Assembly: GCA_030765065.1 (NCBI GenBank)
Contig: CM060990.1
Span: 460,620,321 to 460,684,320, forward strand
DNA: 64,000 nt
Source of the DNA: Deroplatys truncata
Lineage: Eukaryota > Arthropoda > Insecta > Mantodea > Mantidae
Direction: 5' to 3'
The position numbers and the translations under genes were made by a program. Shown here one piece after another: positions 1 through 64,000 of the stretch; within the stretch, counting starts at the first letter, position 1, and each line of letters starts with the position of its first letter. The notes beneath the pieces were generated by a model that saw nothing but the letters and a program-made list of their open reading frames with translations, did no database searches and was not told the origin of the DNA.

Positions 1-2035
1 TGCAACAAGACTGAGCAACTGTATTTTAGTAATAGAAAACGGTGCATGCGCATATCTCCATTCATTAAGTTTTTATTAATTACATAATTCGGATTACGGA
101 TCAAGGTGAAGAAATCTTTGATAAGCGGCCTTAATCTGCAAGTAAAAACTTTATACCTTTATTCAAATTAAGGCACATTTCCCGCCTAGGAAAGCAGTCA
201 AATCCAGAAGCTAATTCTTGAATGCTTTATTCGGCAAATTTCGATAGTCATTTGATGCAAAATTTTATAAATAAATATTTACATACTTTTATTATGTATT
301 TTTACTGTCTTGAAGTGAACGGATATTGTCCTCTCTGGAAAACATTTAAAATTGCGCTAGAAGCACCTATCCTGATAATGGTTAGAAGCCATGTGCGGAC
401 TCCTTCATGAATCGTTGTCCACATTCTTACTTCTATGAAAACAACTCACTGATAGCATCTCTCATTCCTTAAACACTCGCTAACGATTATAGCCGCACTT
501 ATTAACTGAACATACGGAAATACTTTGTTTTCATACTCCTTGATTGCGTAGAGCTCAGCCACTATACCTAATTTACCTACAATGGAATTCTTCTCTTAGT
601 CAGTTGCTACACCTACAGATGACTCTTACATATCAACTCCAATTAAAGTTCGAGTACACCGTTGCGAACTTTCTTCTAGTAATTTTTAATAACACGATTC
701 CGTTTTCTTGCAAAGAACATGCACTCTCAATCATTAGATAGGATGAGGCGTGAAGAGATAAGTAGCGTTTCAGGTACCAAAGTGAATTCGATGTACCCGA
801 CGATAACTTTCTTGTAATTTGTCCAGATTGCTAATTTCAAGCTGATCAAGTTTTTGCTCAGTATGACATAAACATTTCAGCAAAATTGCACTTTAAAACT
901 TCTCGGAATATCAGCCAAGTCAAAGAGGTAAAGTTCAGGACTTTGGTCATTACAGACTTCATTGCCTTCATCACGCAACTATGGATTCATGTCCTAACTG
1001 ACTATAACAACATATTCTCTGTCAGCACGTAGCATGATTAGGTACTGTCAGCATCTGAATGCGGGGATGGCGAATGTGGGGCCGCCCCTCCAAAAATACA
1101 ACATAACTATGCACAAACTTAATAGCGAGTAACACGCTAAATAGAAACCAAAGTAGTTTTAAAGAAATTAACTCCATCTCCGCTTTTACCTTGTAAACCC
1201 TCATGGTGCTGTCAGGGCCTCTCTCATGTGTGCACCGTGGGAATTAATTCTTGGACCCGCTCCCGCTCAATGAGCGGCAGCATTTCACATTGTCTATTAA
1301 CGTAAATGCCCATGTAAAAAAATCTAATAATGAATAACCTCTAATTAAAAAAATAAAAGATAATAAAATTAATGCCAATCTCTGCTATTTCTAGCAGGTC
1401 TCTATCCCAGCCATACCTCAAACTCTGTTCTACCCTGTCATCCCTTCAAAAAGTCTTAATGTCCGTTGCCCATGCTGAGCTAAGAGTGTCGCTATGGTAG
1501 TTGTCGAGATGTAACTGAATCTCTAACGTCTCTTTTATAATTCATTCATATTTATCACTACGATCCAATATCACCAGCCCATCACAACCAATGCTGTGTG
1601 ATGGCTCAGAAAATTATGGCATGGATGCAAGTTATCTGATGAAGGCCGTGGAGGTTATAATGGCCAAAATCTTGAGCCTTACCCCTTTGCATTGGATGCT
1701 TCATAAGTGTTAATTGTAATATTTGCCGTGAAAGTTTTAACTCATATTAAAACTACACTTTAACATAGAATCGGATGCAGCGTCCTCTGCGCTTTATTCT
1801 ATTTCCTTTAGTTACTTAGTTTCATATACATGCTGTGTTCATTCACTTCCTTTAAATCCCTGTAGAGTTTATGAGGGAGTTTACAAACCTTGAGGGCATG
1901 AAAAGCCTCTACTAAGCATATCAGTCTTTCGTTGGGCAAGGTCAAGAACTGCCGTCCTCTTTCTCCTTCCCCTAACGCAGCCTATTTTCTCCTTCCCTGG
2001 TTCTAGCGAAAAGCGAAAAGAATAAACTTTTTCAA
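1..2035. other. AT-rich DNA without recognised feature
   Basis: I read both strands and found no domain, tRNA-like box pair, terminal repeat or microsatellite. The open frames present are about 60 codons long with low-complexity composition. I treat this as intergenic or intronic sequence. Confidence 0.5.
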
Positions 2036-2039
2036 TCTC

Positions 2040-2470
2040 TTTTAGGAAGATGCGTGTGTATGTGTTGTTGTTGGTGGAATGTGAAAAGGAAGCAGGAGAG
2101 AAGAGGCGAAACCAGACGAGGTCGACTGTTTTGTATCGCAGACACTCGGGTCCCCAACCCCCCTTTTCCCATCCCAGTCGCGACGCGCGTCGCTCGTGTT
2201 GTAGACACCTGTTGTGCACAACTCCTCACAACACAATACCACACAACATGACCCACAGAGCAACACGCTTGCGCGCGCGCTCTCTCTCATACGTGAATCT
2301 CGCAGTCTAGTTCCTGCTTCACGCTGTTCAAGTTTGTAACGTGAGGGAGATGGAGTTGAGGCCGTAGCGTGTAAACAGCCAAGCGCTGCCTGGGTGTGAA
2401 TGAATGTTTTCACGTGGCTTAAGCCGCCGCGATTCAAGTGTGTCACAATCTCTAACGCTTGTACAAACAT
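2040..2470. promoter_or_regulatory. CpG-rich island, possible promoter or 5' exon
   Basis: This is the most CpG-dense stretch outside transposon coding sequence. It contains a TCGCGACGCGCGTCGC core near 2177-2192 and an alternating CTTGCGCGCGCGCTCTCTCT tract near 2269-2288. The surrounding DNA is strongly AT-rich. Minus-strand frames are open for 112 and 163 codons but resemble nothing I know. A promoter or untranslated first exon is possible, as is an unrecognised repeat. No TATA box or splice donor settles the direction. Confidence 0.3.
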
Positions 2471-2805
2471 ATTTATGGCCACGAAGCTCTGTGTTATTCT
2501 ACAAAATGTTATTGACTGAATAAAAACATACAATAAATTCCTCTGCCAGTTACAAAACTAGCAATTTTGAGTATCTAAAATATGATCTACCTATAAAAAT
2601 GATCCTAACATTTAAAACAGACCTAATTAAAACAAATGACATAAAACTGATATTTATGTAATTTATTAAAATTAATGTACAGAAAGTTATAAATTAATTT
2701 AGACGTAGATAAATCTGCTATACAACTAGAAGATGTAGAAATGAGAATACTGATGAGATAATTTAGAAAACATATATTTGTTCCATGTTCTTTTTCCTTG
2801 TTTGC

Positions 2806-2997
2806 TTTTTTAGCGTCCTTTAACAGGTTAAATCACATGGGACGATGAATAAAATGGGTGAAATGATGCTCAAATGAGCCTGTAGTCCATAGAGCTTAAA
2901 GTTACCCGGCATTCGTCTTTTCAGGCAAGGGAAAACCCCAGGAAAACCTTATCCGGGTAACTCACCCTAACCGGAATTCGAACTCCGGACCTTGAAT
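2806..2997 (-). repeat. tRNA-derived SINE, family A, minus strand
   Basis: Read on the minus strand, a B-box-like GAGTTCGAATTCCGG is followed by a body with 'ttttcctggggttttccctt' and an end with 'cattttattcatcgtcccat', closing in a short A-run. The same order of motifs occurs at 49107-49338, so the two are copies of one family. The tRNA head is 5'-truncated or decayed: the B box is seen but no clear A box. I could not define a target-site duplication. Confidence 0.65.
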
Positions 2998-3635
2998 ATA
3001 AAAAGATTAACAAAACTGCTTTTTAAGCAGGTCTTACAAAACTGTAGCATTAACACTTTTGAGTTCTTACATTATACAAAAACCATAGCGAATGAAGAGT
3101 ATTTCACAGCCTATGACACAACACAGCGACAAGAACAGTAGCAACCTGACTGTACGCACTCATTAACGCGAAAACTGACCCATCTTATACTTAGTTTGGG
3201 ACATGAATTCATAATTGTAATTACATATGCTGCCACCCCTCCACAAGCAAGCAACCTTACCTAGACTAACCATAAAATAGGAATGTGGTTCTTTCCAAGA
3301 ATGCGAGTAAGGATGCACAATGATAATCTTATTTCTCAATTCGATAGTGAAATTTGTGATGTTTGAAAAGTTATCCTTATAAAGACGCAAAGGGCAAGAA
3401 AATGACAAAGTGGCAAAAAGACCTCTTAATAGAAACTTGCATAAAACGACCTGATAAATATGCATTTTCATAATCTGAGGCGATTTATAAGGATTAATGA
3501 GCTCTTTAGCAATGCTTATAATGCAACAATTAAAAGATGATGTGTCATCAAAATCCGGGCCTTGGTGCTAACTTTTAACCAGAAGCCACATTCTTACATA
3601 CTTACATTTGTCTATCACTAAAATAAAAAATATAT
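2998..3635. other. No recognised feature
   Basis: AT-rich sequence. A 102-codon minus-strand frame (3163-3471) has no recognisable domain and I regard it as chance. Confidence 0.5.
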
Positions 3636-4378
3636 TGTGTGTGGATGGGGGTCTGTGAACAGCATAACTCAAAAATGAAAAGTCGGATAAATACCAAACT
3701 TGGTATTTAGGTTCAGTATCGTTCAAAGATGCAACACGAATATTTTCAAGAAAATCCCCAACCCAGACTACCCTTTACATGCATCATTTTTCGAAAATTT
3801 TTATTTTCTCAAAAATGGCCCTAACGATTTTGATTAAAATATCATATGTTTGAGATACTTTCATGGCAAATGAAACGTATATCTTGAATTTTCTGGGAAT
3901 TACCCAAAAGTCTTCTTCATTCTGAATGAATTTACCATAACTGGTAAACCGTAAGGGATAGACAAACTGTTACTACACACAAAATGTAGATCTCGTTAAA
4001 ACACACAATTTATGTCATATATGCGTTTTTTTTTGTTTTTGTATTTTTTGTCGAGTGAACCATTTCCGAGATATTCCTTGTTATTTGTTTGAATTTTCCA
4101 ATACTGGTACTTTTTCTCAAATGGGAATTCGTTTTATTTATTTTTTTTTAATTATGTCCTCCTGGACATGGAATGCTCCACATAGCAACGGCTCTTAAAA
4201 GATTTGACTATCGCTTAAAGCCTACCATATTCCCCTTGCACCTATAAGAAAATTGGCAATACGATAGTTTCTGCAAATTTTTATATCGATTAATATGAAG
4301 TAGATGGAGAATAAGCGTTTGTGAAAATAGTTTGCGCAAGAGTAGAGAAGGTCATGTGAGCGTAATACTTCAGATTTT
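3636..4378 (+). repeat. Interspersed repeat family E, copy 1
   Basis: It begins near 'ctgtgaacagcataactcaa' and contains 'ataccaaacttggtattta', 'tatcttgaattttctgggaa', 'gaagtagatggagaataagc' and an end like 'ggtcatgtgagcgtaatac'. The same ordered blocks recur at 16618-17815, 19010-19905 (inverted), 31870-32765 (inverted), 38222-38800 and 42103-42605. There is no coding capacity. The first ~100 bp of the family consensus is missing or decayed here. Confidence 0.75.
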
Positions 4379-4384
4379 TATTTT

Positions 4385-4590
4385 TAAATTGCTTGATCTA
4401 TGAAGCTGAAGCTTTGTACACGTATTTAACAGATCCTCTGCAATTATTATTGAAACTAGATTTTGTCGATACATAACTTTAAAAAATGAAGTTAATATTT
4501 TGTACTCATTGATGTTTTTCCTTTCATTGATTAATTAATCCACTGAAAGCGGTAGAACACACAGGCAACTATAAAATAAACATATATATT
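4385..4590 (+). repeat. Diverged low-copy repeat, copy 1
   Basis: Blocks such as 'gcttgatctatgaagctgaa' and the later 'ccactgaaagcggtagaaca' align in order with 7150-7370 ('acttgatgtatagagctgaa', 'cagctgaatgtggtggaaca'). The similarity is moderate and there is no visible coding sequence. It could be an extension of family E, which it follows directly. Confidence 0.3.
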
Positions 4591-4721
4591 GGAATATATT
4601 AAGATTTAAAACATTTAATATGCTTATTCCCCTATTGTCGGAATTATTTTGCTACACACGTCACTCTTCCTCTAATTCCAAACCGGCTTTTATATCCCTT
4701 TCACCAGCATAACAACCGAAG

Positions 4722-4812
4722 CGGCTCGAAAAGCCGTGATCGTTAGTGCGCGAAATGACCTAACCATCCATTCAAAGGCAAACGTCGCGAGTTCGAGTCC
4801 CAGCGCCTGCAG
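4722..4812 (+). repeat. tRNA-like sequence, probable SINE head
   Basis: A consensus-like B box (GAGTTCGAGTCCC, about 4790-4802) lies roughly 55 bp after an A-box-like region (TGATCGTTAGTGCGCG). The acceptor and anticodon stems do not fold as a functional tRNA by eye. I therefore read it as a decayed SINE head rather than a tRNA gene. Confidence 0.4.
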
Positions 4813-5127
4813 TGAAATGTGCTTGCGATAAAGGAAGGGGAGGGCCCACGTAAAATAACCGGTGTAATGGCACGCTTGGATGCTGACGGGGTTACATTTC
4901 ACTGTAGTCGCATGGATTTTGCTTCTTTATATGAAAAAAAAGAGTACAGTTTTATTAAAAAAATAATATCTTTACAATATAAAACAGATATAAATAGCTT
5001 AATTTTATTGCTGAAGATTAGTACAACATGAAATTACAAAGTAAAAGCTCATTAAAAAAACTAAAACCTAAAAAGCAATCTATTGTAACGAATACGGCAC
5101 ACCAGGCTATAAAGGGTTAAGGGTAGT

Positions 5128-5138
5128 GAATATTATGG
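5128..5138 (+). repeat. 11-bp target-site duplication, left copy
   Basis: GAATATTATGG occurs here and again at 6924-6934, immediately after the element's A-run. The pair brackets the ORF1-only retroelement and fixes its 5' end at about 5139. Confidence 0.8.
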
Positions 5139-6541
5139 GGACTTCGCTTCGAGACTCCGCCGAGGTAACATCTCAACGGTTCGCCGAGATCATCGAAATG
5201 GGGAAGAGGAGAAAACGTCGAGCCGCTGAGGAATCCACCGCTGCTTCCCCGGCTCCGGCCGCGGACAACGCCGTTTCGCCGGCAGCTTCACCGGCATCCG
5301 CCGGGAAAGCTGCATCGCCGCCACCGCTGACCGGGCACAGCTACGCTTCGGCCGCTGCTTCACCCGGTCGCACTACTGCACCACCGGAGCAGGAACTTCG
5401 ACCGCCACAGGTTGCCACCAGCCCTGCTACTCCTACACAGGGTTGCACAACACCACAGACTGCCGCCGGCTTACCGCCACTGGTGAGTCCACTGTCGCCG
5501 CAGACGCACCCTCCTTCAGATGGCCGCCACAGCGTTGTCATCTTTGGAGTGCCGAGAGATCTTCCGGTGCACTTCGTGCTGGATGCTGCAAGGCACCACT
5601 GGCGCTCTGCTATTCGGGCATCCCGGATAACCTCAACCAGAGGGCCAACACCGCTGGTACGCCTCCAGCTGGGTTCCGCCTCGGACGCTCAGGCGGCCTT
5701 GCGATCAATCCTGCCTCTTTTGGGGCAGTGTTTGCGTGTCGAGGCAAGCAGGAGTGAACGTCCGGTACCCTGCCGCCGCTGTTGTGGCTACGGTCACTCA
5801 GCGCAGGCATGCAACGCCGCACCTCGGTGCCACTACTGCGGAGCAGGTTGTCTTACGGCAAACTGCATCGCCCACGACCTCCGCCGACGACGCAAGTTCT
5901 GCGCCACTTGCTCTGGGCACACGCACTTCACGGGGCAGGCTCAGTGCCCCCTGTACCCCCGGAGCAAGCCACCAGCTGGGTCAGCTGCGCTGACGACGAC
6001 CACCAAACCGCCTCCGCCGACGGCCAACAAACAGCCTCCGCCGACGACGCCCCGTGTAAGGGGAACATTGCATCCACCTCATTCGGGACTACAAGACACG
6101 CTGTCTGCATTGCAGACTACTCTCCAAGACTTCACCGCTCGCATGGCTGAGCTACGCTGTGCAACCAACACGCGCCTAGCGGCCGTGGATGCCAAGCAGC
6201 GGACCTCGGCCAGGGCAACCTTCTCATTCTCTAGACAGGTCTCAGAACTCCAGGGGGACGACGGGATCCTCGCATCGGTTCAGCGCAAGCTGACACGCAT
6301 CGAGGGCCACCTCGTTGAACCAGATGACACAGAGGCGGAAAGCGACGACCGACCCACGCGACTGGGAGCCCTTGAGGCGTCAGTCGCGGGGCTTCGAGAG
6401 CTCCTAGCCGATACCAAGAACTCCCTATCACAGACCATATGGTATCTCTTTGACGAGATCCGTGGAATTCCAACAGTTCCACCGAAGGACTGGCCCTTCG
6501 CGCCGCGCAGGGGACGCGCCAAGAACCCGAAGTACTATTGA
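5135..6541 (+). CDS. Gag-like ORF1 protein with three zinc knuckles
   Basis: About 468 residues from the ATG at 5135; the frame is also open from GTG 5126. The 5135 ATG lies in the flanking target-site duplication, so the element's own start is more likely the ATG at 5198 (MGKRRKRR). Order of domains: basic N-terminus; Ala/Pro-rich low-complexity stretch (~30-125); RRM-like/PRE_C2HC region (~130-210, SVVIFGVPRDLPVHFVL); three zinc knuckles (~213-271). Knuckle 1 is a canonical CX2CX4HX4C (CRRCCGYGHSAQAC). Knuckle 2 (CHYCGAGCLTANC) has Cys where the family has His. Knuckle 3 is CATCSGHTHFTGQAQC. A heptad-rich C-terminal region (~325-450) is predicted coiled coil. In jockey/R1-type LINEs this protein binds element RNA to form the RNP. 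No ORF2 follows. Confidence 0.85.
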   Translation: MGTSLRDSAEVTSQRFAEIIEMGKRRKRRAAEESTAASPAPAADNAVSPAASPASAGKAASPPPLTGHSYASAAASPGRTTAPPEQELRPPQVATSPATPTQGCTTPQTAAGLPPLVSPLSPQTHPPSDGRHSVVIFGVPRDLPVHFVLDAARHHWRSAIRASRITSTRGPTPLVRLQLGSASDAQAALRSILPLLGQCLRVEASRSERPVPCRRCCGYGHSAQACNAAPRCHYCGAGCLTANCIAHDLRRRRKFCATCSGHTHFTGQAQCPLYPRSKPPAGSAALTTTTKPPPPTANKQPPPTTPRVRGTLHPPHSGLQDTLSALQTTLQDFTARMAELRCATNTRLAAVDAKQRTSARATFSFSRQVSELQGDDGILASVQRKLTRIEGHLVEPDDTEAESDDRPTRLGALEASVAGLRELLADTKNSLSQTIWYLFDEIRGIPTVPPKDWPFAPRRGRAKNPKYY

Positions 6542-6923
6542 ACACCGCACCTCACTTACCGCAGCAGCAAGCTGGGAACTGCTGCCACACATCACTCCTA
6601 GCTATCCTATACCCTTCACTCCTGAATTCCTAAGGGCGCAAGTAGGGCCTCGGTCATGCTTGCGTCCTGGCACCATCCTTTCTCCTGGCTTAGGCCCTCG
6701 TGGCCGGCCAGTATATCCGCACCCATGACTGCGCTGGTGCAATAGCGGTAGAGCCACAGTATCACACCTTACTTCCTCTCTTTTTCCTTCTTCACTTTTT
6801 CCTTCCGGTGGAGGAGTTTTTAGTGGGTATGCCGACTATTGGTGAGTCCCACACTCTCAGTCTCGACTCCCATCGGGGCTGGGGTAAGTGATTAAATCAT
6901 TTTCTCCTCCACTCGAAAAAAAA
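5139..6923 (+). mobile_element. ORF1-only non-LTR retroelement (half-LINE-like)
   Basis: A GC-rich 1.79-kb insertion in AT-rich DNA. It has an intact gag-like ORF1 ending at 6541, a ~380-bp 3' untranslated region and an eight-base A-run (6916-6923), flanked by an 11-bp target-site duplication. No endonuclease or reverse transcriptase frame exists between ORF1 and the tail. The last ~120 bp (from CCGGTGGAGGAGTTTTTAGT at 6805) is nearly identical to the LINE 3' end at 55855-55975. That shared tail suggests priming by the same LINE machinery. Alternatives are an autonomous LINE that lost ORF2 by internal deletion after insertion, or a 5'-truncated copy of such a derivative. The intact frame suggests recent insertion. 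Confidence 0.8.
6542..6915 (+). other. 3' untranslated region of the ORF1-only element
   Basis: The distal part, about 6797-6915, is shared with 55847-55965 and carries the conserved GTGATTAAATCATTTTCTCC and CACTCGA just before the A-run. The proximal part (6542-6790) shows no similarity I can see to the other copy. The shared tail is a candidate recognition site for a partner reverse transcriptase. Confidence 0.65.
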
Positions 6924-6934
6924 GAATATTATGG

Positions 6935-7444
6935 ACATGCTATTAAATTTTACCGCCTTGGCGCTTGAAATGTCCTTATTAGTAAATTTCTCAATAAATT
7001 TGGTTAGTATTTTTATGAGATGTTCCCAAGAATTTCAGGATTATTACATTTTTTTTGTAAATTTCTAAGTTAGGTGGTTCTTTCATAAAAATTATCTGCA
7101 CAAATATGGATGATTACTGATTACTTTTAGAATTATATTTTAGTTAACTGTGAAACACTTTTCTGAAAAACTACTTGATGTATAGAGCTGAAATTCTGAA
7201 CACTTATGCAACACATGTTACATAATTACCACTACGTTTATTGTGTTATGAAAACCAGATGCCCACACACAACGTTAAATCATTATTGACTTTTGTTCTC
7301 TTCAGAACATAGATTCTTTTTCATATTATTAATTTAAATCAGCTGAATGTGGTGGAACAGATTTAGAACTATATTAGCAGAAACAATTACATATCGTTTC
7401 TGAATTGCAAGGGGTTACCGAGGAACATTTGCCTACTTCCATAT
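6935..7444 (+). repeat. Diverged low-copy repeat, copy 2, in otherwise plain DNA
   Basis: About 7150-7370 aligns loosely with 4385-4590. The rest of the interval is AT-rich sequence with no recognised feature. Confidence 0.25.
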
Positions 7445-7665
7445 TGTGGAGATAGTGCTTCCTGCTAACTTTGAGGGCCGGAGTTCAAATCTCAGTTCGA
7501 AAGAACTCCTTGGATATGGTTTCTCCGGGGTTTACCCTTCTCCTCTCAAGAAAAATGTTGCGTAACTTTTAGCTTAGTGGATCCCGGCCTCAATTGAGCA
7601 TAATTTTGCCCATTAAATTCATCGTCTCTGGATATCTTGCTTGCTGAAGTGGAAGAAGAAACTCG
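7445..7665 (+). repeat. Decayed tRNA-derived SINE, family A
   Basis: A B-box relic (GGAGTTCAAATCTC) is followed by 'tctccggggtttacccttct', then 'catcgtctctggatatcttg'. This is the family A order seen at 49107-49338 with many substitutions. No target-site duplication is visible. Confidence 0.5.
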
Positions 7666-8380
7666 GAGGGAAAATCTACCTTATGCCACTCAAATTTTAA
7701 ACGAATTTTTGTCTACTTTCTTCCACACATAAGAAGTAATTACATTAGTCAACTTACATAAAAACATAGATATAAACATTGCGTATTGATGAAAACATTT
7801 ATAAAATCATGTAATGTGCAACCAAATTTACAGTCCGGAGCACTTCTGTGTCTCAAGGCATTCAAAGGTAATTTCATTTTTTATTTGTTTGTTTAATGTG
7901 CTAAGGAATAGGTGAAACGTTATCTAAAAGTAATTTTTTACTTAAATTCCATGCCCCCAATGTCCGATAGCACTCAAACTAGCACGGTCGCACCTTATGG
8001 CTGCCAATACAGTTGTGGCAGATGGCACACCAAATAATGTTTGAAGTGCAAGAAATGTGTTCATAAGTACCGTAGATTTAAAGAAGTTCCAGTCGTTTTG
8101 ATTAGTTCTGGAAACTTTAAACTTAATAAATCACCTTGGTCACAACATGCAATGAATGGACATAAGGAATGAATCGCCAAAATTCCCAATTTCAACAGAG
8201 CTCAGAGCTGCCCCAGATATGTCTTCAGACACAAGGAGAAACCGTGGGAAAATCTGTTACTGATTGAATTTTTCAATATTTCTGTCACTTTTTAAGTACT
8301 GCCACCATACACTTGCTTCTCGCGATTTCGTGAAAATGTATGGAATTTTAAAGTCAGCATAGTGATCCGGTTTTAAAATT
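7666..8380. other. No recognised feature
   Basis: AT-rich DNA with no open frame over 60 codons and no repeat I could match elsewhere in the window. Confidence 0.4.
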
Positions 8381-8384
8381 TTGA

Positions 8385-9105
8385 CAATCGCTTCGGTCTC
8401 CTCTATCCACTTTGTACCTACAACGAAACGTGTACTGAAACTTTCGGCAACAGTTTATCTCAGTTAACATGAAGTAGATGGAGAAATAAGTTTCATTAAG
8501 AATAGTTTGTAGAAGGTACATAAGCAAAACGTTTATGGGTAGGGAAAGTTATATGAATGTAGCAGCAGATTTTTCAAAGGCTTTCCCCTTTACTCATACC
8601 TACTTGGAAATATGCAATGAAACTATTTCTGCAAGCTTAACATGAATAGAGAGAAATATAAGCTTTTGTAAAATTAGTTTAAAGAGGGGCGGCGAGTGGT
8701 TAGACCGCTCGCCTCCCACCGAGGCGGCCCGGGTTCAATCCCAGGGACCCGCATGTGGGATTTGTGGTGGGCGGGTTTTCTCCGGGTTCTCCGGTTTCCC
8801 CCGCCATTCATTCCACCAACTGTTCCATCATCACCTTTTTCACCATCATTTCGTTTCATCTACTTCCTTGCTCCCATACCAGGCATCGGGCTGATCACCC
8901 ATCCTGGATATTCTGTCTGATCCATGAGTGTCTGCTCCTCGACGGGCCTCTGACCCCAGGCACCCGCCTGTAAGTCCTGGGGGTGTAAGTCCTACATAAG
9001 AGGAGGTTAAACAGATAAAGAAGAAGTTTAAAGAGGCTATACACAATTAAAAGATAGTGGACTGAAAAGTCATATGAATTAACACATCGGATTTTTAAGC
9101 TTGAT
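8385..9105 (+). repeat. Family E 3' ends, two in tandem, interrupted by a SINE
   Basis: The terminal E block ('ttaacatgaagtagatggag' ... 'cagatttttc') occurs at 8385-8580. A second, similar end runs from ~8585 to 9105 ('ttaacatgaatagagagaaa' ... 'catcggatttttaag'). The second copy is split by the SINE at 8688-9024. Removing the SINE and one duplicate restores a continuous E end. Confidence 0.65.
8688..9024 (+). mobile_element. tRNA-derived SINE, family F, with 12-bp duplication
   Basis: A 337-bp insertion flanked by AGTTTAAAGAGG at 8676-8687 and 9025-9036. The head has an A-box-like GCGAGTGGTTAGA and a B box GGTTCAATCCC about 50 bp later, as in RNA polymerase III promoters of tRNA-derived SINEs. 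The body includes 'ggttttctccgggttctccg' and the tail is A-rich with 'cagataaagaag'. It is inserted in a family E copy, so it is younger than that copy. Confidence 0.85.
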
Positions 9106-9940
9106 TTCAAAAAGGTGGTGGGAATGTGGAACTGAAAGGAAAAATTACAGACCTCAATATGTAAGAGTGTAACACAAGCACAAACATGTGTGATGGGCAA
9201 AGGTTTCCTTTGGATACACAACGTAATGTTCTCACAGTAGCTTCCCACTAAATGATAATCTATCATTTCCTACATTGTTTTCTGTTTCATTCAACATTTT
9301 AATAAAATTTGCTTTTGTTAAACTACCGGTATTAACATGCTGTGCCGTATTAATATTTTCATTGGATAAGTGAATGTAACAAAATGTCCACCAGTTGTAT
9401 CGTTGTATTGTAACTTGAGATTGTTGCACATTCCTGGTGCATGAAACCACGTTGTTTTTGGTTATAGAATTTTCTGACAGGTTCATTCACATTTTCTGTA
9501 TTTATCTGTGGTTGAATTATGTTTTATTTAATTTTTTTTATCTCCGAGCAATAAAGTATCTAGACATAAGAAAGAAGCGTTCTATATAGTTTCACAGTAT
9601 GGTGTTTTTATGCGGATGTACTTATATGTGCGTTCTCCTGCCACTAACACTAGCACCTGAGGATTTCTTTTTCTGTAACACGAATTCTGAGTAGGTGGAT
9701 TCGTCGAAGCCACTACATTAAATAATTTTAAGGAATGCGTGTGAAGATTATAACAATTACATATATGAATAATTAATCCACATTTTGTGTAACATGGTAC
9801 ATCGGAATTTCTTTGAATTCTTTCTGAGTGTTTCCTGTACGAAGAGCGTTCTTCAAGCTCTCGGCCTGACCAAGAAAACACAAGGTTTAAGAGAAATGCT
9901 TTTTTTTTAACATAGCTTTGTAAATAAAAACATTTAGCCC
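9106..9940. other. No recognised feature
   Basis: Minus-strand frames of 84-123 codons (between 8895 and 9881) show no domain. The 123-codon one runs into the SINE and is not a gene. Confidence 0.4.
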
Positions 9941-9944
9941 AACG

Positions 9945-10320
9945 ACTTTACAAAGTTATAATTGCCTCAGTAAAATACGATTTTTCCAACTGTCCAAAAT
10001 AAACGTCTGTCTTAACCTTAAACTCACTATCCGAATCTCCCAAGCATTTCCTCAGGTTCGGGAACAGAGAGAGATCGCTGGGAGTCAAATCCGGCGAATA
10101 AGGCGGATGTGGAAGCACTTGAAAACGAAGGTCATGTAGTTTTGCAGCAACAATCCCAGACATGTGTGAAGGCGGATTATCGTGATGAAAGGAAAACTTT
10201 CTTATTCGCAAGGTGTGGACGTTTATTCTGAATAGACTCCTTCAATTGGTCCAGTAGGGCGACGTAACTCTCCCCAGTGAAGGTTCTGCCCTTCTGGAGG
10301 TAGTTTGTGAGCACCACACC

Positions 10321-10388
<68 letters not shown>

Positions 10389-10605
10389 TAATAATAAATT
10401 AAAAAAGCCGTAGCCATGATGTTACTGCAGATGGAACCTTTTTTGCTTTCTTTGATGCACCTGCACCTGTTGCCACCCGCTCTTTGGACCGCTCCTTTGT
10501 CTCTGGCGGGTAGAAATGAATCCATATTTCATCTACTGTTAATGAAACTTAATAGAAAGTCGCTGGAATTGTGTTTAAACAAATCTAGACACTCTTGAGA
10601 AATAC
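9945..10605 (-). pseudogene. Mariner transposase, catalytic and C-terminal part, broken
   Basis: Minus-strand reading gives pieces of a mariner transposase in order: VDEIWIHFYPPETKERSKER (first catalytic Asp, ~10530), then VVLTNYLQKGRTFTGESYVA, then KVFFHHDNPPSHMS (second Asp, ~10180) and PPYSPDLTPSDLSLFPNLRK (third Asp region, ~10090), ending at a stop at 9948-9950. Both the HDN and SPDL motifs are preserved. The frame is shifted and is split at 10321-10398 by a TAA microsatellite. The enzyme would cut and paste TA-flanked DNA; this copy cannot. No terminal inverted repeats were found. Confidence 0.85.
10321..10398 (+). repeat. (TAA)n microsatellite inside mariner gene
   Basis: About 26 trinucleotide units with one interruption. 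It sits between the codons for the mariner sequence around 'MATAF' and 'GVVLTNYL', so it expanded or inserted within the former coding region. Confidence 0.9.
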
Positions 10606-10609
10606 TAAT

Positions 10610-10935
10610 TTAAATGCGTTGATGGTTCATTGTTAACAAACACAACACCTATCGACCAGAAAGCTTCCCCATACGCAAAACTTCCTGTTAAAGCGTAGTG
10701 GACACGGTCTACGAGGTATTGTAATTCATGAACAGTAGTCACTCTGTAGGGTTTCAATTTTAAAAGTTTGGCGCTGTATGAACAGAGTTTTTGAAACATC
10801 CAGTTGCTGTGCAACACGTCTTAAGAGACTTCTTTGGACAGCGTTCGAATCGAATGATGCACCAATTTTGTCAATTTTTTCCTCTGTTAGAACATGTATT
10901 TTACGCTTCTTAGGTTTAACGTTTATCTATCGCGT
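10610..10935 (-). pseudogene. N-terminal relic of a second mariner-superfamily transposase
   Basis: Minus-strand translation gives KKRKIHVLTEEKIDKIGASF, then LLRRVAQQLDVSKT and, after a frameshift, KLLKLKPYRVTTVHELQ. This is the helix-turn-helix DNA-binding region of a Tc/mariner-superfamily transposase different from the classical mariner that follows it at 9945-10605. It lies upstream on the same strand, so together they look like a chimeric gene. The junction is near 10600-10660. I assign the superfamily from recognised motifs only; frameshifts and the missing catalytic part make it non-functional. Confidence 0.65.
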
Positions 10936-11976
10936 TATCCTAAACGCATTAACCATACGGCAGTATACATCTGACAGTATCGCTATTTGGAACTGAAATA
11001 CCAGAAATGTCTCCTGAAATTATCTACACACCTGTCTACATGATTCGGTTTTTATGTATGTATTGTACACACAAATACTTTGATTAAGCATGAATATTTA
11101 GGTTGGCATTTCAGTGTACCAATAACAAGACAAGAACAGCAAAAGTAATAAGTATACTCTAAAATAATTCAGACACAACACAACTGTTTGAATAAGCTTT
11201 CAGTTTTTAGATGCACAATGAACAGACTCTAGTCTTTGCAGCACGAACAGAAGGCAGCAACTGACAGTGGACATTCACAAACCAATAAAAGCAGCCTTGA
11301 GCAGTTAATTCACCGATAGTGAGCCAGCGGAACAATACCAAGGTCACTGCAGTGCAAGCGAATCACGCATACACGCGATCGTGGCTGGGTTACAAAACGA
11401 CCGCTTTTACATATTGGATACGTAAAAACTAATGTGCATAAAATTATAGAATAGAAAGGCAGTGCCAAAATGAGTATTTTGAGGTTAGGAACAAGGCGTC
11501 GCTGAAACGTTTCTGTTGCGCTACATGCGTCAGTATTAAATCCGTCATATTAGAGTCTCGATTGTGAAACCTATTGTGACGTGCTAGATTTAATGAAAAC
11601 ACAATTTTGTACAGTACTAGTCACTCTCGTTAGGTGTGTGTTATGTTCAGTGCAGCATTTGTGTTGTGAAACTTGCTGGATGATACGGTAATGCCGAACT
11701 CTCGAATTGTTCAGTACAAAGAGTGCAGCACAGTAAGCGTAAGTAATGGCTAGTTTCTCATTGTGTACCAGTGCTTATTATTTGAGACACTACGTACACG
11801 ATAGTCGTGTGAGTTACATTTCATTTTGACTGGAAATTGAAGACGTTTCATAAAGTCAGATTTCAATTATATTTATGTAGCGCTGCTGCATTTTATGACG
11901 TATGCAATATCTGTTCCTATCCTCAAAATACTCGTACTTAGGTTCTACTCTACCTGCACATTACTTTTCGCACTCT

Positions 11977-11978
<2 letters not shown>
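10936..11978. other. No confirmed feature; weak exon-like signal
   Basis: Ordinary-looking mixed-composition DNA. One stretch (11692-11746) has an ATG, an open frame MPNSRIVQYKECSTVS and a splice-donor-like GTAAGT. I do not call it a gene. 'ttaggttggcatttcag' at ~11099 resembles a mariner terminal repeat but has no partner that I found. Confidence 0.3.
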
Positions 11979-12017
<39 letters not shown>

Positions 12018-12032
12018 CGCGCGCGCGCGCGC
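11979..12032 (+). repeat. (GT)n(GC)n microsatellite
   Basis: About 17 GT units grading into about 9 GC units. Alternating purine-pyrimidine sequence of this kind can adopt Z-DNA. Confidence 0.95.
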
Positions 12033-15000
12033 CAAGACTCTGAATGCTATGGCAAAATGTAACGAAAAGTTAACTTATTAGCTAAAGCAAACGGGTACTA
12101 TAGTATAATAACTTAGTAAAACCCCTCGGTCTACGGAATACGCGAGTATTCAGGAGGGATAAATCCCCTCCTCTACTTGTCGTTTGCCTTTAGTTACTGA
12201 GTTATCCAATGAGGTGTCTTAAAGAGGAAGTGGGCTGATACGTGGGAAACAAGTGTCACGTCACTGTTGTGAACACAGCAATTTTATAGTGTAGACAAAT
12301 TTAATAGGATCTTGTTTACATCTTGATAATTCAGAAACTAAAATGCTTATTCCTTGTTCTGTTAGATGTATGTTAAAAAGCACAGTTTCGAGATGATGAT
12401 GACGTGTGATTGGGCTGCTTATAGAAAAAATTAAAGCCCCTAGGTTTCTTTGTAAAGCTTAGATTGAAATAATTTGTATTATGAAAATCAATCAGCGAAA
12501 AACTTTTTTCCTTGAAGAGATAGATGGGGAGTGGAGGCTATGAAATACCCTAAAAGTGGAAGATATCCCATGATAATACCGCATGTTTGTGAAATGCTAT
12601 CGCTAGTTATATGCAAACACTTGCTTTCACACCCGGTGCACCTTGATCTTTGCGTGGCCTGTCACAGCTTGGATAGTTACAACAGTGGGTGATTAAGTGA
12701 TAAACGATTTTGTGAGAATAAAATAGAATAAAACACGGGCTAAGCGAAATTATGGCATGTGGTGCTTAAGCAGCGACTCAGAGACAGAGTAGGAGAGGCA
12801 TGCCCGACCAAGGCAGTTACGGAGGGGAATACATGACCAGGTGAGTTACCCCTCCCAAGGCGTTTTTTATAAGTTGCTGAACTATAGAATCTTAATGTAC
12901 ATTAAAGTTACAGTACGCCTAACTTATTGCTAGTCACCTGTAGCTTTATTTTCAGCGATTGTTTTTATGATCTGCATTTATAATGCAGTAAAATGGCTCT
13001 CTTTCCTTCAGAGAAATTTTTACCAATACACTTATTCCTGCTCATATGAATTAATTGCGGATGTCCTGTTTTCCATTATGAATACAGATCGTAAATGACA
13101 GTATTCTGGCGACTGTTTTCGTAGTACTGTACCGCGTTTCAGGAACGAAATGTTGGCGTCGCATTCGCTCTGCATCTGCTCCTGTTGAAAGAAGTAATTG
13201 TTAAATGATAAAAGTGTTTAACACCTGCAACAGCTTGATGCAATTAATGTACAGATCTAACTAATAAAGACAACTCAGGAATTTATGCAACAATTTCCTT
13301 ACAATCCCACATCAGAGAAGCTTTCATGAAAGGCAACTATTTCCGCAGAACTAGCCGCTTTGGAAACTGTGTCAAACACGGCAGTTTTCTATTCTGGATA
13401 AAGTGCAATATTCAATGTCGCTGCCGTATTAGAGTTTATTCTAGAACCACGAGTTTTCGAATGTACGCCAAGTTCTGGAAGTAGCATGCGGCTGCCGTAA
13501 ACTCGTTATTGCACACGTTATGGGATTTAAAATACGTGCAATAGCCTGAATCGCAGTAAAAGCTAACTCTACATAAGACATGATTATCGCGCAGTGTCTG
13601 TATATTTTGTGAAATATGCAACAGCAGGTGCTATGAAAGATTTCAAGGATGTTGCCACTCCAAATGAAAATAATGGATGATTGACATGTTTGATAGCTTG
13701 TCTGCTAATAGTTTACAGACTGTTGATGAGCGTATAATTATGTTCAAGGACAGTTGGCATGCTATTCCTTTTCTTTTAATGTAAATTTGCATGATCGTGT
13801 CTGCTTTTCATACTCTGTGACAATTGTTAAATTTCAAAGGCTACTTTTGCACTGTGAAACGTTAGCGATATCTCTGAGCACTCCAAGTTTCTGAGTCACA
13901 GGTTAGTCAGTTGAGCAATATTACCTGGTGCTTATAGTACTATGGCAATGCTGATAAATGCATATGAGCAGCATCTTATCAAGGAGGTAATCTCTTTGGA
14001 CTTGTTAAGAAGAAACAACAATACTACTGAGAAAACCTGACGAAACCATTCCAACATTATCTACATTACTTCCACAATTATAACTACCATTACAACATAA
14101 ATCAATTATTTCCAATTCGGTGAGGCGCAACAATTCTGCGGTCTGGTGGAATTGTTTATGTCCTGTTGGCTTCGCTTTTGAAGAAATGTATAACAGCTGC
14201 TTAACGCGTGTAACAATCGCTGCTTCTGCCTGCAACTCCATGCTTGTTGATTAACAAAAAACTAGCTTCTTTCTTCTGTTTTTGCCTTCTCGCTCACTCA
14301 AAACTGTCTCGACCGACTGATTCATCAGTTGCTCCCTTGGAAATGTGCCGTGTTATTTCGGATGGTATTACTTATCTCTGATGTTTCCTGAACATTTGAT
14401 ACCAGAAGACTTCATACCAGCCAACCTCTCTGGACTGGCCACGCTTTTCCGATTTCTTCCCTTGACCAATAAAACCACATGACTAGTTGTGCCTGGCGGC
14501 GGCGATGGTCCAACTATACACCGCACTTCTGTTACAATTTTGTAAAATTATTGTTGCTTTTACAATTATTACTATTACTTAGCTATTTTATTATTTGTAA
14601 AGATGCTGTTTAATTTCATCAGAAGCTGTGAGTGTATCTTTAGATTTACAAGTCACGAGGTTATGGTCACAGAGAAATTCAAAACTCGAGTGTGGGATTT
14701 AATTAGACAATTTTGCCATTAAAGCAAACTATGTAAAGCAATTTAAGCGGGCACTTATTTACAGAGCTGCTCTATGACCAGCAAATGCAAGAAGATCGCT
14801 TTCACCATTTTCCAGATAGGTTTATAACACACCAGAAACTTTTGGGAAAATCTGAGATCCCTTTGTCGATGCAGTTTAAATTTTATTAAACAGATTATGT
14901 TGCCACCGCTGGTATTTTACAATTATTAAAAATCCTATTGACGCTATAAGTGTTTCGCTGGATTTCGAGCTTTCACAACAAAAGGATAGGGAAGTGATAA

Positions 15001-16610
15001 TTACACATAAAATGTGTAAGGTTGAACTTCGGTTTCTTCCGTTTATTTGAGTCAAAGTAGTTAAGCATACGAAAAGTGAAGTAGTTGTTAAAATAATTAT
15101 GTAAACATAACTACGGATACCGACTGGTAACAGTCCTCGCTCAATGAAATTCTAAATTACAAAAAATGTAATTAATTACGCATACGTTTGCAATTAAAAT
15201 TGCCATATCTAGGTTACCTTTCCTTTCCGGCACTTTCCGCAACACACCATTTGATATTAACCAGATAATGCTAGTGTGCAGTTTACTGATTATTCTCTGT
15301 CTTGAGGTTGCATACAAATATATGCGTCTAATAACTTGAAGAATGCAAAACCCGTTAGGGTTAAATCTTCGATAATGAGAAGCAGCCAGCGTATGCCTAT
15401 CACACTTAGAAGAGAATCACTTCAAATAAAAGAGTGTATAAGTTCCCTGCTCCTTGCGAGGAGTCGCTTTGGGCAGAAAAACTCTCAAGCTTCCTGATAA
15501 TTGAGCGAGATACGATATTCTCACTAAGATAATAGGAGCTGATAATTAAAGATGGTGTTTTATAGGTTACTCCGGCATTAATTTTGATCGAGTTGAGAAG
15601 TTCGAACTGCTTCAGGCACAAGAGCAATTACTTCTATGAACTCTGCTCGATAAGTCTGTATTCCACGACTAATTGCGTCATCCCACCATAGCATTATGTC
15701 TACTTTCAGCTTTCTAACGGAACTTAGGCCGCAACATATAGAGGAATCTGACATTATATACACAAAAACCGTTTGCTTATATTCGATATTGTAAGCATTA
15801 AAGTATGAATGAGTGATTCCCTTTGCAATACTTACTATGAGCATTTTTAGACGGATGCTCGAAATCATGTGGATAATTTTTGTGTGTAAACATGTTTCCT
15901 GTACCCCCTAGTACTGCAGGAAATAAATGGTAAAAACATAATTCCCTTTTGCACGCCTAAGTGTGATGTAACGTGTGAGAGATTCGACCGCCAATTCAGG
16001 CACTGTACACATTAGGTTAACATGCGGCATGTTTTTTGTTTCCGTGGCTGGTTATCGAGTAGAACTTTTTCCACTGTAGATTCTTATCTTAGTAAATTCT
16101 GTTTGCGTCTACATTTAGCAGGTACATATCTACTCCAAGTGGATTTGAAGTTGTATTGTAGCAATACTTATTACTCCTACTTCATAACAGTCCAGTCCGT
16201 TTCTTTGCAATGAGCACAGAACGAAAATTGGCAACAGGTAGATTAGGTGTGAAGAGTTAAGCAGCTTTTGAGGTGCCGATGTAAATGCAATGAGAGCGAC
16301 GATGACAATAGCATACTAGTTGATCACATATTCTCACTTCCTGTCACATTTTATATTTCCTTTCCATCTGTACTTTAGGAAACAAATAGCTTTTTCAATG
16401 CTTTCAAACTAAGAATAGCAGTGAGTACTTCCATGTTGACTAAAATTTTTATAATATTGTCATTCGAATGTATTTCCTTTCCTACATGCTTGAAGATAAC
16501 GAATGAAAACATACGTGAGAAAAGGTAATGACTAGGAAACACAGCAGGACAGGCGTGAATAGCTAAGTGGGCGCATCGAAAGTTCATTTCATTAAAGGTG
16601 TGTTATGTAA
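12033..16610. other. Long stretch without recognised gene or repeat
   Basis: About 4.6 kb, the largest plain interval in the window. Minus-strand frames of 61-96 codons (13436-13621, 14005-14241, 15406-15868) have no recognised domain. A strong donor-like AG|GTGAGT lies at 12839-12846 but no exon frame supports it. This could be a host intron or intergenic sequence, or repeats too old to see. Confidence 0.4.
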
Positions 16611-16617
16611 AAATGTT

Positions 16618-17815
16618 AAACTTTACTTTCTCTACTGTCTTCCAATAGTAAGTAGAGCAAGTATTGTATTCCAATAAAAAAAATCGATGTTGAGATTTTG
16701 CCGGGAATATACAGATTGGACCATTTTGGTTGAGACTATATAATATCTCCAAAACTAAGCGTTGTAGAAAGAAATATCTTGAATAAAAGTTGCTTGACAT
16801 TATGGGGGAAAGTAAATGCCATTAGTCGGGTTTTGTTTGGAGGACGTTATGATAGTCATTTTAGGGTCAATTTAATTTTTAAATGGGAACCTACAATTAG
16901 GGTAAAATTAAATTGACCCTAAAATGACCATCACAACATCCTCCAAATAAAATACAACTAATGGCATTTACTTTCCCCCGTAACATCAAGCAACTTTTAT
17001 TAAAGACATTTCTTTCTACACTTAGTTTTGGAGATATTATGCAGCCTCAACTTAAATGGTCCGCTCTGTATATTTTGAGGCACCTTGAATAAAACAAATT
17101 TAGAAAAGGTGTCTGTGTATATATTACATACATTATATAATCTGTGAACAGCGTAATTCAAAAAACGAAAGGTTGTTATTTAAGTTCAACGTCCTCCAAG
17201 ACACGAAGACACGAGGATATGCAAGAAAATCCCCCACCCTGAACTACCCTTTACATGGAAAAAGTTACGTTATTTTTCATTTTCTCAAAGTGACGGTTTT
17301 ATACAAATACCATGTGTTTAAGACATTTGCATGACAAATAAAGTGTGTATCTTGAATTTTCTGCGAATAGCCTTGAAGTCCTCTCTATTCTGAAGAACTA
17401 ATGCAAATTGGTAAAACGTAGGAGGTAGACCAAAAATGTAATTCTCGTTAAAGCATACAGTTTATGTCCTAAAACAATTTTTGGGACGTTAACCATTTCC
17501 GATATATTCTTTGTTATTGGTTTTAATTGTCAAATACCTACGTATACTTTTTTCAAGTGGAAAGTCGCCATTCGTTTTTTCTCCTGGTCATGCAAGTGGC
17601 ATGGCATTGCAAAGCCATTACATAGCGACACTCGTTTTAAAAATATGATTATCGCGTTAGTCTGCTTAATCCCTCTTATACGTACAACGAAATGTGTAAA
17701 TGTGTAATGAATGTTTTCTCTTAAAAAGAAGTAGCTAGAGAACAAGCCTTTATAAAAATACTTTGTAGAAGAGTGAGTAGTGGAAGTCATGCGAATGCAA
17801 CATATTAGATTTTTT
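16618..17815 (+). repeat. Family E copy 2, near full length, with nested MITE
   Basis: It starts with the family's terminal block (TTACTTTCTCTACT ... AGTAAGTAGAG, a short hairpin) and ends at 'gtcatgcgaatgcaacatat'. At 16712-17068 it is interrupted by a foldback MITE. The E sequence continues across the insertion: 'gagattttgccggg' on the left, 'ttttgaggcaccttgaa' on the right. Without the MITE the copy is about 840 bp. Confidence 0.75.
16712..17068. mobile_element. Foldback MITE with ~165-bp inverted arms
   Basis: The two arms are near-complete inverted copies (16712-16880 and ~16905-17068) around a ~25-bp loop. The innermost 25 bp of the arms, from GTCATTTTAGGGTC on the left, pair perfectly. 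The ends read CAGATTGGACCATTTT and, reversed, CAGAGCGGACCATTTA. TATA flanks both sides (16708-16711, 17069-17072), consistent with a TA or TATA target. It has no coding capacity. The transposase family is not determined; Tc1/mariner is plausible from the TA flank. Confidence 0.85.
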
Positions 17816-18944
17816 GTATAATGTTCTGTTAACGCAATCTACTCGTATCTATGAAAATCCAGAGATCCACGTTTTTCTTCTAATTTCTTTGACCTTCTTT
17901 TGCCATACATTCAGAACATAAACCATATAGTACACACAGCTTTTTAACTATCTGTGTCAAACCATTAACATAATAACAGTTTATTCATAATTAATCACTT
18001 TTTGATATGGTAATATGAAATCTTGGATCCTACGGATTATCGTTTTCATTTTGAGCTTAGTATACAAACATAAAGAAATGTTTGTGGAGCGCTTCTTAAT
18101 TTTAATTAATTTAAGAGAAAAAATATTATACACATGTTACTGAATGTGTCAACGTTTTCAATGGGAGTTCTGGAAAATAATTATTTTCAGTTGAACTACT
18201 TAATATTTTAATTAGTGCGCAACAACTTTAAATCTGTAATTCCTGAAGTTCTGAAAATTTCAAACAAAAGAATCATATACTGTGGCCCAAGATGCATTCT
18301 GAATAGTGAAAAATGCTGAAAAAAAGGAGTTGATAAACATGGAATTTAAAATTGAATGCGGTGTTTTACCTAAATGGTACAATAACAAACAAATGTCCAT
18401 TTGTGGTTTTAAAATTTTGATATTAAAAACTAATTGCGTAGCATGAAAGATATAATAAAATAAAAAAAAAAACAAATGTTCATCCTTTTTTGGGCAGGGG
18501 GCAAATTTCTCAGATGCATTGCCTTGACTGGATTATTTAGAACCGCTGACGAAGTACTTTATTTGGAGCAATGGACCTTCATTAAGTTCGCTTAGCCCCT
18601 TATCTGTGTATATTGAAAAGGAGAATACACGCCGATATATTCCTTGTTATGAAGAAAGGAAATGCAAGCGGATAATATAATCCTTTTTATGCATTAAGTT
18701 TAGCAAAATGTCAAATATCATTTTTTAGAAATTCGTATATTTTCACAACCCAATTTTGGTTATCAATGGCTTTGTAAAAATGCATTGTCACGTTTAACAA
18801 AGTACACTCCAAATACATCTGAAGTATGTAGCAAGCGCTCTTTTTGACATCGCCCGAATTTTAGCTTTTACTTTCTGAGAGAATCATATCTAAACGAGAT
18901 GCAATTATGCGCACAAGCTTAAACAAAATTATATCTAAATGATG
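17816..18944. other. No recognised feature
   Basis: AT-rich DNA. A 71-codon minus-strand frame at 18260-18475 is dominated by Phe and Leu and looks like chance. Confidence 0.45.

Positions 18945-18984
<40 letters not shown>
18945..18984 (+). repeat. (CT)n microsatellite
   Basis: About 20 uninterrupted CT units just upstream of the inverted family E copy. Confidence 0.95.
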
Positions 18985-18989
<5 letters not shown>

Positions 18990-19009
18990 TGAATTCTAAA
19001 GTTTTGGTA

Positions 19010-19905
19010 AAGAAACCCTCCAGCAGAACGGTGAAAATCTAATGTATTGCAATCACATGACTTTCTCTACCCACTTCGTTTATTTTTTATATAGTTTCTA
19101 CAAATTGTTCCAACGAAACCTTATTTTTCTATCCACTTCATGTTCGAGATAAACCTCTGGGGGAAATAGTTTTATTATAAGTATATTTCGTTGTAGGTAA
19201 AAGGAGGATAGAGAAAACCGAATCGATAGTCAGGTGTTTAAATGCGAGCGACTATATCCTGGCCTTCAATTCCATATTCTCTGCATGACAACGCGAGAAA
19301 CAACTAATAAGTGATAGCACCTCAAAAACATGACAAAGTACTGAAAAATTCAAACTCGGTACAACTCGGAAATGGCTAATGCCAAAAAAAGGTTATTTAA
19401 AATACATTGTGTGTTTTATAAAGATCACCTTTTTATTCAGTACGTTTTTACCTATCTCTAAAGTTTACCAGTTATATAAAATTGTATAAAGTTCCTTCCG
19501 AATGAAGAGGACTTCACGGAAAATTCAGAAAATTCAAGATATGCATTTTATCATGTAAATATCTTAAATATATGGTGTTTTAGTCAAAACCGTTAGAACC
19601 ATTTTTAAGACAATCAAAATTTTCGAAAAACATTCCATGTAAAGGGTAGTTTGGGATGGTAGGATTTTCTTGAAAAACGTTGTGATGCATCTTTGCAAGA
19701 TATGAACTTAATATCAAGTTTGGTATTTATTGGACTTTTCTTTTTTGAGTTATGCTGTTCACAGACCCATACGTACACACAGACCTTTTTCTAAAAATGC
19801 TTCAGGAGACTTCAAAACATATGTCCGGTGAAATCTCGACATTCATTTTCGGTTGAAATACAATACTTCTTTTATTTCTACGTATGTAGTAGAGAAAGTA
19901 AAAAT
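19010..19905 (-). repeat. Family E copy 3, near full length, inverted
   Basis: Reading from 19905 downwards gives the start block TTACTTTCTCTACTAC, then 'gagatttcaccggacatatg', 'ctgtgaacagcataactcaa', 'aaactaccctttacatggaa', 'tatcttgaattttctgaatt' and the end 'gagaaagtcatgtgattgca'. This is the most complete copy in the window and defines a unit of about 880 bp with no reading frame. Both ends contain an ACTTTCTCTAC motif in opposite orientation, hinting at terminal inverted repeats. Confidence 0.8.
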
Positions 19906-21520
19906 AAACTGTTAGTTGAATTGGTTCACAATATGATTTGGTACTGCAGACAAGGGGATGCTGGTCTCAAACGGTAGAATAACAAAATATTTTGATATAA
20001 AGTGAATAAGGTAGCTGCAACATTTCGACATTTTGCTCCATGAATAAATGTGTTATCAGGTGTTGAGAAAACCAACATCTGATGTTCTATGCAACACAAC
20101 GGCAGCCTTTGTCCCCTAACATGTAGGAATTAGCGATAACAACCACATTTAGCTTCTCTATGCCCGCATCGTTAAAGAATCGTTTTCGCCAGAGAAGCTT
20201 ATCCGAAAGAGATGCCAATTAGTAGAACCGTACACTCTTCCATGTGCCCAGCATGACCACTGAAACAAGATATGCTGACCACTCGGTCTTAACTACTCCA
20301 CTCCCTCGATAGCCCTACCAGAAGATTAAGTTCCCACATCAAAGATTTAGATGCCCACCAACTTTCCAGCTCGGCTTTCCCTATTCTTCCAAAACTACTA
20401 ACATAAATACAATATCCAATCAAAAGCATCCCTTTCAGACACAAGCCCTCTATTGGCTCTCACAAATTAAATTGCGAAGATTGAGATTCAGGGCCGTAAA
20501 TAGCAAACTGGCGCGGCAGATGGTAATGAGATGGAGCTAAACATAGATTAAATCTTTTCTAAACCGTCTTGTATACAGGGTGTAAGCGACATATGAACCA
20601 ACCCTGGAAAGAAGCCTTAAACAAAGTTGTCATGCCTTTGTACGGCCCAGAATCGTCTTCCAAATTTTTTAATAAGCCGCCAAGCCACCACCATCCAGCA
20701 TAGGATGGAACTGACCCTGATGCACTTGCTGGATATATTTAGGGTACATTTATTTTCATGCGCAATATTTCTAATGTAATGAGATTGCGAGTGATTGATT
20801 ATAATGTGTTAAATGAAAAAATAGCATGCACCATAAACACTGCTTTTTGGCTTTAAAAGTTTTCTAGAGCATTAAATTTCAACTCTTCGGGATTGTGTTT
20901 TGTCTCGCCACTTTTAAGACGCAGGTGACGAACTACTAATATCTACATACACTTAGATACACTTCCGAGACCTGTTTCATAACGAATCAAATCCAGCTTG
21001 AAATGTTTTTGCACTCTGATTTGAGTATAAGTTAAAACGACTTTATCAAAGATTTCAGGGCTCGATGTTCGCTTAATATGATTGCATAGTTCATTTAGCT
21101 CCCAAACAAGGCATCCTTGCAAACTGTTGCAAACGAAAGTAAAAATAAAGAATTGAGGTGGTTGCATTTCAGTATGTAAACACTTTGGCAATGTTATTTC
21201 TTCCGATTAGTCCTACACTCCATGAAATTGCATACAGATGTTGAATTGGTAAACTGGAGGCTATTTGTATGTACCCGGCTGACCAAAAGCCGGTGAATAT
21301 TAAATTTCATTGATGACAGGATACAACTGGTAATTAGAGGAGGTCAAAACGATCAGAAGCATTTTCATGCATGATATATTACAGTTGTGTATCATGAGGA
21401 AAAATTAAATAATTATGCTTATTCTGATATCCACCAAATATAAACCTATAATACTGAAAAACTGAAAACCATGACCAAATTAATTCCGCTGCTACGATCG
21501 CATTATTGCGTTAGAAACAA
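19906..21520. other. No recognised feature
   Basis: An 82-codon minus-strand frame (20943-21191, MPKCLHTEMQ...) has no domain I recognise. 'tatacagggtgtaagcgaca' near 20573 resembles a DNA-transposon end but has no matching partner. Confidence 0.4.
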
Positions 21521-21645
21521 GGATTCTTTTCTGTCTCTGTCTCTCACAATTTCTCCTTCTCCTCCCCTCTTTCTTTTCCTCTCTTTCCATTCTCATTCTT
21601 CCGGCTTCCGTCGCCTTCTTTTCATCTCTCCGTCTCTGTGCAATG
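21521..21645 (+). repeat. Polypyrimidine tract
   Basis: About 125 bases are overwhelmingly C and T (purine-rich on the minus strand). The tract is imperfect, not a simple microsatellite, and could form triplex structure. The open frames across it are compositional artefacts. Confidence 0.7.
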
Positions 21646-21945
21646 AACCTGATATGTGATGATTTGAAAGCCAGTAACAAAATCACGAACTCGGCACCAG
21701 CTTTCAGGGGTGTATTATACGAACAAATCTGAGATAAAGACGTAAAGGAAATTATATTCTTAAATAACAGTTCTCCTGTTATAGCAATAAAAATATTATG
21801 CAATCAGAAGGTGCATTCTGGCAATAAAAACATACAAGCCTGCTGCTTACATATAGCCCGGCCAACCGGCTTTATAGTAGCTGCAAACATCTTTAAGAAT
21901 GATGGGGGTAACAGCGCAGAGTCCGATCGGTCTCGTGGCAGATAG

Positions 21946-22049
21946 TTTTTTTTTTTTTTTTTATTTATGGACGCTCTTTAACTACTATGGTTCTTAGCGT
22001 CCCATTCTATATTGGGCGTGAAACACCTGTAATTTTGCTCAGAGGCCTC
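21946..22049 (-). mobile_element. 5'-truncated SINE, family D, with duplication
   Basis: A T-run (A-tail on the minus strand) leads into the family D 3' body ('ggacgctctttaactactat', 'cgtcccattctatattgggc'), which stops at 'cagaggcctc'. It is bracketed by TGGCAGATAG at 21936-21945 and 22050-22059. About 100 bp is retained; the tRNA head is missing. This is a typical truncated target-primed insertion. Confidence 0.85.
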
Positions 22050-22060
22050 TGGCAGATAGT

Positions 22061-23415
22061 GATGGCATTGTTTTCGAACTGTGAAGTTGGAAACACGAAC
22101 ATCTGGTTCAGCTGCTATAATATATAAACAACATTCGCATCCCTGAACAAGTACCTTAATCAAAGATAGTTCTACTGCATCTAATCTTAATTAAACATAA
22201 CAAACAACTGGCAAACAATTAATACGTGGACAAATCTTTCATGGCTGCCAGCATATCATAGTTATCTAAATTCCACAGAGCAGATTTCTTCTCCACTTGA
22301 ATCAAGAATAACATTTGGGAACACTATTAGGGGAAAAGGTGTTATTGAAGTACTTGATTTGATAGTGATGCAACTGAAAACATTTGTTAGAAGCAACACT
22401 GGTTCATTATGACAGACATGTATTAACACATAAGAGAAACAATACTGAAAGATGGAAGGTGTAAACCCTGTCGTGACGATAAAGAAGTTTAAAATTCGGA
22501 ATAATAAATATTGTTGAATAATATACTACGCAACTTGTTTATAACGAATAATCCATTTTCGTATTGTCTTAATTAAAGTATACATACATTTACGTCAAAA
22601 CAAATAGAATAAAGAACAAGTACGTCAAAAATACTTAATAATTTATTCATTTTCGTAGTTTAATGCGGGGCGAGTAAAGCATGACAAAACTGTGTCTCGC
22701 TTCTATCTGCTGGGTTTGCAGCTGACTGTGGCAATTCTACCTTCGCCACTTTCTTAAATATTTCGGTACCGACTCAGGCTCAAATTGCCGCTTAGCCCAG
22801 CCAGGGGAGTGCTTGGCACCAGAATGACATAGGTTTGACGCTTTAACGTTGATTAATTTTGTAGGCTTTAAGATGAGAGCTGTTACAAAAAGAGGATAAT
22901 CTCCGAATTTTAGGTAGATTGGTAGATTAAGTATGATTGGCAATTGTGTATGTTAATAAATGGAAAAATTCAATATCTGCATTAAAGTAAAGATTCACTT
23001 TATACTGCTGTATCATCGTCAACTTGTGTTCTATACCCTCGGCTTATCGTCAACCACATTGTTGATTCCAAGAAAAAATAAAGACTTTTTAATCTTAGAA
23101 GCTGGAAACTTATGCAAATGTTCCCCAAACTATCTATGAAAAACCTAAAATGTTTGAATGACGGGGTGAAACATTGTGTCTCTCTTTGCATAAGATACAT
23201 ATATTTTAGAACAATGCAGTTTATTGAAGTAACTTCCACCCTATACTGAATACAAACTCTGAATGTGTTTCAATATAAAGCCGTTATACCATCAAGAGAA
23301 TGCTGGCAGATGACACATTTTCCCAGATGATAGGAAAAGCAAATGAAAAATCGCAATGTTTTGGTAAATACTGAACGATCTTTGCATATATATTGTTCTA
23401 ACTTCCCAAGGGAGA
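22061..23415. other. No recognised feature
   Basis: AT-rich DNA. Frames of 68-79 codons on the minus strand have no domain. Confidence 0.45.
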
Positions 23416-23419
23416 TTAA

Positions 23420-23672
23420 CGACACAGGTGGCCGAAGTCGTTAATACACGGGCTTGTGAACGGGAGGTCAGCGGTTTAAATCCCGCTAGTACCGTCCTCC
23501 CTGACAGGTTTTTTCCAGGTCTTCTTAGTAGTCATCTGGCAAATGCCGGGGAGGTACACTAAACTTAGGCACGGAACGTTTCCTTCCCAAATATCATTTC
23601 ATTGCATGTATCACCAGTGTCCACCGCTTGTGGTGCGCTACATAGTAAGAAGGGGCGTTAAACACTACTAGT
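23420..23672 (+). mobile_element. tRNA-derived SINE, family C
   Basis: The head has an A-box-like GGTGGCCGAAGTCG and a B box GGTTTAAATCCC about 45 bp apart. This resembles a class II (Ser/Leu-type) tRNA head. A ~180-bp body follows ('tcatctggcaaatgccgggg', 'caccgcttgtggtgcgctac'), ending near 'cactactagtacaacac'. It is the only copy in the window. I found no target-site duplication. Confidence 0.6.
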
Positions 23673-26600
23673 ACAACACAGAGACTGCACAAAGAAGGTA
23701 TTCTCCTGACTCGGCGTGCTCTGAGTGGTAAGAAGTAGTGGCGCAGATGTCGTCTGATTTAGCATTGTTAAAATGGTGCGCCAACGCCACACGGGAGTCA
23801 CGTGGAATATTGTTCCCTTTCACGCAGCGCTCCAATAACATGCCCATGGGAATCCTCTGTTAGGGGAGAAGAAGACTGTATCTAACTACACCACTCAAGA
23901 TTAAGTGTACAAACACAGATGCAGTGCTTTGTATGTTATTGTGTTTTTATGGAGTCTCGCAACAAATTCACTGAATACTGAATTTGCGGAGAAAAATCGA
24001 AGTACTTTGCTTCTTGCAAAGTAAAGCAATTTTGAGGAGCTACAAATCTTTGCGCTCTAGACTACGAGATTTCTTTCATTAGTATTATATTATCACGTTT
24101 GTAACCAATATGAGAAAAATGAAGGGCTTCGTAAAAAATTACAGGTTCAAAGAAGATTTTACTACTTTCAAGCCTTAATCCGCGTTTCATACCTGAGAGA
24201 CTAAAACTCGCATTTTCTCCAAAATCAGGCTTTGCTACAATAGTCCTATAACGAAGGGGTCAACGTGGTAGGTATACATTGATTGTCCAGTGAAAAACAT
24301 TTTGAAGAAACAAGATGTGGGAGTTCAGTGAAAAGGCTGCGAATTTGTTGAAAACTTCAAAATTTTACTTTTGTTTTCAAAAACAGCCGGAAGCTTACAA
24401 TTTGCTTCCTGAAATTTTCAAACATGTACGCTATTCCTACACCCATTATACTCCAATGTTACCTATATCTCCGCGCTTTATCTTTGCTGCCAATCAAGTA
24501 TTTTATTTTACGTTTTTGGAACCAAATTTTACATGTTTTAATCGAATCTTTAATTTTTATTTTTTTGAACCAATTTTTCCATTTTTCTTGCATTTAAAAC
24601 GCCACTCCTACAACATTGAGTTACATGACTGACTCTTATTTTATACAATTATTACAATAATGTACACAAAAATTAGAAGGTATTTTCATCTTATGCAGCA
24701 AACATTTTTGAGAAAGTTCTTGGGTTATTTTTGTAGCTTTTACTGCTTGGCATATTCATTTTTTAAACAAAGTAGAAAGAATGGTTTAGCATGCATCATA
24801 AATTTTAGCCAGTGAGTTAATGTGATACAAATGCCGTAATTTCTTTTTACGTGGCAGTAGCATTTTTCCTAAACTACAAAACATTTTCGAAAAAAACTGG
24901 AAAATCAAGCAATAGTATTAATAAATGCATCTTAAAATGTATGAATGGAATATCGATATCCCTCTAGATTTGCCTCCAAAAATGAAAACTATAACTTCAT
25001 GATCCGAAATGTTTCAATTATCAATTCAGATTCCCAAGGAAACGGGTCACTGAAAATGCAATTTTCAAAAGCATTCAGTCACATTAGCTGAAATGTTATT
25101 CATGTGTTTTATAAAAACCTTTCGAAGCTTTTAAATTCATGACGACACCACTTTTCAAATTTACTTATTTAAAAAATGAATTTGATTGTCCTATGTCACA
25201 TGCTCCATACAATCAATTATAAACAATTGTATTTTAAATTTCCCTGTCGTGTACCTATATCTAGGATGGAAAACAGTTACAAAATGATGTTTGGGAATCA
25301 CATTTAAAAAAATATTATATTAACTTCATTTTATATAAACTTGTTTTAGAAAAACACACACGCATATACCTTTATATATATGACAAAATTTTAAACCAGT
25401 ACCTTATCGTATATAGATATTGCAAGCGTCTACAATGTCAAAAATGAAATAGGCTTCGAAAATGTATGCTATGAGTATTTAGGCAAGCAAATTAACTGTC
25501 CACTTTCCTGCGATTTTTTAAAATTTCAGTAGTGTATTCCCTTAACACACTTTGGCGAGCAAGGAATGTACTGCATATTAAGACGAGGTGTAAATGATGT
25601 TTCATGTGAAAATCTGAGGTATTATTTGGATTTGATAATGAGAGTAGAGTGACTAAGAACAAATCAAAGTTGGATATAGCACAAACCAATTAGGAAAGTG
25701 CAACCAATATAGGACTAAAGCGCCAAAGAGCATAAAGACAAAGAAAGCACGAACACTTATGGTCTGGCACGCCGCCATTGGAGAGCACTGATCCCTGGTA
25801 AAGAGGATGCCCTTGCTCCTCGGGAATTAACCGGGCTTACTTCATTATTATTGTTATTAGTATTAGTATTATTATCATCATCATCATACTTCGATGCGAT
25901 ACGCTGTTAGAAGACGATAAATGTTTCTATGTAAAACAAACGCCTCTCAGATGAATTTGTAGTATATCGAAAGGAGAAACAGAGAAGTAGGAACTGATAT
26001 ATTGACAAATTGTGGTACTATTATATATAATTTATTTTCTACACGAAAATGTAAATTATCATAAGGGAGAGTTCAACAAGGAACCCCGCAGATTATTGAT
26101 CGTAAATTTAAGTCTGCAGTTAGAGAAAAGTTAAATCACGACTCGGGATTTAATGCGTATGAAATAAATAAGCAAAGGACAGAAGGTCGGAAAGTAAAAT
26201 ATTTCATCATAATTTTTAAAGTATACTGAGCATTTCACTCATCATGAAACCTTTTTATTTACTTAAAAGGACATATCTAATAAAAGCAAATGTAACTGTC
26301 CTTTATTTGCATTTCACAGTTCATACAGACTAACTTCGGGTATTTAGCTCAGTAATTTTACTAACGTTTAAAGACTCATTAATGAACCATGTTTTAGTTT
26401 TCATATTGACCTATCCGTACCCATTCACCAATATCCTTTTTAGGCGAAAATTAATTAAAATGTTTCGAATTTTCTATAACAGCAAGGAAATGGTAATAAA
26501 ATAAAATATCGCCTGCTTAGTGTTATGGCCAGCGTATATAACCACCATGCTTCGGAAGTGGCAAGTTGGAAACAGGTTAACTTAGTAGGTTAGGGTTTTT

Positions 26601-27594
26601 CTTGCCCTAAATTGTTAAGTAGAGCGTAAAATATATTTAAGCAATCCGGATCCAATCAGTTACACATTTAATTACGACTTCATTCATTCAGTAGTCATTC
26701 TCTACACAAACACCTACGTAACGAGTATGTACTGCCCAAGAGCTTTAAGAACTATATCTTACGCTATTTCACATATATTTGTAATTATGGTACCCTGGCT
26801 CTCTGTTCCCCACTGTATTCTTAGGAAAAGAATAGAAGCCAAGTCAACATTAGCAGAATTACAAGTGTAATAATTTAGTTCTTGCGTAGTAAACAGGAAT
26901 CTGTTAGACTATTACGTCATTAAGCCATTGTCTGTGAAGGTCCTAATCAATAATGAAGTTAACACACTAATATAAATGAGTAGTTTCAGCTCCATAGATT
27001 AAATAGCTAAATATAAAGTTTCAACAGATCCGATTATTAGTTTGTAAATGAAAATATATCATAACATCAGGGAAGAGAAACATGTGAGCTATATAATACA
27101 AATTAAGCTAACCAACATATAAAACACGGCATAAAACTAGGGAAAGGTATAATAAACTGATGAAATGGTTATACCGGGTGAATCACTTAAACCTGACATC
27201 GCGAGTATTTCTAAAACAAAGTGGTATAGAATGCGCTGATTTCACCGAAATGAAGTTCAGATAAGAATTAATAGATATAACCAAAGCAAAGTTCCTAATC
27301 AATATCATAAGGAGTACATAATATGTCTGGTCCAAAATTACATTTACTCAAAAAGAGGTGTTCTAGGTGTTGTACCAGGATAGAAGTACATGTCAGATTA
27401 CTATCTAGGGGTTCAAATTAAGAGTGAAAGGTGAAACCCTCTTTGACAAGGGAATTTTATCGACAAGAAACAACTATTTTATGTTTGCTTAAGGAAACGT
27501 AGGCTAACATTAGCACTTATTTAGACAAGAAATCCCGTTATCTATTTAAACTTTCGATATTACGATCTCGCGTTAATTAGTTGGACTAGAAACG

Positions 27595-27596
<2 letters not shown>
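23673..27596. other. Long stretch without recognised gene
   Basis: About 3.9 kb of AT-rich DNA. A Phe-rich 105-codon frame (24315-24632) is compositional. Imperfect TTA/TCA repeats lie at 25845-25887. 'ataccgggtgaatcacttaa' at 27171 resembles the end of the mariner-like element at 55.1 kb but has no partner. Confidence 0.4.

Positions 27597-27637
<41 letters not shown>
27597..27637 (+). repeat. 41-base poly(A) run
   Basis: An uninterrupted A run about 30 bp upstream of the SINE's left duplication. It may be the tail of an upstream retroposed sequence that I cannot identify, or a simple repeat. Confidence 0.9.
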
Positions 27638-27639
<2 letters not shown>

Positions 27640-27681
27640 GTGTTGCATACACATGACATTCTCTACCATCTATCGTTTCCG

Positions 27682-27969
27682 TGGTCCTCTGTGGTGTAGT
27701 GGTTACCATGCTAACCTCTAGCTCCCGAGGTCGTGGGTTCAAATACGTTGGACGATGGATTTTTTTTCGGGTGTAAAAATCCTTAGCATGGCTTCCTTCG
27801 GAAGGGCAGTAAAGCCGGTGGTCCCGTGTCGTAGATTTACGGCACGTAAAAGAACCTCAAGCCTGATAAAGAGGCATCTGAGCAAAATTAGTGGTCTTTC
27901 ACGTCCGATATAAAATGGGACGCTAAGAACCATAGCAGTTAAAGAGGGTCCATAAATAAACTAAAAAAA
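27682..27969 (+). mobile_element. Full-length SINE, family D, with 14-bp duplication
   Basis: The tRNA head (GTGGTGTAGTGGTTACCATG; B box GGTTCAAATACG) is followed by the family body ('gcatggcttccttcggaagg', 'agatttacggcacgtaaaag', 'gcctgataaagaggcatctg') and an A-run. ATCTATCGTTTCCG is repeated at 27668-27681 and 27970-27983. The right duplication leads straight into GC-rich DNA that I read as the 5' region of the R1-type LINE, so the SINE inserted into or next to that LINE after it arrived. Confidence 0.9.
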
Positions 27970-28535
27970 ATCTATCGTTTCCGCGGCAGGGGGGGCGTGC
28001 AGTGGAACGACCTAACGGCCTCAACAGCCCGCAAGGTCCTAACGCTGGACCTTGAGCGGGTTCCGATGCGGCGGCAGCTGCTGATAGCCGGCACCTGAAC
28101 AGTGGCGTCAGTTGACTACTGACACGCTGAATCAGGCCTGTCTCTGAATAATGAATAGGAGACCGCGAACCAACTCCCCAACTCTGTGCCGATGGGGTGC
28201 ATGGCACACGGGTAGATGTGTCGCAAACGCAGCCTCTGAGATACCTGACGACCTCTCAGAGTATATAGTCTTACCCAGGCAAGCGCGGCTCTCAGTTATC
28301 CCTAGCTAATCGTGGGAACTAATTAACGTAGATCAAAGTCACAATAAATGAAGGGTTGTGTATTAGGGAACCCCGAGAGAACTAAAGCCAAGGTTGAGGC
28401 ACCTCGGCCCTCGAAAGCGGAGACTTTGCCGTCGAGACCAAGGAAAGGGATATAGGAACTGCAACCCCCTTTTAGGGACACCGGATTAATCATAAATGTA
28501 AGCTCGGGAACACGGTCGCTCATGATGCAGTAAGG

Positions 28536-28967
28536 ATGGCAGGAACTGCAACTCCCGACGATGTGGAGATGCAGGACTTGCCTCCTCAGAAGGATATACA
28601 GTTTGATGTCTTGGGGGAACTGACCAAAGCGGTCGGCACCCTAAAACTGAAGCCTAAGAATGCCAGTGAGGCAGAGAAGAGGAGGAGAAGAAAAACGGTT
28701 AAGCGACTGGCCGGAAGCGCGGGGGAAGAACGTGTCTCTAGTCATAGGGATCTTGCGTATGGCGCGACCCGGCCGGAGTCAGGCCTTTCTGGTACCTCCA
28801 AAAACGGTGAGATTTTCGGATTGGAAGGAGGGGTTTATATCCCTCAGATAACCCAAGAGAGGACCTGGGGATCTCAGGAGAACCATACTCGATGGGAAAG
28901 TGCTTTAGTGAGGCAGGATAAACCGAGATCATTTCGTTCATTCAGAATAACCTGCAACACAGTATAA
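28536..28967 (+). pseudogene. LINE ORF1 relic, N-terminal part
   Basis: From the ATG at 28536 the reading begins MAGTATPDDVEMQDLPPQKD and runs 143 codons, with a Lys/Arg-rich patch (EKRRRRKTVKRL). There are no zinc knuckles in this frame, so the protein is shortened or frameshifted before them. The position ahead of the endonuclease identifies it as ORF1; the sequence itself is not a family I can name. The role in an intact element is RNA binding. Confidence 0.55.
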
Positions 28968-28994
28968 CTACCTCGCGAGTACTGTCGAGTAACG

Positions 28995-29700
28995 TAACGA
29001 GGTATGTACTAGTTGTCGCTATGATACAGGAACGCTGACTTTGATAGGGCCGTATCGGGACTAAACATAAAAGATTTTACTGTTTTCAGCGTTTCGTCTA
29101 AGGTAAACTCTAGAGCGTGTCATTACTAGACTCAGTAATACCTGGGCACTGTTGGGATTTCTTACTAAAGATCTAGCAGCAGTCCTAGTGAGGTATGAGG
29201 AGGCCGGAACGCCAAGCCAGGTGGTAGTCTGCTCAGCCTATTTCCTATATGACTCCGAGGAACCACCTCCTTTTCAGCAGTTCAAAGACCTTGTGATTTA
29301 TTGCAAGGATAGAAACCTCAACCTCCTGATTGGCTGTGACTCCAACGCCCACCATAGCGTTTGGGGCAGCATGGACATCAATGATAGAGGGGAGAAGCTG
29401 CTCGAGTACCTGAGTTCTACAGATCTCGACATCGCACGTCAATGGGATGTTCCGACCTTTGTGAATTATCAAAGGGAGGAGGTCCTAGTCTTGCCACTAG
29501 TGTCCTTAGGGATGTTACAAAATATGAAGGTCTGGACGGTTTGTTTTGAATTTTCCATGTCCGACCATAGACATAAACGCTATAGTCTTGAGGGAAAAGG
29601 AAACGACTGCCTGTACAAGAACCCAAGGAGGACCAATTGGGACTCCTTTAGAAGCGACGTGGAAGGTCGGCTGAGGAATGGACCCCCAGACTAACCTAAG
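28995..29700 (+). pseudogene. LINE ORF2, AP-endonuclease domain relic
   Basis: The clearest frame is 29152-29694. It shows VVVCSAYFLYDSEEPPPFQQ, then LLIGCDSNAHHSVWGSMDIN with the catalytic D-x-N and following His, NDRGEKLLEYL, and a final SDH in EFSMSDHRH. These are the conserved apurinic-endonuclease motifs of R1/jockey-type LINEs, which nick the target to start reverse transcription. The first ~60 residues are scattered in other frames from ~29040. The catalytic residues are largely present but the frame is broken before RT. Confidence 0.85.
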
Positions 29701-31200
29701 AATTCAGGACATTGAGGTATACGTGGGTGGGTTTTTCACGAACACTCTGGTGTCTTCCTACGAAAGAACGTGTCCCCTCATACACGAGGCTCGAGCTAAA
29801 GAAAAATTCAGGTAGAATTCTTTTTTAAGGTCCATCAGGAAGAGGACACGGAGGTTATACAATGCGTATAAGGCCAATAAGTGTCAGGACACTTGGAAAT
29901 CCTATAAGGAGTCAAAAAGAATATATAAAAATGAAATCAGCAAGGCCTTAAAGGAATCTTGGAGGCTTTTCTGTGATAATGTACAGAAGCAGGCGAGCAG
30001 TGCTGGTCTCCGGAGCTAGGACCAGGTTGGTCTCAATAGAAGAGCTCTTCGGTGCTATGACTCAGTCGGAGGGGGAGACTTTGCTTGTGACCCACTTCCC
30101 GGAGGCTTTCATTACAAATCAAGAACCAAACTCGATTGGGGCACGCCGGCTTTCGCAGGAGGCGGACCATAACCACCGAGATTGTTAATTTTAAAAAACT
30201 AAAATGGGTCATTTATAATTTTGAGCCCTATAAGAGCGCAGGCGTGGATGGAATCTTCCCGGCTCTCCTTCAAGAGGGCTGGGAGGACGTTTCATCCCAC
30301 ATAGTGAGAATATTCAGGGACTGTTTGGCTACGAGGCATATTTTTTGCCTCTGGAGACAGGCCAAAGTGGTGTTTATACCTAAACCTTTTTGTTAAAGGC
30401 TCTAGGAAGACTGGTAGATAGATTTTGGAGGATTTGTTACTGATGGACAGACCCATACACCCTCATCAGTATGCCTATTGGCTGCGTAAATCCACAGACA
30501 CGGCGCTCCATCAGCTTGTGGAGAGGCTGGAGAGAGCACTAGACTGTAGAGAACTCGCCATGCAGTTTTCCTGGTCATCGAAGGGGCCTTTAATAATATG
30601 ACTTTAGGCACCATTCGCAAATGCCAGGAGAGCAGGGGAGTCAGTCCGGTTGTAACGGCCTGGATTATGATCTCCTTGGAAGGCCGGTAGGCTGTGGTGG
30701 CCCTGGGGAGTGTGTCCGTGAGGGCAACAGTGCTCTGAGGCTGCCCACAAGGGGGAGTTGTCACCTACCCTGTGGGTCTGGCAGTAGATGTACTGATAGA
30801 CTAAACAGGGAGGGATTCCTGCTCAAGGCTATGCTGATGACATATGCCTTGTAGCAAGTGGAAAATTCCCTACGCTGTTTCGGAGCTCATACAGGGCTCT
30901 CTACAGGCCTTAGAGGAATGCTGCAGAGAAACAGAATTGTTCGTTAACCCGGATAAGACTGAAATAATTATCTTCACAAGGAGGAGGCTGCCAGGCTTAG
31001 TAGAGCCCCACCTGTATGGGAAGAAGTTGAAACTTTCCGGAGTGGTGAAACATCTAGGAGTTATCGTGAATGCTGGGCTGAGCAGGAAAAAGAATATAGA
31101 TCATAAAGTTAAGAAGGCCTACAATGCCATGTGGGCCTGTCGAAGATCTATAGGATGAGGTGGGGCCTGAGACCCAAGGTGGTCAAATGGCTATACATCT
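29700..31200 (+). pseudogene. LINE ORF2, reverse transcriptase relic
   Basis: Recognisable RT blocks in order: FEPYKSAGVDGIFPALLQ (~30215), WRQAKVVFIPKP (~30350), HQYAYWLRKSTDTALHQLVE (~30470), a GCPQGGVV-type block (~30740), GYADDICLVASGKFPT with the catalytic YADD at 30830-30841, ELFVNPDKTEIIIFTRRR (~30940) and GVVKHLGVIVNAGL (~31045). At least four frame changes and in-frame stops separate them. The polymerase core would reverse-transcribe the element's own RNA; this copy is inactive. The thumb-like segment CRRSIG continues to ~31160. Confidence 0.9.
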
Positions 31201-31204
31201 CAGT

Positions 31205-31775
31205 TATTAGAGCGTCAATAGCTTATGCGGCGCTTGTTTGGTGGCCTGCCTCTATGTGAAGGTGGTGGCTGCTGGACTAGATTCGCTGCAAAGATTGGCA
31301 TTTATGATGATAACAGGGCTGGTGAGCAAGATTCCTCAATCTGCCTTAGAGCTTTTGGTGAATCTTCCTCCCCTGAGCTTTTTTGTGGAGGAAGTAGCCA
31401 AGATGAGTGCGCACCGCGTCTGGACTGTAGGGGGTGGTGTTTTAAGCTACCCCACAAAGGGCACTCAGTGATCCTTTTTGGATTACACGAGAAGTGTAAT
31501 ATAACCCAGTTGATCGGGGACTTGATGGGGACAAGGTATAACCTAAGTCCATCCTACTCTGTGGTAATACCTTGCAGGGAGATGTGGGACCAGAGACCGG
31601 ATCTCTCCCGAAGGCAGAGGCCAGGACGTGGTTCACGGACGGCTCCCGCCTCAGGGGCAGGACGGGGTCTGGAGCCAATGGCTCTAGAACCAGGCTTGTC
31701 ATTCCCCTTGGGCAATTTACCACGGTTTTCCAGTATGCTGTCTTTGCGATCTTGGCCTGTGCTATGCATATTTAC
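31205..31775 (+). pseudogene. LINE ORF2 connector and truncated RNase H
   Basis: In two frames, VWWPASM-like and LDSLQRLAFMMITGLVSKIP precede RTWFTDGSRLRGRTGSGANG (~31615-31675). The latter holds the first catalytic Asp of RNase H, in the pattern T-D-G-S. The sequence then reaches TTVFQYAVFAILACA, where the family's second catalytic Glu would be expected in a QAE-like position; it reads Tyr-Ala here. It ends abruptly, and the last catalytic residues are missing. Confidence 0.75.
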
Positions 31776-31869
31776 ACTATGCCATGTATAGTGTTATAGT
31801 ATTATAAAGCAATATATAGTAATGCCAGAATGTGAGGTACAATGTGCTCTTGAGCATGGCTTTTTTCAG

Positions 31870-32765
31870 AGGCCACCCATTTATCATCATCTACCCTCTA
31901 TCGTTTATTAGTAGGTATACAAACTATCCTTGCGAAAGCATGTTTTCCCACCTACTTCATTATAATCGATACGAACCTTTGCAGAAATAGCTATAATGCA
32001 CATTTCGTTATAGATACAAGGGAAACAGCGATAGTCAAATGTTTAAGAACTGGAGGCTATATGCTGGCTTTCAAATTCCATGCTGCTTCCATGACATCGC
32101 GAGAAATAACTAAAAATCGACAGGACTTGGAAAGAATGACAAAGTACTGAATAATTCGAACCATTAATAACGGCTATTCGGAAATGGCTTAAACCACCAA
32201 AAAATTGTTTGAAGTAAATAGTGTATTTTGAAGAGATCTGCACTTTTTTTTCAACTAGATACATTTTCGTCTATCGCTTAACGTTTACCAGTTATACAAG
32301 ATTATACAAAACTCCCTCCGAATGAAAAGGATTACGCTTGGCTTTTCCCAAAAAATTCAAGAGATACGTTTTATTTGTCATGTAAATATCTTTAATATAT
32401 AGTATTTTAATCAAAACCGTTAGAGGCATTATTGAGAAGTTAAAAAATTTCGAAAAATGTTCCATCTAAAGCGTAGTTTGGGGGGACTTTCTTTAAAAAC
32501 TTCGTGCCGCATCTTTGGAACGTACTGAACTTAAATACCAAGTTTTGTACTTATACTACTTTCGTTTTTGTGTTATGCTGCTCACAGACACAGGGAATAA
32601 CGCATGGACAGATGCACGGACTTTTTCTAAAAATGTTTGTATGCATCCAGGGGGCCTCAAAACACGTATTTACCATGAAATTTCGGTATCTAGTTTTTGG
32701 GTGGACTGAAATACCTTCCCTACCAACTATGTACGTAATAGAGAAAGTAATACACCTAACAATTT
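31870..32765 (-). repeat. Family E copy 4, near full length, inverted
   Basis: Reading from 32765 downwards: TTACTTTCTCTATTACGTAC, 'cgaaatttcatggtaaatac', 'ctgtgagcagcataacacaa', 'ataagtacaaaacttggtat', 'aactacgctttagatggaac' and an end near 'ctaccctctatcgtttatt' on the plus strand. It follows the broken end of the LINE by ~100 bp. Plus-strand frames within it are chance. Confidence 0.75.
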
Positions 32766-33112
32766 GACGTTGACACCTAACAATGTAGTGTTAGTTACTT
32801 AAGGTCTATAGTCTTTATTGCATTTAAAAATGTAACTGTTATATAAATATATTTTCTGCAGCTGTTGTCTTCTTTGTATTTGTTACATTTACAAGTCATC
32901 GTCTAAACTTCAGTTCTGCGAAAACAGCGCATTAATTATACATCTTGTTTCGGAAACATTCGCAGTGGTAGCTGTAGATGATTCACTGTGTATTCTAATT
33001 TATTTATATTTTCGATATCATGGATACTGGATTTTAGCATATATTACAGTATATTCTATGTCTACGGTTATGTTTAATACATAATAAATTAAATGTGCAT
33101 GCGTCACTGAAC
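32766..33112. other. No recognised feature
   Basis: AT-rich DNA between a family E copy and a SINE. Confidence 0.45.
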
Positions 33113-33121
33113 CCTTCATTG

Positions 33122-33123
<2 letters not shown>

Positions 33124-33159
<36 letters not shown>

Positions 33160-33389
33160 GGATGCTCTTTAATTGCTGTGGTCCTTAGCGTCCCATTCTA
33201 TATTGGGTGTGAAAGACTGGCAATTTTGCTCAGAGGCCTCTTTATCAGGCTTGAGGTTCTTTTACGTGCCGTAAATCTACGACACGAGACCACCAGCATT
33301 ACTTCCCTTCCGAAGGAAGTCATGTTAAGGATTTTTACGCCCGAAAAAATCCATCGCCCTCCGCCGGGTTTGACCCCGCGACCTTGGGT
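33124..33389 (-). mobile_element. SINE, family D, 5'-truncated, with (TA)n tail
   Basis: On the minus strand the copy starts within the tRNA head (B-box region GGGTCAAACCCGG), runs through the complete family D body and ends in a ~30-bp TA repeat instead of poly(A). CCTTCATTGTA flanks it at 33113-33123 and 33390-33400. The TA run at 33124-33155 is probably a mutated tail. Confidence 0.9.
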
Positions 33390-33400
33390 CCTTCATTGTA

Positions 33401-34690
33401 TTTCCTCACCACGACTCTTATAGGCGGTCTCACTACGTGTGTTTGTAGTAATGCCGTGCTCAAGCTAAGCGTTGTAAAAAGTTCACATTCACTATTGCTA
33501 GGAGGTGCTACATCCCTGTAGTGTACCAGTGTTAAGGCGCCGATCAGTGAATTAAAAAAAGAAGACAGTCTGTAAACATTTATATTTTATAACTTGAGTT
33601 ACTTATGTTTATATGGACGCTGGTGTAAAAGGTGCCGTTTACAGGTGATACATTTCTGAAATTATTATTTATAAAGGAAAATTCCTAGGCATTGCGAAAA
33701 ATGCGTTAAAAATGCTAATTAAAACGCAATTTTCAATGTTTGCCATGAAGTCTAAACTGTAGAATCAAGATTAAAACAAGTGCACTAAGCATTAATGTCA
33801 CACAGGGAAACGTTTTTTCAATATAGTCGGCGAAATATGAACATATATTACATAGAAGGTCTCAATTGGCATAGTATTCGAGAGACTGACTTCATAGCTT
33901 CACAATAGCAACTTAACAGCTGCATTATAAGTGCTGGCAGACGTCTAAAAATTGATAACTGTGAAAATCAATAATTTTGGATGATAGTGTTGACACATGT
34001 TAATAGGTACTTAAATTGTAACGCGAGCTCAATTTGGCAATATGGTACTAGTGACCACATTAAGTGTTTCTAAAGGACTGTGGCAAGTAAGAGGTAGAAA
34101 AGATAAAAATTGACCTTTTGACACTATTTTATTCTCTTTTTCCACTGATCAGTTGGCTTAAATTATTTAAAAGGTTTTGGAAGAGATCATCATTAAAAGT
34201 CAGAAACTCTTAGAAAATGGAAATTTACTACTAATCGCTATAACATTAACAGCCCTATAATAGATGCAGCAACCTGGGCTAACATGTGTGCGGAGGGGTA
34301 ATCATGTTAAGCTAAATGTCATTATTGCGAGGACTCCGTTAACGGTAATCAGGGAAATATTCCTTAATTAGTAAAATATACTTTTTCGTTTATAAAATAT
34401 CCCGGAAATACACTTATTCCTCCTTTTATCCCTGCTCTAGGGAACCCGAAGTCTTGGTATTCTACTTTCGGTAATGGTGTGCTAATGTTTGGAACACGGT
34501 CTTATTGTAGATTTAATAATACACCTAAATGCATAAGCAGGATTAGGCAGCACGTTTTGCTCTCAATATCCCGTATCTTAACATCCAACATACTGATCGC
34601 GACGAGATAGATGGTGTATATGATTAGCTCATAAAGCTGCGGTAGGGGATGCACAGAAATAAGTGGTAACTGGCACTATATAGGTAAATT
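33401..34690. other. No recognised feature
   Basis: AT-rich DNA without open frames of note. Confidence 0.45.
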
Positions 34691-35900
34691 GCGTTATACA
34701 CTTACCACTTCCAGTTCCAGTGGTCATAAAACTGTAGAAGCGATGCCCGCATATCCACGTTGCAGAAGAGCACTACTGTATCACAATCACAGCTTCACTT
34801 CACGTCTACACAGCACACACCATCACAGACACGTCAGCCGGAGAATCAACAGAAGCAATCTGAGGGCTCTTCTTACCAACCGGCGTTGTTCGGATCTGGT
34901 GGGAGTGACGCTCCTTCCATGTTTACAATTCATCTAGCCACTGTATACATCAGCGCAATACACTATACCCCAAAGCAAGGCGAGGCAGACAAACTCTTCT
35001 CTTTCCTTTTCTAGGGTAAGCCGGTATCTCTAGCTGCAGCATTCAAAGCATAAAAAACCCTCGCAACGTACTCCTTGCTTCGTCCGGCGATAGGCAAAAG
35101 GGAAGTTATATACTGTACACCACTACATACAACAAGCAGGGAGAGGGGAAAGGGCGGCGGTAAGATTTTTCTAGGGTGCGGGCACGTGTCCCAATATACC
35201 GGAGACCTTTTTATTCATCGCACCCCTTCCCCTAACCATTTCACCCCAGCACACAACCTCCCTCCTCTTATAACTACCCTAAAACACCCACTCTTCTGGT
35301 TCGTGTCAGCCATAGTTTTACCCCTTAAAAAGAGAAAGGGAAAGAGAGAGGAAGAGAGAAGGAACTGGTGTTGGATGAGTGTGAGAAAACTTGGTGTAAT
35401 ATTTTGCCGTGCAGTAGTCACGAGATGTAGGGGAATAAATCAATACTCTAGTATATTTGTACTGAGAGAGCGAAGGGGTGCGGGCGGTAGGAGAAGGAAG
35501 GTGGGGGCATTTTCTGTTGTTTACCAGCCTAAAAATAAAAAATAAAGCAAGAGACGATGAGATGGGATGAGTAGTAGCAACAAAGCGAAGCGGGGTGTGC
35601 GATGCTTAGCGCCTACACACGCTTGCTTGCTTGTCGGTTTATGTCTCTTTCCTCTATGAAAAGGTGCATACCTAGCAACATTAATACTGCTAAGTTTGTG
35701 CCAATATTAAAAACATTTTCCCTGGCTTTTACGGCCGTCGCATTTTTCTTTCTTTCTAACGTTTGAAAATCGTTCATCTCCACTGGACTCCTTTTAAGAC
35801 GTAGCATTCATCTCCGTCCTTCCCTCCCTTATCCTTCTCCCCTCTCACTGGTTTTTCTCGTTTTCTCGCTCTCCCTCTTTTCCGCTATAGTGCTATCTCT
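34690..35900. other. Purine-rich, GC-elevated segment, function unknown
   Basis: Composition changes from the AT-rich background. There are purine runs at 35140-35165 and 35330-35370 (GAGAGAGGAAGAGAGAAGG) and 35465-35505, and a pyrimidine run at 35815-35885. A plus-strand frame of 156 codons (35075-35545) has biased Arg/Lys/Gly content and no known domain. GA-rich tracts occur in insect promoters, but nothing here proves one. Confidence 0.3.
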
Positions 35901-37210
35901 CTCCGTAATGCTTTTGTGTAATACGATAAGCTGAGTCACAACAGTTTACAAAATAGATTGCCTGCACATTTACAACCCCATCGAAAAAGGAATGGATGGA
36001 AAAGTAAGATTCAAACAAATATCAAGTTCCATATATCTGGTAATCGAAATTTGAAACTCTCATGGCCCAAAAAAGGCCATAAGATGTCAAAACATAACAA
36101 AAAGGTAGCACTACATTCTGAAAAGAAAAGAAAAACTTTGACCCGCAGACAAGTGCTTTGCACTGCTTTGTTTAATTCTGTAATGACAGAACAAACAAGC
36201 TTGCCTTCAAGATATTTTCCGTATTATTGGAAAGGTTGGGGGAGAGAGTTATCAATGCTTAATAACACGGAAGAGTTCCCTCCCTCTCACGTCCATCTAC
36301 TTGTATAATGTATATATATATACCGTGTGCACAGGAATATCATAAGTGACTATGTTGTGCAATGATTTAATGACAACTATTAGGACACGAATGATAGTTT
36401 CGACTGTTTCGAAGTGATTTTTTATGTATTAATAGCAATTTTACGAGTTTTTAATACGCTATTTCACAGCGGCAGTTTCATGTGTCATAGTTATAGAAAT
36501 GTGGTTTTTAGTAAGTTAGACATTTTCTCAGTGAGATACCTGTTAACAATTTACCCCAGAATTTCATTAATATTTACTAGTGTAGAGAAATTTAGGACGA
36601 AGTTCAGACTATACCTGATTAAGAAGGGTCATACAATTTCAATGATTGTTTTAATAATTTGTAAATTACAAACTTTGAGAAGTCAATCTGTATTTTATGT
36701 ACAGCAAATGGGAATAAACGCTATCTATGAACAGCGCGCCAAAATGCATACTCAGTATCCAGTTTGTATTACAACACTGATACTTATGGACACCTGTGCA
36801 GTAAAAAATTGAAAAAGGCAATTAATAAAAGTAATGTGTGAACTGGATATTAAAGAGAAAGTGATCAGGACACAAGCAATGTTACTGAATCTCAGAGCAT
36901 AAAAGCTTTTTTAAATTATTTTCTGATTCTTTATAACAACTGAGCAGTGTTCTGATACTGCAACGAAATAATTATCTCGTATAAAATCATAAAGGAATTA
37001 TTTTATTTCGTAGTATAAATGTCTTAACGATATTTTTTTGCTTATTTATATATTTAATCTTCAGCTTAAAAAAGCGCATATGTTTAATATTATTTTTACT
37101 TATAATACATTTTATCATTTTATAGACAATAGAAAAGTCCAATTGATATATTTATGCCTTTTTTATTTTATACGTTATTACAAAACCTAACTCTACTTCC
37201 TTATGTATTT
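35901..37210. other. No recognised gene; two anonymous open frames
   Basis: Frames of 116 codons (35958-36308, Lys-rich) and 132 codons (36414-36812, hydrophobic, opening on a non-ATG codon) are the longest in AT-rich DNA here. Neither has a recognisable domain or a convincing start context, so both are likely chance. Confidence 0.4.
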
Positions 37211-37400
37211 ATTACTTTCTCTACTACTTACTTATAGTACGTAGAGGAATCACTGTATTCCGCCCAAAACCTGATCCCGAGATTTCACAGGTAATACGCG
37301 TTTTGAGACTGCCTGAACCCCCTTCAAAAAAAGTAATTTAGAAAGAGGTCTGCGCGCGCGCGCGTGTGTGTGTATGTACACGTGTGAATTTGTCTCCCTG
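37211..37400 (+). repeat. Family E start fragment with (GC)n(GT)n
   Basis: TTACTTTCTCTACTACTTAC, 'gatcccgagatttcacaggt' and 'gcgttttgagactgcctgaa' match the E start block. A GC/GT microsatellite (37351-37373) occupies the place where other copies have a short GT run. The rest of E is absent. Confidence 0.7.
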
Positions 37401-38017
37401 ATCCTTTTCCCAGAAAAGTCATTACATCCTTGAGATGCACGATGGGTTGCTAATTACATTATTAACAGGTACCGGTATTGCGCCGATGAATAGTCCGTTC
37501 TGACTTCATCTGATTTCTATTAGTGTACTGCCTAGTCAATATGTATTCCATGTACAGCAAATGGAACTGCGAGCTGAGAATTATTGAAAATTTCTGGATA
37601 TAAATCTCTGACGAAAATTTTTTCCTGCAAATCAACTTTTAAACCGTCAGCAAACAGAGCTGCCGACTCATAACTGGGTAAAAGTGTGAGAGAAAGTTTA
37701 TTTTTAATCTAATGTGCCTATGAAAATTGGTGATAACCATTATGAAAAGATAAAAATTAAATGTTTAAAGTCTTTAAGATATGTAGTTATACCGCAAACT
37801 TTCATTTAGCTTCATTAGTTAATTTAGGCAACAATTAAAGCTTTACGTATATAAGTAAATACTCCTCTGCATAGTACTGCAATGCACATTGAACTATTTG
37901 AAACGCTTTTACTGTCTGTATTTTATATTATGTAAAATGATCCACGTTACACACTTTTTGAACACTTAAATCGAAACCTTCAACAAAACTTAGTAATTGC
38001 TATAAGGTTAACATTTC
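37401..38017. other. No recognised feature
   Basis: AT-rich DNA between family E fragments. Confidence 0.4.
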
Positions 38018-38110
38018 CTTTTTACTTCCTCTACATGTTAAGTAAGAAAGTGCTGTACTCCAACCAAAAAGTCCATTGCTTCGTATCAAAAGTAATGCAT
38101 CAAATCCTGA
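38018..38110 (+). repeat. Family E start fragment
   Basis: 'tttacttcctctacatgtta' followed by 'gtgctgtactccaaccaaaa' matches the first ~50 bp of E; the remainder is lost or too diverged to see. Confidence 0.45.
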
Positions 38111-38221
38111 CCTTAATAATGGTCAAAATGTCTGGCTAGAAATTGCTTCAAAAGAAGCTACTTGACCTTGCTATATTTATTCCTCCATGCTTATACTTAT
38201 ACAGTCAGCAGTTTCAGCTGA

Positions 38222-38800
38222 TTTTTTACTTTCACTACAGCCTACCTATGGTAGGAAGAGGAAGTAGATATTGTATTCCACTCAAAAATTCGAAAGCGAG
38301 CTTTCACTGCAAATAAGTGTTTTGAGGTCCCTGAAGCATTTTCGAAAAAAGGTTTCTTTGTGTGTCTGAACAGCATAACTAAAAAGCTAACAAACTTTAT
38401 ATTTAAGTTTTGGATCTTCCAAGTATATGACCGAAGATTTTCATAAAATTCCATCCACCCCAAACTACCCTTTATGTGGAAGAAATTTGGTTGTTTCTTA
38501 TTTCCTTAAAACGGCTTTAACGATTTTTTTAAATTAAAATACCAAACGTTTGTGATATTAACATCACGAATAAATTGTATATCTTGAATTTTCTCGGAAT
38601 AGGCTGTGAATTCCTCCTTACCTTTAGCGAGTATTACATAACTGTATTGGACTGGGAAACCATACGAGATAGGCAAAAGCATATTTCAGGAAAAACTTTA
38701 GAGGTCATTAAAATACATATCTTCCCCAAACTAACTCTTTTCCTAACGTAAACCGTTTTCATAATACTTCATACCATAATACATTTATATTTTGCCAAGT
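38222..38800 (+). repeat. Family E copy 5, 3'-truncated
   Basis: It has the start block with its hairpin (ACTTTCACTACA ... GGTAGGAAGAGGAAGTAG), then 'gtgttttgaggtccctgaag', 'ctgaacagcataactaaaaa', 'aaactaccctttatgtggaa' and 'tatcttgaattttctcggaa'. It fades near 38800 before the usual end block. Confidence 0.75.
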
Positions 38801-39189
38801 TAAGTACACTTGACAGAAATAGTTTGATCATTCGCGACTGTTTATTTTTTTAGCTCTATGATGTCAAGACAAACAAAAACGAGTTGTAACAGCTCATTAC
38901 CATGCGAATAAGCATGTAGAAATTAATTTCACTAAAGTTGCAATCATTTCCAGCCTAACATTTCGTGATCGTGGCGAACGTGAAAAAATGGAAGAATCGC
39001 GTTTCGTGTGAATAGTACCTGTGAAATTGTAATGAAAAAGCCATGTGAGTGTACAACATTATATGTTGTAGTTTTTGATGGGATTATGCGGGAGGAAAAA
39101 AAAAAGAATGGCATACTTTTAGAGGATCCCCTTTTAGATATACTTACACATGGGAACATGTAAACCTACGACGCGAAGTATTTCTAAAA

Positions 39190-39600
39190 CCTTAACAAAA
39201 AAAATATTTTGAACCGGTTTTTTTAAGATCTACATTTCTTATACACTACGCTTTGCCTATCCCTTATGGTTTACAAGTTGCATGAAATTCACTAACAGTA
39301 AAAGAACTTTGTAAGCCAGTCCTAAAAAATTCAAGATATACATTTTATTTCCTATTCTAATATCCGATACATTTGATGAATCGTTTTTGAGAAAATCAAT
39401 AAGTGGGTTGTAGAGAAATCAAATATGTCTCACTGATAAGCTGCATCGTAAAGAGCAATTTAGGTGCCGAAAAATATGTAAAATATAATTTCTGAGAACA
39501 TTTTTTTAATTACGCGCCTATTTCCATAAACAGCACAACATGCAAACAGGAAACTTTTCAAAAATTGTTAGCAAATGTGAGATAGAGGAGGAGTAGAGAT
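39190..39600 (-). repeat. Family E internal fragment, inverted
   Basis: Reversed, it shows 'ttgattttctcaaaaacgat', 'tatcttgaattttttaggac' and 'aaaccataagggataggcaa', the middle of E. Both ends are missing. Confidence 0.65.
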
Positions 39601-39663
39601 TTCGAGAAACGTGCAAATTCCCTTCTAGGAGGTGAAACGGCAACTCCAGGCCGAGCCCGAGAA

Positions 39664-40640
39664 CTGTAATTATAGATAATTGATTTATTAATTTTTATTG
39701 ATGTCGAATCATACTATGTACATATCTTTTTCTTATACTGCTTGTATAGTTTAAGAAGGGTGATTTAACGTTATGTATGTATCTAGGTTACTAATATTAG
39801 AAGAGTTATAAATGGTTTAATGTAAATAATTTAAGCGTAATGTTAAAATACTGTCCACGACGAAATGTTTTAGTTACAGGAATAGTGTCTTCGAAGGCAG
39901 AAAATCTAGTTTTACGATGTCTCTCTGGTCGCAGGGCCATTGTTCATACAGCGAGGGTGTAAAGTCTTTGTCCTTTTATTCGATAATTCGCCGTGACCAA
40001 GTGAGAGAGACAGCTAGCTTAACGCTAAATTTAGGAAAAGCCGCGATTTATGTTAAACGTGGACCAATGAGATCCCTGTAAGTTTATACGAAATAGTGAG
40101 ACGCGTCGAGTGGCGCTAAAAATGGACCAATAGGAAAGGAAGCAGCCCCAGAAGCCTGCGTCTATAAATGGATCTGCTAGGAACAAATTCGGGGCATTTC
40201 AGTTTGGCATTTTGTCATTTGTGGGCAGGGAGAGATGCTGCAGGATGTGTGAGAGATATCGCGCCAAAAGGGAATAAAGACAGTTTTTGAAACACACCTA
40301 AGAACCGCTACTCGTAAAGAGATAATAAGCATATTTAAACTTCGTGTCATATCCGCGCCGCGTTTTAACAGCGGTGGACAGCATTTTAACGGCGGTAATA
40401 TCAGTGTTGTGTACTACGTGGAGTAGTTAAATAAAAGAAATTGCAGTGTCATCTTTTCATAACCAAAGCACGTCTATTTCTCCTTTTTACCACGACCCGA
40501 GGTCTACGCTTCCTTTACCAAGGATAAGTCCATGCTCCCACCTAGTTTTAAAGAAAATTACTGCAGCTAGCCGAGGATAAAAATACAGAGAACCAACACA
40601 CTGCGAACATCTGGAGCCAACATGGAGGATGCAGCAAGGT
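39664..40640 (+). promoter_or_regulatory. LTR-like or Pol II promoter-like segment
   Basis: It contains two CCAAT-type boxes (ACCAATGAG ~40065, ACCAATAGG ~40125), a TATA-like TATAAAT (~40163), an initiator-like TTTCAGTT ~35 bp downstream (~40196) and AATAAAG (~40273). It ends before an ATG in good context (CCAACATGGAGG, ~40621) followed by a donor-like AAGGTAAGC. This layout is typical of an LTR (U3-R-U5), possibly solo, starting near TGTAATTATAG at 39667. A host promoter with a short first exon is the alternative. No second LTR, integrase or RT was found nearby. Confidence 0.35.
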
Positions 40641-40995
40641 AAGCCGCGAGCAACGGACAGGAGGAGGTGACTGCCACAGAGGCTAGTTCAGATAACTGGG
40701 ATAACACATTGTTCTACTTAAAACTGTCCCTAAAGAATAAGTAGTTAGGTATTAATATTAGCTAAAATACAAAGTGAATTTAATTCCCCCACTTTTCCCT
40801 TGTATGAACTTGTATATGTTCACATATATGTGTATAACGCATAAAACTATTACTTAACACAAATATACATGTAGTTAAACTGATGTTTTGTGCAGATTTG
40901 TTTAACCCCTTCCTTCCGTACCTGGTCTTACTTGTTTAACCGAGTTGTGTTTTCTTATGGTGACCGGCGATTGCCTCCCGTGGTCAGTTTTATTC

Positions 40996-41071
40996 GACAG
41001 TTGCGTCTCTGGATATTTTGTCATACGTCAGTTGCGTCCCTGGATTTCCTGGTTAATACATCAGTTGTGTC
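40996..41071 (+). repeat. Left subterminal iteron array (3 units)
   Basis: GACAGTTGCGTC at 40996, GTCAGTTGCGTC at 41027 and ATCAGTTGTGTC at 41060, spaced 31 and 33 bp. Each is followed by a 'TCTGG'- or 'CCTGG'-like extension. These are likely transposase-binding sites. Confidence 0.8.
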
Positions 41072-41419
41072 TCTGAAAGATTTGAATTATTAGCCCTTGT
41101 ATTTTCAATTCCTGGCACAAACAACATTTCTCTTCCTATTTTGCAGACTTAGGACTGTCTGTAACATTTTTAATTTAAACCCCACAAATGGATGAAATTT
41201 TGTTATGTTTTGTTAGATTACATTGTGTTATGCATAAAAATCTAAGAATGGAACACGAGTTAACAAAAAATAAATAAACAAAATAAAAAATAAAACAAAC
41301 AGTAACAAAGAATTCATATGGTTGAAACATTATTAAAATTCTGGCCCAAAAATTTAACTACATTTGTCTTGGTTGACTTTGTTTTATTAATGTTGCATCA
41401 CTACTCATCAATGTCACTG

Positions 41420-41723
41420 AGTCACTGCTTTTAAGTTCAGCATGCAGACTTTATTTGGACTCTCACGTACAATTTCAATAGCTTTGCTTTTAAGCTCATT
41501 ACTTACTTTTTATCTGTTAATTAACACTTGGTTTGCTTTGTTGTGGTTATGTTCTTGATTTCTTTCAGCGATTTCATTTTTAACATTTAAGTTTATGAAA
41601 CACTTCAAGATTTCATACAGACGCCTAACACGAAATATTGTTCTGCAGATCCTTGTGATGTCTAAATTTGTGACCATCGATCACAAATAAAGGCTTCCCT
41701 TTCTCACTTGCCATCGACTCCAT
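41420..41723 (-). pseudogene. FLYWCH zinc-finger domain of a transposase, broken
   Basis: From the minus-strand ATG at 41723 the reading is MESMASEKGKPLFVIDGHKF, then RHHKDLQNNIS. After a frame change it gives RRLYEILKCFINLNVKNEIA, then ERNQEHNHNK and VSNELKSKAIEIVRESPNK. The second Cys and the terminal H-x-H pair of FLYWCH are visible; the W-x-C part is damaged by the frameshift. FLYWCH domains bind DNA and are commonly the N-terminal module of insect Mutator-like transposases. The rest of the transposase is missing. A host FLYWCH gene pseudogene is less likely given the flanking inverted repeats. Confidence 0.65.
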
Positions 41724-41911
41724 GGCTGTGCACAACTGAGAATGATAACTATTACGTATGTCCAGTTTGACCTTTATGCTGTATATGACGTAGCAGAAAG
41801 CGTTTTAAATAGTGCTTTGTTGTGTCACTTCGCAGAACGCGTTCTATAGTGTTTGGCTGTGTCTTATGGAAGAACCTAAACCTACCCACGCTACCTAAAC
41901 AGGTAGCTGTG

Positions 41912-41996
41912 GACGCAACTGACATATATTTTTAAAACCTCAGACGCAACTGACGTACTCATTTTTCATAAACATGTTTACGTCGACGCAACTGAC
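41912..41996 (-). repeat. Right subterminal iteron array (3 units)
   Basis: GACGCAACTGAC at 41912, 41943 and 41985 (spacing 31 and 42 bp), all three identical over 12 bp and inverted relative to the left array. Confidence 0.85.
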
Positions 41997-42102
41997 AGCC
42001 AGTTTCCTTAAACCCATCGATTGACAGCTCCTTCCTAATTGCCTTCATTAGCAGAGTCCCTAATGGAAACTGACCATCGGCGCAATACGAATACACCGGT
42101 CA

Positions 42103-42605
42103 AAAACATCAAACTTGGTATTTAAGTTCAGTATCTTCCAAGTATGCAAAACGAAAATCCCCCAACTAAAACTATCCTTTGCTGGAAATTCTTTCGAAAA
42201 TTTTGATTTTCTCAAAAATGTCTCTAAAATTTAAATACCACGTGTTTAAGATATTTTCACTGAGAAATGAAGTGTATATTTTTAACTTTCTGGAAATAAC
42301 CTCTGAAGTCCTCTTCATTCTGCATAATTGGTAAACCGTAAGAGATACACAAAATCTTACTACACAAAAATGTAAATCTTATTAAAGCACGCAATTTATG
42401 TCAAATAAATGTTAATCTTTTCCGAGATACTCCTTGTTATTGGTTTCAGTTCTCAAATACTTATACTTTTCTCAAATGGAAAGTTGTTGTTTGTTTGGAT
42501 TAACAAGAAGTAGCTAGAATAATAAGCTTTTGTAAGAATAATTTGTAGAAGAGAGTCCAGAAGGTCTTGTGATTGTAAGACATAAGATTTCGTTTTAATA
42601 TATTC
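42103..42605 (+). repeat. Family E copy, 5'-truncated at the MULE boundary
   Basis: It begins within 'aacatcaaacttggtattta' directly at the MULE-like end and continues with 'gtatatttttaactttctgg', 'taaaccgtaagagatacaca', 'gaagtagctagaataataag' and 'aggtcttgtgattgtaagac'. The abrupt start suggests that the MULE inserted into E with loss of the left part, or that a deletion joined them. Confidence 0.75.
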
Positions 42606-44130
42606 TTTTTTACATTCTCTACGCTTCCTCTAGCGTACCTGAGGTACTCTGAAGCAAATGAGCGCAAGTACCAGGAAGCATACTTTCCGCCTCACAGCAG
42701 AGCGGTAGAAACGCTGAAATCGTTTGCATCCGAAGACCGAGCGAGTAAGAGGGCGAAAAATGAGAGTTTTGTTCATGAAAGTGACGCTATGGAATCATCA
42801 CCAGGCATAGGAATTCTTAAGCAGTTGGCTTCAAGTTATCAACCATCAAACCATTATCACTAGAAAGAAAGCAGACAACAGCAGTCAAGTGTCCCTGATA
42901 GGAAGATAAAAGCCGGTTTGAGTACTGTCTGCAAACGCCAAAAGACTGAACGAGGAATTGGGGGGGGGGATGTTTGGTTACCTGCGATATCCCTAGATAT
43001 AGTCTAGTAACAGTTCGACTTTATTTCCTTCCGTCCTGGCTTTCACGCTTAGAAATTCCTATGACTGATCACCACCGTCTCAAATAACTGGAAACAAAAC
43101 ATTGTCATTGCAAACATGGTAACAAAGGAATATAGGTGCACAATTCCGTTTGTTTACGGCTCTGCGAATTTAAAATCAGTGTTTGAGTTTAAAAATAATA
43201 ACAATCATTATTATTATTTATGAATGATGAGGTACTAACTTAAATACCTCAAAATACTGAAGGAGATAACGGATTTGAGCACTAATTTATGATGCAAATG
43301 TGTGACCTTGTTTCTACTACTTGCAATTAATACACAAATGAAAGTAAGAAACATATGCGTATATTATAGAATTTCAACATGCGTGAAGAAACGGTAATAA
43401 ATAAACAAGGTAATGATAATAATAAATAATAAAGGTAATGATAAATTCAAAATAAGGAATACAACACATTCAGGGTTAATAAGAAGGTAAAAAGATACAT
43501 AATAGAGACAGTGTAAACATGCCCAAGCGCTGTGAGATAAGTTTTTAGAGCGATCCTCGGTTACTAGACAATTGGCAACACAAAACGAATGCTTTCTTTC
43601 TCCAACGTGTAGGGAGAGTTAGCGTCCAGCAAAGAGCGTTCGCTATAGGTGGATTTAAACTCTTTCCAATTCTCACCCTGTTAATGGAGATTTGCTTTGC
43701 TTCAGCTTTCTATTCTTCAGGGAAAGTCGAACGTGATTGTGATTCTTGTGCTGGTAACTAATGTTCCTTTATAAGTTATTTATTGATACAAACCAATTAC
43801 TTTGTAATTATTAAAATGTTAAGAAGCTTATAATTAAAACGAACATTTTGTTGAATTAAAGACAGAAAATTGAAGTTTCCTACAACTAAGCTTATGTTTT
43901 TGATGTTTTGCATAATTCTCGGCTTTCATCAATTAGTTCTGATGATTCCTATTTCTCATAAGGTGCAATGTGAAATACCTTTTTTTTAGTTCTATTTATA
44001 CCCCGGCTTTAACTGCAATGGTCTTATCGGCGACCTATCCTTTGGAACATATTATTGCCTATAGGCAATGGTGTTTAACTCATATTCGCTTGTCGTTGAA
44101 TTCCTTGTAAACATTTGGTTTCATTCATTA
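42606..44130. other. No recognised feature; nine-base G run
   Basis: No domain or repeat identified. An isolated G run lies at about 42961-42969. Confidence 0.4.
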
Positions 44131-44132
44131 GA

Positions 44133-44173
<41 letters not shown>

Positions 44174-44190
44174 CTCTCTCTCTCTCTCTC
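44133..44190 (+). repeat. (AC)n(TC)n compound microsatellite
   Basis: About 19 AC units followed by 10 TC units, directly joined to the SINE tail at 44191. It probably grew from the SINE's 3' end. Confidence 0.95.
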
Positions 44191-44335
44191 ATTCATACTT
44201 CCAGACTCTGGGGAGGATAGCGAATAATCTTGGCCAGTGAAATATCTCCATCCCCCAGCCGGAAATGAACCCGGGACCTCTCGCACAGCATGCAGATACT
44301 TTACCGAATGAGCTACGAGGCCAGCGTGAACTTTT
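44191..44335 (-). mobile_element. tRNA-derived SINE with microsatellite tail, family G
   Basis: On the minus strand a near-perfect A box (TAGCTCATTCGG) and a B-box variant (GGTTCATTTCC) lie ~45 bp apart in a tRNA-like head starting 'tggcctcgtagctcattcgg'. The short body ends at 'ccagagtctggaagtatgaa', then GA and GT repeats. It is the only copy in the window. Confidence 0.7.
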
Positions 44336-44345
44336 AGTGACGCTA

Positions 44346-45312
44346 CTTTGCACGAAATTGGCGCAAGTCTGAGTGCGGAATCCTTCATTTTCCCGTCTTT
44401 ACTTTTTGTGTTAATGCACTGTGAAGCCTTATTATTTAGTGAAATATTAAGCTCCAAAATAACGGCGACTTTGAGTCGCCGCTGACAGCAAACTCTTGTA
44501 GAGAAGTGAGACAGACTCCCTGCTGTTATAATGCCAGCACACAGAATCTTCATGTATGATTCCTATGTGACAACAAACTCTTGTAGAGAAGTGAGACAAA
44601 TATAAAACATGCATTACACTATTTTTGTCCACAGATTCTTAATTTGGAAGGAATGACAACTGAAAAAAAAGTTTATTTGGGAATGTAACAAAATGTTGAA
44701 ACCTGAATTTACATTAAAAATTGAAACTCTGATGGCTATGTGCAACATTCTTGAACTGATCGAGGGTCACTGAAACGTATCAAACTTTGACAGCGGTTAA
44801 ATTGTAGTTGCGGTGCATCATTGTTACGAGTACCCAATTCTCGTTCAACGAACCCCATCAGCTGACCATGCGCTAGGTTGCTGAACGCTCAGGATTCTAC
44901 GAGAATTACTCAAAGGAAAGCATCCAACTCTACATAGAGGTTGCAGTGCAGTTATAATCTCCTTGTCCTTAGGTTTTGTTTTTATTTTGAAATGTTTTAT
45001 GATTGGTAAACGAAAATGGAAAACAAAAGTGGTCTCCAAAATTTTTCTCAGAATGAGATAGATGTTGTAACTAACTGTCTCATATTCCAATAAAATGGAA
45101 AATAAAAGGTCTGATTTAATGTTCTTTAAAAGACAATCGGGAGACATGGATGTATTTAGCCATGCATTTAAGCATTACACAAGGCAAGTTGTAAAAACCA
45201 AATAAGCAAAGAAATTGCATTTGTTAAAATAGTGTCCTGATGTGCAAGTTTTCAGGAATTAAAAAAAGAGGATAACAATCGTAATAATTGAGTTTTTATT
45301 ATGGCTTATATT
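44346..45312. other. No recognised gene
   Basis: A short direct repeat occurs here: 'caaactcttgtagagaagtg' at ~44490 and again at ~44574. The 100-codon minus frame at 44845-45147 has no domain. Confidence 0.4.
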
Positions 45313-45316
45313 ATCT

Positions 45317-45587
45317 TCCTCCATGGTCTAGGGGCACCATGATAGCCAATAGTTCCAAAGGTCGCGGGTTCAAACCCGGTGGGGGGCGATGGACTTTTCC
45401 TGGGGTAAAAATCCTTAGCATGGCTTCCTTCGGAAGGGAAGTAAAGCCGCTGGAGCCGTGCCGTAGATTTACGGCACGCAAAAGAACCTCAAGCCTGATA
45501 AAGAGGCCTCTGAGCAAAATTTCCGGTCTTTCAAGCCCAATACAGAATGGGACACTAAGAACCATAGTAGTTAAAAAGCGTCCATAG
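45317..45587 (+). mobile_element. SINE, family D, near full length
   Basis: The tRNA head (TCCATGGTCTAGGGGCACCA; B box GGTTCAAACCC) is followed by the family D body and the end 'gtagttaaaaagcgtccata'. The B box is closer to consensus than in the copy at 27682. I could not identify a clear duplication. Confidence 0.85.
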
Positions 45588-45619
45588 AAACCTCAAATTA
45601 ACTTAAAATAATGACTGAA

Positions 45620-46110
45620 GTTTAACAAATACTGATGCAATAATAAATGCAATAAATGCACGATACCCAGATATTCATCGATTTAATGAAATCCATCAGA
45701 GATCTTAATTCTGCTCTCCACGGGACGATACAAATCGAGGACAAAAAGAAGCAATTATATCTGATACATTACTGATAATACGCAGCAGCATTGTTCTGGA
45801 TGCTAAAAATATCCCCAATCACAATATTAAGACCTCCTGCAGCGTATGATCTAGTTGTTAAAACTGCATTCATGTGTGAAACAGGGCGAGTGCGGTTCGT
45901 AGGGCACTCCAACCTCTCAGTCATTTCATTTACTAGCTACCACTCTGTATCCTTTGATAGCCGGAATTGTTCTTCAAATTCCTGTCCCCATACTCTTCAA
46001 GAAAGTCGCCTCTTTCTACAATGATCCCTTTTGACGTTGGTCCCGATTTAAGTAATCGAGGTACATTAAATCATCCTCAATACCTTCAAGAAAATCTAAA
46101 TGGGGAGCCA
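45620..46110 (-). pseudogene. PIF/Harbinger transposase relic
   Basis: The minus strand reads LMYLDYLNRDQRQKGSL, GDFLEEYGDRNLKNN, then FRLSKDT, LVNEMTERLECPTNRTRPVS, VLTTRSYAAGGLNIVIGDIF and IIASFCPRFVS. This is the conserved N-terminal to mid region of Harbinger/HARBI1-type nucleases. At least one in-frame stop and several frameshifts are present, and the DDE catalytic segment is not recognisable. The intact enzyme moves DNA elements together with a Myb-like partner; no partner gene is seen here. Confidence 0.7.
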
Positions 46111-46300
46111 TTTTGTGGAACTTGACCGCAATCAACGGAATTCATCGGTCCAGCGCCCGCGGTCAAAGTTGACCGTAATCAACTACCACGTTTAACTTTT
46201 ATCACTGTCAATGTACCGAAAAATCGCGTTGAACGCGATTAAATGTCGAACTGACGACGATCAAACTTTGATCGAGAATGGTGCACCTGGCCATTGATGT
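46111..46300. repeat. Palindrome-rich end of the Harbinger relic
   Basis: It holds several short palindromes (GATCAAACTTTGATC, TCGCGTTGAACGCGA) and repeated TTGACCGCAATCAA/TTGACCGTAATCAA motifs upstream of the relic's coding start. This suggests subterminal transposase-binding sites. A related TATCAAACTTTGA block occurs near 44780. Confidence 0.45.
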
Positions 46301-46371
46301 CTAATTAAGAGGATCTGTCTCAAGAACAAAGCTCTTTAAGAACATTCCACCACGCTGAAACATATTTTACA

Positions 46372-46505
46372 TAGAAAAAAACTTTAGATATTTTCCTTTT
46401 CCCGAAAATGCCCCTTTCGATTTTGGTTAAAATATAACACAAGGAAAATACTAACATATGCTGTGAGAAAAATGTAGATAGCATTAAAATACAATTTTCG
46501 TCAAA
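46372..46505 (+). repeat. Family E internal fragment
   Basis: 'cgattttggttaaaatataa' and 'taaaatacaattttcgtcaa' match the middle of E. Short and diverged. Confidence 0.45.
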
Positions 46506-49090
46506 TATTGTTTCAACTTTTTTTTTTGAATATTCCGTGGTTATCTACACCTTTTCAAGCGTATATGTGTCATTTGAGGAACTTGTTTAACGTATCAGAA
46601 TTCCTCTTTTTTATTTTCATCGCAAGAAATCGCTACCAATGCTTAACATGTGAACGTTGTTTCTGCACGGTACGTGCAATTAAGCCCTTATTGCTCGCTT
46701 ACTTTGAAATTATTTCCATAAATACATATGTCGTGAATAACATAACGGGAATTCCTTTTATATCAATACCTACTATAGTACATACCGATATGAGTAAATT
46801 TTTTATATGTACAGACAGTTGTATGGATTTAGCCACTGTGCAGAAAAGTTAACACTAAACTATTGTATGAGTTTATTTGGCAATTTTAGTTAAAATATAC
46901 TTGAAATTTAAAATAAGAAATCACTATATAAGCATGATGTAATCTTTCATAAAGTGCGTATTTGATATGAAAAAACGAAATGCTTATACTTGAATCTATA
47001 AATTCTACGTACTATTTAAGGTTGTTTGCTTAGTTACCTTCATTGTGCTGACAATTATAGCTTATCAGAATATAGCGCCCTAAGCATCCCTTTAAACATA
47101 AAGCTCGAGACGAGCCGAGCCGCTGAAAAGAGCTTGCGCGTTGCTCGAGTACTAATTAGGAATGGGGGGAGTCAGAAGCCTTGTTTTCTCAGCTCTGCTT
47201 ATGATTTTTTATTTGTTTTTTTATTTTTTATTGTTATTATTTATTATTATTATTACCATTCTACTGGGGGATTTTCACAGATTACGTGATACAATAACGT
47301 AATTTTCCGAATGTATGTACTAACTGTAGGCAAATAAAACACCTATAGAGAAAATATGGAGAAATGGGAGATGGGATTCTACAGAATATGTTAAATGTTA
47401 ATTCTCTCAAGGTGCCATGCGTATGCCAGCTGCGCCGCCCCAGCGAGTTTACCTCTCACACTCCGGTACCTAATACCACAAAATAAAAGTACGTCTACAT
47501 GACTCCCCTATACAACAAAAGAAGTGCTCCAAATTTGCCTTTTCTAATTAAAAATGAAATGAAAATTACGATACATCGCATTGGGCCACAGCTTCTACCA
47601 TGTTAACTAATTCAGTTATGATCATAAAGTCGCCTTGCCTAATATTATGGCAACCCCCACCTCAGAGCGGAGACGATGGAGTCCAGAGACTGCACACCCG
47701 GCTTACACCACTCCGATGCTGTTGCCATCTGTGGAGAGCAACTCTTCATTTGACTCAATAATGGAACAATATTAGCAAAGCCATACATGTCCTCTCCCTC
47801 CTTTCCTTCCGCCCTTCTCTTTCTAATTGCTTCACAGAGCAACAAAAAATACCAGGAATTTGAAACCCTTTGGTGCTCCCACTCGATTCAATAACTGGAA
47901 ATAATTGTACGGAGGCAAATACTGCCTTTCCCACAGTAGGCTTCCGTTGACAGGTAATCTCAGTCATTTCACCGATTCGGTTTCCGATGCTAGCAAAGCC
48001 TGCTTTACGTCTATTATTGGATACAATGTAGTAATGACGTTGATCACCAGACATTCTTCTAAATATATGTAACTTGACTTAAACCAAGGCCGAAGTTTAC
48101 ACAGAAGAGTCCATTCCTTGCTGCATATACTCAATAAACCACCATGTTTACTTCTTTAATGATAAACATGTAATGATTAAGCCAATATATATGGAAACGG
48201 AGGACAGCAAAGATAGCTGAGAAATTGCATTGCTTATATTAAAATTCTTTGACAAATGGGACGATTTACACCTGTGGGATTGGCTCATAGAACAACCAGC
48301 CTGCTAATCAAGCTGTCAAGGGGATCATATGAGATACTGCGACGATAGATACTAAGCAAATTTTCCAACTTAGAGCATAATTTGCAGTATTATTTACCCT
48401 TTACAGCTTTACTCCTTAATACACATTCTGTTTATGTATCTAAACACATATATACACTTATGTTAGTTTGCTCACAATATGAGTCTTTAAATACCATTGT
48501 TAAATGCCCAAAACCTTCTATGTGAGACGAAAATACAGAACATATAATGAAAACCTACATTACAAGACAAGCAGTTAACATAATAACTATGCTTGTATTG
48601 AAGCTTGAAATGTCACGTATTTTTATCCTGTCATTCTCTATCAAGCAAAACTGACACCTTGTATAAGAGAAGTATATATGCCACATTTTATGCCATGGTA
48701 ACTCTGTCATGAAATGGTGCAGACGTGATTGTGAGACCAACATTTAGAACTAACAGCCTACTCGGATGGAGCAAATTGCTTGATGTATGATAAGAACGAG
48801 ACAACGAAGGCGCATGCCTATTTCTAATAGTTTCTTACTGAAATCTCAGCTACAGTTAACTGAATTCTGCCGACCACCGGAGAAGGCTCGAGCTCCGAAG
48901 CACACTAACTCGCAGTTCTGTGATGCTACCCTTTATAGCAATAATTACATCCACGTTACCTGGACACCTCATCACAAAGACCTGAAATCCAGGAAAGGAA
49001 AAAAAAAAAAAAAAAAAAAAAAACATTACGGACTTGACATGAATGAAATGAGGCAAAAGGCCAGTCTGGCATTCGCCAATGGAAAAACAC
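46506..49090. other. No recognised gene; poly(A) run at 48999-49023
   Basis: Frames of 87-153 codons here have no domain. The 153-codon frame (48787-49248) runs through the poly(A) and into a SINE, so it is not a gene. The 25-base A run follows ~200 bp of unique, less AT-rich sequence and could be a retroposed fragment of unknown source. Confidence 0.4.
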
Positions 49091-49106
49091 GAGAAAACCT
49101 ATGTCA

Positions 49107-49338
49107 AAGTCCGCCTCTGTGGTGTGAGGGTAGCGTATCTGCCTCACATTCAAGAGGTCCCGAGTTCGAATCTCGATTAGGGCTAGTTTCCGGGATAAGG
49201 CTTTATTCCGGGGTTTTCCCTTATTCTAAGAAGACCAATGTGAGGTAACTGTATGCTCATGGGCCCCGGATTCATTTGATCATCATTTGACCCATTTCAT
49301 TCATCGTCCGATATGACCTACCAGGTCAAACTTAAAAA
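49107..49338 (+). mobile_element. Full-length SINE, family A, with duplication
   Basis: Head TCCGCCTCTGTGGTGTGAGG with B box GAGTTCGAATCTC, body 'ccggggttttcccttattct', end 'cattcatcgtccgatatgac' and an A-run. The flanks AAAACCTATGTCA (49094-49106) and AAAACCTAAGTCA (49339-49351) differ at one base. This is the best family A copy in the window. Confidence 0.85.
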
Positions 49339-49351
49339 AAAACCTAAGTCA

Positions 49352-50790
49352 GTACGGATGCCCCTCAAGATAAGATCCCAGAGTTCTCCAATGCGAACCC
49401 CATGCTCTATACCACCTAAACCATCTGACCGGCCATTCTGCACATTTGCTTCCTGGAATACAGTTTTTCAAATTTCACAACAGGTTTCGTTTTGTATCGC
49501 ATTGAATACCGGCCTTCAAGTCCATCTTATATCTACATTCTACCTTATTGATCATCGATAACTGTTGAAACAGTCACCTTCTCTCAAGTATATGGAATGC
49601 AATATGTGAAACTGACATAATTTATGACCTAATCATCTTCTGCCTGCTGGGGTTCACTTCAGAATGATGATATCTCCATATCGCCGGTGACACGCAAGGC
49701 ATACCCGAGACATCCTCAAGGGGACTTGAGTAGTGCTCGTTTTCTTTTGATGACCTAATAATATCAACTTAAGTTCAGTAGGGAGCGTGTCTGTATGGGG
49801 TGTGTTAATCTATTAGCCAAAGTTACAGAGTTTCAGCGTTTAAGTCATTAACTGAGCTAAGTCTCGAGCTGTAATATACTCTCCAATTTTAACAGTGACG
49901 GATCGAGTTCAAGCAGCTCACGTTCCACAAACTGTACATTTTCAAAAAAATGCAAAACGCTCAGCTTATACCAAGAGCCATATATGCATTGTTGTATTAT
50001 TCAGCTGAAAAACGTTTGTCACACCACCCTGTGCAACTGTTGATACCAAGATGTCCAATATGTAACACTTCGTTATATTCTAGTGAAAGCTTAATGATAA
50101 AGTTTGCCACGTTGAGAATCTATAGACTTGTTAGGAATTAATGACCGATAGTATTTTGGGACTTTTACCCCTTTTTGGCACCTTTATCCCATTTTTCCCC
50201 AACCATGCCCATAATCCCTTTTCCCCCCTTTTTTCTTTTAAGTTTTATTCCAATTTGTTCTTTAACTTTCAATTAACCTTTCCTCAGCTTGCTGCGTACA
50301 TGCGAATAGTAAGTCTACCTCTTTCAGTAAACGCCGCGCGGGAATTGAAAGCACACCTGCAACAATGGAAAATAATTGTGTGTTCGACGAAAACCTCTTT
50401 CTCTGGCTTTACCGCTATAAAGTAGCCCGCAATAATGCAATTGACAATGAGTGATTCTATCCCACCAGAATCAGTAGCCTGCTGTTCGAGAATGTCAGTT
50501 TGTTACTGTGAGAGGCGTCATCTGTTTGCGTGGAGGTAAAGGCTGGGCATGCAGAGACGGCAGTAACCTCACCCGTGCAGTTCCGAGAATTAAGACTGGG
50601 TTCTGCTCGAAACTACTAGAAATCGCTGAGACTGAAGTTCCAGCATGAATGAGAACATTCTGGTAATTGTCGCGGTGTTATAAGAGAATGTGGACAGCGA
50701 ATGGGCGCAAGAGTGAGTTGTGTGACAGTCGCATTGTGTTAGCAAGTGAACTAGTGTTAGCTCTCCATACGAGTGTAGTAATACTAGATT
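49352..50790. other. No recognised gene
   Basis: A 94-codon frame (50141-50425) is Phe/Pro-rich low complexity. The segment 50430-50790 may be 5' flank of the hAT relic, but I could not find its terminal repeat. Confidence 0.35.
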
Positions 50791-50795
50791 TTACC

Positions 50796-51043
50796 ATGCC
50801 AAAGGTGTCCAGTGCTCGATTTATTGTTCTGGCTGAGATATTGAGGAATTTGCCACATCTGTAGAGTTGCCATTCCGAGTGAATACAAGGTTTGCCCCAC
50901 TGGTTTCTGTGGATGTTGAAAGAAGCTTTAGCATCTACAAAGACATTCTATTTCCTAATAGATACAGAGTTACTTTTAAAAATGTGGAGATGCTTAATGT
51001 CTTGAAGTTCAACAGCTTCATGTTTTTTCCTTCTTTTGATTAG
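50796..51043 (+). pseudogene. hAT transposase, internally deleted to its two ends
   Basis: An ATG at 50796 opens MPKVSSARFIVLAEILRN, resembling the start of CGGBP1-like hAT proteins. After a frame change near 50860 the sequence is the hAT C-terminal dimerisation domain: LPFRVNTRFAPLVSVDVERS, FSIYKDILFPNRYRVTFKNV, EMLNVLKFNSFM, then a stop. The F-A-P-x-x-S-x-D-V-E-R-S-F-S core is intact. About 500 central codons, including all catalytic residues, are gone. This is the pattern of an internally deleted non-autonomous derivative. Terminal repeats and an 8-bp duplication were not found. Confidence 0.75.
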
Positions 51044-51384
51044 TGATAATTTGATGTACTTGTTTGTAGTTCAATAAATTAGAATAGAGGAAAGAGAAAT
51101 CGTTGAATTAGTTAAGGGAATGCAATGCTTTAGTGAGACATCCATTAACTCTGCAGAATCTATCAGTTCAAGCAAAACCAGTTTGGTAGTACAGCTGACG
51201 TTCTCCAACAGGCAGAATGAGAATATTTACAGGTCTTGGGTCAATAGCCTGTCGAAGAGTAAGTAAATTTTAGATCATAGCATATCCAGGATGAGTGAAT
51301 AGCCCAATGCTTGGTATGGTGGTGAAGAAGAAGTAAATGAAATGTTGTGATGAAAGAGATGACAGAAAAGTTCGCGGGTCAAAT
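51044..51384. other. No recognised feature
   Basis: Probably the 3' flank of the hAT relic; no terminal inverted repeat is visible. Confidence 0.35.
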
Positions 51385-51510
51385 TATCCAACCCAGCATT
51401 CACCTAGCGAACGAGGAAAACCGGGAAAAATACCTTTGGTCAGGTTGGTCGGACCTGCCGAATGCGAGTCGCACACATTACCGCGGCGCCATCCCGCTCG
51501 GTTCGTTTTA
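51385..51510 (-). repeat. SINE fragment, family B
   Basis: Plus-strand 'cacctagcgaacgaggaaaa' ... 'gacctgccgaatgcgagtcg', 'cacattaccgcggcgccatc' aligns with 63265-63395. Only the tRNA head and the first ~80 bp of body remain, with the B box eroded. Confidence 0.65.
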
Positions 51511-51785
51511 ATACATATACCACAAATGAATACAATACATTTCAACTTTCCAAAGCTCTGGAAACTATTCCGAATAAATAATAAGTTTCCCACCTTTAAA
51601 GACTACTCAATATAATCACTTTTATCGTGCATTTGTACTAAAAATTCTAAATTCCAATATCTTGATACAGAAGCAATATAATACCTTCAAATTGGGACTC
51701 ATTGAACAGATTAACACTAAATGGCGTCTGCAAAGACCAGCCGTGATAGAGCCATGGAATCCCATATAGCAACTGCCATGGCTGT

Positions 51786-52026
51786 ATAAGTTAAATTAAA
51801 TTGAGTTTCATTTATGGACGCTCTTTAACTGCTGTGGTCCTTAGCGTCCCATTCTATACTGGGCGTGAAAGACCAACGGAAATTGTGCTCAGAGGCCTCT
51901 TTATCAGGCTTGAGGTTCTTTTACGTGCCGTAAATCTACGACACAGGACCACCGGCTTTACTTCCCTTCCGAAGGAAACCATGCTAAGGATTTCTAAGCC
52001 CGAAAAAATCCATCGCCCTCCGCCAG
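51786..52026 (-). mobile_element. SINE, family D, 5'-truncated, with duplication
   Basis: The complete family D body on the minus strand, from just after the B box to an A/T-rich tail. CATGGCTGT lies at 51777-51785 and 52027-52035. The truncation point is close to that of the copy at 33124. Confidence 0.85.
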
Positions 52027-52288
52027 CATGGCTGTCTGAATACAAATTATGGAGATAAGAGGTAATTTACCTGGAAGTCAAATATGATAATGGATAGCGT
52101 AGTACTGGAGTAATATGCTAAGAAAGCACATCAGTCTCACGTGTGCGAAATGTCTAATGTTTGCAGCTGAGGTCAGAATTCTTGTACAATAGCACGTAAG
52201 GCAACCGGTCTCCAGCTACAGTTGATCTAGTGGTTTGTGGGTTAGTGTAGCTAAGCTGTGGATGGTGTTCCATGTAAAATACAGCCTA

Positions 52289-53227
52289 AACTGTATTCAC
52301 TCTTAGGTTGATCCGCACCAAAACAAAACCCAGTTTACTAGTGCATCGTTATAATGTATCCTTCCGCCATTCGCACCAAAAATAGTCATATTTTCACGAC
52401 CATGTGACAAAGAGAACATGGTCCGACAATTTAAACGGTGACTAGCGTACTCTGTTGAGGTTGAAGATAAGATTGATAGTTGCAACAAAATAAATGTTTG
52501 CACATATAGTAATGGTTAATTCTAAAAGAAACGAGCGAAAAAGAAAGTAGCAGGTATGCGATATCTTACATTTATTCGCTCTCTGGAAGTAGCGCTTTTA
52601 TCAACTGTTGGCGGCTCATTTTTTAAAAATGAAATTGTATATTGTTACGTGAATTGCATTCTTGTCCCATTCTTGCATCGCGTATTTCACACGCTTTCTG
52701 TTCCTCCCGCGTGTAATGACTTTCCCGTTTCAGATTTTCCTTAGCGAGCACTGTTTATACTTGCACTCGAAACACCGATGAGCTCAGAAGTTAATTTCAC
52801 CACTTCTTTCACGGGAAGTGTTAGATATTTCTCACATAACTAACAATAAGCTTCCAATCCTGTTGTTTGTCCGCTTATGCTTTATGTAAGTCGACGGAAA
52901 CGTAAGAGCAAATCACCGTCCGCCATGATACTAAACATAAACTGCTGGTTTCTGGCTACAAACAATATTCTGCGCATACCCGGATGTCAGGTACTTATAT
53001 GAATTGCAAGTTGGGACTTGTAGCTCTGTTTAACGGTACAAATTAGCGTTAATTAGGCTTTTAGGAATTTGTATAGAATATTATACCATTTAAGGATAAA
53101 TTCATTCTAAAATTTAGATTATTAGCATGGGACTACTTTCCTGCACGCATTGTTACAGTGTTGTACCACGGTGCACAGGTCACGTGCGTTTGTTTTAGCG
53201 CGGATCAACCTAAGAGTGAATGCAGTA
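52289..53227. mobile_element. Non-autonomous DNA transposon with 27-bp inverted ends
   Basis: Inverted ends at 52290-52316 and 53200-53226 match at 26 of 27 positions (left end ACTGTATTCACTCTTAGGTT...), with further similarity inward (ACCAAAACAAA against reversed GCTAAAACAAA). TA flanks both sides. The ~0.88 kb interior has no transposase motif. TA flanks suggest the Tc1/mariner superfamily but are weak evidence on their own. Confidence 0.75.
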
Positions 53228-55148
53228 TAGCAGCGACAACAGGACGATTTTCAATCTCTCATACCAGTGCCTGTCGCAGTATTAACTGTACTGTAAGCCT
53301 GTGCATCATCGCATTTCAAGACTAATGTTAGAACACATAACTAGCTCGAATTTTATTGTTAAGCAACGTAAGTGCAGGTTTGCAAAGCGACTGCACACCG
53401 ATGTTGAATTGAAATCCTTGAAAACATATGTGCGCTTTGTTTGGAATGAGGAAAAACCACGCTGAAAGTGTAGGGCGTTCGAGCAGGACATGTGAGACCG
53501 ACGACAGTCTAAGCATAAACCTGTGCAGACAGAAAACATGCCCACGGAATTCATGGTTACTTCATTTGACATGTGAGAAAGATTGCAACATAGGATATTG
53601 ATTCCTATCATATTTATGCATGTTTTGACGTGCATTATTACGACGTTGTCTTCGAAGACGAGATTTAGGTTCACCCTGTTATACGGCTTAATACTACACT
53701 TTTGACCTTAATTATAATAATACGGAAAAGTTCTTACTTCAAAACTTTTGAATTATGCTTCACTATAACTCTGAAAATTGGATAAAACTGAATAGGAGAA
53801 AAAGTACCTCTTGCTAATGGACAATCACTATTTCTAGAGAACAGCTCCTACAGCACGATGGAATGAAATGTAAATTACTAAACTCTAAATTGAGGTTAAT
53901 TATTGTTCATTGTTGTGGTCAGAACTGGAGGTTGTCGAAGAAATGAAGGAATTAAATAAATGCGACCAAATAGAGTAACTTTCACGACAGAACGTTAGAG
54001 GGAGCAATGCTAGAAAAATTCTAGCTGCTGACCTCTAGATATGTGATACGTACTGCCTTGCATGAAGAGTGTCTTTTTTTAGCAGTGCATTCATAAACAA
54101 AACATGTTATTCTAAGTACAAGATCCCGCAGAAGCACAAATGTTACGACACAGGCAAACAAATGTGAAAAAAAGGAGCAAAAGAGAAAAGGAGAACTCCC
54201 CGTTTCTGGAATCCTTACTCAGCTGAAAACAACAAACAGGTTTAACGTCACGTGCACATCAACCTACGCAGTAAACAAAACTACGGAAATACAGAACACA
54301 GGAATAATACAGCCACAGAAGAATCTACCAGAAACATTTCGATACAGTTGCTGCATTGTTTTATAACGTGTGTTATCCACGCAGCTCGTTACATTTTGCA
54401 GCAATTAATATGCTTTGTTTTCCAGGGATTTATCATACTGAACATTAGTCACCGATATTTATTCTTATATATTCACAAGTTGCAACTGGTGTACTACTCT
54501 TATATGTCGTGAGTATAAGATGCTGAGCGGAGTTAGCTCTGAGATTGGAAGCATCTCATCATTAACGGAGCTGTACACACAAACTGTTATATACGACCGT
54601 GATCCACTCTGGGAGATTTTTGTTGAAACAGCAACTATAGCGATATCAGAGTTACACTACGGCTGGATTCCGGCTATCTAAAAGGCTGCATAAAAGATAC
54701 ACTGAAGGCGAAAATATGCTTTGATTGTAGTTTTAGAGCGATTCATGACCTCACTCAAACTGTCACGTGGTGGTCCTCCCTCCGTTCTGCTCTAGAATGC
54801 AGTACACCTTTCAGGGATTTTTTCACGAGTAGAGAACCGCACTCTACTGCGTTATTTACATATTTAAGGAGACTGCGAATATGTGATTTATTTGAACACA
54901 CACAAACTAAAACAATGAAATATGCTCATTCCTGTTTGAACTTGATAGATTTAGTGTAAAAGTTACACTAATATCAGTACACACGGTGTACCCGAATCCC
55001 CGACCAATTTTGAAATTATATCTCGTAGTTGTGCACGGCGCTTCGATAATATCTGCTGTATGTTGCAGGGGTTTGATAAAATTTTAATCACTTGGGAGTT
55101 GTGGCTCTGTACATACATATATACGTAAAACTCAGCACATATCCCATA
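53228..55148. other. No recognised gene
   Basis: Frames of 86 codons (54252-54512, plus) and 122 codons (53306-53674, minus) have no domain. A small hairpin TAGTGTAA-aag-TTACACTA lies at ~54952-54970. 'cacacggtgtacccgaatcc' (~54981) resembles a mariner-type end without partner. Confidence 0.4.
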
Positions 55149-55439
55149 TACCTGGTGTCCCAGAGCACACGTATCAGCTGTTTTTCTCTAAAAGTATAAG
55201 ATACTTGTTCGCAAAAACAATTTGATAACCAAAACCTATGTAAAGAATCGATTGGTGGTACTTCCATTTTTTGGAACAAGCCGAAAGTTGGGATACTCGT
55301 GGTCAACTTTCAAATTTTAAATGGGAACATGGTTTGTTTAAGGTATCATTGGATACTACTTTTAAAATGAAACAACGCTTGCCAAAACTTTTTTTTTTTT
55401 CTGTCTTATAATGTTTACTCACAAATGAACGATAGACTC

Positions 55440-55700
55440 CTTCGTCAACATTTTGCACCAGTTGTGTTTGATGGTGTTCCTCTGGCTGTGCGGTTACCGA
55501 TGTGACTTCAACAGGATGGCTGTCCGGCTCAATTTTCACTTAGGACTCGGCAAGTTCTTGACCAGTTGTTTCCTGGACGGTGGATTGGACGAGGAGGCCG
55601 GCCTGATCTCCTTACATAACACCAAACAACTTCTTATGGGGGAGGATTAAAGACATTCTCTATCAGGTGCGTCCTACAACTAGGCAAGATATGAAAGAAA
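55440..55700 (+). pseudogene. Mariner-superfamily transposase relic, catalytic middle
   Basis: The plus strand gives FDGVPLAVRLPM, LQQDGCPAQFSLRTRQVLDQ (second catalytic Asp), LFPGRWIGRGGPA and FLWGRIKDILYQVRPTTRQD in shifting frames. The order matches a Tc/mariner-superfamily transposase whose N-terminal half has been deleted. The gene is split at ~55706 by a LINE tail and resumes at ~55980. Confidence 0.8.
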
Positions 55701-55705
55701 GTTCG

Positions 55706-55975
55706 CTGAGGGGGCAGGCTGGGCCTTGGTCAAGCCTGTCTCCCAGCACACAATCCTTACTCCTCTGGCGACCGCACTGCGGCACAGTCTTAAACCATCA
55801 CCTCGGAATGCGCGAGTGCTTTAGGCGGTACCGCAGCAAACCTTTCCTTTCAATCCGGTGGAGGAGTTTTTAGTGGGTATGCCGACGCTCGGTGAGTCCC
55901 ACACTCTCATTCCCGACTCCCATCGGGGCTGAGGTCAGTGATTAAATCATTTTCTCCTCCACTCGAAAAAAAAAA
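55706..55975 (+). mobile_element. LINE 3' end inserted in the transposase gene
   Basis: A 5'-truncated LINE of about 270 bp ending in a ten-base A run. Its last ~120 bp (from CCGGTGGAGGAGTTTTTAGT at 55855) is nearly identical to the tail of the ORF1-only element at 6805-6923. The upstream ~150 bp is not obviously shared. An imperfect duplication (AAGTTCG at 55699-55705, AAACTCG at 55973-55979) may mark the target site. Confidence 0.8.
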
Positions 55976-55978
55976 CTC

Positions 55979-56097
55979 GAGCAGCCTGTGCGTCTCTCAG
56001 CAGTGATGAACTTCTCCGTGTCATCAACAATGTTAGGAGTAGATCATAGCGTTGTTTAGCACAGAGTGGTCGACATTTTGAACATTTAGAGTGAGTG
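55979..56097 (+). pseudogene. Transposase C-terminal end after LINE insertion
   Basis: RAACASLSSDELLRVINNVR, then RCLAQSGRHFEHLE and a stop. This resumes the transposase reading that ended before 55706 at MKE, which shows that the LINE split a gene already inside the mariner-like element. Confidence 0.75.
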
Positions 56098-56324
56098 TTC
56101 ACAATCATTACCATCGGTACGTACAGCATTTCTCAGAAGAAGTCATTAATTTGTTTACCTTTGTCTTTCATTTGTGAATAAACATTAGAAATAGAAAAAC
56201 GTTTTGGTAAAAGTTGTTTCATTTTAAAAATAGGTACTATCCAATGATACCTTAAACAACTCATGTTCCCATTTAAAGTTTCAAAGTTTCAGGAAATCGG
56301 ACCGGCCAGCGTACTGGTCCTCCT

Positions 56325-56480
56325 CATCCAATCCACCGTTCAGAAAACAACTGGTCAAGAACTTGCCAAACCCTAAGTGAAAAGTGAGCCGGACAGCCAT
56401 CCTGTTGAAGCCACATCGGTAACCGTACAGCCAGAGGAACACCATCAAGCAATTGGTGCAAAATGTTGACGAGGAAGTCA
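56325..56480 (-). pseudogene. Inverted duplicate of the transposase middle
   Basis: Minus-strand DGVPLAVRLPMWLQQDGCPA, HFSLRVWQVLDQLFSERWIG matches 55450-55610 on the plus strand. The Trp codon intact here is a stop in the left arm, so each copy has its own lesions. Confidence 0.8.
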
Positions 56481-56764
56481 ATCGTTCATGTGAGCGAACA
56501 TTAGCAGATAGAAAAAAAAGTTTTGGTAAAAGTTGTTTCATTTTAAAAGTACTATTCCATGATACCTTAAACAACGCATGCTCTCGTTTAAAATTTCAAA
56601 GTTGACCACGAGCACTCCTACTTCTGGTTTGTTTCAGAAAATGGAAACCCACCAATCGATTCTGTACATAGGTTTTGGTTATCAAATTGTTTTTGAGAAC
56701 AAGTATCTTATAGTTTTAGAGAAAAGCGGCTGATACGCGTGCTCTGGGACACCCGGTATAAAAA

Positions 56765-56870
56765 TCTACAGACGGGAGTGGGGTTCGAACTGGGAATCTC
56801 TTCCATAGAAGCCCGCCGCCATAACCACTCTCACACAAAGCACAGCTCTGCATATGTAGGTCAAAGCAAC
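56765..56870 (-). repeat. tRNA-like SINE head
   Basis: On the minus strand, a head with 'gagagtggttatggcggcgg' and a B-box-like AGTTCGAACCCC about 45 bp later, starting ~8 bp from the mariner-like element's right TA. It is short with no clear body, so the family is uncertain. Confidence 0.45.
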
Positions 56871-57291
56871 TATCTGACAGATAATGTACAGATGTCCGAT
56901 TCATGACGGATAGTAGGTATTGCTATTATTATTATTGTTGTTATTGTTATACTGTGATATATTGCAGAGTATTGCATTATAATTCAGATTATAAACATTA
57001 TTATACTATATAAAGTATACAAAGAGTATGTTGGTTAGTTCGACGCTTTACCATTTCTGATATTGTCATTTGGGTTGACTATTCGAAACAAGTGAGCGTC
57101 GATTCTGAAAAAACTTGTACATGCAGCTCTCACTCTCTGTGAAATATATTTTCACATGTCTGGTAGTTAGTCCGAAAAAATGAAAATCTGAAGAAAAAGT
57201 TGCGAGGTGAATGACAAAAATATTGACTTTTTTGTTCATTTCTTCAGAAAGTACTTGAAGCAGAGAGTTGGGATTTTACTATACCTTAAAA

Positions 57292-57355
57292 TATTATATT
57301 CTATCCCACTGTATGTATATATATATATATACATACAGTGGGATAGAATATAATA
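57292..57355. repeat. 64-bp perfect palindrome
   Basis: Each 32-base half (TATTATATTCTATCCCACTG... inward to a TA-repeat centre at 57323/57324) is the exact complement of the other, with no loop. No terminal duplications or related copies were found in the window. Confidence 0.9.
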
Positions 57356-57805
57356 AATTATATCTATATAATTTCTTTCTATGATGAACCTGAATCAAAA
57401 TTTATTGTTAAAATTTTAAGATAAAATGTTCAAGTTATAAAATTCTGCCACATTCAAAGCTATTCTCCTAGCTCAGTGCGTATAACACATTAGTTTATAT
57501 GATTATGAGAAGTTTTAGAACTGTAGGCTTTATAGATTCGGCAAAAGCACATATATGTTTAGGAACATGCAGTTTCGAGATCTCTCAATTAAAATTTCGC
57601 TTAAAAAGTATGACAGGAGTTTATGAGTTCAACAGATTACGCATTAGATACTATATTATTTTCTGATTGAGTAACAAGTCTCTATCGGTTTAAGACCAGA
57701 GAGAATAATTAAACATACATCCAAACTTTCCATAGGCATACAATATATACTAAGAATTAAAATAAAAGGCGTGTTCTTAAAACACATTTAAAATACGTGC
57801 ATTTC

Positions 57806-57809
<4 letters not shown>

Positions 57810-57851
<42 letters not shown>
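57810..57851 (+). repeat. (TA)n microsatellite
   Basis: About 20 uninterrupted TA units. The 99- and 61-codon frames crossing it are chance. Confidence 0.95.
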
Positions 57852-57853
<2 letters not shown>

Positions 57854-59765
57854 TTAAATCCTTTAGACGGCCATTTAACCGTGTATACGCTGAATAAGGA
57901 AGAATTTACAGAATTTACTTTCACCAAAATAGAAACTCTCAAGTTTGATAAGTTTACACTTCCTTCTCCTTTATGTTCTCGTTTTTCTGGTATGGCTTCT
58001 TTCTATGCAATCTCATTCGGGATGAACGCATTACTTTACGTCTTAAAACTACCCAACTGTGAAAAAAGGCCAAAATTCATAAACATGAATTTTTAAGTTT
58101 CATTAAACACTACAACTTCTACTTTAATTCTAAGCAACTTTTATAGGTCCACGATCTTTTAAAGCATGTCACAGAGCGATTAAATACCTATATGCCTGTA
58201 AGCTCAGATTGTAGTAAAAACGATAAGTTTTGCCAATATTAAAGCGAACAAGCCATTCAAGAAGCCCCAGGAATCTTACTTACTACTAATTAGTTGCAGA
58301 GGAGCAGAAAAGGATAAGGAATGTCTGTATATGTGCGAAATGCTTTTTTAAACAGTATAATTTTAGCGTTTTAATTGTTAAACCCCCTTTTCTCGAGTTT
58401 TCGCTTGTCGGCACATTCTCATTTCCAAATTGTTCCACACGATGTACTTTGGGTGTAAATAAATAAAATGTGGCATACCTCCTTATAAATAACAGGATAA
58501 CAACTTGATTACATGAATTTTTGTTAACATGCTTAGTTGTGGCGTTATTAAATAATAATATTCACATTGTGTAAACTTTTAAGGGAAAAAATTGAAGTTC
58601 CTTATGTATCATTTACTTTCTCCCAAACAAATACGATAAAAATTCATCTATATATTAATATAGTATTAAAGATTTTAATTATAAAATATTTTTCAAAACA
58701 GTAAAAAACAATAAAAAATATCTCTGGAACCAATTACAAATATGCATGAAATTTGAACTACGTATTATACATTTAACTCTGATTGCTGCATTAAAATTAA
58801 AAATGAATCTATCCGAAATTGTGGATTTTGACATTTCACAAACGGGTATCATCAACCTGTCCTCTACGTATTTGTGGAGAGAGAAGGTGTTCCCATTCGC
58901 AGAAGTTATCCCTATCGAAGCGATTTACCGTAAGACAATCTGCAGCATTACTAAAACTCTTCAGAATGCCAATTACAGCTGTCACTAGGACGCCCAGATG
59001 GATGAGAAATAAACATAATTATTCCATACAGTGAGATATGTTTCAATCTTAAAATAAACATGGAGTTATAGCATCTATTCTGATAAAATCTAAGGCCTTT
59101 GCTCTGCCACAATAAATATATAAGATTTCCTGAGAATCCAGAGATATTAAAGCCGCAGAAATGTTAAAGTCTAAAGGAAATAAGACGAGCAAAATAGTGA
59201 AATTGAAAATAAGATGAACGCTAAGAAGGGCCCGAGTTCCAACCTCGGTGTTGACGAGGGACGAAAAAAAAACAGGGTTTCCTGTTAAACACTTCATACA
59301 TTAAAGGTTTTTGTCTATGACTGCTATAAAGAATAATGCAATTGTGTTTAAGTCTGTTTCCAGAATATACCTTTTTTTTTAAGAAATTTCATTCCTAATG
59401 CAGAATAATTAAATGGTTTATATTCCAGGTATTTACAGTTTATATATCTTTACACTAGAAAAATATCTAAACTTCCACGAGATTTAAATATCACTTATAT
59501 TAAGACAATTTAGTTTAACGTATTCATTCTCTTTAGAAAACAAGGTGTTCTGAAAATATTTACAGTGGATGGAGTATTTTCCCATTTAGATAATGCACCT
59601 GTGAATTTTGAGAACATTAAAATGTGTCGTTCATCTCTTTATTGTGTTTACACTTCATACTTTCGTTTGACGCCTTTTATTTACCAATTTAGGTAACTTC
59701 TTGAGTTTGTTTGGCTATTTAGTCTTGAACATAGTATAGGGTACTGACGGAGGATTTCATCACTA
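57852..59765. other. No recognised gene; small SINE remnant
   Basis: At 59228-59275 'gcccgagttccaacctcggt' followed by 'tgacgagggacg' and an A run looks like a B-box remnant of a SINE. The rest is AT-rich and unremarkable. Confidence 0.4.
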
Positions 59766-59769
59766 TGCC

Positions 59770-60195
59770 TACTTAACCTGCAGGAGGAAGCGGTTGAGAT
59801 GAGGGAATAAATACGTAGGACAGCACGCGTAGCACAGCGGGGTCCCTAGCGTTTCGAGATTGCGAATCCCGGCAACGTGTTCCTCGGATACCACACGTAT
59901 CCCCAGGTAAAGGTAGGAACTATTATTGCCAGGATAGAAGCAGTTGTCTCCTCAAAGCACATCCACCGCATGCCGCACATCATCATCCGCCGCGCCTGGG
60001 CCTGAAAACCTGAAAGAGAATAGGGAAAGGAAATAAAAGAGAATGAAAGACAAGAAAATTCGTGGCACGTAAGAATCCATCCAACCATTCGCGTATCGAA
60101 CAGGGAAAAGCACGAATAACCCTTAATAGGGATAATGGATCACCTCGAGTTTGGAACCCAGGACCTCCCTAATTCTACCACCTAAACAATTCCGC
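59770..60195 (-). mobile_element. tRNA-derived SINE, family B, decayed
   Basis: Reversed, the head 'gagcggaattgtttaggtgg' with B-box relic GGGTTCCAAACTC is followed by 'ttcccttttccctgttcga'-like body blocks, then 'atttcctttccctattctct', 'ggcccaggcgcggcggatga' and an end near 'gtgctgtcctacg'. It parallels the copy at 62845-63399 block by block. No clear duplication was found. Confidence 0.6.
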
Positions 60196-62425
60196 TCGAT
60201 CTTGAGCCCAGTACTATAATGCATATTCCTATTTATGTTCTTTACTCAAAACTATTTCTTTGGCCATATCGTTACTTACGATGCTTTACGCATCATAGAT
60301 TTGGCTAGTCATTTCACTGCTTTCAGCAGGTCTCCATAAATGACTGCTAAAAGTAACTAGGTCCGATTTTGGAAATGCCTATTACTTTATGCTCTATTAA
60401 ATATCTTCATTCCTTAATTTTCGTAAAATAGAATTGCATATAGCATGCATTGGAATTTTAAGAAACTCCAATGTGGTTTCCCCTATAATATACTGCTAAA
60501 GCCGAAATAGAAGTATACCATTTGACAAAAAGTATTTTTAATCAAGGAGTGACCTTACTTAAATCAAACAAAAAAATTAATAATTCGGAAACAAATGCAT
60601 ATAGCTCACTTTATACTTCTTTTATATTACGAGTAGATTACAATACCGTGTCGAGATTAAAGCTGGATTTCAAAAGGTTTCGCAGCAGTTTTAAGGTAAG
60701 ATTAGAAATGTTTTATACAAATAAGATTTAGGCGAAAACAGCATGTTTGATGTCTGGACCATATTTATGTCCAACTGCTGGCTACCTATAACTACTGTTA
60801 TATTGGAATATAGCACAGAATAACATAAAGAACAAGGGATATTCTTAACAGGGTTTTTTTAAAGCTAGGCGTTGTTGCCGTGTAGTTCTGTTATGCATTA
60901 TGTGATAGCTAACAAATTTAAATTTTTTTTGAGTGCCAAATTACGAAGTCTATAATAATAGTGGTGTAAAGCTGTGTATTTTTTCTTTCTTAGTATATTA
61001 GTCGAAAGTAAATACAACTAACAATCCAATAAAATAACGCGTATTAAAACGGGTAAGCTTTAAATAACCACTATATCCGCTTTATACCCAACAAAAAGTA
61101 CTCCCACTCTGTAGGGTGCGGGAAGAAAACAAAGCTAGGAAACGGCATCTATCGGCTAACGGGTTAAGCCCCTATGCTATTAACGGCCAAATGAAATGAT
61201 GTACGCTAATATTAAGCGTACTAATTGGGCTTAGAGGAACTTAAAGCCTTAACCACAAGCGGTTTTTAATATGGTCTTATAAACACTGCAGACTGCCCTT
61301 GGTTTAGAAGCCTTTCTTGTGATGCTGGACGCATTATAATGCGAATTCGCGGGTTTATTCAAAAGACAAAGCGCGGTTTTTGGCAGTGGTTTGCTTCGTT
61401 TCGGAATGGATGCTTTCTCATCGAAGCTTGTTGTATTCAATGTCGCACATGATCAAGGAAATTGAATAATGACATTTTTATAGTTATGCGATTTCAGTCC
61501 ATGTTTGAGAATGAACTTTATTTGGTTAAAACAGTGCGTTATTTTAAAAGGCAATTAATATATCAGTTTGCTACCATACGGGATCCCAAAAACGAGGCGT
61601 ATATGGTATCTTTAAGCGATCACTGAAAATAAATAAGAATATGAGGTTTTTTTCTTAAGGTTAAATTTGTACCTATTTTTTAAAAAAAAAACCTTACGTA
61701 TCGCTGGATGGTACCATACACGTTCCACATATTCCTTTGAATCGGGGAACGAGAGCATTTTCACTGCGCCTGCTATTAGGTCTTCGACATAATGGCTGGA
61801 AGGACGTGGACGTATACAATTGGCTGCTTGACATGACCAGTAACAGTGTGGTTTTACTGACTTCCTAATCAGGCAGATATTGAAACCGATTCTGTTATTA
61901 GCTTATGTCAAGCAATGCGTCCCTCTAAACCCGTTTTAGTACTTTAGAGCATAATAAAATCTTGCATCTATCCAATACTATCGAACTATAGCGAAATTTG
62001 GTATATAACATACCTTAAGGCTTGCTTAGAAAATGCTTATATGACCTCTTAATGTGTTTCCCCAAGGCACGAGTTTAATGGGGAGCGAAATATATTTAAA
62101 AATAAAAATATTTCATTTATTATTCCTGGTTTTGAAAAATGTGACACAACACATGTTTATAAACACAATACTTTGAATACGTCATGTCATTTACAAGAGT
62201 TCGACTGAATGAATTTCAAAGAAATTATCTATACCAGTTTTGCGTTTACGGTACGTAAAGCAATTAATAACGGGAAACAGTTTACTACTGATTGCATTAC
62301 AACCATAAGGAACAGACAAAGTTTGTGTATTATTACACGTTTTAACGAATACTTAATTCTGATTAGTAGCCCAGAAAAATAAGCTTTATTGCCGGTTTTC
62401 AAAGTATCACATGGAATGTACATTG

Positions 62426-62429
<4 letters not shown>
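60196..62429. other. No recognised feature
   Basis: AT-rich DNA with frames of at most 70 codons and no domain. Confidence 0.45.

Positions 62430-62467
<38 letters not shown>
62430..62467 (+). repeat. (GA)n microsatellite
   Basis: About 19 GA units followed by ~150 bp of purine-rich sequence. Confidence 0.95.
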
Positions 62468-62471
<4 letters not shown>

Positions 62472-62844
62472 GATACGGATAGGGTTCACGGAAAGGGATA
62501 CAGTGAGTGCGGTAGGTAGAGGGAGATAGAAGAAGGGAGTGAGAGGAAGGAAAGAAGAGACAGTGGCACAGTGTTGAAGTGTGAGAGCGGCAGAGAAGAA
62601 TCTCCGAATTTAACGCAATGATATAAAGTAGAGCTGCGGATCAGCTAGTTTAGAATAACATAGCTGTTCTTCGCTTTATTCTTTTTACATAATATATTTT
62701 TAACAGTAAATAGCCTCATTATTGGTTTTGACCAAAGAAACACATCAACGATTCATCTTTTTACGACTGAAGCCAATTTAATATTTGTGCATTTGTTTAC
62801 GTCGTGAAAATTTTACTAGCACACTTCAAGCGAAGAATGATGTA

Positions 62845-63399
62845 GGAGTTAGGAGTAGTTAGACGGGCCTAGTAACTGGAACACAGCACTGCGCGTAGGT
62901 CATAGTGAGACTCTTTGTGCTTCCAATGTGACTTCTGGGAGGAAGGGATGAAGGGAGACCCGAAAGTCGACCAGAGCGGACGACGATGTGCGCTAGCAAG
63001 GACTGGGTCTCTAACGATTTCAACATGGCACCGGCTATCCCTGCCTTAGCCATCCGCAACCTGGGGTCCCAGAAATAAATGAGGCAGTTCCCAGGAAGGA
63101 AGGGGGTCCCAGCAGTACCGTCGAGCGCTAGGGAGAAATCTTTCCAAAGCGCAAATTACACCGTCTTGCCCCAACACAGCAACCGCCGTCGCCTGGTCCT
63201 ACAACCCTGAAACAGATGGAAGGAAATGGTGAGAATAGGAAATTCGTTGTAGAAGGGGAACCACCCGAGCATTCGCCTACCCACCCGGGGAAACGACGAA
63301 AAAAATCCATGCTAATAGGGGCCGGCCTGACAGGAATCGAACCCGGAACCTCCTGAATGCGAGCCTTACACGTTACCGCGGAGCCATCTCGTTCGGTAA
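62845..63399 (-). mobile_element. Full-length SINE, family B, with 13-bp duplication
   Basis: GAAGAATGATGTA flanks it at 62832-62844 and 63400-63412. On the minus strand the head has A box TGGCTCCGCGG and a perfect B box GGTTCGATTCC ~50 bp later, so an RNA polymerase III promoter looks intact. The body runs through 'tcgtcgtttccccgggtggg', 'cagggttgtaggaccaggcg' and 'ccccaggttgcggatggcta', ending in a CTAACTC-type tail instead of poly(A). At 555 bp it is long for a SINE. Its exact flanks suggest recent insertion. Confidence 0.9.
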
Positions 63400-63412
63400 G
63401 AAGAATGATGTA

Positions 63413-64000
63413 TAAATTAACCCTATAATAGTTTTGCAATTAAAACTACGGGTATCCCAAAAAGGCTTTTATTACTCTCCGTTTCACAATAAGCAAGAAC
63501 ACTGGGGAAAAGATTGTTATCGAAGCTGTTTCTCCACAGAAGGAAGTGAACTGGTTGTTCTGAAGGAAGCTGTCACTTGCTGTTATAAACATTACGCACC
63601 GAAAATCTGCGACTGCAAGCGTGTTCTGGGTGTTGCAATTGCCAACCAAAGGATGCCCATGCCAACAATATTCAGATAAACAAAGAAATTTCCTTACTCT
63701 TTATTTTATTTCGGCCCAAGTTCTCTGCAGTGGCGAAGCGCAGAAGATGACAATAGTTTCTTCCTAATTCAACTCAGATATAGTTTGTGGACGTTTAACC
63801 TGAAATCTTGAAAGTTAACTAAATGACTTCTTGATTCATTTCAGCCGTAAAACTATAAAATGATTTCAATAAATCGTGCTTAACAGCTCAGCTTTGACCC
63901 CTTTTTAGTATTTAATTCATGTCTCTTAGAAGTGAATTGTAAATTTAAACGCAAACACAATGTATAGTTTGACACGGGTAACTTCTACAACGTTACATAT
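63413..64000. other. No recognised feature
   Basis: An 81-codon plus frame (63434-63679) and a 67-codon minus frame overlap each other; neither has a domain. Confidence 0.45.

Follow-up and report, generated by a model that had tools for sequence, protein, structure and literature searches.

A dispersed family of gag-only half-LINEs in a mantis genome, its candidate Jockey-type helper and an insertion preference downstream of TATA boxes

A retroelement found in the analysed stretch of DNA (the window, 64 kb) bears a gag-like ORF1 with zinc knuckles but no ORF2, and thus raises the question of whether it is one damaged LINE or a member of a mobile family, and, in the latter case, which enzyme might move it. 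In our view this element is, quite probably, a gag-only and non-autonomous derivative of a LINE, and would be mobilised in trans by a Jockey-type LINE acting as helper and inserted at TATA start sites.

An ORF1-only element and its relatives in the genome

The element is full-length and occupies 1785 positions (5139-6923), comprising a zinc-knuckle ORF1 of 447 amino acids, which is its one long frame, a 3' UTR, an A-run and a target-site duplication (TSD), without ORF2 (Table 1). The 11-bp GAATATTATGG brackets the element, as the sequence-only reading had claimed, and occurs exactly twice in the 64 kb; if one mismatch is tolerated, the window contains 4 matches vs 1.93 expected. The stretch between these two copies contains the longest ORF with an ATG start in the window. 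The ORF1-only architecture proposed in the same reading also held, with the start of the frame corrected from 5135 to 5198. The ATG at 5135 is located inside the left TSD, so that the ORF listed from there begins partly in host sequence, while the element's own ATG is that at 5198 (MGKRRKRR...). Six-frame translation of 6541-6934, judged by eye, revealed no ORF2-sized frame; the ORF1 stop is followed by 382 nt to the element end, the last eight being A (6916-6923). The GC content is 60% in 5128-6934 vs 38% in the window.

Table 1. Features of the window that are discussed in the text
Feature	Position	Strand	Basis or remark
TATA box TATAAAGG of target site	5108..5115	+	33 nt upstream of ACTTCG start
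Left TSD GAATATTATGG	5128..5138	+	exact repeat search
Two extra G ahead of start motif	5139..5140	+	copy comparison
5' UTR	5141..5197	+	first 14 nt ACTTCGCTTCGAGA (16 including GG) identical to partner LINE start
ORF1, 447 aa, intact	5198..6541	+	stop 6539-6541
Three zinc knuckles (aa 192-250)	5771..5947	+	motif read by eye
Predicted helices (aa 296-422), coiled-coil-like	6083..6463	+	low-confidence model
3' UTR including A-run, without ORF2	6542..6923	+	six-frame translation
3' UTR part common to partner LINE	6616..6923	+	88% over 310 aligned columns
Structured 124-nt tail	6800..6923	+	predicted closed multibranch RNA fold; 98.4% identical to partner LINE tail
Right TSD GAATATTATGG	6924..6934	+	exact repeat search
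5'-truncated family-B copy, nearly same tail	55702..55973	+	similarity to element tail

Other copies were sought in the assembly from which the window comes (4.29 Gb, 818 contigs). With 5128-6934 as the query, the best 40 of 4321 loose candidates were scored and gave 57 matches; with the ORF1 region alone, the best 40 of 2078 were scored, and these were 87-100% identical, two short fragments excepted. The latter fell at the loci of the whole-element search and at one new locus (C10:131485077), whose downstream piece contains no ORF2. The alignment was built from 42 copies, 30 being loci of the whole-element search and 12 coming from later searches, and 38 of them span both the start and the stop of ORF1. 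The sequence-only reading had named a full ORF2 in all other copies as the mark of a single deleted LINE; an ORF2-sized insert was found in none of the 42 copies, the largest additional piece near the ORF1 end being about 0.1 kb, nor was ORF2 found at the extra locus. The comparison of these copies bears out a mobile family. Among the 30 loci, 20 begin at element position 1-7 and all extend to position 1784-1785 of 1785, and 14 have ends marked by an exact direct repeat, 7 nt long or more; L005, L009 and L019 are excluded from this count, as the repeats there run into A-runs or an adjacent copy.

Two further families with the same organization were recognized besides that of the window (family A). 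In family B, ORF1 is related to that of family A in all six longer pieces and is followed by 3' UTR and tail, without ORF2; the identity to family A amounts to 51-73% of amino acids in the best stretch, 67-74% of DNA in ORF1, and 91-94% in the tail. The truncated family-B copy of the window lies in the middle of a foldback element (55147-56760) with long inverted arms, whose pieces of 112-142 nt are 84-94% complementary. Family C was discovered adjoining a B copy and has a tail identical at 97.4% over 116 columns. The region examined was the 0.7 kb or so preceding the tail; in 19 of 20 pieces, of which three are heavily truncated, the 3' UTR directly follows an ORF1-like C-terminus, while the remaining piece (L078) is interrupted by another element. 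Family C resembles family A only weakly (best tblastn E 3e-6). Because the tail is common to them, families B and C were suspected of being the helper, and both were rejected as ORF1-only. A fourth ORF1-only family, considered for L078, was also rejected; this piece is better read as the A-run of another element that leads straight into a truncated C tail. The region L078:1-700 carries another ORF1-like C-terminus, a UTR and an A-run, and possibly represents another gag-only element with a different tail.

Structured tail and a partner LINE with the same ends

The 124-nt tail is predicted to adopt its closed multibranch fold at -50.9 kcal/mol (z -5.3). Its mean divergence from the window copy is 2.7% vs 12.1% for the other 3' UTR, and it is the closer of the two to the window copy in 41 of 41 copies. 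This comparison takes the place of the identical tail of L022, which was dropped as evidence of conservation, since L022 is a mosaic: its first 600 nt are about 15-18% off the window copy, its 3' UTR outside the tail 3.5%. L024 is a half-LINE of the same kind, with a 5' part about 15-18% off and a 3' UTR a few percent off the window copy, and the two suggest template switching or recombination between subfamilies. Counts based on a tree are blurred by such mosaic copies, and with this limit the tail accumulated 0.18 changes per site on internal branches vs 0.85 in the other 3' UTR, and 0.61 vs 1.03 on terminal branches. In a fold test on 14 sequences, in which the structure was derived from one of the 14 and the tails form essentially two groups, 78.8% of cells pair vs 42-50% in slid controls, and double-change cells number 25 vs 0-13; two of the five shuffle measures went unexceeded (double-change pairs 5 vs 4.7, pair types 14 vs 16.2). 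Divergent tails with a similar layout occur in other LINEs of the genome. Seven RT-bearing elements of this kind (L096, L099-L104) suggest that the tail fold is conserved throughout a LINE clade; L099 has an additional cut tail piece at the end of its stretch, identical at 83% over 77 columns.

A LINE with this tail was found by an RVT_1 profile search of the genome, in which the best 150 of 91717 loose candidates were scored and about 1.7 kb downstream was examined for 14 of these. The whole tail is present, at 98.4% identity, downstream of one of the 14 (L095), and the full tail is absent from the downstream pieces of the 13 other RT elements, among which are the seven with divergent tails named above. 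The three other matches with the profile span of L095 (C3, C2, C1) carry it too, which makes 4 of 4 at about 98.4%. Many of the best 150 RT candidates have 925-aa frames, several of them on small contigs or near chromosome ends. The C3 copy of the partner LINE has an ORF1 of 496 aa with a PRE_C2HC match (E 1.7e-8), and the RT frame (RVT_1) is open over 947 aa. The APE match was obtained on the C6 piece, the ORF2 start of which is like that of C3; in C6 itself, the 5' part of ORF1 seems to be missing. Matches to the partner ORF1 region were 86-100% identical among the best 40 of 522 loose candidates. PRE_C2HC is, presumably, a pointer to a Jockey-type ORF1. The whole set of APE and RT in ORF2 together with a knuckle ORF1 bearing PRE_C2HC, which we take to mark a Jockey-type LINE, is present in the partner. 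In APE and RT the partner is similar to the Jockey-superfamily LINEs (PMC4120745).

The last 308 nt of the half-LINE are common to this LINE at 88% identity, and its first 14-16 nt are identical. From the ends held in common, mobilisation in trans, which the sequence-only reading had put forward, appears likely, with the partner LINE as the likely helper. On the other hand, the formula of that reading, ORF1 kept and RT lost, was not supported as worded, as the end-sharing LINE has a different ORF1. No similarity between the two ORF1s was detectable by tblastn (E above 2), and hhalign aligns them at a probability of only 0.1%, even though each has three knuckles in a row; PRE_C2HC was undetected in the half-LINE ORF1s scanned. 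Mere removal of ORF2 from that LINE would thus not yield the half-LINE, which wears the LINE's ends around another gag. A genome split between a gag element and a gag-less pol element was also considered, and was rejected because the helper owns an ORF1.

One alternative would be an origin in the manner of HAL1, by deletion of ORF2 from a LINE, extinct or still present, that had this ORF1 and would then have mobilised its derivative. The sharing of both ends with a LINE and the row of three knuckles in both ORF1s are in agreement with such an origin; however, the ORF1 of the end-matching LINE is not detectably similar and has PRE_C2HC, and no ORF2 follows ORF1 in the family A and B copies or the family C pieces examined. 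No LINE joining the half-LINE ORF1 to an ORF2 was found among the best 40 candidates scored per search, and, as only the best candidates were scored, a LINE with this ORF1 could exist unseen. We regard a HAL1-style origin as possible, though doubtful.

TATA boxes upstream of the insertions

The TATA box upstream of the window element has counterparts at other insertions. They were counted in the last 45 nt before the element in 38 half-LINE copies, some of them 5'-truncated (L005 and L019, which lie behind another copy, as well as L039a and L044b were omitted). The loose motif TATAA[AG] was found in the sense orientation in 14 of the 38 flanks, vs 2.7 expected from those flanks, and on the reverse strand in 3. 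For the form TATA[AT]A[AG] the numbers were 8 sense vs 5 reverse, and for the strict TATA[AT]A[AG]G 7 sense vs 0.3 expected, with none on the other strand. The 45 nt located 3' of the element contained the motif in 1 of 30 cases. Since the C3 copy of the partner LINE showed the same TATA arrangement, the partner was tested on fresh copies; 20 flanks were fetched, and the motif lies 29-40 nt upstream in 10 of the 18 recognised 5' ends. The binomial values for the enrichment are 1.8e-7 and 9.5e-8, under an assumption of independence that is weakened by shared target repeats. The loose motif is missing from 24 of 38 half-LINE and 8 of 18 LINE flanks, and none of four family-B flanks, inspected by eye and with less certain 5' ends, contained a TATA motif.

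Half-LINEs and partner LINEs were also found in the same targets: half-LINE L013 shares a target repeat with LINE L107/L108, and half-LINE L029 with LINEs L107 and L123. Judged by TATA spacing and these shared targets, the target is non-random and common to copies, a preference and not an absolute rule. L013, L015, L029, L031 and L107/L108 are inserted at one and the same position of a repeat that contains a TATA box as well as a start-like motif, CAGTTC, and this repeat is perhaps an LTR or a multicopy promoter. Half-LINE and LINE copies stacked head-to-tail at one site were noted at L039, L042, L121, L128 and L129, as would be expected if one start site is hit again; L039 and L042 are occasional tandem pairs of half-LINEs, and at L121, L128 and L129 the partner LINE is placed directly behind the tail of another copy.

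It could be argued that the enrichment reflects merely a preference of the endonuclease for AT-rich DNA, or a few targets hit repeatedly, and the target repeats shared by L015/L029/L031, L010/L033, L112/L115 and L116/L118 point in that direction. Such an explanation is nevertheless unlikely in view of the one-sided strict motif, the nearly empty 3' flank and the narrow spacing, with 11 LINE flanks at 31-40 nt (including the copy that prompted the idea); moreover, about 11 of 35 half-LINE and 8 of 16 LINE flanks are left with the motif after shared targets are collapsed by hand. The number of leading G residues varies from 0 to 5 in 21 half-LINE copies and from 0 to 10 in 18 copies of the partner LINE, and these residues are possibly untemplated and derived from a cap. 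We propose that both elements insert at promoter start sites and that the promoter may be captured thereby.

Constraint on ORF1 and the proposed cycle

No significant match to the half-LINE ORF1 was found among Pfam, NCBIfam and PDB sequences. In a poor AlphaFold model (mean pLDDT 45), residues 111-170 follow an RRM-like beta-alpha-beta-beta-alpha order, with long helices after it. Many Cys and His residues of the knuckles are invariant or nearly so in 16 aligned sequences, and in the second knuckle a Cys stands in place of the CCHC His; divergent copies have an insert of about 21 aa in the C-terminal part. The possibility, raised in the sequence-only reading, that ORF1 is under selection was supported by dN/dS values of 0.27-0.80 across 21 pairs of intact family-A copies, the highest being that of the close pair L001-L008. 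The values are 0.28-0.54 across 21 A-B pairs, and 0.36 and 0.38 in two B-B pairs, vs 0.75-2.64 in four wrong frames, while a reverse frame that shares third codon positions gives 0.35-0.94. On the 42-copy tree, blurred as noted above, internal branches have a per-site ratio of nonsynonymous to synonymous changes of 0.52 and terminal branches one of 0.67, vs 1.05-1.69 in the two shifted frames, and an earlier count on 30 copies went in the same direction. Our reading is that ORF1 was under constraint during the time in which the family had no ORF2.

If, in contrast, ORF1 were a passenger and only the ends mattered, as in a large SINE-like element, its decay in most copies would be understandable: it is open (438-460 aa) in 7 of 42 and broken or truncated in 35, and the regions that change least along internal branches are the tail and the 5' UTR. 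The nonsynonymous deficit on internal branches relative to shifted frames, the A-B ratios and the near invariance of many knuckle residues make a passenger role distinctly improbable. A gag-derived host gene or processed retrogene, for which the intact frame, A-run and TSD could be cited, is hardly credible given that copies are numerous and dispersed and agree in 5' start and structured tail, and that families B and C exist besides. A single LINE deprived of ORF2 after insertion, as one copy alone could look, is already refuted by the uniform lack of ORF2 in copies that lie on many chromosomes, at internal positions and in their own flanks, many with TSDs.

In the mechanism that we favour, the half-LINE RNA would begin at ACTTCGCTTCGAGA and encode an RNA-binding ORF1 protein alone, which most likely packages its own RNA. 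The tail of this RNA would be copied from, or co-evolve with, that of the autonomous Jockey-type LINE. The partner ORF2 protein would recognise the structured tail, nick the target and reverse-transcribe the RNA in trans (target-primed reverse transcription). Both elements would prefer to insert in the sense orientation at Pol II start sites, some 30 nt past a TATA box, and each new copy could then be transcribed from its first base by the promoter it has captured; the next target would be another promoter start site, where target-primed reverse transcription would close the cycle.

To our knowledge, gag-only LINE parasites are known mainly from mammalian HAL1 (half-L1), for which Bao and Jurka (2010) is said to be the reference, and from Drosophila HeT-A. 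In the titles and abstract openings covered by our literature search, outside of which most subscription papers fall, we found no TATA-directed LINE and, HeT-A aside, no such arthropod half-LINE. HAL1 has ORF1 only, an A-tail and TSDs, is derived from L1 and relies on RT/EN of full-length LINEs (PMC5322556, PMC4859970). The half-LINE described here shares with it an ORF1 without ORF2, the A-tail, TSDs and many copies, but the helper found here, unlike L1 in the case of HAL1, has an ORF1 that is not detectably related, and in addition to its A-run the half-LINE has a structured 3' tail; moreover, several families coexist and TATA promoters are favoured. Non-autonomous elements of SINE/LINE pairs with stringent recognition bear the 3' end of the partner LINE with a predicted RNA structure (PMC3747384). 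The common tail of the half-LINE (98.4% over 124 nt) resembles this arrangement, whereas a protein under selection and the 5' start of the partner set it apart. HeT-A is a gag-only non-LTR element, confined to telomeres in head-to-tail arrays, with RT thought to be supplied by TART or TAHRE (PMC5537684). By analogy, its way of life would be the closest to that of the half-LINE, which is gag-only and, to judge from the shared ends, may obtain its enzyme from another element. However, the half-LINE is dispersed at internal positions with TSDs, favours TATA promoters and forms only occasional tandem pairs.

On balance, we lean towards a wider picture, in which a Jockey-type LINE landing at TATA start sites would capture host promoters and support a radiation of at least three families of gag-only parasites, each with its own, independently evolving gag; all of them terminate in the LINE tail, and the family represented in the window also begins with the LINE start, so that the relationship may be a dispersed, HeT-A-like partnership. 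With several gag-only families and a candidate helper in one genome, it becomes possible to ask why a parasite should retain a gag of its own. If true, insertion of a LINE at TATA start sites would provide a natural means of promoter capture, and could explain how such elements remain full-length and transcribed.
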